Origin: a virus
DNA: 38,256 nt
Virus record (IMG/VR): IMGVR_UViG_3300046791_000304
Location: 1-38,256 of that record
Direction: 5' to 3' (one strand)
A program made the translations under genes and the position numbers. Of the stretch, positions 1 to 38,256 are shown one piece after another. Position 1 is the first letter of the stretch; the number at the start of each line of letters is the position of its first letter. A model generated the notes under the pieces. It was given only the letters and a program-made list of their open reading frames with translations. It ran no database searches and was not told the DNA's origin.

Positions 1-21
1 CGCACGGGCGGTGGCGCATGA
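1..21 (+). CDS. 3' end of an upstream gene (partial)
   Basis: The first 21 bases can be read as six codons and a TGA whose last bases overlap the ATG of the next gene (ATGA). This is the coupling arrangement used throughout the window, so the fragment is probably the tail of a gene cut by the window edge. Nothing can be said about its product. Confidence 0.35.
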   Translation, partial: RTGGGA

Positions 22-875
22 GCTGGCACCTGGAGCACATGGCCGCCCTCGACTTCGAGGCCAGCGACAAAGACGCAGACACCGCCCGCATCGTCACCTG
101 CGCCCTCATCCTCGGCGGAGCAGGCCGCACCCCCGACGTCCGCACGTGGCTGCTCAACCCGGGCATCCCGATGGAGCCGGGCGCCATCGCGGTCCACGGC
201 ATCACCGATGAGTACGCGGCCAAACACGGCATGCCCGCAGAACAGGGCGTCGGCGAGATCGCGAAGGCCATCAGCGAAGTCGTCGCCGCCGGCATGCCGC
301 TCGTCGGCCACAACATCGGCGGCTACGACCTCAACCTCCTCGACCGCGAATGTCGCCGTCACCTCGGCGACAGCCTCGAAGGCATCGTCCGGCAGCCGCT
401 CACCAGGGTCATCGACACGATGGTCCTCGACCGGCAGGCCGCCCCGTTCCGCAAGCGGATCTCCGAGGACCAGGGCCCGTACCAGATGCGGACCACCGCC
501 GAGACGTACGGCCTGGCCTGGGATGAGGAGAAGGCGCACGGCGCGGAGTACGACGCGTTCATGTCGGCACGGGCCGCATACCGGATGGGCGTCATCGCAC
601 ACACCCCGTACCGGCAGCGCCCCGAGTGGGTGCTGGCACTGCGGCCGAACCGCTTCAACTCCCTGCGAGACCTCACGTCCGAGGAGCTGCACACACGGCA
701 GGTGCAGTGGTTCCGCGAGGACGCCACCAACTACCAGGCGTGGCTGCGGAACGAGAAGAAGGCCAAGGACAAGTACGACCCCGAGGCCGTGATTGACGGG
801 CGGTGGCCGCTGCGCCCGGCCCCGGAGTCTCAGGCGGACGCCGTCTGTGCGAGCGAGCAGGAGGGCGCGCTGTGA
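18..875 (+). CDS. DnaQ-like 3'-5' exonuclease (DEDDh family)
   Basis: The 285-residue protein has the three exonuclease motifs of the DEDDh family. ExoI is DFE at residues 12-14 (Asp12, Glu14). ExoII lies in GHNIGGYDL with Asp104. ExoIII is HGAEYD with His174 and Asp179. Known members remove nucleotides from DNA or RNA 3' ends with two metal ions, as proofreading subunits or stand-alone nucleases. No polymerase gene is present in the window, so this is probably a free-standing replication or recombination nuclease. The ATG overlaps the end of the preceding gene, and the stop overlaps the GTG of the next gene, so translation is likely coupled. The C-terminal 80 residues are Arg/Lys-rich and carry no recognised motif. 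Confidence 0.85.
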   Translation: MSWHLEHMAALDFEASDKDADTARIVTCALILGGAGRTPDVRTWLLNPGIPMEPGAIAVHGITDEYAAKHGMPAEQGVGEIAKAISEVVAAGMPLVGHNIGGYDLNLLDRECRRHLGDSLEGIVRQPLTRVIDTMVLDRQAAPFRKRISEDQGPYQMRTTAETYGLAWDEEKAHGAEYDAFMSARAAYRMGVIAHTPYRQRPEWVLALRPNRFNSLRDLTSEELHTRQVQWFREDATNYQAWLRNEKKAKDKYDPEAVIDGRWPLRPAPESQADAVCASEQEGAL

Positions 876-1240
876 TCCTCATCCTCAGAACCCGCCACGA
901 GGCGGACATGGCCGGCCTCCGGGCCGAGGCCGAACGCCTGCGTAAGGAGCGGGACACCGCCGTCGAAGAGCGCGATGCCTTCCGGACTGCGGCGAAGACG
1001 AGTGCCGAGCACTTCGTCCAGGCCGACGCGGACAAGAGTCAGCTCGTCGCGGCCGAGCGGCGCCGCGAGGCCCTCGCCGTCGTGAAGGGCAAGCGGCTCA
1101 TCGAGGGCGGCCGGACCGGCACCGTGTCGTCGCCGTTGGTCCTGGCAGCCCGCGACAACCAGCGTGCCCGGCAGCTTCAGGATCGGCTCGACACGCTTCA
1201 GGCCGCTGTCCTGCGCTGCACCTGCGGAGGTGCGGCATGA
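872..1240 (+). CDS. Coiled-coil hypothetical protein
   Basis: This 122-residue protein starts at a GTG that overlaps the preceding stop (GTGA). The first hydrophobic residues (VILIL) are followed by a long charged stretch rich in Ala, Arg and Glu (about residues 10-70) with the heptad character of a coiled coil. The C-terminus carries a CTC pair. An in-frame ATG at 803 is possible but lies deep inside the exonuclease gene, so the overlapping GTG is preferred. I do not recognise a family. Position suggests an accessory protein of the early block. Confidence 0.6.
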
Positions 1241-1533
1241 ACCCCATGATCACCATCGGCGCCGCGGTCCTTGTGGGGTTGCTCGTCCTCTGCACGTTGA
1301 CGGCTCGCTGGTATGTGCGTCCGGAGCCGTCGGGTCAGCACCGTAGGCCTGCTCGCCCGCTGCTGCTCCGGCCGGTCGAGGCGCTTGATCGGACTGCCGC
1401 TCTGTGCAGCACGGAGCGCAGGGTCACGCTCCACGCCCGGACGCGGATCACGCGGCAGCTGATCTGCATGGACTGCCGCAACCCGAGTCCCGACCCGCTC
1501 GCCGTTCCGGCAGTTGTTGAGGGGGAGCTGTGA
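1237..1533 (+). CDS. Small single-pass membrane protein
   Basis: The 98-residue product begins with a strongly hydrophobic segment (about residues 4-24, rich in Ile, Val and Leu) followed by arginines. This suggests an N-terminal membrane anchor with the rest in the cytoplasm. The soluble part holds a Cys pair (CMDC). It overlaps both neighbours by four bases (ATGA at 1237, GTGA at 1530). No family is recognised. Confidence 0.6.
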
Positions 1534-2150
1534 CCACGCTCTTCAGCCTCACTGCGACCGCCCCGGCCGCCGAGGTCGCGGCCGGCCCGCGGCCCCTCGT
1601 CATCGGCATCGACGCCAGCCTCAACAGCCTCGGCATCGCCGGAGCCGACTGGGCCGACGCCATCCGCCACCCCGGACTCACCGGACACGCCCGCATCGAC
1701 TACCTCCGCCGCGAAGTAGCCGAGCGCACCAAGAGCGCAGACCTCGTCGTCATCGAAGACGTCGCCCGCGGCGCCAAGGGATCGTCCGTCCACCAGATGG
1801 CCGGCCTGTGGTGGGTCCTCACGACCGAGCTCTACCGCCGCGGTATCCCCTTCGCCGTCGCCAACCCGCATCACCGGGCGATCTATGCGACGGGGGTTGC
1901 GAACCCGGCGAAGGACCACCCGCAGGAGAAGCGGGCCCGGATCGCGAAGGGCATGGTCCACACGTTCGTGGTCGAGCAGCTCGGCATCTGGTGTGAGGGA
2001 GCTGGCCGGTACGACATGGCGGACGCTGCCGTGTTCGCGGCTATGGGCCTGGACTGGCTGGGCTACCCGCTGCTCGACCTCCCGCCCCAGCAGCGTCGGG
2101 CGTTGGACGGCGTGCAGTGGCCCACGCAGACCGTGGCGGTGGCCCGATGA
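1530..2150 (+). CDS. RuvC-like Holliday junction resolvase
   Basis: The 206-residue protein has an RNase H/RuvC-type fold signature. A first strand [12 protein letters not shown] carries Asp28. A second acidic site lies in VVIED (Glu76). A C-terminal [10 protein letters not shown] supplies Asp162 and Asp165. This matches the four-acid metal site of RuvC-family nucleases, which cut four-way junctions. In phages such enzymes resolve recombination or replication intermediates before packaging. The GTG start overlaps the previous stop. The first 20 residues are a variable Ala/Pro-rich lead. Assignment to the superfamily is firm; junction specificity is inferred. Confidence 0.8.
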
Positions 2151-2596
2151 ACATCCGCCAGGACATCGCCGACCTCCTCCACGCCGGCATGCCACAGATC
2201 CACATCTGCCGCCAACTCCACGTCGCCCCGCTCACTGTCCAACGCACCCGCGAAGCCCTCGGCCTCCCCGCACCCACAACACGTCCGTTCCTGCCGGCCA
2301 CCCTCGAAGCAGCCTTCCGCCGATACGCGCAGCCCACCGAGGACGGCCACGTCGAGTGGACCGGACCCGTCAACAACGGCTCCCCGAAGGTGGTGTTCGC
2401 GGGCCGCGTGCACTACGCGCGCCGGATCTCCTTCCGCCTCCGCCACGGCCGCGACCCGATCGGCAGAGTCACCGTCGCCTCCAGCTGCACGGTGAAGGAC
2501 TGCGTGGCCGGGGACTGCGTCGAGGACCAGCGGATGCGTGCGGCCAACAAGCGGGCCGACCGCGCGTTCTCGGCGATCTTCGGGGAGGCGGCATGA
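2147..2596 (+). CDS. HTH protein with HNH-like remnant
   Basis: The 149-residue protein starts at an ATG overlapping the resolvase stop (ATGA). Residues 1-40 resemble a helix-turn-helix (DIADLLHAGMPQIHICRQLHV followed by a TVQRTR recognition helix). The second half has a WTG motif, an Arg-rich stretch and a C-x4-C-x4-C pattern. This resembles small phage HNH proteins, but the catalytic His positions are not clearly kept. It may be a DNA-binding regulator derived from a nuclease. Family assignment is tentative. Confidence 0.6.
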   Translation: MNIRQDIADLLHAGMPQIHICRQLHVAPLTVQRTREALGLPAPTTRPFLPATLEAAFRRYAQPTEDGHVEWTGPVNNGSPKVVFAGRVHYARRISFRLRHGRDPIGRVTVASSCTVKDCVAGDCVEDQRMRAANKRADRAFSAIFGEAA

Positions 2597-3036
2597 ACCA
2601 CCACGCCGAACCCGACTGGCACACCCGCGCCCTCTGCCTCGGCATGGACGCCGACGTCTTCTTCCCCGAGCCCGGGGACGTCGCCGCCACCAACCACGCC
2701 AAGCGCATCTGCACCGGCTGCCCGGTCCGGCAGGCGTGCCTGACCAACGCGCTCCGCGAAGAGGGCGGCCGGGCCAAGGACAACCGGTTCGGGGTCCGTG
2801 GCGGGAAGGCGCCTGGGGGCCGGTACGCGATGTACACGGTGTACCGCAAACAGCAGCAGCACACGAAGAAGGCCAAGCCCGAGCCGAAGAAGCGGGAGAC
2901 GGCCAAGTGCGGCACCCGCGGCGGCTACAAGAAGCACCAGAGGGAGAACACGGAGATCTGCCCGCCGTGCCGCCAGGCGAACACGGATGCCGACAACCGG
3001 CTCCGGCGGACCGGCACTTCGAAGGCCCTGGCGTGA
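2593..3036 (+). CDS. WhiB-family regulator with C-terminal Cys extension
   Basis: This 147-residue protein has the WhiB signature: Cys15, then Cys40, Cys43 and Cys49 in a CTGCPVRQAC segment that would hold a [4Fe-4S] cluster, followed by the GVRGG turn. WhiB proteins are actinobacterial transcription factors that act with the principal sigma factor, and phage copies can interfere with host WhiB function. An extra C-terminal part, rich in Lys then CGTRGGY and CPPC (about residues 103-135), is not part of the usual WhiB core and could bind zinc. The start overlaps the previous stop. A second WhiB gene follows directly. Confidence 0.88.
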   Translation: MNHHAEPDWHTRALCLGMDADVFFPEPGDVAATNHAKRICTGCPVRQACLTNALREEGGRAKDNRFGVRGGKAPGGRYAMYTVYRKQQQHTKKAKPEPKKRETAKCGTRGGYKKHQRENTEICPPCRQANTDADNRLRRTGTSKALA

Positions 3037-3275
3037 GCGGCCAGGTGGTCGCTGCGACGTGGGCCGAGCGCGCGGCCTGCGTGGGACGGGATGTCGAGGA
3101 CTTCTTCACCGAGAGCAGGCCCCGCGTCAGGGAGATCAAGAACCTGTGCGCTGGCTGCCCGGTCCGCAGGCTGTGCCTGGACGAGGCGATGCGCGCGGAG
3201 GACACCTCCCGCTACGGCATCTACGGCGGACTCACCGCCGCCGAACGCACCGACCTGGCGCGAGGCATCCGATGA
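3033..3275 (+). CDS. WhiB-family regulator (short form)
   Basis: The 80-residue product is a minimal WhiB protein. Cluster ligands are Cys16, Cys39, Cys42 and Cys48 (CAGCPVRRLC), followed by YGIYGGLTAAER, which matches the G-[IV]-x-G-G turn and the helix after it. The GTG start overlaps the TGA of the preceding WhiB gene. The two proteins share the core but differ in tail, consistent with an old duplication or two separate acquisitions. It ends the first early transcription unit, just before a hairpin at 3314-3340. Confidence 0.88.
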   Translation: MSGQVVAATWAERAACVGRDVEDFFTESRPRVREIKNLCAGCPVRRLCLDEAMRAEDTSRYGIYGGLTAAERTDLARGIR

Positions 3276-3313
3276 GCGCCCCCGAGCCCCGCGACTGACC
3301 GCCCGACAACAGC

Positions 3314-3340
3314 GCCCCGCCGGGCGGAAACCGGCGGGGC
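3314..3340 (+). terminator. Hairpin terminator after the WhiB pair
   Basis: A perfect 10-bp inverted repeat (GCCCCGCCGG with CCGGCGGGGC) encloses a 7-base loop. There is no T-run, which is normal for high-GC actinobacterial terminators. It lies 39 bases after the second WhiB stop and before the AAGGAG of the next gene. Confidence 0.6.
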
Positions 3341-3365
3341 ACCCAACCCCAAGGAGAACACCACG

Positions 3366-3818
3366 ATGGGCTACACCACCAGCTTCGAAGGCCAAGTCAC
3401 CGTCGATCCCCAGCTCAACCCGGCCGAGATCGCCTACCTCGCCGAGTTCGCCGACAGCCGCCGCCACCAGCGGCCCGACGGCCCGTACTCCACCGCCGAC
3501 TGCGCCTACGACTACCCGGGCTACAACACCCCGCCCGAGGGTCAGCCGTCCCTGTGGTGCAACTGGGAGTCCACCGACGACGGGACCGGCATCCGCTGGA
3601 ACGGCGCCGAGAAGTTCTACAGCGCCACCGCGTGGATGCAGTACCTCATCGACCACTTCCTCAAGCCCGGCGCGGCGGCCCAAGGTCAGCCCGGCTTCGA
3701 GAAGTTCACGTTCGACCACACCGTCACCGGCCTGATCAAGGCGCAGGGCGACGAGACGGGCGACACGTGGGAGCTGGTCGTCGTCGACAACGAGGCGGTC
3801 GGCGACAGCTCCCGCTGA
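3366..3818 (+). CDS. Conserved phage-type hypothetical protein
   Basis: A 150-residue acidic, Trp/Tyr-rich soluble protein with no signal peptide. The ATG follows an AAGGAG 9 bases upstream. It opens with GYTTSFEGQVTV and has an internal LWCNW segment; the mix of beta-type sequence and aromatic residues suggests a compact domain. It stands alone between two hairpins (3314-3340 and 3872-3912), so it may be its own transcript. I do not recognise its function. Confidence 0.65.
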   Translation: MGYTTSFEGQVTVDPQLNPAEIAYLAEFADSRRHQRPDGPYSTADCAYDYPGYNTPPEGQPSLWCNWESTDDGTGIRWNGAEKFYSATAWMQYLIDHFLKPGAAAQGQPGFEKFTFDHTVTGLIKAQGDETGDTWELVVVDNEAVGDSSR

Positions 3819-3871
3819 GACCACCTGACGGGCGGCCGACCTGACAGCGCCCCTCAGCGCTGCGGCCGCCA

Positions 3872-3912
3872 CCGGGTGCACCCCCACTTCCCCCAAGCAG
3901 GGGTGCACCCGG
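3872..3912. promoter_or_regulatory. 13-bp inverted repeat built from two GGGTGCACCC palindromes
   Basis: Arms at 3872-3884 and 3900-3912 are perfect 13-bp reverse complements around a 15-base loop. Each arm contains GGGTGCACCC, which is itself a palindrome. The element can therefore be a terminator hairpin for the gene ending at 3818, or a pair of dimeric operator sites 28 bp apart centre to centre, upstream of the gene at 3961. Both readings fit the position. Confidence 0.5.
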
Positions 3913-3960
3913 CCCACCAAAACCACACCAGCACCACCAGACAGAAAGGCACCACCGCAC

Positions 3961-4341
3961 ATGACCGACCACACCGACCGCACCACCGGCGAGATCACCG
4001 AGACGGAGAAGGCGCCCGTCGCCGCGTTCCTCGCCAGCCACCTCAACGGCCGCACCGAGGAAGAACTCTCCACCGAATTCCACACCCTCCTCGACCAGGT
4101 CCGCGCCCACGGCAAAAAGGGCTCCATGACCATCACCATCGTCGTCGACCCGCCCGCCAACGGCGTCGAGTCCGCGCCCCTCCCCATCGGCGTCGAGTCC
4201 GCGATCAAGGCGCCGAAGCCGACCCCGGTGAAGTCCCTCTACTTCCTCGACGACGAGGGCCTGCCCGTCCGCGAGGACCCCCGCCAGATGGCCATCGACT
4301 TCCGCACCGCGCCTACCACCACCGACTACAAGAAGGCCTGA
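3961..4341 (+). CDS. Hypothetical protein paired with DUF2303 gene
   Basis: A 126-residue acidic protein with a disordered charged N-terminus and a short repeat, GVESA, at about residues 63 and 75. It ends three bases before the GTG of the DUF2303-type gene, so the two are probably co-translated. There is an AGAAAGG Shine-Dalgarno about ten bases upstream of the ATG. No domain is recognised; a shared early role with the next gene is inferred from spacing only. Confidence 0.6.
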   Translation: MTDHTDRTTGEITETEKAPVAAFLASHLNGRTEEELSTEFHTLLDQVRAHGKKGSMTITIVVDPPANGVESAPLPIGVESAIKAPKPTPVKSLYFLDDEGLPVREDPRQMAIDFRTAPTTTDYKKA

Positions 4342-4344
4342 CCC

Positions 4345-5154
4345 GTGACCAACACCGATAACGCGCAGGTCATCGTCGACACCGCGCTCCGCACCGCACC
4401 CCCGGTCATCCTCGAACCCGGCAAGGTCCACGCCTTCAACACCCCGGGCGGCGTCCAGAAGTTCGACCTCACCGGCCCCGAGTACACGGGCATCCCGCCG
4501 CGGAAGGCCGGCACCACCACCGTCCGCGACGCCCGCTCCTGGAGCGCGTACTTCACCAAGCACAGCACCGACGCCAGCGAGGTCTACGCCGACAGCGAGC
4601 GCCTCACCGTCACCGCAGTCCTCGACGCACACGCCGCCGACGAACCGTCCTGGAGCAACCACCGCCTCGTCCTCTCCCTGCGCACCACCGACGCCTGGAA
4701 GCAGTGGGCCAAGAACGACGGCGAACTCCTCGGCCAGGAGGACTTCGCCGAGTTCCTCGAAGACCACCTCCCCGAACTCCTCGACCCGTCCTCCGCGGAC
4801 ATGCTGGAGATCGCGCAGTCCCTCCAGGCCAACACCAAGGTCGACTTCCAGTCCGGGATCCGGCTCGCCACCGGACAGCGGCAGTTCCAGTACGTCGAGA
4901 CCCAGACGACGAAGGCCGGGCAGAAGGGCCAGCTCACCGTCCCCGAGACGTTCGTCATCGGCCTCATCCCGTTCGAGGGCAGCGAGGGCTACCGGCTCAC
5001 CGCCCGCCTCCGCTACCGCATCACCGACCGCGGCCTGCGCATGGGCTACAAGCTGGAGCGGCCCGGCGACGTCCTGCGCACCGCGTTCGCCGACGTCGTC
5101 AACGCGATCGACGCGGACATCGAGCAGCCGATCCTGAACGGGACGGCCGCCTGA
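4345..5154 (+). CDS. DUF2303 (YfdQ-like) protein
   Basis: The 269-residue protein resembles the DUF2303 family, of which E. coli prophage YfdQ is a member. It has an N-terminal aromatic/charged region with RSWSAYFTKH (about residues 61-70), a central acidic helix FAEFLEDHLPEL and a beta-rich C-terminal half. The family is common in phage early regions but has no established biochemical role. The GTG start lies three bases after the previous stop, and the stop overlaps the next ATG (TGATG). Confidence 0.7.
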   Translation: MTNTDNAQVIVDTALRTAPPVILEPGKVHAFNTPGGVQKFDLTGPEYTGIPPRKAGTTTVRDARSWSAYFTKHSTDASEVYADSERLTVTAVLDAHAADEPSWSNHRLVLSLRTTDAWKQWAKNDGELLGQEDFAEFLEDHLPELLDPSSADMLEIAQSLQANTKVDFQSGIRLATGQRQFQYVETQTTKAGQKGQLTVPETFVIGLIPFEGSEGYRLTARLRYRITDRGLRMGYKLERPGDVLRTAFADVVNAIDADIEQPILNGTAA

Positions 5155-5489
5155 TGGCCGGGGCCTGGTCGCGGGGAGGCGCCGACTCCCGCCGCTCCGC
5201 GGCCGGGCCCCGCCCGTGCGCGCACTGCAAGACGCCAGTCATCACTCAACTCGTGGGCCACCGGGCGGCGTTGAAGGTGACTGTCGACGCCGAACCCATC
5301 CCGCGTACTGAGGCGCTCGCGCTGGCCGAACCCAACCGGCTCGTCTGGTGTCTCGCCGACCTGGCCGGCGGGGGGACGGAACTGCGCTGGCAGTGCCGCC
5401 GCGCCTGCAAGCACGGGGCTGTGATCGAACACCGCTGCCCGGCAGGCACGACGGCGGCCGGGGGCAGAGCGGAGGGAACGCTGTGGTGA
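5154..5489 (+). CDS. Cys/His-rich hypothetical protein
   Basis: The 111-residue product begins at an ATG overlapping the DUF2303 stop. It has CAHC near residue 21, and a C-terminal group of Cys and His (WQC, CKHG, HRC) that together could bind one or two zinc ions. The ends are Gly/Arg-rich. No family is recognised. It stops two bases before the convergent antitoxin gene, leaving no room for a separate terminator. Confidence 0.6.
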   Translation: MAGAWSRGGADSRRSAAGPRPCAHCKTPVITQLVGHRAALKVTVDAEPIPRTEALALAEPNRLVWCLADLAGGGTELRWQCRRACKHGAVIEHRCPAGTTAAGGRAEGTLW

Positions 5490-5491
5490 CG

Positions 5492-5674
5492 TCAGCCTTC
5501 GCCGAGCGCGGCCTTCGCGCGCTCGTACCAGTCGGGCGATACGAGGACAGCCTGCGGCTTCTCGCGTCGAGTGAGCACGACGCGCACGCCGAGGAGCCGC
5601 GCCTTGGCGATGACCTCGGTCAGGTTCGCGCGCGCGTCGGAAACGCCCATGCGCAGCTCGTCGGACTCAGACAT
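5492..5674 (-). CDS. Phd/YefM-type antitoxin, no toxin partner
   Basis: The 60-residue product (from ATG 5674) matches the N-terminal DNA-binding domain of Phd/YefM antitoxins: GVSDARANLTEVIAKA followed by VVLTRREKPQAVLVSP. In complete systems this domain represses the operon, and a C-terminal tail neutralises a RelE/YoeB or Doc toxin. Here the tail is very short and neither neighbour looks like a toxin. A GTG at 5689 adds five residues but has no ribosome site. A TATCCT hexamer at 5681-5686 (minus strand) ends six bases before the ATG, suggesting a leaderless mRNA. It may shield the phage from host toxins or act only as a repressor. Confidence 0.8.
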   Translation of the reverse strand: MSESDELRMGVSDARANLTEVIAKARLLGVRVVLTRREKPQAVLVSPDWYERAKAALGEG

Positions 5675-5716
5675 GCGCTCAGGATACACACCAGACGTAC
5701 GGGTAAGTCCGTCGCG

Positions 5717-5725
5717 TTGTACAAT
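5717..5725. promoter_or_regulatory. TGTACA operator-like palindrome and -10 element
   Basis: The palindrome TTGTACAA (5717-5724) contains TGTACA, the core reported for YefM/YoeB operators. It lies 43 bp upstream of the antitoxin ATG and overlaps a good rightward -10 hexamer, TACAAT (5720-5725), upstream of the helicase gene. No convincing -35 is visible. Antitoxin binding here could regulate both directions; this is inferred. The rest of the 5690-5816 gap shows nothing else clear. Confidence 0.45.
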
Positions 5726-5816
5726 TCAGTTGCTGGTGGGACACCCGAGACGCCGCCCTGATCGGCCACTTCGCCGCGCCATCGACCCGCCGACCCAGCA
5801 CCGAGGAGAACCGCCC

Positions 5817-7724
5817 GTGACGAACGTCCGCCACATGCCGCACGACCAGGCGGACCAGGACGGCCCCGAGCGGTACGACGCCGAGCGGTACGTCCTCGGC
5901 GACTGCATGCACCACCCCAAGAAGATCAACGAAGTCCGGGCCGTCATCCGCCGCGACGACTTCGCACTCCCCGCCCACGAGCTGATCTGGGACGTGATCG
6001 GCCACCTCCACGACACCGGCCAGCCCATCAGCCCCCTCGCCCTGCGCCTGGAACTGGAGAAGCGGAAGGAACTGCAACGCGCAGGCGGCATCAGCTACAT
6101 CAACCAGCTCGGCGACTACAGACTCGACGCCGAATACCACGCACACATCGTCCGCCGTGACGCCGACCTCCGCGCCGAAGCCGACCTCGGCCGCCGCATC
6201 GTCCAGCAGGCCACCGCCCCCGACGCCGAGCCCGGCGCAGCGGTCACGTTCATCGACGACTACCTCCAGCAGCAGAAGGAACGTGCCGCCGGCCGCTCCG
6301 GCGATCCCGCCGATGCCCTGCTGGCCGAACTCCTCGACGCCAGCTCCCTCGACAACATGCCCACCCTGGAGCCCCTCGTCGGTGACCTCCTCCACCTCGA
6401 CAGCCTCGCCCGCGTCGTCGGCCCCTCCGGGCACATGAAGTCGTTCATGGTCATCGACTTCGCCGCGCACGTCGGCACCGGCTTGAAGTGGCACGGCCAC
6501 CACGTCCGCCAGGGCACCGTCGTCTACCTCGTCGCCGAGGGCGCCCGCGGCATCCGCAAGCGGGTCCGCGCCTGGGAGAAGCACCACGGCCTGAAGATGA
6601 CCGACGTCCTGTTCTTGCCCCGGCCCGTCCAGGCGATGAGCCCCGAGTGGGACACCCTCATCGAGGCGATGCGCCGCCTCGCCCCGTCGATGATCGTCAT
6701 CGACACCCAGGCCCGCATCAGCGTCGGCGTCGAAGAGAACTCCGCCAAGGAGTTGGGCCTCGTCGTCGACCGCATGGAGCAGCTCCGCGCCGCCACCGGC
6801 GCGTGCGTCCTCGTCATCCACCACACCGGTCACGTCGGCGAGCACGGCCGCGGCAGCTCCTCCGCCAAGGGCGCGTTGCAGTCCGAGCTGCACGTGTCGA
6901 AGAAGGGCGACCGCGCCGCCAACATCGTCATCACGCTGAAGACCGGCAAGCAGAAGGACGACGAAGAGGGCGCAGACCTCCAGTTCGGGCTGAAGGTCGT
7001 CACCATCGACGGCGAGTACAAGCCCGACGGCCGGCCCGTCACCTCGGTCGTCCTGGAGTCCCTCGACGTGCGGCCCGCCGAGCTGGTGAAGGGCACGCCG
7101 GAGTGGCTCGTCACCGTGCTGGACCGGGCGCACGTCCCGCTGAAGTGGGGCAGCCCCCGCGTCCACAAGTGGTGCACCGAATACAAGATCCAGATGCGCA
7201 AGGACAAGATCGAAGAAGCCGTCCGCCTACGGAAGAGCCGGGACTCCTTCGACGAGGCGCAAAACGGGACGGGGGATGACATCCCTGACCCCTATATCGG
7301 GACGGGGGATGACGAGTCGGACATCGACCCTGTGGGGGTGTCCGATTCACCCCGAAATACCTCCCCCCAAACCTCCCCCGCGATCTTGAACGGCCACCTC
7401 CCCCACGATCTTGGGGGGAGGCCGGGGGAGTTCGGGCAAAACCCCACGTCAAACATCCCCCCAGCTTCGGGGGGAGATCGGGGGGAGCCCCTAACAGCAC
7501 CTCCCTCCCCCCGCCCCTCCTCTAGGGAGGGGGGAGGTGCGGGGGACGACAGGGAAAACACCACCCCCACCGGACCCCCCTGCACCGTCTGCGACAAGCC
7601 CCTCCACGGCTACAGACGAGACCGCGGATACGACACCTGCCTCAGCTGCGACCCCATGACCGGAAGCCACCCCGACAGGCCCAGCCACCCGCCAGCCGAA
7701 GACGAACACCACGGCGCCGCCTGA
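5817..7724 (+). CDS. DnaB N-domain / RepA-type ATPase (replicative helicase-like)
   Basis: The 635-residue product (GTG start after GAGGAG) has a DnaB N-terminal domain at about residues 20-100 (ERYVLGDCM, DDFALPAHELIWDVI). It then has an AAA_25/RepA-like RecA-fold ATPase with Walker A GPSGHMKS (202-209), Walker B MIVID (292-296) and VLVIHHTGH (331-339). Residues from about 480 to 590 are a low-complexity Gly/Pro/Ser linker encoded by the G-tract region at 7265-7540. The protein ends in a CxxC-type zinc knuckle (CTVCDK, then CLSC). RepA/AAA_25 proteins are hexameric helicases; the domain pairing suggests the phage's own replicative helicase. An in-frame start further upstream would overlap the antitoxin gene and is unlikely. 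Confidence 0.85.
   Translation: MTNVRHMPHDQADQDGPERYDAERYVLGDCMHHPKKINEVRAVIRRDDFALPAHELIWDVIGHLHDTGQPISPLALRLELEKRKELQRAGGISYINQLGDYRLDAEYHAHIVRRDADLRAEADLGRRIVQQATAPDAEPGAAVTFIDDYLQQQKERAAGRSGDPADALLAELLDASSLDNMPTLEPLVGDLLHLDSLARVVGPSGHMKSFMVIDFAAHVGTGLKWHGHHVRQGTVVYLVAEGARGIRKRVRAWEKHHGLKMTDVLFLPRPVQAMSPEWDTLIEAMRRLAPSMIVIDTQARISVGVEENSAKELGLVVDRMEQLRAATGACVLVIHHTGHVGEHGRGSSSAKGALQSELHVSKKGDRAANIVITLKTGKQKDDEEGADLQFGLKVVTIDGEYKPDGRPVTSVVLESLDVRPAELVKGTPEWLVTVLDRAHVPLKWGSPRVHKWCTEYKIQMRKDKIEEAVRLRKSRDSFDEAQNGTGDDIPDPYIGTGDDESDIDPVGVSDSPRNTSPQTSPAILNGHLPHDLGGRPGEFGQNPTSNIPPASGGDRGEPLTAPPSPRPSSREGGGAGDDRENTTPTGPPCTVCDKPLHGYRRDRGYDTCLSCDPMTGSHPDRPSHPPAEDEHHGAA
7265..7540 (+). repeat. G/C-tract direct and inverted repeats in the helicase linker
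   Basis: This coding stretch contains a 16-bp direct repeat, CGGGACGGGGGATGAC (7265-7280 and 7298-7313). It also has a 17-bp near repeat starting CCTCCCCC (7372-7388 and 7397-7413, one mismatch). Hairpins occur at 7397-7421 (8-bp stem), 7456-7475 (7-bp stem) and 7514-7532 (7-bp stem, inside a larger 7498-7539 structure). Runs of five or six G recur on the top strand and could form quadruplexes. Base use differs sharply from the flanking coding sequence. Confidence 0.7.
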
Positions 7725-7750
7725 CCGCACCACCGGAGGAGACACCCCGA

Positions 7751-8314
7751 ATGACCACCACCATCCCGCCCGTCGTCACCGAGGACGAGCTCACCGCCTG
7801 GCTCGTCGAAGCCCTCGGCGAGCACGTATCCGGCGACTACGAGGCGACCCGACTACTCCTCGCCACCTTCGACCTCGCCGCGAAGGAGAGCACCAGCCTC
7901 AACAACCCACACCACATCGCGAACTGCATCGCCTCCACACCCCGTGACGGCGTCCTGTGGATGCCAGTCGAGACCACGGCCACCGCGAAGGCCCTGCACA
8001 AGGCGTACCGAATCACCCGCAAGCCCGCCGACCACGCCCAGCGCCTCGTCGAACTCCCGATGCCGGTCGTGGTCAGCCGCCACCAGTGCCCGTTCTGCCG
8101 CCGCTACACCCGCGCCGACATCCGCCAGGTGCAGAACCACATGGGCCGCTGCTGGCAGAACCCGGGCCTGCGCTGCTGCAAGACCTGCGTCCAGCACCAA
8201 GACGGCAGCCACCCCGAGGACGACGAATCGTGCAGGCATCCCAACGGGCCCGAGTGGGACGACTACCGCTTCCCAGTCCTGCACTGCCCGCTCTGGGAAC
8301 GGAAGGCCGCCTGA
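7751..8314 (+). CDS. Cys/His-rich hypothetical protein
   Basis: The 187-residue protein has an N-terminal helical half and a C-terminal half with CPFC (residues 113-116), an HMGRC segment, CCKTC and further Cys/His residues, probably two zinc sites. GGAGGA precedes the ATG by a short spacer. It follows the helicase gene by 26 bases and probably shares its transcript, so a role in replication or DNA binding is plausible but not shown. The 151 bases after it (8315-8465) are A/C-rich and hold no gene or clear hairpin that I can see. Confidence 0.65.
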   Translation: MTTTIPPVVTEDELTAWLVEALGEHVSGDYEATRLLLATFDLAAKESTSLNNPHHIANCIASTPRDGVLWMPVETTATAKALHKAYRITRKPADHAQRLVELPMPVVVSRHQCPFCRRYTRADIRQVQNHMGRCWQNPGLRCCKTCVQHQDGSHPEDDESCRHPNGPEWDDYRFPVLHCPLWERKAA

Positions 8315-8465
8315 CCGAGACCGGACCACGCACCAACACCCGCCACGCCATCACGACCGCACGACAACGCCATCCGCCCTCCACCCCAACTGGCTGACCG
8401 TTCAGTAGTAGCCGCAGCCCACACCACCCCGCCCCACCCACCCGACAGAACGGAAACACGGACAA

Positions 8466-9248
8466 ATGACCGCCGACACGCTCGCCCTCGATCTCGCCCC
8501 GCCCCCCGGCGGTCAGATCCTCCACGCCTCCGCCCGGGCCACCGTCATCTGGGGCGACTGCCGCGACCCGGCAGTCATCGCCCAGGTCCCCGACGGTTAC
8601 GGCCTCCTGTGCACCGACCCGCCCTACGGCATCAACTACCGCAGCAACTGGGCGCGCCGCCCCGCCATCGCCGGAGACGACGGAACCCACGACTGGCCCG
8701 CCATCCTCGGCGAATGGGCCGCCCCCGGCGGCAGCCACGACCGTGGCCTCGCCGGAAGCCGCCACGTGTACGTCTTCGGCTACACGCCTGAGGAACTGGC
8801 AGAGCCGCTGCGGCTCGGCGCGGTCACCGGCCTGGTCTGGGACAAAATACTGATGAGCCAAGGGGATCTGGCCGCAGCGTGGGGGGTGACCCACGAACCG
8901 ATCGCCTTCGGAGTCCATCGCAAGCGCCCTTCCGCCCGCGCGTCTGGACGAGGGGCTCTGGCGGCCCGGCTTCGCAAAGGGTCGGTGCTCCGCTACCGGC
9001 GACCGAACGGGGCCACCCGGCACCCGAACGAGAAGCCTGTCCCGCTGATGGCTGACCTGATCGAGTCGTCGACCGTGCGCGGGGATCTGGTCGTGGATCC
9101 GTGCGCAGGCTCCGGCAGCACTGGCGTGGCCGCGGTCCTCGAAGGCCGCCGCTGCTTCCTCGTCGAAGTCAACCGCCATGACGCCGAACTGTGCGTACAG
9201 CGCGTCCAGGCCGCCGAGAAGATCGCCACCCTCGTTGACGCCGCCTGA
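8466..9248 (+). CDS. DNA N6-adenine / N4-cytosine methyltransferase
   Basis: The 260-residue protein has the catalytic DPPYG motif (residues 51-55) and a C-terminal AdoMet-binding DPCAGSGSTG (210-219), preceded by HPNEKP. This is the motif order of beta-class amino-methyltransferases (N6_N4_Mtase family). It transfers methyl from AdoMet to adenine N6 or cytosine N4 in a target I cannot read from sequence. No restriction enzyme gene is adjacent, so it is probably an orphan that protects phage DNA or marks it. A strong hairpin follows at 9258-9288. Confidence 0.88.
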   Translation: MTADTLALDLAPPPGGQILHASARATVIWGDCRDPAVIAQVPDGYGLLCTDPPYGINYRSNWARRPAIAGDDGTHDWPAILGEWAAPGGSHDRGLAGSRHVYVFGYTPEELAEPLRLGAVTGLVWDKILMSQGDLAAAWGVTHEPIAFGVHRKRPSARASGRGALAARLRKGSVLRYRRPNGATRHPNEKPVPLMADLIESSTVRGDLVVDPCAGSGSTGVAAVLEGRRCFLVEVNRHDAELCVQRVQAAEKIATLVDAA

Positions 9249-9257
9249 CCACAGACA

Positions 9258-9288
9258 CGGCCGCCCCGCGGGCTATGCGGGGCGGCCG
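9258..9288 (+). terminator. Hairpin terminator after the methyltransferase
   Basis: A perfect 12-bp inverted repeat (CGGCCGCCCCGC with GCGGGGCGGCCG) with a 7-base loop begins nine bases after the methyltransferase stop. The stem is entirely G/C and has no T-run. Confidence 0.7.
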
Positions 9289-9325
9289 GCCCATCCGATC
9301 CCACCACACGGCCAGGAGCCACACC

Positions 9326-10774
9326 ATGACCACACCCGCCAGCCCGACCGCCCTCGATCTGCTGAAGCGGGCCGAGTCCTACCTGTCCGCACTCCACGGC
9401 TCCGTCGCCCGGCACGACAACCTCGCCGCGAACCTGGGCTGCGCGGGCTGCGAACTGCGGGACAAGATCCGCAACGAGCTGGCCGCCATCGACTGGACCG
9501 ACGGCCATCCGCAGTTGGAGGCGATCGCTGCCGCCGTGTGGGAGCAGTGCGGGCGCAGCGACAACGGCAGTTGCGTCGAAGACGACCCGAGGAACATCGC
9601 CGCGGCTGCACTCGCTGCCGTGTTGCCGCCGCCAGCCGACTCCGCCGCCGAGGAGGCGTACCGGCTCGCCCTGTCGACCGCCCTCGGCCTCGGCACAGCA
9701 GCCAACTGGGAGGCGATCCGCGACCGGGCCGAAGACCTGACGGCCGAGGTCGAGCAGCTCACCGAGACGAGCCGTCGACTCCTGGAGCAGCGGCAGGAGA
9801 TGGCTGCCGAGCGGTTCGTATGGCAGGAGCGTGGCGATCGGGCGGAGGCTCGCGTCCGGCAGTTGGAGGCCGCCGCGCCCGTCGACCGGGCCACCGTCGA
9901 GGAGCACCGGCTGGCCCTGTCCGACGCGTTGGGGCTGGGCACGGGCGCGCCGTGGGATGCGATCCGCGACCGGGTCACGGAGCTGGCACTCCCGCCGCTC
10001 GGACAGGACCCCGTTGCCCGACGGCTAGGACTGGTGGCCGAGCACCGGGCCACCGTCCTCAACGAGGCCGCCGAGGTGGCGGAGTCCTTCGACATCGACG
10101 CGAGCCCCCAAGCGGTCGCCGCCGAGTTGCGCAGTCTGGCCGACGAGGAGCGTGCCGAGCGGGAGGCGCAGGCCCACCTCGACCAGCTCGCCGACGAACT
10201 ACCCCCCGCGCCTGCCGCCGACCGGGCCGCGCTCTCCGCGAAGCTCTGGCAGATCGCCTGGCACCACATCGTCGCCGAGTGGATCTGCTGCGAACCGCTC
10301 GACCCAGAGCACGACCTGTGCGCCAAGGGCTATGCGGCGCTGGAGATGGCCAAGGCCCTGCTCGTCGACAGCGATCCGGAGGAGGCGTGGAATCCGGCGG
10401 CCCCGCTGCTGGACGCGGTCCTCGCCGAACTCGGGGCCGCCGCGTCGTGTCCCGACCCGATCGAGTGCGGGCACGAAGCCGCACTCGGACAGGCGCAGAC
10501 CGCCGTCGCCGAACTGGCCCAAGCCCTGCGTCTCACCCGCGAGTACTTCGGTGAGGAGCTGCTCCCGCCTGTCGAGGGCTGGTCCTGGTACGACGCGCTG
10601 CGCCGTCACGCGCCGCACGAGCTGCCCGCCGTTGTCCCGGCCGGGGCTGGCGAGACGTCGTGCCCCGGCTTCCCCGACGGCTGCCCGACCCTCATCGCCG
10701 TCGTACCCACCGTGGGCAGCACACACGGCGGCGGCCTCCGCTGCGGCTGCTACGACGAGAAGAGCACGCCGTGA
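9326..10774 (+). CDS. Large helical hypothetical protein with internal duplication
   Basis: The 482-residue protein is Ala/Glu/Leu-rich and mostly helical. It contains two clear copies of a 28-residue unit with the core RLALS-ALGLGT followed by W-AIRDR (about residues 112-138 and 192-218). Coiled-coil-like sequence lies between and after them. A Cys pair near the N-terminus (CAGC) and a Cys-rich end could bind metal. AGGAG lies seven bases before ATG 9326; an in-frame ATG at 9275 sits inside the terminator and is rejected. Function unknown. Confidence 0.7.
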   Translation: MTTPASPTALDLLKRAESYLSALHGSVARHDNLAANLGCAGCELRDKIRNELAAIDWTDGHPQLEAIAAAVWEQCGRSDNGSCVEDDPRNIAAAALAAVLPPPADSAAEEAYRLALSTALGLGTAANWEAIRDRAEDLTAEVEQLTETSRRLLEQRQEMAAERFVWQERGDRAEARVRQLEAAAPVDRATVEEHRLALSDALGLGTGAPWDAIRDRVTELALPPLGQDPVARRLGLVAEHRATVLNEAAEVAESFDIDASPQAVAAELRSLADEERAEREAQAHLDQLADELPPAPAADRAALSAKLWQIAWHHIVAEWICCEPLDPEHDLCAKGYAALEMAKALLVDSDPEEAWNPAAPLLDAVLAELGAAASCPDPIECGHEAALGQAQTAVAELAQALRLTREYFGEELLPPVEGWSWYDALRRHAPHELPAVVPAGAGETSCPGFPDGCPTLIAVVPTVGSTHGGGLRCGCYDEKSTP

Positions 10775-11028
10775 TCGCTGAGGCCATCGACACCCTGTTC
10801 ATCGTCTGCCGCGCCCTCCTCGCCTGGATCGCCGTGGGCGCGTTCGTGGTCACGGTCTGCCTGTTCACGGGGATCGCGGTCATCGCTCAGGGCGTGAAGG
10901 GGGTACGGCGGATGTCGGCCGGGCCGTCGTGGGCGTACGGCAGGTTCGGTGCCCGGATGTTCGCCCGCGCCCGTCTCAGGCGCTCCAGCGGGCGCACAGA
11001 GCCTCAGGCGTACCGGGAGGCAGCGTGA
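10771..11028 (+). CDS. Small membrane protein
   Basis: The 85-residue product starts at a GTG overlapping the previous stop. Residues 8-42 are hydrophobic (FIVCRALLAWIAVGAFVV onward), enough for one long or two short membrane spans, followed by a basic Arg-rich cytoplasmic tail. No family is recognised. Confidence 0.6.
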   Translation: MIAEAIDTLFIVCRALLAWIAVGAFVVTVCLFTGIAVIAQGVKGVRRMSAGPSWAYGRFGARMFARARLRRSSGRTEPQAYREAA

Positions 11029-11108
11029 TCGCCCACTCGATCAGCGCCACCCACCCCACCCTCAGCCAGGCCACACACACGATCCGCACCCACCGAAAGG
11101 ACAACTGA
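11025..11108 (+). CDS. Possible 27-residue small ORF
   Basis: A GTG overlapping the preceding stop (GTGA) opens 27 codons ending in TGA just before the next ATG at 11110. GGGAGG lies four bases upstream of the GTG. It could be a coupling peptide that carries ribosomes across the gap to the next gene. The Thr/His-rich sequence has no recognised motif, so it may also be chance. Confidence 0.25.
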   Translation: MIAHSISATHPTLSQATHTIRTHRKDN

Positions 11109-11109
11109 C

Positions 11110-11550
11110 ATGGGCTGGTCCAGCGCCAACGACATCTTCAACCCCGTCGCCCGCTCCCTCATCGACGCCGGAGTCAGCGACAGCACCAAGCTCGTCGTCC
11201 TCGGCGGCCTCATCAGGCAGCTCCAGGACAACGACTGGGACACCGAAGACGAGAGCCTGGAGGACTTCCTCGACGACCCCGCCGTCATCCGGGCCTTCGC
11301 CGACCGCGGCGTTCACCTCTCCGACAAGCGCTGCTGCCGTGCCGAACACGCCGGAGACCCCGCCGCGCACCTGCTCGCCCTCCGGCACGAGGACGTCGAC
11401 GAGGGCGAGATGGCGCGCGCCATCGACACCTACGCCCATCACCTGGCCGAACGAATCCGCTGCACCCGGGATGACACGAAGGGTGCCGTGCAGGCCACGA
11501 AGGTCATGGACTTTGCCGCTGACCTCATCGACCCCGAGGTGAAGCGATGA
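11110..11550 (+). CDS. Hypothetical protein
   Basis: A 146-residue acidic protein, predicted mostly helical, with a CCRAEH segment in the middle. The ATG has a GAAAGGA Shine-Dalgarno. Its stop overlaps the next ATG (ATGA), placing it first in a chain of overlapping small genes that runs to 14349. Function unknown. Confidence 0.65.
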   Translation: MGWSSANDIFNPVARSLIDAGVSDSTKLVVLGGLIRQLQDNDWDTEDESLEDFLDDPAVIRAFADRGVHLSDKRCCRAEHAGDPAAHLLALRHEDVDEGEMARAIDTYAHHLAERIRCTRDDTKGAVQATKVMDFAADLIDPEVKR

Positions 11551-11951
11551 CGCCGAGCCTGCGCACCGCCCACACCTGCACCACCGCCACCATCCTCAGC
11601 CTCGCCACCGCCATCTACGGCGCCACCATCAGCTACTGGCTCACCATCCCCGGCCTCTGGGTCGGCACGCTCGCCTGGTGGTGCGCCATCCGCGCCTACG
11701 AAGACCACCAGCAGATTCTCGCCCGCCACGGCCAAGAGCAGCGCGCCGCCACCGGGCCGGCCGAACTCCCGCCGCCGTGCTGCCAGTTCTGGACCCACTC
11801 CAACGGCGTCGTGCACGGACCCGACTGCACCCGCCCGCCGCTCGCACGCCGTGACCGCTACCGGCTCAGCGCCGCCGACCAAGCCGTCTTCCAACAGCTC
11901 GCCGCGCGCATCGATCTGCCCGGCCCCAACGACAGGAGCAGCGCCGCATGA
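11547..11951 (+). CDS. Membrane protein with two N-terminal spans
   Basis: The 134-residue protein has two hydrophobic stretches (about residues 12-30 and 34-50, the second Trp-rich). A soluble C-terminal domain follows with CCQFW and a DCTRPP segment. It overlaps both neighbours by four bases. No family is recognised; a cell-envelope role is inferred only from the spans. Confidence 0.6.
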   Translation: MTPSLRTAHTCTTATILSLATAIYGATISYWLTIPGLWVGTLAWWCAIRAYEDHQQILARHGQEQRAATGPAELPPPCCQFWTHSNGVVHGPDCTRPPLARRDRYRLSAADQAVFQQLAARIDLPGPNDRSSAA

Positions 11952-12337
11952 ACGACCAGCCCGCATCCCCAGCACCGCTCGCCGCCGGGCTCCCCCTCGT
12001 CCAAGGCCGCTGCCCGGCCTGCGGCACGAAGGGCCTGTTCCTCGGCGCGGGCGGCTACATCACCTGCAGCCGGGCCGACTGCCCCAACCCCGACGCGGCG
12101 GCAGCGCTCCTCTGCGACGACCAGCCCGTCGAGCGGCAGCTGGCCACACTCCGGGCCGCCTGCATCAGTCTCACCGCCCGCGGCTTCGACAGCCTGTCCG
12201 CGACCTGGGTCCTCGAACTCCTCGACGGCCCGACCGAAGCAGCCGCCGTCCCGTGCCCGGCCTGCTCGCGCGCCGACCAGGCCGGACTTGCACCCGCCGA
12301 ACAGCACCCCGCCTGCGCCAGCACGGAGCAGCCATGA
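11948..12337 (+). CDS. Zinc-ribbon hypothetical protein
   Basis: The 129-residue product has a clear zinc-ribbon near the N-terminus: CPACG, then YITCSRADCPNP (about residues 22-47). A second CPAC lies near residue 100. This type of small ribbon protein is frequent in Streptomyces phages. The gene overlaps its neighbours by four bases each. Role unknown; nucleic-acid binding is possible. Confidence 0.65.
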   Translation: MNDQPASPAPLAAGLPLVQGRCPACGTKGLFLGAGGYITCSRADCPNPDAAAALLCDDQPVERQLATLRAACISLTARGFDSLSATWVLELLDGPTEAAAVPCPACSRADQAGLAPAEQHPACASTEQP

Positions 12338-12684
12338 CCCTCCCGCCCGTCCCCGTCCACACCCACCAGTGGGACGGCACCCGCAACCTCCCCGCCTGGC
12401 TCACCCGGCACCACCACTGGGACGGCCCCCGGCTTGTCATCCACACCCTCGACGGTGATGCCCGCCCCCAGCCCGGGTGGACGGTCATTCACTGGTCGGA
12501 CGACGCTGTCGCCGTCTGCACGCCGCGGATCGCCGAACGCGAGTACGGACCCGGCGGACCGTGGGCTCGGGCGGAGCGCGCCGAGGCGGCCGTGGAACAT
12601 GTACGGGATGCCCTCGCCGCAGCAGCCCGCCGCCCGCGAACAACCCCGAACAACCCCGCCACCAGCAGCGAGGAGCAGCACTGA
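12334..12684 (+). CDS. Small phage protein with a PGxW-type C-terminal motif
   Basis: The 116-residue protein has repeated HxWDG segments near the N-terminus. A middle part reads QPGWTVIHW followed by a short beta stretch and AEREYGP, resembling the short PGDW...Y(E) module found in many unrelated phage proteins. The similarity is by eye and weak. The last 25 residues are Arg/Pro/Asn-rich. It overlaps both neighbours. Confidence 0.6.
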   Translation: MTLPPVPVHTHQWDGTRNLPAWLTRHHHWDGPRLVIHTLDGDARPQPGWTVIHWSDDAVAVCTPRIAEREYGPGGPWARAERAEAAVEHVRDALAAAARRPRTTPNNPATSSEEQH

Positions 12685-13025
12685 TGGCCCACTCTCCGCC
12701 CACTCTCCGCCTCAAGGTCGACGCCGACTGCACAGCCGCCGGAGAACTCACCCCGCGCATCCGTACCGCCATCCACGAGGCCCTCGAAGCCGCCGAGCGT
12801 ATGGGCGTTGACGACGTGGCTGGGGCTGCGGCGTACGCGGTGATGATCGAGATCCTGCAAGTGCGGAAGGCGACTCCGGCCGAGGCGGCGATCGCACGCG
12901 TCCGGGCCCTGCACCGCGACTGGGAGAACGACCCGGGCCACTGCGCCCACTGCACCGGGCCAGACGGCAACCTCGTGGCGTTCCCCTGCCCGACGATCCG
13001 CGCACTCAACGGGGAGGAGCAGTGA
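12684..13025 (+). CDS. Hypothetical protein
   Basis: The 113-residue protein starts at an ATG overlapping the previous stop (TGATG). A helical N-terminal part is followed by a C-terminal HCAHC segment and one more Cys, which may bind zinc. The stop overlaps the GTG of the next gene. Not recognised. Confidence 0.6.
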   Translation: MAHSPPTLRLKVDADCTAAGELTPRIRTAIHEALEAAERMGVDDVAGAAAYAVMIEILQVRKATPAEAAIARVRALHRDWENDPGHCAHCTGPDGNLVAFPCPTIRALNGEEQ

Positions 13026-13315
13026 CCATGGAACTCCTCTTCATCCACACCGACCCCGTCCAAGAGATCGCCGCCGAACCCGCCACCCTCGACCTGCTGA
13101 AAGACATCCTCCGGCCCAAGGCCGTCGAACCCCGAGCCACACCGGAACTCCTCACCGCCGCCCGCGCGATGGACTGGCCGCTCGTGTACGACAAGACGAT
13201 CCTGCCGGGCTACGTTCACTGCCGCCCGACACCGGGCGCGGCACCGCCGCTCAGCGGTGCGGAGGTCGAGGAGTACTGGCGCGTCCTTACGTCGACCGGA
13301 GGGGAGCCGGCGTGA
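13022..13315 (+). CDS. Hypothetical protein
   Basis: A 97-residue soluble protein from a GTG overlapping the previous stop; an ATG two codons later is an alternative start. It is Pro-rich in the middle and acidic at the ends. No motif is recognised. The stop overlaps the next GTG. Confidence 0.55.
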   Translation: MTMELLFIHTDPVQEIAAEPATLDLLKDILRPKAVEPRATPELLTAARAMDWPLVYDKTILPGYVHCRPTPGAAPPLSGAEVEEYWRVLTSTGGEPA

Positions 13316-13695
13316 CGACGAGCCAGCTCATCGCGTCCGCCATCACCTGGGTTGCCGCCATCGCAGCCGTGATCGGCGCCGCGCTTTCATGGCGTGCGCA
13401 GCAGCAGACTCGGGACACTCTCCTCGCCGTCCGCGCCGAGCGGCGCACCTTCACCACCCCCGGCGGCGGCGAGGTCACCGTCACGGCGCCTATGTCGGAT
13501 GCGGAGTACGAGGAGCTGAAGGCACGCTGGCTGGAGACGTACGGCAAGCCGGGCACCGCACACCCGGTCGTCGAGCTTGATCCGGATGAGGCCGTGTGTG
13601 AGGTGTACCGGCTGCCGACCACGTCCGAGAGCAGCGGGCTGTGTGCTCGCTGCGGCATGTTCGACTACAAGCACCACGAGGCGCGCCATGTCTGA
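13312..13695 (+). CDS. Single-pass membrane protein
   Basis: The 127-residue product has an N-terminal hydrophobic segment (about residues 6-26) followed by a basic and then acidic soluble domain. It ends in a CARCG zinc-like pair and a His-rich tail. GTG start overlaps the previous stop. Function unknown. Confidence 0.6.
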   Translation: MTTSQLIASAITWVAAIAAVIGAALSWRAQQQTRDTLLAVRAERRTFTTPGGGEVTVTAPMSDAEYEELKARWLETYGKPGTAHPVVELDPDEAVCEVYRLPTTSESSGLCARCGMFDYKHHEARHV

Positions 13696-14056
13696 GCCCG
13701 AGCTGCACGTCCGCGACCTCACCCCGCCGCTCCTCGTCACCGCCTGCGAGACCGGCCGGCACATCGCCCACCCCGGCGACACGTGCGAGGAGACCGACGA
13801 ACTACGGGCCGTGTTCCAGGCCTACCTGGAACGCAGTCTCACGCAGGCGTACGCGGAGGCGGCAGCCGAGACTGATCGGCTCGTTGACCAGTGGCTCCTC
13901 ACTGGCGAGAGCACGGGCGCGCCCCTCGGCTTCCTCGCCCTGGAAGACGTCCCCGAGCCCACCCCGGCCGAGCGGGCGTTCGCGATCCTCGAACCCCACC
14001 TCACCGACATCCCCCTGTACCGGCCCCGAGGAAGGACCCTCCGATGGCCCGCTTGA
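13688..14056 (+). CDS. Hypothetical protein
   Basis: The 122-residue acidic protein begins at an ATG eight bases inside the previous gene. It is largely helical with two Cys in the first third (VTACETGRH, DTCEE). It overlaps the next gene by thirteen bases. No family is recognised. Confidence 0.55.
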   Translation: MSEPELHVRDLTPPLLVTACETGRHIAHPGDTCEETDELRAVFQAYLERSLTQAYAEAAAETDRLVDQWLLTGESTGAPLGFLALEDVPEPTPAERAFAILEPHLTDIPLYRPRGRTLRWPA

Positions 14057-14349
14057 TCTCCAACCCGCCGCTCTGGCAACTCCACCATGTCGAAGGCCGC
14101 GCCGAGGCAGTCCGCGAATGGGTGCGCGCCAACGGCATCGACCCCAACGAAGTGTCCGTCGACCACCACGTCACCGTCGAGTACCAGCCGGATGGGACGG
14201 TTATCCGCTACACGGTGTTCGCCCGCAACGAGCTCGGCAACAAGTACGTCGCTGCCGATGGCGCCCCGGCCGTGGAGGTGTGCATGGCGCCGCTCGTGGT
14301 GGAGCCGCCGGAGGGCTGGCCGAAGTACGCGGTGCCCGACTCGGCGTGA
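14044..14349 (+). CDS. Hypothetical protein
   Basis: The 101-residue product has alternating charged and hydrophobic segments typical of a small alpha/beta domain (a helix ending in EWVRAN, then strands around HVTVEYQ and VIRYTVF). AGGA precedes the ATG. It is the last gene of the rightward accessory chain and is followed by a two-way terminator at 14380-14414. Confidence 0.6.
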   Translation: MARLISNPPLWQLHHVEGRAEAVREWVRANGIDPNEVSVDHHVTVEYQPDGTVIRYTVFARNELGNKYVAADGAPAVEVCMAPLVVEPPEGWPKYAVPDSA

Positions 14350-14379
14350 AGCTCGTGGCATCCTGGCCGTGGACAGCAG

Positions 14380-14414
14380 TGAGGGCCCCCATCGGACGGC
14401 GGTGGGGGCCCTCA
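14380..14414. terminator. Bidirectional terminator between convergent genes
   Basis: A 12-bp perfect inverted repeat (TGAGGGCCCCCA with TGGGGGCCCTCA), extendable by a wobble and one more pair, lies between a rightward gene ending at 14349 and a leftward gene ending at 14425. Its symmetry lets it end transcription from both sides. Confidence 0.75.
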
Positions 14415-14424
14415 ACACGTGCGG

Positions 14425-14790
14425 CTACTCGGCGGGCGTGATCGCCTCGGCGTAGCCCGGACAGTCGGAGTACACCGACGCGAGATCAAGCAGCGTCTCC
14501 CGCGCGAGATCGATCACCGTGTCGCTCTCGTAGTAGTCCCAGCCGAGTTCGAGCACGCCCGCCATGCGGGTGAGGACACGCCTTTTCGCCTCGACCTCGC
14601 GCAGCGCCTGAGGCGACCGCTCTTGGTACGTCACGTCGTCAGGGTCTTCGTCGGCCCCGCAGGTCAAGCACCTGCCGTCCTCGACGTACGACTCCATGCA
14701 GTAGCCCTTATGCCAAGCGGGCATTGCGATCGGCGCGGCGTCGGCGCCGAGCTGCTCGCCGAGCCAACGCACCAGATCATCCACCGCCAT
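14425..14790 (-). CDS. DUF6221-like hypothetical protein
   Basis: The 121-residue product begins MAVDDLVRWLGEQL and has a central CMESY-x5-CLTCG Cys group followed by helices containing VLTRMAGV and a C-terminal DCPGY. This matches my recollection of the DUF6221 family, common in Streptomyces genomes and phages. Function is unknown. It is coupled to the HTH gene upstream: the ATG overlaps that gene's stop, and a GTG at 14793 is an alternative. Confidence 0.65.
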   Translation of the reverse strand: MAVDDLVRWLGEQLGADAAPIAMPAWHKGYCMESYVEDGRCLTCGADEDPDDVTYQERSPQALREVEAKRRVLTRMAGVLELGWDYYESDTVIDLARETLLDLASVYSDCPGYAEAITPAE

Positions 14791-15239
14791 CACCCGGCCC
14801 CCTCGAACCGGTACACCTCTGCGTACAGCTCGCCGATCAACGCGCTCCGCTCGGCCAGCGGAAGCGACAGGAAGTCCGGTACCTCGTCCAACACCGCCCG
14901 CTCGATGTCCTCGAAGCGCTTCAGTACGTGGTCGCCGCTCTGTCCGCGAATGGCCACGTAGAGAGATGCGACGTCCAGCGTGGTCGCTGCCATGGGGTCT
15001 CCTTGCTGCTTGTCGGCGAGGTCGGTCCGCTTGCCCTGCTGTGGCGGGTGAGCCGCGAACCAAGCGGCGACCTCGTCAGCGCGGTAGTGGGTCTTCGTGG
15101 AGCCCTCGACCGGGACCGGCTGAGGGAAGGAGGCGCTGCGCCGGTACGTGTGCAGTGCTGACCGGCTGACCCCGTGCTCCTGCTCGATCTGCTTCAACGT
15201 GATCAAGCGGCTCCCCTCGCTCTCAGGGTGTTCGGGCAC
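14790..15239 (-). CDS. HTH regulator (AlpA/excisionase-like)
   Basis: The 149-residue protein (GTG 15239) carries a helix-turn-helix near its N-terminus (LITLKQIEQEHGVSRSAL followed by HTYRR), then SFPQPVP and a YRADEVAAWF segment. This layout is that of AlpA/MerR-like winged proteins and phage excisionases. A longer frame opens at GTG 15287. I prefer 15239 because GGGGAGG lies eight bases upstream and the longer start would place a 27-bp palindrome inside the coding region. It probably regulates its own cassette and the divergent genes to the right. Confidence 0.72.
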   Translation of the reverse strand: MPEHPESEGSRLITLKQIEQEHGVSRSALHTYRRSASFPQPVPVEGSTKTHYRADEVAAWFAAHPPQQGKRTDLADKQQGDPMAATTLDVASLYVAIRGQSGDHVLKRFEDIERAVLDEVPDFLSLPLAERSALIGELYAEVYRFEGAG

Positions 15240-15254
15240 GGCTACATCCTCCCC

Positions 15255-15281
15255 GAACTTGTGGACATTGTCCAGAAGTTC
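15255..15281. promoter_or_regulatory. 27-bp operator-like palindrome
   Basis: Outer arms GAACTT (15255-15260) and AAGTTC (15276-15281) flank inner arms TGGACA (15262-15267) and TGTCCA (15269-15274), around a central T. Only the two bases between arms break the symmetry. On the minus strand it contains GACAAT, a possible -10. It lies 16 bp upstream of the HTH gene's preferred start, so an autoregulatory operator is the simplest reading. Confidence 0.6.
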
Positions 15282-15310
15282 TGTCACTGTGGAACGGCAC
15301 CAACAGAAAC

Positions 15311-15344
15311 GGCCGGGCGGGAGATCTCACCCTCCCGCCCGGCC
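15311..15344 (+). terminator. Leader hairpin / attenuator-like stem
   Basis: A perfect 13-bp inverted repeat (15311-15323 and 15332-15344, first bases GGCCGGGCGGG) has an 8-base loop. It sits between the divergent operator and the AGGAGG of the next rightward gene. Any rightward transcript starting near the palindrome would pass through it, so it may act as an attenuator; otherwise it insulates the leftward cassette. Confidence 0.5.
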
Positions 15345-15378
15345 AGCCATCCACCTGCTTCACCAGGAGGAATGACCA

Positions 15379-15543
15379 GTGCAGAAGCCTACTGGCCCGC
15401 ACCAGCACCAGCCCAGCCCCCACACGGCCCGCAACTGCAACCTCTGCGCGAGCCTCCGCCACCCCGGCATGGCCGCACAGGGCCGCGCCCTCACCAAGCA
15501 CCTCGCCGTCAACCCGTTCCCGAAGCGGGCGGTGCAGGCATGA
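15379..15543 (+). CDS. Small hypothetical protein (54 aa)
   Basis: The GTG lies eight bases after AGGAGG (15365-15370); an ATG at 15372 is too close to it. The product is His/Pro-rich at first, then has CNLCASLRH and a basic tail. Its stop overlaps the next ATG (ATGA). A CxxC pair alone does not identify a family. Confidence 0.5.
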   Translation: MQKPTGPHQHQPSPHTARNCNLCASLRHPGMAAQGRALTKHLAVNPFPKRAVQA

Positions 15544-15740
15544 GCGGCTACACGCCCGACGAGATCACCGCAGCGGCCGAACTCCGAGCTGACGCCAGCG
15601 CCCGCATCGAGGACATCGGTCGCCGCACCGAGCACGCGACGACGCCCGAGGAGCACACGCAGCTCGGCAAGGAGCGGGCCGCCGCGTTCGGCGACTACAA
15701 GGCGGCCGGGTTCGTCCTCACCGAGGGGACCCGCACATGA
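15540..15740 (+). CDS. Small acidic helical protein (66 aa)
   Basis: The ATG overlaps the previous stop, and the stop overlaps the next ATG. The sequence is Ala/Glu/Thr-rich and likely one or two helices. No family is recognised. It belongs to the four-gene chain 15379-16074. Confidence 0.55.
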   Translation: MSGYTPDEITAAAELRADASARIEDIGRRTEHATTPEEHTQLGKERAAAFGDYKAAGFVLTEGTRT

Positions 15741-15883
15741 GCGAGCAGCAGCCCACCCAAGCCGAACGCGTCAAGGCGCTCCTCGCCGAAGCCAAGGCCG
15801 CCCGCGCCACCTACAAGGCCACCCGCACCCCAGCCGCCACCGGCAACCTCGGACGCGGACAACAGCAGGGCGGGCGCAGCTGA
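15737..15883 (+). CDS. Small basic protein (48 aa)
   Basis: The 48-residue product starts at an ATG overlapping the previous stop. A helical N-terminal half (ERVKALLAEAKAARATYKA) is followed by a Gly/Gln/Arg-rich tail. It overlaps the following gene by one base (TGATG). The chain of exact overlaps supports it as real despite its size. Confidence 0.5.
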   Translation: MSEQQPTQAERVKALLAEAKAARATYKATRTPAATGNLGRGQQQGGRS

Positions 15884-16074
15884 TGGGCGACACCTTCGGC
15901 GGCGAGTACCGGCGCCCCCGCAACACCAAGCACCACGACCGGCAACGCGGCCACTCCCAACGCCAGCTCCAAGACCGGGCCAGCTTCGACAACGAACCCC
16001 AACTCGGCTGCAGCGCCATGTTCCTGATGTGCGTCCTCGCCATCGCTGCCGCTGTTGGCCTCGCGTTCCTCTGA
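15883..16074 (+). CDS. Small C-terminally anchored membrane protein (63 aa)
   Basis: A hydrophilic, Arg/His-rich N-terminal part is followed by a hydrophobic segment (about residues 45-63, MFLMCVLAIAAAVGLAFL). This gives a tail-anchored topology with the basic part in the cytoplasm. It ends the chain before the hairpin at 16089-16117. Confidence 0.55.
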   Translation: MGDTFGGEYRRPRNTKHHDRQRGHSQRQLQDRASFDNEPQLGCSAMFLMCVLAIAAAVGLAFL

Positions 16075-16088
16075 CCCACCCACATGCC

Positions 16089-16117
16089 GCCGCCCCCGGA
16101 CCCCCGCCGGGGGCGGC
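16089..16117 (+). terminator. Hairpin terminator
   Basis: An 11-bp perfect inverted repeat (GCCGCCCCCGG with CCGGGGGCGGC) with a 7-base loop lies 14 bases after the preceding stop and just before the GGGAG of the DUF2637 gene. Confidence 0.55.
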
Positions 16118-16142
16118 CCTCTTCACGCAGCAGGGAGCCACC

Positions 16143-17636
16143 GTGGAGACGCCCACCGGCGACCGCCCCACCCTCACCACCCTCCAACGCCGACTCGTCA
16201 TCACCGTCGCCGCCGGAGCCGCCACCATCGCCGCGATCGGATTCGCCGGCTCCTACGCCGCCGTCCGCCACCTCGCACACGCGAAGGGGTTCGGCACGTT
16301 CGCCATGGTCTTCCCCATCGGCATCGACGCCGGAATCCTCGTGCTCCTCGCCCTCGACCTGCTCCTCACCTGGCTGACCATGCCGCTCGCCCTGCTGCGC
16401 CACACGGCATGGCTGCTCACCGCGGCAACGATCGCGTTCAACGGAGCGGCAGCCTGGCCCGACCCGATCGGCGTCGGCATGCACGCGTCGATCCCCGTGC
16501 TGTTCGTGGTCGTCGTCGAAGCGGCCCGGCACGCGATCGGCCGCACCGCCGAGATCGTGGCCGGACGCAGCATGGACTCCGTCCGCCTGGTCCGCTGGCT
16601 CCTCGACCCGATCTCGACCTTCCGCCTGTGGCGCCGCATGAGGCTGTGGGAGCTGCGCTCGTACGACGACGTGATCCAACTGGAGCAGTCGAGGCTTGTC
16701 GAGCGGGCCCGGCTGCGCGCTCGGTACGGACGGAAGTGGCGGAGCAAGGCTCCGGTGTCGGCCGTCATGGCGCTGCGGCTCACTCGGTACGGGCGGGCTC
16801 TGGCTCCGGTCTCAGGCGTCCTCGACATCGAGCACGGGCCAGCGCTCGCCCCGAAGAGCAGCCCACGGGCGATCGAGTCAAGCACGTTCGAGGCCGCCGC
16901 CGATCAGGCGATCACCGTGACCACCGGAGAATCCCCGGCCCGGTTCCCAGTGCTGCCGCCCGCGCTTCCGCGTAGGCGCCCCTCCAAGGAGCAGCCGTCG
17001 TCCATTCCCGCGGGCCCTCTCGGTGAAGCCGTCGAAGACGTACGGGCGCTCTTCGGGAATGCCCACGCCCCCATCGTGTACTTCCTCCGCAACGGCAGCC
17101 GCGTCAAGATCGGCGTCTCACAGAACATCAAGCGCCGCGTCGCCGCCCTCTCGCTGCGCCCCGACGACGTCATCCGCGCCGAGCACGGGCACCAAGAACA
17201 CGAGCGGCGGCTTCACGTGCGCTTCGCCGACCTCCGCGTCGACGACACCGAGTGGTTCGAACTGCGTGGCGCGCTGGCCGAGTACCTCGGACTGCCCGCC
17301 GAGGAAGAAGTGTCCGGACGTCCGGACACGGAGACGGACACCACCCCGGACGCGTCCGGACAGCTGGCCATCGACCCGGACATGGCGTCCGGACATGACG
17401 AACCAGGACCCGTCTCCACTTCCTTGACCAGCCCGGACACGCGTCCGGATAGTCCGGACGCACTGTCCGTCCTCGCCGAGGCGGCATCCGGTCCGTCCGA
17501 CCTCGTCCGCTCCCTCGCCGCCCACGGCATCACGAAGGACGCCCTCGTGTCCGAGGCTGTCCGGCTGCGTCCGGACATGGTCGCGGACAGCATCCGCCGC
17601 ACTGCTAAGCGCCTCGGTGAAGGGCCGTATCTGTGA
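16143..17636 (+). CDS. DUF2637 membrane domain fused to a GIY-YIG (MUG113/T5orf172-type) domain
   Basis: The 497-residue protein starts at GTG 16143 after GGGAG. Residues 15-130 hold four hydrophobic spans and match the DUF2637 pattern seen in Streptomyces plasmid transfer (Spd-like) and phage proteins. A basic, coiled region follows (160-220), then a linker. At about 311-375 lies a GIY-YIG-type domain: VYFLRNG, VKIGVS, IKRRVAAL, HERRLHVRF and EWFEL, as in MUG113/T5orf172 proteins. A Pro/Asp/Ser-rich segment (390-445) and a helical C-terminus end it. Fusion of the two domains would put a nuclease-like domain at the membrane. Catalytic competence is not certain. Confidence 0.75.
   Translation: METPTGDRPTLTTLQRRLVITVAAGAATIAAIGFAGSYAAVRHLAHAKGFGTFAMVFPIGIDAGILVLLALDLLLTWLTMPLALLRHTAWLLTAATIAFNGAAAWPDPIGVGMHASIPVLFVVVVEAARHAIGRTAEIVAGRSMDSVRLVRWLLDPISTFRLWRRMRLWELRSYDDVIQLEQSRLVERARLRARYGRKWRSKAPVSAVMALRLTRYGRALAPVSGVLDIEHGPALAPKSSPRAIESSTFEAAADQAITVTTGESPARFPVLPPALPRRRPSKEQPSSIPAGPLGEAVEDVRALFGNAHAPIVYFLRNGSRVKIGVSQNIKRRVAALSLRPDDVIRAEHGHQEHERRLHVRFADLRVDDTEWFELRGALAEYLGLPAEEEVSGRPDTETDTTPDASGQLAIDPDMASGHDEPGPVSTSLTSPDTRPDSPDALSVLAEAASGPSDLVRSLAAHGITKDALVSEAVRLRPDMVADSIRRTAKRLGEGPYL
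17312..17576. repeat. Array of palindromic octamer GTCCGGAC
   Basis: Six exact copies of GTCCGGAC start at 17312, 17320, 17354, 17387, 17452 and 17569, with a variant GTCCGGAT at 17443. The octamer is its own reverse complement. Copies fall in different reading frames (one reads Ser-Gly, the next Pro-Asp), so the repeat is at DNA level rather than a peptide repeat. The array lies inside the 3' part of the DUF2637/GIY-YIG gene and suggests a binding-site cluster. Confidence 0.65.
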
Positions 17637-17806
17637 GTCCGACCGCGATCGTCTTCTGGCTCATGGCCGCGCTCCTCGGTGCGGCCGGCCTCCACGCCAT
17701 AGCCCCACGCCGCGCCCCCGGCCTCTACATCGCCCCAGCCGCCCGCACCGTCGCCCTCATCACCGCCGCCGTCCTGTACGTGGCGATCATCTGGAGCCAC
17801 TCGTGA
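17633..17806 (+). CDS. Small membrane protein (57 aa)
   Basis: GTG overlaps the stop of the DUF2637 gene, and the stop overlaps the next GTG. Two hydrophobic segments (about residues 5-22 and 36-54) are joined by a short basic loop (PRRAPG), giving a hairpin in the membrane. It is too small for a family call. Confidence 0.55.
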   Translation: MSPTAIVFWLMAALLGAAGLHAIAPRRAPGLYIAPAARTVALITAAVLYVAIIWSHS

Positions 17807-18303
17807 ACATCACCCGCAACCTCGTCACGCTCGGCGGGGTCGTCGTCGGCCTGTCGATCCTGGCCTGGAACCTCACCCGCTGGTGGGCCGGAAGCAAGAA
17901 GCGCAGCGTCCGCGACCTCATGCCGTTCATCACCTGCGCCCTGTACGGCATGCTCCTCATCCTCACCACCGGCGGCATCCTCGGGGGCGCCGCCGACTAC
18001 GCCCTTTGGGGATCCTCCGAGATCGGCAACGCCGCCCTGACGTACGGCGTCGGAGCGGGCACACCGAACGTCACCCGCTCAACGGACCTCGTCCTCACGG
18101 ACGGGGGGAGTGCCGTGGTCATCGTCGCCACCGTCGTCCTGGTCGCCGTGTGGACCCGCAAGCGCGGCTTTCGCTGGGACTTCGCCCTGGACATCGTGTG
18201 CGGCATCAGCCTGGGCCTTTCCTCGGGTATCGCAGGGGCTGTCGGCCAAGTCCTCGGCCCGGTCGTTAACACGTCCGGCGACTGGATTGTGGGGCTGATG
18301 TGA
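17803..18303 (+). CDS. Multi-span membrane protein
   Basis: The 166-residue product has about four hydrophobic segments: residues 7-24, 42-64, 101-116 and 125-152. Short basic loops (RWWAGSKKRS, WTRKRG) separate them. GTG start overlaps the previous stop. Adjacent to DUF2637 and other membrane genes, it may belong to one envelope complex, resembling small Spd-type proteins of actinobacterial plasmids only in topology and context. Confidence 0.6.
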   Translation: MNITRNLVTLGGVVVGLSILAWNLTRWWAGSKKRSVRDLMPFITCALYGMLLILTTGGILGGAADYALWGSSEIGNAALTYGVGAGTPNVTRSTDLVLTDGGSAVVIVATVVLVAVWTRKRGFRWDFALDIVCGISLGLSSGIAGAVGQVLGPVVNTSGDWIVGLM

Positions 18304-19049
18304 GGGCGATCCGCAGGCAGTTGGGGCTGGTCGCGGCAGGAGCTGGCGGCCAGCGCCGCGAATGGGCGTCGTGGGTGGGCTGCGGCCACGCCCGTACGGC
18401 GCTGGCGCGCCTGGCCGGTAGCGCGGCAGCCGTGTGGGCTGTCGGCGCCCTGGTGTGGCACACGCCGGGCCTGATGTGGCCGCTGGCCGGCGGCTGGCTG
18501 GTCGCAGTGTGGCGTCGGGGGCGCGAGATTGAGCGGCAGCAGGATGCGGAGGCTGCGTTCGTGCAGTTCCTGCGGGACCGGATCGGTGACCGGAACGGGG
18601 TGCTGCTGGCCGAGTTGCTGGCCGGTCTGCATGCGGCGGAGATGCATCTCGACTGGGACGTGACGGCGTTGCGTCGGGTCGTTGAGCGGCTCGGCATCCA
18701 CGTGCGGGACAAGATCAAGGTGTCGGGGGATACGTCGGTGGGTGTGCACGTGGACGACCTCACCCATGTGTGGGATGTGGGAGTGACGCCCCCTCCCCCG
18801 CCGAGTGGGGGCCCCTCTCGCGAAGCGGTGAGCAGGGACAACTACCCAACTACCTTGGCTGACAGCCCCGCTCCGGCCCCTTCCGAGAAGGGGATGATGA
18901 TCAAGACGCCGGAGTCGTCGGTGACCGATGAGGAAGCTGAGCGGCTGCGCCTCCAGGACTACGTGAACCGTGTCGACGCTGCTAAGCAGGCCGCGTTCGA
19001 GGAGCACTTCACAGACGCTCTCGGCATCCTGGACGATCAGGCATCCTGA
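18300..19049 (+). CDS. Membrane-anchored hypothetical protein
   Basis: The 249-residue product (GTG overlapping the previous stop) has a basic N-terminus and one or two hydrophobic segments (about residues 33-70). A cytoplasmic domain follows with a helical region REIERQQDAEAAFVQFLRD and a segment LDWDVTALRRVVERLGI. After a proline run it ends in a charged coiled-coil-like tail. No family is recognised. It is the last of the membrane-protein run that starts with DUF2637. Confidence 0.6.
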   Translation: MRAIRRQLGLVAAGAGGQRREWASWVGCGHARTALARLAGSAAAVWAVGALVWHTPGLMWPLAGGWLVAVWRRGREIERQQDAEAAFVQFLRDRIGDRNGVLLAELLAGLHAAEMHLDWDVTALRRVVERLGIHVRDKIKVSGDTSVGVHVDDLTHVWDVGVTPPPPPSGGPSREAVSRDNYPTTLADSPAPAPSEKGMMIKTPESSVTDEEAERLRLQDYVNRVDAAKQAAFEEHFTDALGILDDQAS

Positions 19050-19053
19050 ACTC

Positions 19054-19236
19054 ATGCCAGCCACACTGCGGTTCGAGGGCGACGACAAGGACCTCACCTT
19101 GGACGAGCTGAGCCAGTTCGTCGAGTCGGCCCGAAAGGCCGGCGTCCCCGGCGAGAACCCGGTACGGGCAGAGGTGTCGAGGAGCGGGAAGATCAAGCAG
19201 GTTGAAATCGTGCTTGGCGAGGACGACAGCCGGTAG
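19054..19236 (+). CDS. Small acidic protein (60 aa)
   Basis: The ATG lies four bases after the previous stop. The sequence has a beta start (ATLRFEGDDKDLTLDEL) and an alpha/beta end (KIKQVEIVLGED), suggesting a small single domain. Its stop lies in a GGTAGGCCT sequence that nearly matches the palindromes at 21297 and 21329. Function unknown. Confidence 0.55.
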   Translation: MPATLRFEGDDKDLTLDELSQFVESARKAGVPGENPVRAEVSRSGKIKQVEIVLGEDDSR

Positions 19237-19284
19237 GCCTGCCACACTGGAGTCTCGCGTCGGGTAACGCCCGGCACCCTGAGG

Positions 19285-19325
19285 AGCAGCCCCATCGCGC
19301 GTCCCCCCGTCGCGGTGGGGCTGCT
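19285..19325 (+). terminator. Long hairpin terminator
   Basis: Arms 19285-19294 (AGCAGCCCCA) and 19316-19325 (TGGGGCTGCT) pair perfectly. After one wobble, CGCG at 19296-19299 pairs with CGCG at 19311-19314, leaving an 11-base C-rich loop. A short T-containing tail follows. It separates the small acidic gene from the next ribosome site. Confidence 0.65.
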
Positions 19326-19345
19326 TCATGTCATGGAGGTTCGTC

Positions 19346-19516
19346 ATGCAGATTGTTGAGCAGCCCCGCCGTCAGGCCGCGCCGACGGTACGGCGTCGCA
19401 GGGTGCTTGCCGCGGATGCTGGGGGTGCGGCTGTTGCTGCGCGTGTGGTGGGTCGTGTGACGGATGTTCCGGGGCGGGGTTCGGGTCGGGCGGTGACGTT
19501 CAACTCGGCTGCGTAG
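19346..19516 (+). CDS. Small basic protein (56 aa)
   Basis: GGAGG six bases before ATG 19346 fixes this start over ATG 19328. The product is Arg/Ala/Val-rich with a highly basic centre (VRRRRV), which suggests nucleic-acid binding or a coding artefact of GC-rich DNA. No family is recognised. Confidence 0.45.
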   Translation: MQIVEQPRRQAAPTVRRRRVLAADAGGAAVAARVVGRVTDVPGRGSGRAVTFNSAA

Positions 19517-19574
19517 GTCCGGTTGTCGGTGCTGGCCGCTACGATCCGGGCCATACCAACCTCGGGGGAACACC

Positions 19575-19805
19575 ATGCGCCGTCGTATCGCCGCACTCGT
19601 CACCACTGCACTTGCGCTGGTCGGCTGCTCCAGCGAACACCATGATCCCGACCCGGTTGCTTGCCGGAAGGCGATCAAGGCTCAGTACGTGCCGGGTACG
19701 GCGGTGTTGAAGGGGAAGCCGGGCAGGCCGAAGGAGTGCGGCGGGTTGAGTGCTGATGAGGTGTCGGAGATCGCGTTGAGCGTGATCCAGGAGAACACGC
19801 AGTAG
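19575..19805 (+). CDS. Small lipoprotein
   Basis: The 76-residue precursor has a classic lipoprotein signal: basic MRRR, a hydrophobic core, then the lipobox LVGC with the modified Cys at residue 18. The mature part of about 58 residues has two more Cys that could form a disulphide. It would be anchored on the outer face of the membrane. Phage- and prophage-encoded surface lipoproteins often block superinfection; that role is possible here but inferred. GGGGGAA lies six bases upstream of the ATG. A hairpin follows at 19820-19850. Confidence 0.7.
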   Translation: MRRRIAALVTTALALVGCSSEHHDPDPVACRKAIKAQYVPGTAVLKGKPGRPKECGGLSADEVSEIALSVIQENTQ

Positions 19806-19819
19806 TTCGGGCATCGTGC

Positions 19820-19850
19820 GGCCCCGCTCCGGAGCTGTCCGGGCGGGGCC
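19820..19850. terminator. Bidirectional terminator
   Basis: GGCCCCGC (19820-19827) pairs with GCGGGGCC (19843-19850) around a partly paired 15-base loop, followed by a T-rich base pair of steps (TTCGT). It lies between the lipoprotein gene and the convergent leftward cassette ending at 19855, and can serve both. Confidence 0.6.
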
Positions 19851-19854
19851 TTCG

Positions 19855-20013
19855 TCATGCGCTGGGCTTCTTGTCGTGCGTCTTGGCCGCGCGCCGTTGT
19901 TCATTGAGGCGCGTGAGCGTGTCTTCGATCTCGTGCAGGCGCTTGCGTAGGCGCTCCTCGGCGTACTTTGGGGTTGCCTTGGCTATCTCGATGAGCTGGC
20001 GCAGGATGCTCAA
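19855..20013 (-). CDS. Small helical protein with TTG start (52 aa)
   Basis: The frame starts at TTG 20013, which overlaps the previous gene's stop (TTGA) and has AAGGAG six bases upstream. The product is a charged helix (LIEIAKATPKYAEERLRKRL onward) with coiled-coil character and a Lys-rich end. It is the last gene of the leftward cassette. Both the coupling and the ribosome site support it despite the rare start. Confidence 0.5.
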   Translation of the reverse strand: MSILRQLIEIAKATPKYAEERLRKRLHEIEDTLTRLNEQRRAAKTHDKKPSA

Positions 20014-20234
20014 GGTTCGCTCCTTGGGTCGGGCTCCTCGTCGATCGCGGTGGCGACGGCGCGGCGTACCGAGTCGGCAGCCCAGCCCACCCCGTTCGCT
20101 TCGATCACTTCGGCCGCGTGCAGGACTTGGATCAGGGCGCGATGGGCGCGGTCGAGCCGGGTGCGCAGGGCGTCGCGCGCCATGTCGGCGTCTTGGAGGT
20201 CACGGGCGAGGATCTCGGCGAGGTCGGCGCTCAT
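20010..20234 (-). CDS. Small helical protein (74 aa)
   Basis: Starts at an ATG overlapping the upstream stop (ATGA). The sequence is Ala/Asp/Arg-rich and predicted all helical, with a possible coiled coil over residues 5-45. Part of the seven-gene leftward cassette. Not recognised. Confidence 0.6.
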   Translation of the reverse strand: MSADLAEILARDLQDADMARDALRTRLDRAHRALIQVLHAAEVIEANGVGWAADSVRRAVATAIDEEPDPRSEP

Positions 20235-20254
20235 GTGGTCGGCTCCTCGCCCGG
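20231..20254 (-). repeat. 24-bp translational-coupling repeat, copy 1
   Basis: On the minus strand this segment holds a GAGGAG ribosome site and the overlapping ATGA that links two genes. It is identical over 24 bp to 20718-20741. The copies suggest duplication of a gene junction within the cassette. Confidence 0.65.
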
Positions 20255-20398
20255 CCGCTCCGGCTCGTAGTCGACGCAGTCTTTCGTGTGGGAGATCTCG
20301 ACGACGCCTCGGTCTGGGCTGTTGGTGATGACGCGTACGTCGCGGTTGGCGGGGGTGGCGTGGCAGTGGGGGCAGTCGACGGTACGGGCTTCGCTCAT
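20231..20398 (-). CDS. Zinc-ribbon-like small protein (55 aa)
   Basis: The product has CPHCH near the N-terminus and one more Cys in KDCVDY, an incomplete zinc ribbon. It ends RPGEEPTT, the same eight residues as the product at 20718-20900, because both 3' ends carry the same ribosome-site repeat for the next gene. ATG overlaps the upstream stop. Confidence 0.6.
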   Translation of the reverse strand: MSEARTVDCPHCHATPANRDVRVITNSPDRGVVEISHTKDCVDYEPERPGEEPTT

Positions 20399-20721
20399 CG
20401 TGTGGGCTCCTCCCTCATTCGCTGCCACGCGTACGCGTCGTACGACACCACGACCGCATCCGCAGCGAGTTCGAGCCCGGCCCGGCGCAGGAATTCGTCC
20501 AGCTCGATCTCGCCCTTCAGCGGCTCGTTCGGGTCGCGGAAGGCGGCTGTGTAGCCGTCGGGGATGACGTCCCAGGTGTCGGGGTCGGGGTTGTCGTAGG
20601 AGTCGACGGTTCCGCGTCCGAAGCGGTAGCGGAGGTAGTAGTAGTGGCCGTTGGTGTCCCAGGCGTCCCATTGGGTGGGGACGGAGGGGCAGGTGCAGAC
20701 GACGCGGGCGATTGTGATCAT
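20395..20721 (-). CDS. Hypothetical protein, aromatic-rich
   Basis: The 108-residue protein is Tyr/Asp-rich with a YYYLRYRFGRG segment, a CTC pair near the N-terminus and a C-terminal helix. It overlaps both neighbours by four bases. It ends EEPTR, close to the shared ending of its neighbours. Function unknown. Confidence 0.6.
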   Translation of the reverse strand: MITIARVVCTCPSVPTQWDAWDTNGHYYYLRYRFGRGTVDSYDNPDPDTWDVIPDGYTAAFRDPNEPLKGEIELDEFLRRAGLELAADAVVVSYDAYAWQRMREEPTR

Positions 20722-20741
20722 GTGGTCGGCTCCTCGCCCGG
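20718..20741 (-). repeat. 24-bp translational-coupling repeat, copy 2
   Basis: Identical to 20231-20254. It provides the ribosome site and start overlap for the gene at 20395-20721. Confidence 0.65.
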
Positions 20742-20900
20742 ACGCACCAGACCCGCGCTCTCGGGGCAGACGTGCGCCTCGTACCGACTGTCACGGATAC
20801 GGAGGCCGCACTCGCAGGTGAAGGAGTGATCGGCGTCGTCGGCGTCGAGCGCTTCCTTGATGCGCGGCTTGAGGTTGTCCCACGTCAGCCGCTCGCTCAT
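20718..20900 (-). CDS. Small Cys protein (60 aa)
   Basis: A helical start (ERLTWDNLKPRIKEALDADD) is followed by FTCECG and HVC, a possible zinc site, and the ending RPGEEPTT shared with the product at 20231-20398. ATG overlaps the upstream stop. Confidence 0.6.
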   Translation of the reverse strand: MSERLTWDNLKPRIKEALDADDADHSFTCECGLRIRDSRYEAHVCPESAGLVRPGEEPTT

Positions 20901-21046
20901 CGGTTGGTCTCCTCGCCGCCCACCGGGCACTCCTCCGGCTCGTCCTCGTCGGGGATCGGCGGGAGTTGCGCGAGGGCGAACTCCAAGGCGGTTGTCGCGG
21001 CGCTGGTGTCGACGTCCATCGTGACGGTCAGTGGGCTGTCGCTCAT
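20897..21046 (-). CDS. Small acidic protein (49 aa)
   Basis: The ATG at 21046 overlaps the stop of the HTH gene upstream, and its own stop overlaps the next ATG. The product is acidic in its last third (PDEDEPEE) with a helical middle. No family is recognised; the exact overlaps are the main support. Confidence 0.5.
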   Translation of the reverse strand: MSDSPLTVTMDVDTSAATTALEFALAQLPPIPDEDEPEECPVGGEETNR

Positions 21047-21276
21047 GCGCTCTGCTCCTTCTTCGCCCGGCGCGCCTCACGGATCGCTTCGGCCGCTTCG
21101 GGGTTGGCGATCCGGCGGACGGTCTCGCGGGTGTAGCCGGTGGCTTCGGCGATGTCCTTTTGGGTGGCGCCTGCTTCGAGGGCTTCGAGGACGTCGGCGG
21201 TGCGCTGCTTCTCGGCGTCTTCGACGGCGTACTCGTAGCGGGTTCGGATGGCGGCGAGGTCGTTGGTGGTGGGCAT
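21043..21276 (-). CDS. HTH DNA-binding regulator of the leftward cassette
   Basis: The 77-residue protein has a long N-terminal helix followed by a clear helix-turn-helix (ATQKDIAEATGYTRETVRRIA, about residues 41-61) and a basic tail. The fold resembles resolvase or sigma-4-type HTH domains. ATG 21276 (within GGGC-ATG) is preferred to an upstream in-frame start at 21294. It is first in a seven-gene cassette and divergent from the promoter at 21313. It is the best candidate to bind the two TAGGCCTA palindromes there. Confidence 0.7.
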   Translation of the reverse strand: MPTTNDLAAIRTRYEYAVEDAEKQRTADVLEALEAGATQKDIAEATGYTRETVRRIANPEAAEAIREARRAKKEQSA

Positions 21277-21296
21277 GCCCCCAGTGTGGCGCATCC

Positions 21297-21342
21297 GGTA
21301 GGCCTAGTCCAGTTGACATGCGTAACGAGGTAGGCCTATCGT
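21297..21342 (+). promoter_or_regulatory. Sigma-70-type promoter with two TAGGCCTA operators
   Basis: TTGACA (21313-21318) and TATCGT (21337-21342) are separated by 18 bp, giving a rightward promoter for the gene at 21374. Two copies of GGTAGGCCTA (21297-21306 and 21329-21338) flank the -35, the second touching the -10. TAGGCCTA is a perfect palindrome, and the copies lie 32 bp apart, about three helical turns. A near copy (GGTAGGCCTG) is at 19232-19241. Confidence 0.65.
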
Positions 21343-21373
21343 GTAGTCATCACCGCGAACGAGGGGGCACCAC

Positions 21374-21718
21374 ATGAACGCCGCAGCCACCACCCACCAG
21401 CACTCGAACTGCCTCCGCTGCGGCCGCAAGCTCACGAGCACCAAGAGCTGCGCCACCGGCTACGGCCCGAAGTGCGCAGCCAAGGTCCGCAACGCCCCCG
21501 TCGACCTCACCGACTACAAGGCCCACCAGATCGCCTCCGCCCGTGAGTTGATCGAAGACGGCGCGATCATCCCCCTCCGGTCCGTCATCTTCATCACCGT
21601 CAGCACCGACGGCACCGAGACCTACAAGACCGCCCTCACCGCCTGCACCTGCCCCGCCGGAACCAAGGGCAGCCGCTGCTACCACCAGCTCGCCGCCCGC
21701 CTGCTGCTCGCGGCCTGA
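21374..21718 (+). CDS. DUF6011-like / SWIM-type zinc protein
   Basis: The 114-residue protein has an N-terminal CLRCGRKLT and SCATGYGPKCA, the pattern of the DUF6011 zinc domain. At the C-terminus CTCPAG and RCYH form a SWIM-like C-x-C-xn-C-x-H motif (residues 90-103). SWIM fingers bind DNA or proteins. It is the first gene behind the TTGACA promoter and so likely expressed when the HTH repressor releases. Confidence 0.7.
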   Translation: MNAAATTHQHSNCLRCGRKLTSTKSCATGYGPKCAAKVRNAPVDLTDYKAHQIASARELIEDGAIIPLRSVIFITVSTDGTETYKTALTACTCPAGTKGSRCYHQLAARLLLAA

Positions 21719-21728
21719 GGAGGACGAC

Positions 21729-21968
21729 ATGGAGCACTTCACCGCCACCGACTCGCCCATGAACAACGCGGCCGAAGTCACCAAGCTGGCGCGCTGCAAC
21801 CGGTGCGGCGACGACAAGCTCGCCTGGAAGAAGTCGACGCGCACCGGCCGCTGGTACCTCTGCGACGTCCAGGCCTGCGGGCGTTACGCCACCCGCGAGA
21901 ACCCGACATTCCGCCGCTACTACGTCCTCGCGCGGCTCCCGCACAAGTGCCGCACGACCACGGCCTGA
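21729..21968 (+). CDS. Small zinc-finger-like protein (79 aa)
   Basis: GAGGAGG precedes the ATG. The product has CNRCGDD, then LCDVQACG, a four-Cys zinc ribbon with basic residues between (WKKSTRTGRW). Co-transcribed with the gene before it and ended by the hairpin at 21983-22023. Role unknown. Confidence 0.65.
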   Translation: MEHFTATDSPMNNAAEVTKLARCNRCGDDKLAWKKSTRTGRWYLCDVQACGRYATRENPTFRRYYVLARLPHKCRTTTA

Positions 21969-21982
21969 CCCACCGCATGACC

Positions 21983-22023
21983 GAGGGCCTGATCCCGGGA
22001 ACACCACACGGGATCAGGCCCTC
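21983..22023 (+). terminator. Strong hairpin terminator before the late region
   Basis: A perfect 14-bp inverted repeat (GAGGGCCTGATCCC with GGGATCAGGCCCTC) with a 13-base loop follows the preceding stop by 14 bases. It divides the accessory region from the packaging genes. Confidence 0.75.
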
Positions 22024-22055
22024 ACACGCGTGCCCGCCCTCCAGCCCACACGCGC

Positions 22056-22086
22056 CGTTACCATCACACCATGACAACCGGTAACG
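22056..22086. promoter_or_regulatory. CGTTACC/GGTAACG inverted repeat around the small terminase start
   Basis: Seven-base arms at 22056-22062 and 22080-22086 flank ATG 22071. The gene has no clear ribosome site, and a TACCAT hexamer (22059-22064) ends six bases before the ATG, which suggests a leaderless late transcript. The repeat could be an operator or a start-blocking stem. Confidence 0.4.
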
Positions 22087-22619
22087 AACCAACGGGACCG
22101 GCCGAACCAAGCCCCACACCCGGCGCCGTCCACGGCTCCAAAGGCCGATACATCACCACCATCGACCACGACGAAAAGGCCGCCCGCGCCGCCCGCCTCA
22201 AAGCCGCCAACCCCAAAATGACCTACCAGCAGATCGCCGACGCCATCGGATACCCAAGCCGAGGCGACGCCTGGCGGGCCGTCGACCGATGCCGCGAAGC
22301 CGTACTCCGATCCGCCGGCGCCGAACTCGTCGAGTCCGAGGCCGCGCAACTCGACGACCTGTACGTCATGGCACTCGAAGTCATCGAGGCCAACCACGTC
22401 GTCGTCTCCCACGGCAAGGTCATCACCATGCTCGACCCGGAGAGCGGGGAGGAGCGGCCACTCACCGACAGCGGGCCGAAGCTACAGGCGATCCAGACCG
22501 CCCTCCGCGTCCGCGAGTCGTACCGCAAGCTGCGCGGCCTGGACGCCGAGCAGAAGGTCAACGTGTCCGGAGCCGTGCGGTACGAAGTCGTCGGAGTGAA
22601 CCCGGAGGATCTGACGTGA
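22071..22619 (+). CDS. Terminase small subunit
   Basis: The 182-residue protein has an N-terminal HTH (MTYQQIADAIGYPSRGDAWRA, about residues 50-68). A long helical region follows, then a C-terminal part (YRKLRGLDAEQKVNVSG) typical of actinophage small terminases. Small subunits recognise the packaging site and load the large subunit. Position immediately upstream of the packaging genes supports the call. Its stop overlaps the next GTG. Confidence 0.75.
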   Translation: MTTGNEPTGPAEPSPTPGAVHGSKGRYITTIDHDEKAARAARLKAANPKMTYQQIADAIGYPSRGDAWRAVDRCREAVLRSAGAELVESEAAQLDDLYVMALEVIEANHVVVSHGKVITMLDPESGEERPLTDSGPKLQAIQTALRVRESYRKLRGLDAEQKVNVSGAVRYEVVGVNPEDLT

Positions 22620-22969
22620 GCAAACACGGACCCTGCGACCTCCTTCTCCCCAACTGCGTCCCCTACCCGCTCGCCTGGTGGCAGTGCCCCGAAGGACGCC
22701 TCGCCCGCCTGTGCAAGCCACACCTCGACATCTGCTTCGACGCCGCCGACGACGACCCCGCCTCCGAACCGACGGAGTGGGGCTGGCTCATCCCGCCCGC
22801 CCCGGCCCTCGTCGACGTCGCCGCTTGGGCCCGCGACCCGCGCAACCACACAGCGGTAGCCGAGATCCTGCGGCGCGAGGCCCGCATCCGCCCCGGCTGG
22901 CTGCGCGACTTCCTCGACCGCGAAGACCGGGCGACGCGCGGCCGGTTCGGGCCCCTGGCGATGCGATGA
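22616..22969 (+). CDS. Hypothetical protein between terminase genes
   Basis: The 117-residue Trp/Pro-rich protein starts at a GTG overlapping the small terminase stop. It has two Cys early (PCDLLLPNC) and two later in WQC and RLC, and an Arg-rich helical end. It overlaps an ATG at 22966 by four bases. Not recognised; a packaging accessory is possible from position only. Confidence 0.6.
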   Translation: MSKHGPCDLLLPNCVPYPLAWWQCPEGRLARLCKPHLDICFDAADDDPASEPTEWGWLIPPAPALVDVAAWARDPRNHTAVAEILRREARIRPGWLRDFLDREDRATRGRFGPLAMR

Positions 22970-23100
22970 CCACCGCACTCCAAGTCCCGGGCTACGCAAG
23001 GTATTTGACCTGCGGAAACGGTAGAATCGGCAGTGATGGAGGACCCCGGCGACCGCGCCAACGGCCCCGGGGCATGGCCGATCTGAGAGAGCAAATCGAC

Positions 23101-23859
23101 ATGACCAACGGTACCTGCACCGTCGACGAGTGCGTGCGTTCCCACCTGGCCAAAGGCCTCTGCGCGATGCACTATCAGCGGCTGCGGAAGCGGGGTAGCA
23201 CCGCACTTCCCCCGGAGCGGAAATGCTCCGTTGATGGATGCGAGCAGAAGCACTTCGGGCGCGGGTATTGCAGCACGCACAACAGGCGCATGCGCACCAC
23301 GGGCAGCTTCGAAGTCACGCCCCGCGTACGGAAGACCTGCACGTTCGCCGAATGCGGGCGCCCTGCCGTCAGCAACAGCCTGTGCGGCGGCCACGCCCAA
23401 CAAGCCAACCGTGGAGTGGAACTCAGGGCACTGCGATCGACGTGGAAGTCCACGATCCGTGATGAGCATGGCCACAAGCGATGCAGCAGCTGCACGTCAT
23501 GGAAGGCCGAGTCGGACTTCTACCCGTCGCCCAAGCAGGCGGACAGGCTGACGAGTTGGTGCAAGCGGTGCGATCGCAGCTTCCGGCTCCAGCGGAACTA
23601 CGGCATCACCGCAGATCAGTACGACGCGATGCTTGCCGAGCAAGGCGGATGCTGCGCAATCTGTGGCGAGGCGCCCCAGGACGGCCAGTCGCTTCATGTC
23701 GATCACGACCATGCTTGCTGCCCCGGCCGCAAGGAGTCCTGCGGCCAGTGCCTGCGTGGGCTTCTGTGTGAGGACTGCAACCGTGCGCTTGGGATGTTCC
23801 GAGACGACGTCACGCGGTTCGAGTCGGCCATCGCCTACCTGTCTCGGGACCGATCGTGA
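23101..23859 (+). CDS. HNH / endonuclease VII-type nuclease (homing-like)
   Basis: The 252-residue protein ends in a recombination endonuclease VII-type domain: CAICGEAP (about residues 185-192), the metal-binding VDHDHA (200-205) and CLRGLLCEDCN (217-227). Residues 6-100 hold three tandem Cys/His repeats (C-x4-C, then C-x2-H). GAGAGAG lies nine bases before ATG 23101. The frame is open upstream to ATG 22966, which overlaps the previous stop, so a 297-residue form is possible. I prefer 23101 because 22990-23100 is AT-richer and looks non-coding. Such stand-alone nucleases often sit beside terminase genes as mobile endonucleases. Confidence 0.78.
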   Translation: MTNGTCTVDECVRSHLAKGLCAMHYQRLRKRGSTALPPERKCSVDGCEQKHFGRGYCSTHNRRMRTTGSFEVTPRVRKTCTFAECGRPAVSNSLCGGHAQQANRGVELRALRSTWKSTIRDEHGHKRCSSCTSWKAESDFYPSPKQADRLTSWCKRCDRSFRLQRNYGITADQYDAMLAEQGGCCAICGEAPQDGQSLHVDHDHACCPGRKESCGQCLRGLLCEDCNRALGMFRDDVTRFESAIAYLSRDRS

Positions 23860-25205
23860 CGGCCATGGTCGGCGAGGACGTCATCGTCCGCTATGAGCCG
23901 AGGGGTGCGGCGCGCGATCTTTTCCGTACGAGGGATTCGGAAGTCGTTCTTGCAGGTCCAGCGGGTACGGGGAAATCCCTGGCCGCCCTGTTCCGCGTGC
24001 ACCTGGCTGCGCTTCACAACGCGGGCATCCGCTGCCTGATCGCCCGCAAGACCGCGGTGTCGCTCGGCTCGACGACGCTGGTGACGTACGAGAAGAAGGT
24101 CGCCGCGGACGCGATGGCGCGCGGCATCGTCTCCTGGTTCGGCGGCTCGGCACGTGAGGCCGCGTGCTACCGGTACTCCAACGGCAGCGTGATCGTGGTC
24201 GGGGGCCTCGACAAGCCGGAGAAGATCCTCTCCGCCGAGTACGACCTTGTGTTCGTCGACGAGGCGACCGAGCTGACAGAGACGGACTGGGAGACCATTG
24301 GCACCCGGCTCCGCAACGGGGTCCTGTCGTGGCAGCAGCAGATCGCCGCGTGCAACCCGGCGCACCCCACGCACTGGATCAAGCAGCGGGCCGAGCGCGG
24401 GCAGATGCGGATGCTCGTCTCCCGGCACCGCGACAACCCGGCCTACGTCAACTCGGATGGCGGCCTGACCGCGAAGGGCGCCGACTACTTCAACAAGCTC
24501 GACGCGCTCACCGGCGTACGGCGCCTCCGCTTCCGCGACGGCATCTGGGCTGCGGCCGAGGGTCTGATCTACGAGTCGTGGGACGAAGCCCTGCACGTGA
24601 TCGAGCCCTTCAAGATCCCGCAGGAGTGGACGCGGTGGATGGCCGTGGACTTCGGCTACACGAACCCGATGGTCATGCAGTGGTGGGCCGAGGACGGCGA
24701 CGGCCGGCTGTTCCTGTACCGGGAGACGTACCGCACGCAGCGCCTGGTCGAGGACCATGCGAAGACGGCGCTGTCGCTGATGAAGTATCCGTCGGGGCAG
24801 TGGCGGGAGCCGCAGCCGCGCGCGGTGATCTGTGACCACGATGCGGAGGACCGGGCCACGCTGGAGAAGCACCTCGGGTTGGGCACGGTGGCCGCGAAGA
24901 AGACCGTCAGTGACGGGATCCAGGCGGTGCAGTCCCGGCTGAAGGTCCAGGACGACGGCCGGCCGCGGTTGTTCGTCGTGCGGGGCGCGCTCGCGGAGCG
25001 GGATGACGCGCTGGGAGAGCGGTCGTTGCCGACGTGCACAGCTGAGGAAGTCGCCGGGTACGTGTGGGCGGTGAAGCCCGGGACGGGCGGGGCGGGGCTG
25101 AAGGAGCAGCCGCTGAAGGAGAACGATCACGGGCTTGATGCCCTGCGCTACGTCGTCGCTGAGCGGGATCTCGTTGGGCGGCCGCAACTGAGGTGGGTGG
25201 GATGA
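23856..25205 (+). CDS. Terminase large subunit
   Basis: The 449-residue protein is the packaging motor. ATPase: Walker A GPAGTGKS (residues 34-41), Walker B LVFVDE (131-136) with the catalytic Glu. The RNase H-like nuclease domain has AVDFGYTNP (Asp265), VICDHD (Asp327) and a late HGLDALRY. It cuts concatemers and pumps DNA into the prohead through the portal. The GTG overlaps the nuclease gene's stop; ATG 23865 is an alternative. The N-terminus is short compared with many homologues, which may reflect the adjacent nuclease insertion. Confidence 0.92.
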   Translation: MTAMVGEDVIVRYEPRGAARDLFRTRDSEVVLAGPAGTGKSLAALFRVHLAALHNAGIRCLIARKTAVSLGSTTLVTYEKKVAADAMARGIVSWFGGSAREAACYRYSNGSVIVVGGLDKPEKILSAEYDLVFVDEATELTETDWETIGTRLRNGVLSWQQQIAACNPAHPTHWIKQRAERGQMRMLVSRHRDNPAYVNSDGGLTAKGADYFNKLDALTGVRRLRFRDGIWAAAEGLIYESWDEALHVIEPFKIPQEWTRWMAVDFGYTNPMVMQWWAEDGDGRLFLYRETYRTQRLVEDHAKTALSLMKYPSGQWREPQPRAVICDHDAEDRATLEKHLGLGTVAAKKTVSDGIQAVQSRLKVQDDGRPRLFVVRGALAERDDALGERSLPTCTAEEVAGYVWAVKPGTGGAGLKEQPLKENDHGLDALRYVVAERDLVGRPQLRWVG

Positions 25206-25378
25206 AGAAGCTCCGCATGAACCCCAAGATGCTGAAGGATTTGCGGCCAGGGACCATGTTGACAGGAGGATTTACACTCATCACAGCAGGATGCTGGAAT
25301 ATCTTCGGTACCGGGATCGGATTGATCACCGGCGGAGTCCTCACCTGCGTCCTGCAGTGGGTGCTCGACAGCGACTGA
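25202..25378 (+). CDS. Small membrane protein between terminase and portal (58 aa)
   Basis: The ATG overlaps the terminase stop. A basic start (KKLRMNPKMLKDL) precedes two hydrophobic segments (about residues 21-50) rich in Gly, Ile and Thr. Part of the gene is less GC-rich than its neighbours. Function unknown. Confidence 0.55.
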   Translation: MKKLRMNPKMLKDLRPGTMLTGGFTLITAGCWNIFGTGIGLITGGVLTCVLQWVLDSD

Positions 25379-25395
25379 CCTGAAGGGGGTGGCGC

Positions 25396-26715
25396 GTGGC
25401 CAAGACCCTCTTCGGCTCCCTCGGGAAAGCCGCGGCCACCTTCGCCAACAAAACCCCCGTCAGCTTCGCCCCACCCGGCTCCGGCCGCTCCTCCGGCTAC
25501 GTGAGCGGCCTCATGCGGCCCGCCGGCCAGACCGCGCAGATGCGCGCACAGGGCTCCAACTCGACCTTGTACGCGATCGTCGACCGCATCATCACCTCGT
25601 ACAGCCAGGTCGAATGGCACCTCTACCGCAAGGCCGCGTCCGGAAAGGTCGAGGACCGTATCGAGGTCACCTCGCACGCCGCACTCGACCTGATGGACAG
25701 GCCGAACAAGTTCATGACCGGCCCCAGCTTCCGTGAGGCCGGGCAGCAGCACGAGGAACTCACCGGCGAGCAATGGTGGGTGATCTCCCGCAACCCGAGC
25801 TTCAAGCAGCTGCCCCTCGAAGTCTGGCCGGTACGCCCGGACCGCATGGACCCGATCCCCGACGAGCAGGACTTCATCGTCGGCTTCGTCTATCACAGCC
25901 CGTCCGGGGAGTTGGTTCCCCTCGACGTCGAGGACGTCATCTTCCAGCGGCGGCCGAACCCCATGGACCCGTACCGCGGTGTCGGTGCGGTGCAGACGAT
26001 CCTCGTCGACCTCGATGCGACCCGCGCGAGCGCGGAGTGGAACCGGGCGTTCTTCCTCAACAGCGCCGAGCCCGGCGGCATCGTCCAGGTCGAGAAGCGC
26101 CTGTCCGATGACGAGTTCAACGAGTTCCGCGACCGGTGGGCGGAGCAGCACCGCGGCGTGAACAACGCGCACCGGGTCGGGGTCCTGGAGAACGGTCTCC
26201 AGTGGGTCGACCGCAAATACAGCATGCGGGACATGGAGTTCACTGAGCTCCGCAATGTGTCCCGGGAGATCATCCGCGAGGCGTTCGGCATGCCGAAGCC
26301 GATGCTCGGAGCCGTCGACGACGTGAACCGCGCCAACGCGGAGGCGGCCGGGTTCGTGTTCGCCGAGTGGCTGATCAAGCCTCGGCTCCGCCGTCTCAAG
26401 GAAGTCCTGAACACACGGCTGCTGCCCATGTACGGGCGCCTCGGCGAGGGCCTGGAGTTCGACTTCGACGACCCGACCCCCGAGAACCGTGAGCAGGACG
26501 CCAACGATCTGACGGCCCGCGCGAACGCGGCCTCGGCGCTCATCGCGGTCGGCCTGGACGCCGGGGATGTCCTGCCCGCCGTTGGCCTGCCAGAGATGCG
26601 GTACATCGGCCCACCCAGCACGAACGCCCCGTCCACCCCCGCGCTCGCACCCGCTGCCGCGTGGGATGCGGCGGTCGCCGGTCTGCTGCGTGACACGAAC
26701 GGAGAGGGCTCATGA
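25396..26715 (+). CDS. Portal protein (HK97-type)
   Basis: The 439-residue protein has the layout of HK97-family portals. A helical clip region contains NSTLYAIVDRIITSYSQVEWHLY, a central wing has DVEDVIFQRRPNPMDPYRGVGAV, and a stem region has EIIREAFGMPKPMLG. The portal forms the dodecameric ring at one vertex, binds the terminase and lets DNA through. GTG start follows AAGGGGG. Its stop overlaps the next start. Confidence 0.9.
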   Translation: MAKTLFGSLGKAAATFANKTPVSFAPPGSGRSSGYVSGLMRPAGQTAQMRAQGSNSTLYAIVDRIITSYSQVEWHLYRKAASGKVEDRIEVTSHAALDLMDRPNKFMTGPSFREAGQQHEELTGEQWWVISRNPSFKQLPLEVWPVRPDRMDPIPDEQDFIVGFVYHSPSGELVPLDVEDVIFQRRPNPMDPYRGVGAVQTILVDLDATRASAEWNRAFFLNSAEPGGIVQVEKRLSDDEFNEFRDRWAEQHRGVNNAHRVGVLENGLQWVDRKYSMRDMEFTELRNVSREIIREAFGMPKPMLGAVDDVNRANAEAAGFVFAEWLIKPRLRRLKEVLNTRLLPMYGRLGEGLEFDFDDPTPENREQDANDLTARANAASALIAVGLDAGDVLPAVGLPEMRYIGPPSTNAPSTPALAPAAAWDAAVAGLLRDTNGEGS

Positions 26716-27830
26716 GCCGCATGCAGGGCGTTGCGCTGCCCGCCAAACTGACCAGCGTCTCCGCGAAGCAGCGGGAGCGGGCCGAGAAGCAGCGCGCGCA
26801 ACACGGCGTCGAGGCAAGCTCCTGGTACCGCATCACCAACGCGGCGTCCCCGGACGAGGCGGAGGTGATGCTGTACGACGAAATCGGCGGATGGTGGGGT
26901 GCGACCGCCGAGGACTTCATCGCCGAACTCCAGCAGGTCACGGCACCGAACCTGCGGGTCCGCATCAACTCGCCGGGCGGCTCGGTGTTCGAGGGCATCG
27001 CCATCGCCAACGCGATCCGCTCGTTCGCGGGGACCGTGACCTGCCAGGTCGACGGCATCGCCGCCTCGATCGCCTCCGTCATCGCGATGGCTGCGGACCG
27101 GGTTGAGATGGCCCCCCAGACGATGATGATGATCCACGACGCGTCCGGGCTCTGCTACGGCGACGCGGCCGACATGGAGGAGATGGGCGTACTCCTCGAC
27201 CTGCTGAGCGACAACATCGCGGACGCCTACGCGGCCCGCGCCGGCGGGACCCGCGAGCAGTGGCGTGACCTCATGCGGGCGGAGTCCTGGTACCTGCCGG
27301 ACGACGCGGTCGAAGCCGGGCTGGCAGACGAGGCGATCCTGACGCCGAAGAGCGGCGAGCCGGTGGCCGAGCCCGTCGAACCGGACGACGACGAACTGGA
27401 GCCGGAGATGCGGCGGGAGTTCGACTTCGCCGCGTACGGCTACCAGGGACCGAAGCAGGCGGAGGCTCCGAAGCCCGCACCGCCGGCCGCCGCCGAGCAG
27501 GCCGTGACGCTGACGTTCCCCGTCGGCTCCGCGATCGACGAGACGCTCCTCTTCGCCCTGCGCGCGGCTGTTGAGCAGCGTGGCGAGCCGGTCGAGGAGG
27601 CAGCGCCGCAGACGGCCGACGACACCGCTGACGCTGGCCCCCCTGCGGTCGCCGAGGAGCCACCGGCTGAGCCTGCGGCCGAAGACGAGTGGACGGCGGA
27701 GACCGCCCACCTCACCCAAGCGGACCCGTGGGCGCAGAACGTCGCCCACCTCACCCAAGGCGACGCCTGGTCGGCGCTCGTCTCCAACCTGACCGAGCCC
27801 GACACGTCGTCCAGCGCGACGGCAGCCTGA
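26712..27830 (+). CDS. ClpP-like prohead protease with C-terminal repeats
   Basis: The 372-residue protein has a ClpP/SppA-fold protease domain (about residues 35-215). NSPGGSV forms the oxyanion loop (86-92). The catalytic Ser is Ser119 in GIAASIA and His142 lies in MMMIHD; the Asp is probably in the helix near residue 170. It would cleave scaffold or capsid delta domain during head maturation. A long acidic Ala/Pro/Glu-rich tail ends in three 13-residue repeats with the core HLTQ (encoded about 27696-27812), possibly the scaffold part. Confidence 0.88.
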   Translation: MSRMQGVALPAKLTSVSAKQRERAEKQRAQHGVEASSWYRITNAASPDEAEVMLYDEIGGWWGATAEDFIAELQQVTAPNLRVRINSPGGSVFEGIAIANAIRSFAGTVTCQVDGIAASIASVIAMAADRVEMAPQTMMMIHDASGLCYGDAADMEEMGVLLDLLSDNIADAYAARAGGTREQWRDLMRAESWYLPDDAVEAGLADEAILTPKSGEPVAEPVEPDDDELEPEMRREFDFAAYGYQGPKQAEAPKPAPPAAAEQAVTLTFPVGSAIDETLLFALRAAVEQRGEPVEEAAPQTADDTADAGPPAVAEEPPAEPAAEDEWTAETAHLTQADPWAQNVAHLTQGDAWSALVSNLTEPDTSSSATAA

Positions 27831-27841
27831 AGGAGGCACCA

Positions 27842-29227
27842 GTGGCAACACCCACACAGACCGTCCCGCGCAACTCGGGCGAGCTGGAGGAGATGCTGCA
27901 CGACCCGAAGAAGCGCGGCGAGATCCTCGCCTCGGAGAAGTCGCTGACCGACTTCATCACGGCGTACGGCGAGCAGCAGCAGGGCGATGGCACCGACCTC
28001 AACCGGCTCGTTGCCGAGGAGACGCAGAAGCAGCTCGCGGACTACATGCGCGAGAAGGACGTCGACGGCGACAACTCCGACCGCATCAAGCGCATGGACC
28101 TGTCCCCGCAGAACAAGGGGCGTGGGGGCAAGGCGTCGATGCTGACGTCGTACGGGCAGGGTGCGGCGCACAACGCGCACGCTCCGGGCGCGGTCCTGGA
28201 CGGGAAGTTCGACTCGGCGGTCGACTACCTGAACACGATCTGGCACCTGAACAACTCGAAGGACGCGGCGGCGAAGCTGGCGGAGATCCGCAACGCGGCG
28301 AGCAGCGTATCCCCGGCGGACGGCGGGTTCCTGGTCCCGGAGGTCCTTCGGTCGCAGCTGCTGGAGATCTCGCTGGAGAAGTCGGTCGTCCGGTCGCAGG
28401 CGACGGTTGTGCCGATGGACAGCGCCAGGGTGCCGTTCCCGACGATCGACGTCACCTCCAACGCATCGAGCGTGTTCGGCGGGATGGTGGCGTACTGGGG
28501 CGAGGAGGGCGCCGCGCTCCTGGACGCCAACCCGAAGTTCGGCCGCGTCGAGCTCGACGCGAAGAAACTGACTGGTCTGTCAGTAGTTCCGAACGAGCTG
28601 CTCCAGGACTCGATCATCAGCTTCTCGGCGCTGATCGAGCGACTGTGGCCCATGACGCTGGCCTTCGAGGAGGACAGCAAGTTCATGACCGGCGCAGGCG
28701 TTGGCGAGCCCCTCGGGTTCCTCGGCGCGGGCAACCCGGCCGCGATCGCCGCTGCGGCGGAGGCCGGGCAGCCGTCGGCGACGATCGTGTACGAGAACGT
28801 GGTCAACATGTACGCGAGGATGCTCCCGAGCAGCCTCAACAACGCTGTGTGGATCATCTCCCCGGACACGATCCCGCAGCTGTTCACCATGGCCCTCTCG
28901 GTGGGCACCGGCGGCAACAGCATGTTCATCGTCAACGCGTCCGGACCGGGCCCGGCCACCCTGTTCGGCCGCCCGATCATCGTGTCGGAGAAGGCCAATA
29001 CCCTCGGCTCGCGCGGCGACATCGCGTTCTGCGACCTCAGCTACTACCTCGTCGGCGACCGCCAGTCCATGAGCGCGTCCAGCTCGACGGACTACAAGTT
29101 CGGCAACGACCAGACCGCGTTCCGCATCATCCAGCGCGTCGACGGCCGCCCGTGGATCAAGTCCGCGATCACCCCCAAGAACGGCGGCAACAGCCTGTCC
29201 CCGTTCGTCGAGCTCGCAGCGCGGTAA
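27842..29227 (+). CDS. Major capsid protein (HK97 fold)
   Basis: The 461-residue protein starts at a GTG after AAGGAGG. The first 120 residues are charged and helical (delta/scaffold-like). The rest matches HK97-type capsid proteins: DGGFLVPEVL, VVRSQATVVPMDS, WGEEGAALLDANP and GEPLGFLG. The N-terminal part is likely removed by the protease encoded upstream. It forms the head shell. Confidence 0.9.
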   Translation: MATPTQTVPRNSGELEEMLHDPKKRGEILASEKSLTDFITAYGEQQQGDGTDLNRLVAEETQKQLADYMREKDVDGDNSDRIKRMDLSPQNKGRGGKASMLTSYGQGAAHNAHAPGAVLDGKFDSAVDYLNTIWHLNNSKDAAAKLAEIRNAASSVSPADGGFLVPEVLRSQLLEISLEKSVVRSQATVVPMDSARVPFPTIDVTSNASSVFGGMVAYWGEEGAALLDANPKFGRVELDAKKLTGLSVVPNELLQDSIISFSALIERLWPMTLAFEEDSKFMTGAGVGEPLGFLGAGNPAAIAAAAEAGQPSATIVYENVVNMYARMLPSSLNNAVWIISPDTIPQLFTMALSVGTGGNSMFIVNASGPGPATLFGRPIIVSEKANTLGSRGDIAFCDLSYYLVGDRQSMSASSSTDYKFGNDQTAFRIIQRVDGRPWIKSAITPKNGGNSLSPFVELAAR

Positions 29228-29233
29228 CACCGG

Positions 29234-29262
29234 GCCGCCGTCGGCATTCACACCCCGGCGGC
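29234..29262 (+). terminator. Hairpin after the capsid gene
   Basis: GCCGCCG (29234-29240) pairs with CGGCGGC (29256-29262) around 15 bases. It lies six bases after the capsid stop in the only sizeable gap of the late operon (29228-29323). It may reduce readthrough so that the capsid is made in excess. Confidence 0.4.
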
Positions 29263-29323
29263 GGCTTCCACCCGGGTCGGCAGTGTCGCCCCGACAGGGA
29301 CCCACAGACGAAAGGAACACCCG

Positions 29324-29761
29324 ATGGCTCAGAAGGCTCTCGGCAGGGCACTCAACTGGACTCCTGCCGGCGACGGCGTATGGATCAACGTCCGGGAGGC
29401 GGGCGGCATCGGCTTCGGCTGCTACCTCGGCGGCGCGGCCGGCGACACGTACACGCTCCAGGAGGCGAAGGACAGCGCGGGCACGGGCGCACAGAACCTC
29501 GCCGCGATCAGCGAGTACTTCACCAACACCGGCAACGCCTCCGACGCCTGGACCCGCCGTACCCAGGCTGCGGCGGCGACCGTCGTCACTACGGCCACGG
29601 CCGCGCAGCAGGCGGCATGGTTCGAGGTCGAGAACACGCAGCTCTCGGACACCTACAAGTACGTGAAGGTCACCAGCACCGGTGCGGGAACCGTCGCCCC
29701 GGTAGCCCGGGACCTGATGACGCAGCGCGCGGCCGACAAGCTGCCCGCGATGGGGGCCTGA
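29324..29761 (+). CDS. Putative head decoration / minor capsid protein
   Basis: The 145-residue protein has a good Shine-Dalgarno (GAAAGGA) and a beta-rich, Gly/Ala/Thr-rich sequence (FGCYLGGAAGDTYTLQEAK, WFEVENTQ). Position directly after the capsid gene is where cement proteins are usually encoded. No family is recognised, so the function is inferred from place. Confidence 0.55.
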   Translation: MAQKALGRALNWTPAGDGVWINVREAGGIGFGCYLGGAAGDTYTLQEAKDSAGTGAQNLAAISEYFTNTGNASDAWTRRTQAAAATVVTTATAAQQAAWFEVENTQLSDTYKYVKVTSTGAGTVAPVARDLMTQRAADKLPAMGA

Positions 29762-29762
29762 C

Positions 29763-30230
29763 ATGACGACGATCATTCAGGGCAGCCAGCTGCGGAAGCT
29801 GCTGTACGGCAACACCGTGGCGAACGCGGCCGGGAAGACCGTCCCGCAGAACGCCACCTCCACGATCTTCACTGTGACCGGTGGCCGGGTCCTCGTGACC
29901 GGTCTGTTCGGGAAGGTGACCACGATCATCGCCGGTACCACCCCGAGCGCGAAGATCGTGTCGACGCCGACCGTCGGCACGGCTGTCGACGTGTGCTCGG
30001 CAACGGCCATCACCGGCAAGGAAGTCGGCGCACTGCTGGGCCTCGCGGGCACGGTCGGCACTGCGCTGAACGTGCAGAACGCGGGCGCCGGCGCCGGGCT
30101 TCCGTCGCCGGTGGTGATCCCGGCCGGGACGCTCGGCGTGAACGTCTCGGCGGCCGACGCGACGGGCGCGATCTTGTGGACGCTCACGTACGTGCCGCTG
30201 GACGACGGCGCTGCTGTGACGGCGGCCTGA
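29763..30230 (+). CDS. Putative head decoration / structural protein
   Basis: The 155-residue protein is made almost wholly of Ala, Gly, Thr and Val in beta-type alternation (TVTGGRVLVTGLFGKV, PSPVVIPAGTLGVNV). It starts two bases after the preceding stop. Such proteins often cover phage heads. Inferred from composition and position. Confidence 0.55.
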   Translation: MTTIIQGSQLRKLLYGNTVANAAGKTVPQNATSTIFTVTGGRVLVTGLFGKVTTIIAGTTPSAKIVSTPTVGTAVDVCSATAITGKEVGALLGLAGTVGTALNVQNAGAGAGLPSPVVIPAGTLGVNVSAADATGAILWTLTYVPLDDGAAVTAA

Positions 30231-30231
30231 C

Positions 30232-30606
30232 ATGTCTCTGTGGATCTGCACCGCCTGCACCTGCCGCTACTCGGTAGGTGCGGCCCGGTGCCCGCAGTGC
30301 GACAGCACCGAATACGTCGAGGAAGGAGCCGAGGACATGGCGAAGATCACCGTTCACGGTGGCGCGTCGAACGCGGCTGCCGACGAGGCGGAGGCAGGTG
30401 AGGACGTATCAGCTGGTACGAGCTCCTCGACATCATCCGAGAAGGACAGCAGCTCGCCCGAGCCGAGCGAGACGCCGGACCAATCGCCTGCCCCAACGAC
30501 GGCGAGCCGCTCAAAGAAGGCGGTGACGGCCAAGGCCGCTACTGCCCGTGGGACGGGTGGCGGCCAGACGGAACCTACGTCGGCTCCTGACGAGACGGAG
30601 GCCTGA
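30232..30606 (+). CDS. Zinc-ribbon protein with disordered tail
   Basis: The 124-residue protein begins with a zinc ribbon (CTACTC, then CPQC, residues 6-23) and continues as a Ser/Pro/Glu/Ala-rich region that looks disordered. GGAAGGAG precedes an internal ATG at 30337, so a shorter form without the ribbon is possible. It lies among head genes; role unknown. Confidence 0.6.
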   Translation: MSLWICTACTCRYSVGAARCPQCDSTEYVEEGAEDMAKITVHGGASNAAADEAEAGEDVSAGTSSSTSSEKDSSSPEPSETPDQSPAPTTASRSKKAVTAKAATARGTGGGQTEPTSAPDETEA

Positions 30607-30607
30607 C

Positions 30608-30835
30608 ATGGCGGTCACCGCGAAGGTCGTCTGCTCGCAGAAGGTCGAGACCGGCGAGGGCGACAGCCGTCAGGCGCTCGTCTCGTTCCTGCCGGACTAC
30701 GGCGCCGACCGCAACAAGGAATGGGCCCTGGCCACCCCGCATCTACAGCTGAACATGACGCTCAACGGCCCGGCTGCGGACCTGTTCGAGCCGCAGCAGG
30801 CCTACACGCTCACGTTCGAGCCGTCGGCCGGCTGA
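30608..30835 (+). CDS. Small structural-region protein (75 aa)
   Basis: Starts one base after the previous stop. The sequence is beta-rich (AVTAKVVCSQKVE, HLQLNMTLNGPAADLF, AYTLTFEPS) and compact. Probably a small head or neck component. Not recognised. Confidence 0.6.
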   Translation: MAVTAKVVCSQKVETGEGDSRQALVSFLPDYGADRNKEWALATPHLQLNMTLNGPAADLFEPQQAYTLTFEPSAG

Positions 30836-30871
30836 CCAGCACACCGCGAGACCGGAGAGGAGGTACGGCAG

Positions 30872-31492
30872 ATGACGGCAACCGGCTACGTCTCGACGAC
30901 CGGCGACACCCGCAAGGTGTCCAAGAGCGGCGACACGATGACGGGTGAGCTGACGCTGCCCGACTCCTCTCCGGACCAGGCCCTGAATGCGGCATCGCGC
31001 GGCTACGTCGACCAGCTGGTGGCGCTCCTCGCCCGCCTGGCCGGGGCCACCTTCACCGGGGACGTCGCCGTACACGGCGCCAACCTCACGGTGCAGCGCG
31101 GCGACGACACGGGCGCCTACCGCTTCCGCGTCACCGGCAGTGGCCTCGACCTCGAAATCGCCGGGCTCGACGTATTCATCTCCAAGTGGGCCAACCCGGA
31201 CTTCAGTGGAGCCCAGTCCAACGTCATGCGCTGGGAAGCCGCAGGCCCGCACCTGATCGGCCGCGTCCAGTTCGGGACGGGCGCGTTCGACGACGTCCAC
31301 GACATCGACTCGGGTACGGGCGTTGCGGCGCTCGGCGCGAAGAACGGCCTGGCCAACGTCCGTCTGTGCGGCCGGAAAGCAACCGCAGGCGCGCCGACGA
31401 CGGGCACGTGGATCGCTGGGGATGTGGTCCTCGACTCGGCCGGGGCCTGGCACCTGTGCACGGCTCCTGGGGCGCCAGGGAGTTGGACATGA
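30872..31492 (+). CDS. Putative fibre-like structural protein
   Basis: The 206-residue protein has a tail-fibre-type repeat near its start (KSGDTMTGELTLPDSSPDQALNAA, then RGYVDQ), as seen in phage fibre and collar proteins. A beta-rich C-terminal part with GTW and GAWHL segments follows. GGAGAGGAGG precedes the ATG. Its place between head and connector genes suggests a head or neck fibre. The overlap with the next ATG (ATGA) couples the two. Confidence 0.6.
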   Translation: MTATGYVSTTGDTRKVSKSGDTMTGELTLPDSSPDQALNAASRGYVDQLVALLARLAGATFTGDVAVHGANLTVQRGDDTGAYRFRVTGSGLDLEIAGLDVFISKWANPDFSGAQSNVMRWEAAGPHLIGRVQFGTGAFDDVHDIDSGTGVAALGAKNGLANVRLCGRKATAGAPTTGTWIAGDVVLDSAGAWHLCTAPGAPGSWT

Positions 31493-32862
31493 GCGACGTC
31501 ATCGCCGGGCAGACGCTCGCGCTCCTCGCGCAGTTCTACGACTTCTCTGGCGGCTCCCTCACCAACCTCGACGCGACGCCGACGATCGCCGTGACCAGCG
31601 TTGCCACCGGCGCAACAGCGCTCGGCGCCACCACGGCCGGCGTGACGCACCCGGCCATCGGCTCGTACGGCTACGCCTGGACACCCGCCAGCAGCCTCAC
31701 CCCCGGCACCTACCTCGTCACCTGGACTGGCCTCAAGACGGGCAGTCCGGTCACCGCGACCGAGACCGTGACCGTGTTCGCGCCGGCCTCCGCCGACAAC
31801 ACGAACACGAGCCCGGACGGCATCTGGTACGCCACCCGCGAAGACGTCATGGGCGCCTTCGACATCAAGCAGACGACCCGCAACAGGCGGTACGTCGACC
31901 AGGCCCTGGAGTCCGCGTCCCGCAGCGTTGAGGGCCTGTGCCACCGGAAGTTCTACCCGGTCCAGGCAACCCGGCTGTTCGACTGGCCGCCGCGCTCCGG
32001 GATGACGCCGTGGATCCTGCGCCTCAACGATCAGGAGTTGGTCTCGGTCAGCGCGCTTGCCTCGGGCGGCCGGACCATCACGGCGGACGAGTACAACCTC
32101 GAACCCGTCAACTCAGGGCCGCCGTTCAACCGCGTCGAGATCAAACTCAGCTCGGACGGCTCGTTCGGCGGCGGCGACACCTACCAGCGCGACATCCAGA
32201 TCGCCGGCGTGTGGGCCGGCGCGCCCGTCACCGAGACCAACGCGGGCGCGCTCGCCGAGGCCCTCGACGCCACGGAGACCGCGGTGGACGTCACCGGGGC
32301 CGTGTCGGCTGCGGTCGGTGTCGGTTCGATCCTGCGGGTCGACTCCGAGCGGATGATCGTCACCGAACGATCCCAGCTCGACACCGGTCAGACCGGGACG
32401 CTCGGCGGGAGCAAGGCGGATGTCTCGCTGCCCGTCGTCAACGGCACCGCGTACACCGTCGACGAGGTCCTCCTCCTCGGCTCTGAGCGGATCCGCGTCG
32501 ACGACATCGCAGGCAACACGCTCACGGTGGAGCGGGCCTACGACGGCACGGTCCTCGCCGCACACACCGGCGCGGCGATCTACGCACCGCGGACGCTCAC
32601 CGTCACCCGCGGAGTACTCGGCACCACAGCCGACAGCCACGCTTCCGCAGCGGCTGTCTACGAGTGGAGGTCGCCCGGACTGGCGCGACAGCTGACGAAG
32701 GCCGAAGCGATCACCCAGCTCACGCAGGAGCGGGCGGGCTGGTTCCTGAAGGCGTCCACCAGCGGGAACTCCGCGGGAAAGGTTTCCGCCGACGCGCTCC
32801 AGACCCTCCGCGACCAGACGTGCACCACGTACGGCCGCAAGGCCCGACTACGGGGGGTGTGA
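31489..32862 (+). CDS. Head-tail connector with N-terminal Ig-like domain
   Basis: The 457-residue protein has an N-terminal beta-sandwich-like region (about residues 1-100). A connector-like core follows with WYATREDVMGAFDIKQTTRN and VDQALESASRSVEGLCHRKFYP, matching phage head-tail adaptor proteins. A large insert (about 250-390) carries two copies of a GSILRVDSERM-like / GSERIRVDDI-like unit. It ends in a helix. The core makes the adaptor call likely; the extra domains are unusual additions. Confidence 0.65.
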   Translation: MSDVIAGQTLALLAQFYDFSGGSLTNLDATPTIAVTSVATGATALGATTAGVTHPAIGSYGYAWTPASSLTPGTYLVTWTGLKTGSPVTATETVTVFAPASADNTNTSPDGIWYATREDVMGAFDIKQTTRNRRYVDQALESASRSVEGLCHRKFYPVQATRLFDWPPRSGMTPWILRLNDQELVSVSALASGGRTITADEYNLEPVNSGPPFNRVEIKLSSDGSFGGGDTYQRDIQIAGVWAGAPVTETNAGALAEALDATETAVDVTGAVSAAVGVGSILRVDSERMIVTERSQLDTGQTGTLGGSKADVSLPVVNGTAYTVDEVLLLGSERIRVDDIAGNTLTVERAYDGTVLAAHTGAAIYAPRTLTVTRGVLGTTADSHASAAAVYEWRSPGLARQLTKAEAITQLTQERAGWFLKASTSGNSAGKVSADALQTLRDQTCTTYGRKARLRGV

Positions 32863-32863
32863 C

Positions 32864-33256
32864 ATGGCGACGTTCGGCATGAACCTCAAGCTGAAGGGCC
32901 CCATCGTCGAGGGCCGCGGGCCGGCGCTCGTGAAGGTGATGACCAGGGTCGCGCTGGAGGAACTCGCGGACTACACCCGCTACGAGGTTCTCACCCAGCT
33001 CGACGCGGTCCTCGTCAACCCGACGGGCTACTACGAGTCGCAGGTCAAGGCGGAGCCCAAGGGGCCCGGCGTCTACAGCGTCAACGACTCCGGTGTCATC
33101 TACGGGCCGTGGCTGGAGGGTGTCGGCTCCCGCAACGCTCCGGTCACGAAGTTCGAGGGCTACCACACGTTCCGGATCGTACGAGGGCGCATGGCGCAGA
33201 AGGCCCACGCCGTGGCGGAAGCAGCCATCGCACGGCAGATGGGGATGCTGCGATGA
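32864..33256 (+). CDS. Head-tail joining / neck protein
   Basis: The 130-residue protein has YTRYEVLTQLDAVLVNPTGYYESQV and a C-terminal helix ending in IARQMGMLR, as in actinophage neck or minor capsid proteins similar in place to HK97 gp10. Starts one base after the connector stop and overlaps the next ATG. Function inferred from position and general similarity. Confidence 0.55.
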   Translation: MATFGMNLKLKGPIVEGRGPALVKVMTRVALEELADYTRYEVLTQLDAVLVNPTGYYESQVKAEPKGPGVYSVNDSGVIYGPWLEGVGSRNAPVTKFEGYHTFRIVRGRMAQKAHAVAEAAIARQMGMLR

Positions 33257-33711
33257 CCCTCGACATCCGCACGATCCTCGACGCCGTCGAAACCCACGCC
33301 CTCGCGTCCGGTTTCTTCCAGGCGGTCAACGGTCACGAACCCAAGTCGGCGCCGCAGACCGGCATCACGGCGGCCGTCTGGGTCGAGCAGATCAGCCCGG
33401 CGCGCGGCGGCTCCGGGCTGGCGTCGACCTCGACGCGGCTGGCGCTGTTCGTACGGCTGTACACGCCGATGACGCAGCAGCCCGAGGACGGCATCGACCC
33501 CGACCTGATGACCGCTCTCGACGCACTGATGGCCGCCTACAGCGGCGACTTCACCCTCGACGACCTGGTCCGTGAGGTCGACCTCCTCGGCAACTTTGGG
33601 GATCCGCTGTCGGCGCGCGCGGGCTATCTGACGACGTCGGGCGCCGAATACCGGGTGTTCACGATCACCCTCCCCCTCATCGTCAACGACCTCTGGGAGC
33701 AGGTGGCATAG
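33253..33711 (+). CDS. Tail terminator-like protein
   Basis: The 152-residue protein has an alternating helix/strand pattern (TILDAVETHALASGFF, STRLALFVRLYTP, DLMTALDALMAAYSG, EYRVFTITLPLIVNDLW) like tail terminators, which cap the tail tube and join it to the head. It lies just before the tail-tube gene, the expected place. ATG overlaps the previous stop. Confidence 0.65.
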   Translation: MTLDIRTILDAVETHALASGFFQAVNGHEPKSAPQTGITAAVWVEQISPARGGSGLASTSTRLALFVRLYTPMTQQPEDGIDPDLMTALDALMAAYSGDFTLDDLVREVDLLGNFGDPLSARAGYLTTSGAEYRVFTITLPLIVNDLWEQVA

Positions 33712-34473
33712 GTGGCAAAGACCTCAGGTCTTGGGGATGCGCTCTACATCTCCGGCAACGATCTCTCCGGTGACATCACCGCCGTCGGCAACGTGGGCGG
33801 CGGTCCTGCCGCTCTGGAGAACACCGGCATCAACAAGAGCGCCTATGAACGGATCGGCGGCGTACGGGACGGCCGTCTGGAGGCAACGAGCTGGTGGAAC
33901 CCGACGGGCGCCCACCCGGTGCTGTCTGCGCTGCCCACCACGGACGTCCACGAAATGTTCTCCTGCGGCACCGCGCTCGGCAGCCCGGCCGCGTGCATCG
34001 TCGCCAAGCAGGTCAACTACGACGGCAACCGCGGCAACGACGGCAGCTTCACCTTCGCCACGAGTTCGCAGGGCAACGCGTACGCCCTGGAGTGGGGCAA
34101 CCTCCTGACCGCCGGGCAGCGCGTCGACGTGGCGGCCACCAACGGCACCGGCGTGGACTTCGGGGTCGGCTCGTTCCCGCTGTTCAACGGGCAAGCCCTG
34201 TTCGGGGCGCAGTGCTATCTGCAGGTGTTCGCGTTCACCGGGACCGATGTGACGATCAAGGTCCAGGACTCGGCGGACAACGTGACCTTCGCGGACGTCG
34301 CCGGGATGACGTTCACCGCGGTCACGGCGGCGCCCGGGGTGCAGCGCATCGCGACCGCCTCCAACCAGACCGTGCGCCGCTACCTGCGCGCGGCGACCAC
34401 CACGTCCGGCGGCTTCACCTCGGCGACGTTCGCGGTCGCGGTGGCCCGCAACGACGTCTCGACGGTCTTCTGA
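33712..34473 (+). CDS. Tail tube / major tail protein
   Basis: The 253-residue protein starts at a GTG directly after the previous stop. It begins AKTSGLGDALYISGNDLSGDI, the start pattern of many actinophage tail-tube proteins, followed by SAYERIGGVRDG and a beta-rich body. A C-terminal Thr/Val-rich Ig-like section (about residues 165-250) may project from the tail. It would stack in hexameric rings to form the tube. GAGGAGG at its end serves the next gene. Confidence 0.75.
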   Translation: MAKTSGLGDALYISGNDLSGDITAVGNVGGGPAALENTGINKSAYERIGGVRDGRLEATSWWNPTGAHPVLSALPTTDVHEMFSCGTALGSPAACIVAKQVNYDGNRGNDGSFTFATSSQGNAYALEWGNLLTAGQRVDVAATNGTGVDFGVGSFPLFNGQALFGAQCYLQVFAFTGTDVTIKVQDSADNVTFADVAGMTFTAVTAAPGVQRIATASNQTVRRYLRAATTTSGGFTSATFAVAVARNDVSTVF

Positions 34474-34484
34474 GGAGGCGCGTG

Positions 34485-34919
34485 ATGCAGAGCGTGAACC
34501 GTGTCCAACCTGCGCTGGGAATCGGCGCCTACCAGACGTACGAGATCCGCGCCCCGCGTGACGTGCGGCTGCGGTCGGCGTGCGAGCAGACCGGCTGTCC
34601 GGCGTGGCGGAACGGCTGGGAGTCCGTCATCGACGAGTCCACTCCGCTCGGCCAGGGCCAGGCCGCGTACATCCGCACCCAGTCGGGGCGGACGTTCCGG
34701 GAGCAGCGCACGGAGGCCGGTCTGACGGTGTTCCGGTTCGAGGCGCATCAGCGCTGTTTCGCCGAGCACCGTACGCGGCCGGACATCTACCTCGTCCGTG
34801 ACGGTGACTGGCGCGGTAATCCGACCGGGCGGCAGCGGCAGCACACGCGCCCGGAGGACTGGGTCGAGGACATGGGCGAGCAGTTGGGCCGCGTCGCCGA
34901 CCAGCAGAGGCAGGGCTGA
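34485..34919 (+). CDS. Hypothetical tail-region protein
   Basis: The 144-residue protein has a GAGGAGG six bases before ATG 34485 and a soluble, Arg/Glu/Gln-rich sequence with Cys residues at ACEQTGCPAW and RCFAEH. Its place between two tail-tube-like genes is conserved in many actinophages in my recollection, but no function is known. Confidence 0.6.
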   Translation: MQSVNRVQPALGIGAYQTYEIRAPRDVRLRSACEQTGCPAWRNGWESVIDESTPLGQGQAAYIRTQSGRTFREQRTEAGLTVFRFEAHQRCFAEHRTRPDIYLVRDGDWRGNPTGRQRQHTRPEDWVEDMGEQLGRVADQQRQG

Positions 34920-34969
34920 CCAATGGGCGTTTGCCCAGATAAGCGCCGTAATCAAGGAGGGCAGTAGCC

Positions 34970-35377
34970 ATTTCCAAAACCTCAGGATTGGGATGGACGA
35001 CCCTGTCGGTCGACGATGCCGCAGGCACGCCGCGCGACATCCGCAATGACGTTACGAACCTCCAGTGGGCCATGCCCAGGGGAGTCCAGGACGTCACCGG
35101 CGTCGACAAGTCCGCGATTGAGCGGCTGCTGCTGCTCGCGGACTTCTCGATCACCCTCAACGTCGTCGCGAACTTCGCCGCGAACCAGGAGCACGACGTC
35201 TTCAAGACGGTGTCGTCGACCTCGGTCGCCCGTACGACGTCCCTCGGTATCGGCGGCAAGACCCTCGCCAACGAGTGCCTTTACACCGACTACCCGCTCC
35301 AGCGGTCCAACAGCGGTGAACTCACCGCCTCCGTGCCCGGCGTCCTCGCCGACGGCACAGTACCTACCTGGGGTTAG
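34970..35377 (+). CDS. Second tail-tube-like protein, apparent ATT start
   Basis: The 135-residue protein begins ISKTSGLGW, parallel to AKTSGLG in the tail-tube protein at 33712. It continues VQDVTGVDKSAIERLLLLADFSITLNV and TDYPLQRSNSGELTASVPG, typical of phage tail-tube proteins. AAGGAGG at 34954-34960 is nine bases before the ATT at 34970. The next possible start (TTG 34988) is 27 bases from it and would lose the conserved opening. ATT is a rare but known start codon. A 14-codon frame (34923-34967) ends just before it and may feed ribosomes to it. Confidence 0.65.
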   Translation: MSKTSGLGWTTLSVDDAAGTPRDIRNDVTNLQWAMPRGVQDVTGVDKSAIERLLLLADFSITLNVVANFAANQEHDVFKTVSSTSVARTTSLGIGGKTLANECLYTDYPLQRSNSGELTASVPGVLADGTVPTWG

Positions 35378-35449
35378 GCCCAAGTCATGCATTCTGTCCG
35401 CCAATTGGCCAATAGGATGTCCAAGTCGTCGAGGCTTGGAGGCCTGGTC

Positions 35450-36208
35450 ATGGGCGGAGCAGCGTCCGGAAAGTTCACCGTCAAGTCCTGCGGCAAAGCG
35501 CACGCCTGGTGCGCCGAATGCCGCCCCGCCCAGGCATCCGCGCAACGGAAGCCGCCGAAGCCGAGGAAGGAGCACGACAAGCCATGCAGGAACTGCGGAC
35601 GCTGCGACGCTTGCCTCGGGGTCGAGGCGCCCGAAGGCATGAAGGTCTGCCGCTCCTGTGGCGAGACCAAGCAGCTCACCGCGTTCGCCCGTCGCAAGGA
35701 CACTGGCGGCTACCGCAACCAGTGCATCCGCTGCCGGAACAAGGGATCCTCGCGGACTCGGTGCGAGGGCTGCGGCAAGTCCTTCACGCGGCAGTCCGAC
35801 CGCACGTACTGCGGTGCCTGCCAGCCGCCAGCAACGAAGCCCTGCGCCCGGTGCGGCAAGGAGTTTGCCGGGTCGATGGAGCAGCGCCGCTACTGCTCGC
35901 CGGAGTGCCGCGACGCAACGCTCGACGAGCAGCGACGGAAGGCCCGTCAGAAGGTCCGCCTGGAGGCGCTACAGGCGTACGGCGGCGAGACGCCGCAGTG
36001 CGTGTGCTGCGGCGAGGGAACGCTCCTGTTCCTCGCCCTGGACCACATCAACGGCGGCGGTCACGCCCAGCGCAAAGAGACAGGCGGGGGCGGGTTCTAC
36101 ACCTGGCTACGCCGCCACAACTACCCGGCCGGATTCCAAGTGCTCTGCCACAACTGCAACTTCGGCCGACAGATCAACGGCGGCACCTGTCCGCACCAGG
36201 AGAGATGA
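35450..36208 (+). CDS. HNH endonuclease with multiple zinc knuckles
   Basis: The 252-residue protein has an HNH domain at its end: CVCCG (184-188), LDHINGGG (198-204) and CHNCN (233-237). Several CxxC pairs lie upstream (residues 21-24, 46-56, 67-70, 92-95, 105-108, 121-124, 132-135, 149-153). GGAGG lies seven bases before ATG 35450; an in-frame start at 35387 lacks a site. It stands between the tail tube and the tail chaperone genes, where such a gene is not needed for assembly. It is therefore probably a free-standing homing nuclease. Its stop overlaps an ATG of the next gene. Confidence 0.78.
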   Translation: MGGAASGKFTVKSCGKAHAWCAECRPAQASAQRKPPKPRKEHDKPCRNCGRCDACLGVEAPEGMKVCRSCGETKQLTAFARRKDTGGYRNQCIRCRNKGSSRTRCEGCGKSFTRQSDRTYCGACQPPATKPCARCGKEFAGSMEQRRYCSPECRDATLDEQRRKARQKVRLEALQAYGGETPQCVCCGEGTLLFLALDHINGGGHAQRKETGGGGFYTWLRRHNYPAGFQVLCHNCNFGRQINGGTCPHQER

Positions 36209-36210
36209 AC

Positions 36211-36606
36211 ATGGGCTACGAGCGCAACCCGAAGATCTACCACCTCCGGTTCCTGGACGGCGAATACGCCGGCCTCGAAGTCCGCGTCAGGTCCCTCAGC
36301 ATGAAGCAGCTCCTCACCCTGCGCACCGGGAAGGGCGAAGAGGGAAGGGACGGCACCGAGACCGCCGTCCGCTTCCTCGCCGAGCGGATCATCGACTGGA
36401 ACCTCACCAGCGACGGCACCCCCGTGCTGCCCACGCTCGACGCGATCCTCGACGAGGACGACGACTTCGTCCTCGCGATCATCAACAAGTGGACCAATGC
36501 GGTCAGCGGGGTGAGTGACCCTTTGCCCGAAAGCTCGCCCTCTGGCGAGCCGTCCCAGGAGGCGTCGATCCCGATGGCACCCCTGTCGGAGAGCCTCGCG
36601 AGCTGA
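36211..36606 (+). CDS. Tail assembly chaperone, short form
   Basis: The 131-residue product (ATG 36211, after AGGAGAG; ATG 36205 also possible) begins GYERNPKIYHLRFLDGEYAGL and has a helical, acidic middle. This is the lambda gpG-like chaperone that binds the tape measure protein. A CCCTTTG slippery site at 36519-36525 allows a longer -1 product. Position between tail tube and tape measure is the standard one. Confidence 0.75.
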   Translation: MGYERNPKIYHLRFLDGEYAGLEVRVRSLSMKQLLTLRTGKGEEGRDGTETAVRFLAERIIDWNLTSDGTPVLPTLDAILDEDDDFVLAIINKWTNAVSGVSDPLPESSPSGEPSQEASIPMAPLSESLAS

Positions 36607-36758
36607 CCTACGCCCGCCTGATCCTCAAACTCGCCGACCGCTGGCACCGCCTGCCGTCCGAGATCGAGAACGAACCCGCTGAGACCTGGCAGCTGCTGGA
36701 GATCGAACGATTGGGGGTGAACCCGGATGAACGTGGTGGAGATCCTGATTACGGCTAA
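36211..36758 (+). CDS. Tail assembly chaperone, -1 frameshift fusion
   Basis: Shifting back one base at CCCTTTG joins codons 36211-36525 to 36525-36758, giving about 182 residues. The -1 frame is closed just upstream by TGA (36516-36518) and open from there to TAA (36756-36758). It reads ARKLALWRAVPGG, then YARLILKLADRWHRLP and ETWQLLEIERLG, typical of gpT-like extensions. The fusion recruits tail-tube subunits to the tape measure. The short form is expected to be the more abundant. Confidence 0.75.
36519..36525 (+). promoter_or_regulatory. Programmed -1 frameshift site CCCTTTG
   Basis: In the zero frame the heptamer reads C CCT TTG, a canonical X XXY YYZ slippery sequence. After slippage the pairing becomes CCC TTT. 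The -1 frame stop lies directly upstream, and no other suitable heptamer is seen in the overlap to 36606. Confidence 0.75.
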
Positions 36759-38256
36759 GGATCTGGCCGGTCCCGCCATGAAGCAGGTCACCACGCAGGT
36801 CGAAGGCACCAGCGCGGCGATGAAGACGTTCCACAAGACGGCGCTCGTCGCCGGTGCCGGGCTCGCCGTCATCGGTGTCGAGTCAGTCCGGATGGCGTCC
36901 AAGTTCGACGCCTCGATGACCTTGCTGCACACGCAGGCCGGGGTGGCGCAGAGCAAGATGGCCGGCCTGAAGTCGGGCGTTCTCGCGCTGGCGGGGAAGG
37001 TCGGCCAGGACCCGGACTCGCTGTCGGAGGCCCTGTTTCACGTTGAGTCGAACTTCGAGTCGATGGGCATCTCGTCGGCCAAGGCCCTGAAGCTGACCGA
37101 GACCGCGGCGAAGGGCGCCACCACCGGCCACGCGAAGCTCGTCGACGTCACCAACGCCCTGACCGCCGCTGTCGCCTCCGGGATCCCCGGCGTGCAGAAC
37201 ATGGACCAGGCGATGGGCGTCCTGAATGCCACCGTCGGTGTCGGCGACATGAAAATGCAGGACCTCGCGAGCGCCTTCGGGTCCGGCATGGTTGCCACGG
37301 TCAAGGGCTTCGGCCTGTCCATCACCGATGTCGGCGCCGCCCTCGCCGTGTTCGGCGACAACAACATCCGCGGCGCGCTCGCGGGCAACCAGCTCCGCAT
37401 GTCGGTGATGGCGCTGGCCAAGCCGGTGGCCGGCGGCGCAGACGCGCTGAAGAGCATCGGCCTGCAGACGAACACGCTCGCGGTGGACATGCAGAAGGGC
37501 GGCCTCAAGCTCGCCCTGGAGGACCTCGTCGCCCACATGCACGCGGCGGGCATCTCGTCGAAGGAGCAGGGCCAGATCATCACGGACGCGTTCGGCCGGA
37601 AGGCCGGCGCCGGGCTGAACATTCTGGTCGGGCAGATGGACCGGCTGGAGTCGAAGTATCCGGCTTTGGAGAAGGGTGCGAAGGGCTTCGGGCAGGCGTG
37701 GGCGGATACGCAGAAGACGTTCGCGTTCCAGATGAAGGCGTTGCAGGCGTCGTTCGACGCGCTGATGATCAGCATCGGAGAGAAGATCATTCCCCCGCTG
37801 CAGTCGTTCGTGTCGCTGATGCTGGAGCACAAGACCGCGACGATCGCGGTCGTCGGAGCCCTGGGGGGACTGCTGGCGGCGACGGTGGCGGTGTCGGCGG
37901 CGATGAAGGTCGCGGCGGCGGCGTCGATGCTGTGGGCTGCGGGCGGGAAGGCCGTCGCCGTGCTGTCGGGTGTCTTCGAGAGCGTCGCCCTGAAGGCCAT
38001 GTACATGCGGTCAGCGTTCGTCGCGGCCGGGGGCGGCGTGGCGGGTCTGAAGCTGGCGTTCGCCGAGCTCGGGGCGGTCGGCAAGGCCTCCGTGGTCATC
38101 GCCGGTCTCGCCTTGGTGGCCGTGGCCGTGGCGAAGATCGCCGACCTGGGGAAGAGCGCACCGCCGGACATCGACAAGCTGACCACGTCACTGGAAGGCC
38201 TCGCCTCGTCGGGGAAGTTCTCCGGCGAATTGCAGAAGACGTTCGGCAGCATGGAC
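36727..38256 (+). CDS. Tail tape measure protein (5' part)
   Basis: The open frame runs from ATG 36727 to the window edge (510 codons) without a stop. It begins NVVEILITAKDLAGPAMKQV and has long Ala/Lys/Leu-rich helices. A TP901-type region contains GVAQSKMAGLKSGVLALAG, GQDPDSLSEALFHVES and AFGSGMVATVKGFGLS. Hydrophobic segments lie near residues 374-400 and 455-475. Tape measure proteins set tail length and leave the tail during DNA entry. The start overlaps the chaperone fusion's end in another frame. The gene is truncated here by the window. Confidence 0.88.
   Translation, partial: MNVVEILITAKDLAGPAMKQVTTQVEGTSAAMKTFHKTALVAGAGLAVIGVESVRMASKFDASMTLLHTQAGVAQSKMAGLKSGVLALAGKVGQDPDSLSEALFHVESNFESMGISSAKALKLTETAAKGATTGHAKLVDVTNALTAAVASGIPGVQNMDQAMGVLNATVGVGDMKMQDLASAFGSGMVATVKGFGLSITDVGAALAVFGDNNIRGALAGNQLRMSVMALAKPVAGGADALKSIGLQTNTLAVDMQKGGLKLALEDLVAHMHAAGISSKEQGQIITDAFGRKAGAGLNILVGQMDRLESKYPALEKGAKGFGQAWADTQKTFAFQMKALQASFDALMISIGEKIIPPLQSFVSLMLEHKTATIAVVGALGGLLAATVAVSAAMKVAAAASMLWAAGGKAVAVLSGVFESVALKAMYMRSAFVAAGGGVAGLKLAFAELGAVGKASVVIAGLALVAVAVAKIADLGKSAPPDIDKLTTSLEGLASSGKFSGELQKTFGSMD

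What the first reader, a model, noticed from the sequence alone, without database searches (positions are those of the whole stretch)
16143..17636. DUF2637 membrane domain fused to a GIY-YIG-type domain
Four membrane spans of the DUF2637 type are followed by a MUG113/T5orf172-like GIY-YIG domain in one 497-residue frame with no stop between. DUF2637 proteins are associated with Streptomyces conjugative elements and phages. A nuclease-like domain on a membrane anchor suggests action on incoming or transferred DNA at the membrane, such as exclusion or processing. The next three genes are membrane proteins overlapping by four bases, so they may form one complex.
Basis: partly seen in the sequence, partly recalled or inferred. 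Interest (0 to 1): 0.7.

Follow-up and report, generated by a model that had tools for sequence, protein, structure and literature searches.

The report
Membrane anchor carrying own DNA docking sites
A Streptomyces-phage membrane protein ends in a DNA-binding tail, and the gene that encodes it carries a cluster of the short DNA sites that this tail probably recognises, so the phage DNA is likely tethered to the cell membrane; the nuclease-like domain that drew attention is an optional insert.

Summary
In detail: 16143-17636 encodes DUF2637 (Pfam E 2e-38) plus a MUG113/T5orf172 GIY-YIG domain (E 7e-8) in one frame. The fusion is not the main point. Relative to its closest same-tail relatives, the GIY-YIG block (residues 267-386) is a clean insertion.

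What the gene family keeps is a membrane domain, a disordered linker, a small C-terminal helical (HTH-like) tail and, within the linker DNA, an array of one short motif. Here 6 of the window's 7 GTCCGGAC palindromes lie within 265 bp, in two reading frames, beyond synonymous-codon shuffles. Such arrays occur in 38/70 phage DUF2637 genes and 1/78 chromosomal ones.

Motif class follows tail class in every locus that could be assigned. The same GIY-YIG/array/tail half sits on two unrelated membrane domains in other phages. Among 484 window ORFs, only this gene is shared by all five other array-bearing records. One tail class is FtsK-gamma-like (PDB profile E 1e-5), and its recognition-helix residues track one base of its 8-bp motif.

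Best explanation: a membrane-anchored, site-specific DNA tether with its sites inside its own gene. Binding and phenotype are inferred. Nearest precedent: pIJ101 SpdA2/sps. Nuclease-based exclusion is not supported as core function.

The parts
16143..17636 (+). gene: membrane anchor, GIY-YIG insert, site-bearing linker and C-terminal DNA-binding-like tail (497 aa)
16203..16664 (+). DUF2637 membrane domain (residues 21-174), four predicted helices in the membrane part
   Evidence: Pfam E 1.9e-38; model helices 13-47, 53-77, 83-104, 108-139 at pLDDT about 76-91
16941..17300 (+). block containing the GIY-YIG (MUG113/T5orf172) domain (residues 267-386), an insertion relative to same-tail relatives
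   Evidence: matches in G004/G005/G006 stop at 260-266 and resume at 386-387 after 6 bp; catalytic residues kept
17312..17576 (.). array of six exact GTCCGGAC palindromes (17312, 17320, 17354, 17387, 17452, 17569) plus GTCCGGAT at 17443 and GCCCGGAC at 17431
   Evidence: 6 of 7 in the window; codon phases 2,1,2,2,1,1; 2000 synonymous shuffles give at most 5
17460..17621 (+). C-terminal helical tail (residues 440-493), proposed DNA-binding domain
   Evidence: pLDDT about 90, four helices; shared by all GTCCGGAC-array phages; no Pfam family
17633..17806 (+). 57-aa protein with two hydrophobic spans, overlapping by 4 bases
17803..18303 (+). 166-aa multi-span membrane protein (phrog_16379), conserved next to DUF2637 in VWB, L047, G004, G005 and G006
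18300..19049 (+). 249-aa protein with one hydrophobic span, 34% identical homologue in VWB

Best explanation
The protein is a membrane-anchored, sequence-specific DNA tether. The N-terminal helices fix it in the membrane, a long disordered linker reaches into the cytoplasm, and the C-terminal tail binds short sites (here GTCCGGAC) clustered in the DNA that encodes the linker and tail. Several molecules bound to the array would hold that stretch of the phage genome at the membrane, most likely to place, replicate or segregate excised phage DNA in the hypha, as a motor-less centromere does. The array, its DNA-level nature and its match to the tail class are shown computationally. Binding by the tail is inferred. 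The cellular purpose is inferred and less certain. The GIY-YIG domain is an optional nuclease brought to the same place.
For: (1) The array is at DNA level: two codon phases in the window, both strands and several frames in relatives, beyond synonymous shuffles; 38/70 phage genes against 1/78 chromosomal genes, Fisher p 8e-15. (2) Motif class equals tail class in every locus that could be assigned. (3) Window and L003 are 91-92% identical in DUF2637 but have different tails and different motifs; L003's record has one GTCCGGAC in 35.6 kb, outside the gene. (4) The GTCCGGAC tail and array occur in three separate places on the DUF2637 tree and on two other membrane domains with no Pfam match to DUF2637. 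(5) Of 484 window ORFs only this gene has hits in all five other array records. (6) The array can lie outside the linker with the same tail class: continuing into the next gene in VWB, L087 and L168; after the gene in L170. (7) The FtsK-gamma-like tails show a residue-base correlation: IGQ-R gives base 5 = G (7/7), IGQ-[AP]-R gives T as commonest base (3/3), IGQ-x-K gives C (4/4); profile hits to FtsK gamma in PDB E 1e-5. (8) On plasmids DUF2637 genes sit beside ParA/ParB or coupling-protein genes.
Against: No binding was measured. Tail and linker are adjacent and can move together, which by itself gives some of the motif-tail match. The window's own tail type has no recognised DNA-binding family, and the full-length model found no PDB match. 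Thirty-two of 70 phage DUF2637 genes show no significant array in the linker; most of those in one tail group have instead a shared AGGCGCGC array about 3.5 kb downstream. Loci were chosen by similarity, so counts are not of independent events.
Confidence: 0.62

Rival explanations
1. The array is a site for another phage or host protein (replication initiator, terminase, repressor or a translocase of the FtsK/TraB type, as with KOPS or TRS sites), and the tail's match to it comes only from physical linkage.
For: Tail and linker are neighbours. FtsK gamma and TraB read 8-bp sites. In Gilgamesh-type phages the array is 3.5 kb from the gene.
Against: No other window ORF is found in all five other array-bearing records. 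VWB shares the AlpA-like and the two downstream genes with the window yet has a different motif. Residue-base correlation in the FtsK-gamma-like class.
Confidence: 0.15
2. The sites are operators or roadblocks through which the protein represses its own gene.
For: Sites lie inside the gene; autoregulation is common for DNA-binding proteins.
Against: 5 to 19 copies spread over 0.3-1 kb in the 3' half and running into the next gene are unlike an operator, and a membrane anchor is not needed for this.
Confidence: 0.1
3. The repeats have no DNA function: they reflect low-complexity linker peptides or repeat slippage.
For: Some linkers (L056, L060) have frame-locked peptide repeats.
Against: Two frames and palindromes in the window, both strands elsewhere, beyond codon shuffles; absent from chromosomal homologues with equally long linkers.
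Confidence: 0.07
4. One reading: a membrane-anchored nuclease for exclusion or processing of incoming DNA.
For: GIY-YIG catalytic residues are intact; another plasmid protein (L241) joins hydrophobic segments to the same domain.
Against: The domain is missing from the closest same-tail relatives and from the rest of the family, while anchor, array and tail remain.
Confidence: 0.06

Closest known systems
SpdA2/sps of Streptomyces plasmid pIJ101 (PMC4170104)
   Same: DNA-binding protein whose palindromic sites lie inside its own coding region; loss of protein or of sites (silent recoding) lowers segregational stability.
   Different: SpdA2 is a 135-aa protein not described as membrane-bound, with an N-terminal binding domain and one conserved 12-bp site (2-3 copies); here the protein is an integral membrane protein, the tail is C-terminal, and sites are about 8 bp, more numerous and of many classes.
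SpdB2 of pSVH1 (as described in PMC4170104)
   Same: Integral membrane protein that binds DNA.
   Different: Its reported DNA binding is non-specific; no site array in its gene is described. Sequence relation to DUF2637 not tested.
FtsK gamma domain and KOPS (2ve8/2ve9)
   Same: The VWB-type tails align with FtsK gamma (Pfam E 8.5e-4, PDB profile E 1.1e-5) and the arrays are 8-bp motifs.
   Different: No motor domain in this protein; the window's own tail class is not detectably FtsK gamma.
Noc of Bacillus (PMC4331003)
   Same: DNA-binding protein that brings specific sites to the membrane.
   Different: ParB-type, amphipathic helix, sites scattered on the chromosome, not in its own gene.
R388 StbA/stbDRs (PMC3098194) and prophage CGP3 AlpA/alpS (PMC4446434)
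   Same: Short repeats bound by a plasmid or prophage protein for stability, positioning or replication.
   Different: Sites lie around or upstream of the operon promoter, not in the coding sequence; no membrane domain in the binding protein is described in the passages read.
phi29 p16.7 (PMC4974454)
   Same: Phage integral membrane protein that binds viral DNA and anchors replication at the membrane.
   Different: Binds displaced single strands and terminal protein, not a sequence-specific double-strand array.

Membership tests
DUF2637 (PF10935) | profile match above gathering score | tested here: met
   132.3 bits against 22.8
GIY-YIG superfamily (MUG113/T5orf172) | profile match above gathering score | tested here: met
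   33.4/22.3 and 29.5/20 bits
GIY-YIG superfamily (MUG113/T5orf172) | conserved Tyr, Arg and Glu of the active site | tested here: met
   invariant in five relatives
GIY-YIG superfamily (MUG113/T5orf172) | GIY-YIG fold | tested here: inconclusive
   secondary-structure order fits but pLDDT about 50; no Foldseek match
GIY-YIG superfamily (MUG113/T5orf172) | nuclease activity | not testable with these tools
   needs an assay
SpdA/sps-type stability system | binding sites inside own gene | tested here: inconclusive
   site-like array in the gene shown; binding not measured
SpdA/sps-type stability system | sequence homology to SpdA and the sps palindrome CGTCACGTGACG | not tested
   motif here is GTCCGGAC; no SpdA sequence compared; not filed as a member
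FtsK gamma domain | profile match above gathering score | tested here: not met
   VWB-type tails score 19.4 bits against 30.6, though PDB profile search gives E 1e-5; window tail gives no match
ParABS partition system | ParA ATPase beside the binding protein | tested here: inconclusive
   no ParA recognised among the window genes scanned, but not every gene was scanned; ParA is present beside plasmid relatives L234, L235, L239, L173

The most novel reading that the evidence does not exclude
A widespread family of phage and plasmid proteins in Streptomyces acts as a self-addressed membrane centromere: an integral membrane anchor whose exchangeable DNA-binding tail reads an array of sites embedded in its own coding sequence, with anchor, nuclease insert, sites and tail shuffled as modules and with a readable residue-to-base code.
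Probability: 0.5. Interest if true: 0.85.

Novelty: new variant of a known kind. Interest (0 to 1): 0.72.

Why it matters
DUF2637 is a common family with no described function in the literature searched (one passing mention in 5.39 million papers). The arrays give it a testable role and could explain why these genes sit in phages, plasmids, partition loci and transfer loci. A protein whose binding sites are part of its own coding sequence keeps its sites through recombination. The tail classes with matched motifs offer a natural data set for decoding HTH specificity, and for testing how phage DNA is placed in a multinucleate hypha.

Tried and rejected
Nuclease as the core of the system: rejected because it is an optional insert. 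Chance clustering of GC-rich words: rejected. Linker-peptide repeats: rejected for the window, kept for some relatives such as L056 and L060. The AlpA-like protein at 14790-15239 as binder: no match in G004, G006, G007 or G008, which carry the array. More FtsK-gamma-like tails from host genomes: the genome search gave no answer, and a second viral scan returned mainly the same contigs. Foldseek on the full-length model found nothing useful. PDB sequence search with the GIY-YIG domain gave no real match. VIA-align ranked FtsK gamma among many tied HTH folds (Z about 4), so it is not decisive. A first round of family searches failed on a wrong gene boundary. Papers on phage VWB gave nothing about this gene.

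Full report
CHECK. The reading frame 16143-17636 encodes 497 residues without a stop. DUF2637 matches residues 21-174, and MUG113 and T5orf172 match 312-375, all above Pfam's cut-offs. The window is a 38,256-base virus record, a tailed phage with terminase, portal and tape-measure genes.

Between the GIY-YIG domain and the stop lies a disordered linker and a compact helical tail (residues 440-493, pLDDT about 90). In the DNA of the linker and tail the palindrome GTCCGGAC occurs six times in 265 bases; the whole window has seven. The copies fall in two codon phases, so no repeated peptide explains them. Shuffling synonymous codons of the linker and tail 2000 times gave a mean of 1.4 and at most five copies.

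THE SAME IN RELATIVES. Viral contigs gave 77 loci related to DUF2637, and genome contigs 80. In phage genes the linker DNA repeatedly carries an array of one short word, in most classes on both strands and in several frames: CGGCTCAC up to 17 times, CGCAGCCG up to 19, CGCATCCG, CGCACCCG, CGAACCCG, GAGGCGCC, TGTTCGCG and others. By one criterion 38 of 70 phage genes but 1 of 78 chromosomal genes have such an array. Plasmid L238 has twelve GCGTGAAC, again on both strands.

MOTIF FOLLOWS TAIL. Grouped by their last 50-70 residues, the proteins of one tail type have one motif type in every case that could be assigned. The window's DUF2637 domain is 91-92% identical to that of L003, yet L003 has another tail and the other motif (CGGCTCAC class), and its 35.6-kb record holds a single GTCCGGAC, outside the gene. 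On the DUF2637 tree the window's tail type appears in three separate places. Two further phages, L243 and L244, carry the GIY-YIG domain, the GTCCGGAC array and the tail behind different hydrophobic N-termini without a Pfam match. So the membrane domain is exchangeable, while array and tail stay together.

WHICH PROTEIN BINDS. Linkage alone could keep tail and array together, so rival binders were tested. Of all 484 open frames of the window, only this gene (with frames that overlap it) has matches in all five other records that carry the GTCCGGAC array. VWB shares the AlpA-like gene and the two downstream genes but has the CGCACCCG class. In the VWB-type class the tail resembles the FtsK gamma domain: Pfam E 8.5e-4, below the curated cut-off; six FtsK entries lead a PDB profile search from E 1e-5; and Foldseek's best hits are FtsK gamma, 37% identical over 38 residues, though with weak E-values. 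FtsK gamma reads an 8-bp site (established knowledge). In 14 such loci the two residues after IGQ go with base 5 of CGNANCCG: R at the first gives G (7/7), A or P then R gives T as the commonest base (3/3), K at the second gives C (4/4). These loci are related, so this is a correlation, not a count of independent changes.

ARRAY POSITION VARIES. In VWB, L087 and plasmid L168 the array runs on into the next gene. In plasmid L170 the same tail type as L007 goes with the same word (CGCCCCG) placed after the gene, in a stretch without a listed gene but with open frames. In most phages of one tail group, and in phage Gilgamesh, an AGGCGCGC array lies about 3.5 kb downstream.

THE GIY-YIG DOMAIN. 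Matches of the three same-tail records G004, G005 and G006 stop at residue 260-266 and resume at 386-387 after 6 bp: the block of about 267-386 is a clean insertion. Its active-site residues are intact. Close relatives occur on Streptomyces plasmids, one behind another hydrophobic N-terminus (L241) and one before another C-terminal extension (L242). A role in spreading the cassette is possible but untested.

FUNCTION. Neighbouring genes on several plasmids are ParA/ParB or type IV coupling-protein genes. The closest experimental precedent is pIJ101 SpdA2, which binds palindromes inside its own gene; loss of either lowers segregational stability (PMC4170104). Noc brings DNA to the membrane (PMC4331003), and p16.7 anchors phi29 replication there (PMC4974454). 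I therefore favour a membrane tether for excised or replicating phage DNA. Shown: array, its DNA-level nature, motif-tail match, modular exchange. Inferred: binding by the tail, tethering, and its purpose.

LIMITS. No binding data; loci chosen by similarity; the window tail itself has no recognised DNA-binding family; the paper library lacks subscription journals.

Noticed in passing
window 7355-7560: Dense both-strand CCTCCCCC/GGGGGAGG repeats inside the 3' end of the DnaB/primase-like gene 5817-7724: six of eight copies in the window; looks like a second in-gene array, perhaps the replication origin.
   Followed up: partly
L072, L075-L078, L080-L082, L084, L174 at about 9400-10400: AGGCGCGC array shared by Gilgamesh-type phages about 3.5 kb downstream of DUF2637; in Gilgamesh mostly in a gap without annotated genes.
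   Followed up: partly
L234 and L235: CACCTCTG/CAGAGGTG repeats at several places around a ParA, small ParB-like (CB_ParB_C) and DUF2637 gene row on 43-48 kb Streptomyces plasmids; likely the parS sites.
   Followed up: no
L241 1889-2785: Plasmid protein joining a different hydrophobic N-terminus to the same GIY-YIG domain, without DUF2637.
   Followed up: no
window 2593-3275: Two tandem small genes with WhiB-like cysteine spacing; seen by eye only.
   Followed up: no
L088: Streptomyces sp. STR69 genome contig carries a DUF2637 gene 93% identical to the window's, with the CGGCTCAC array and tail, most likely a prophage.
   Followed up: partly
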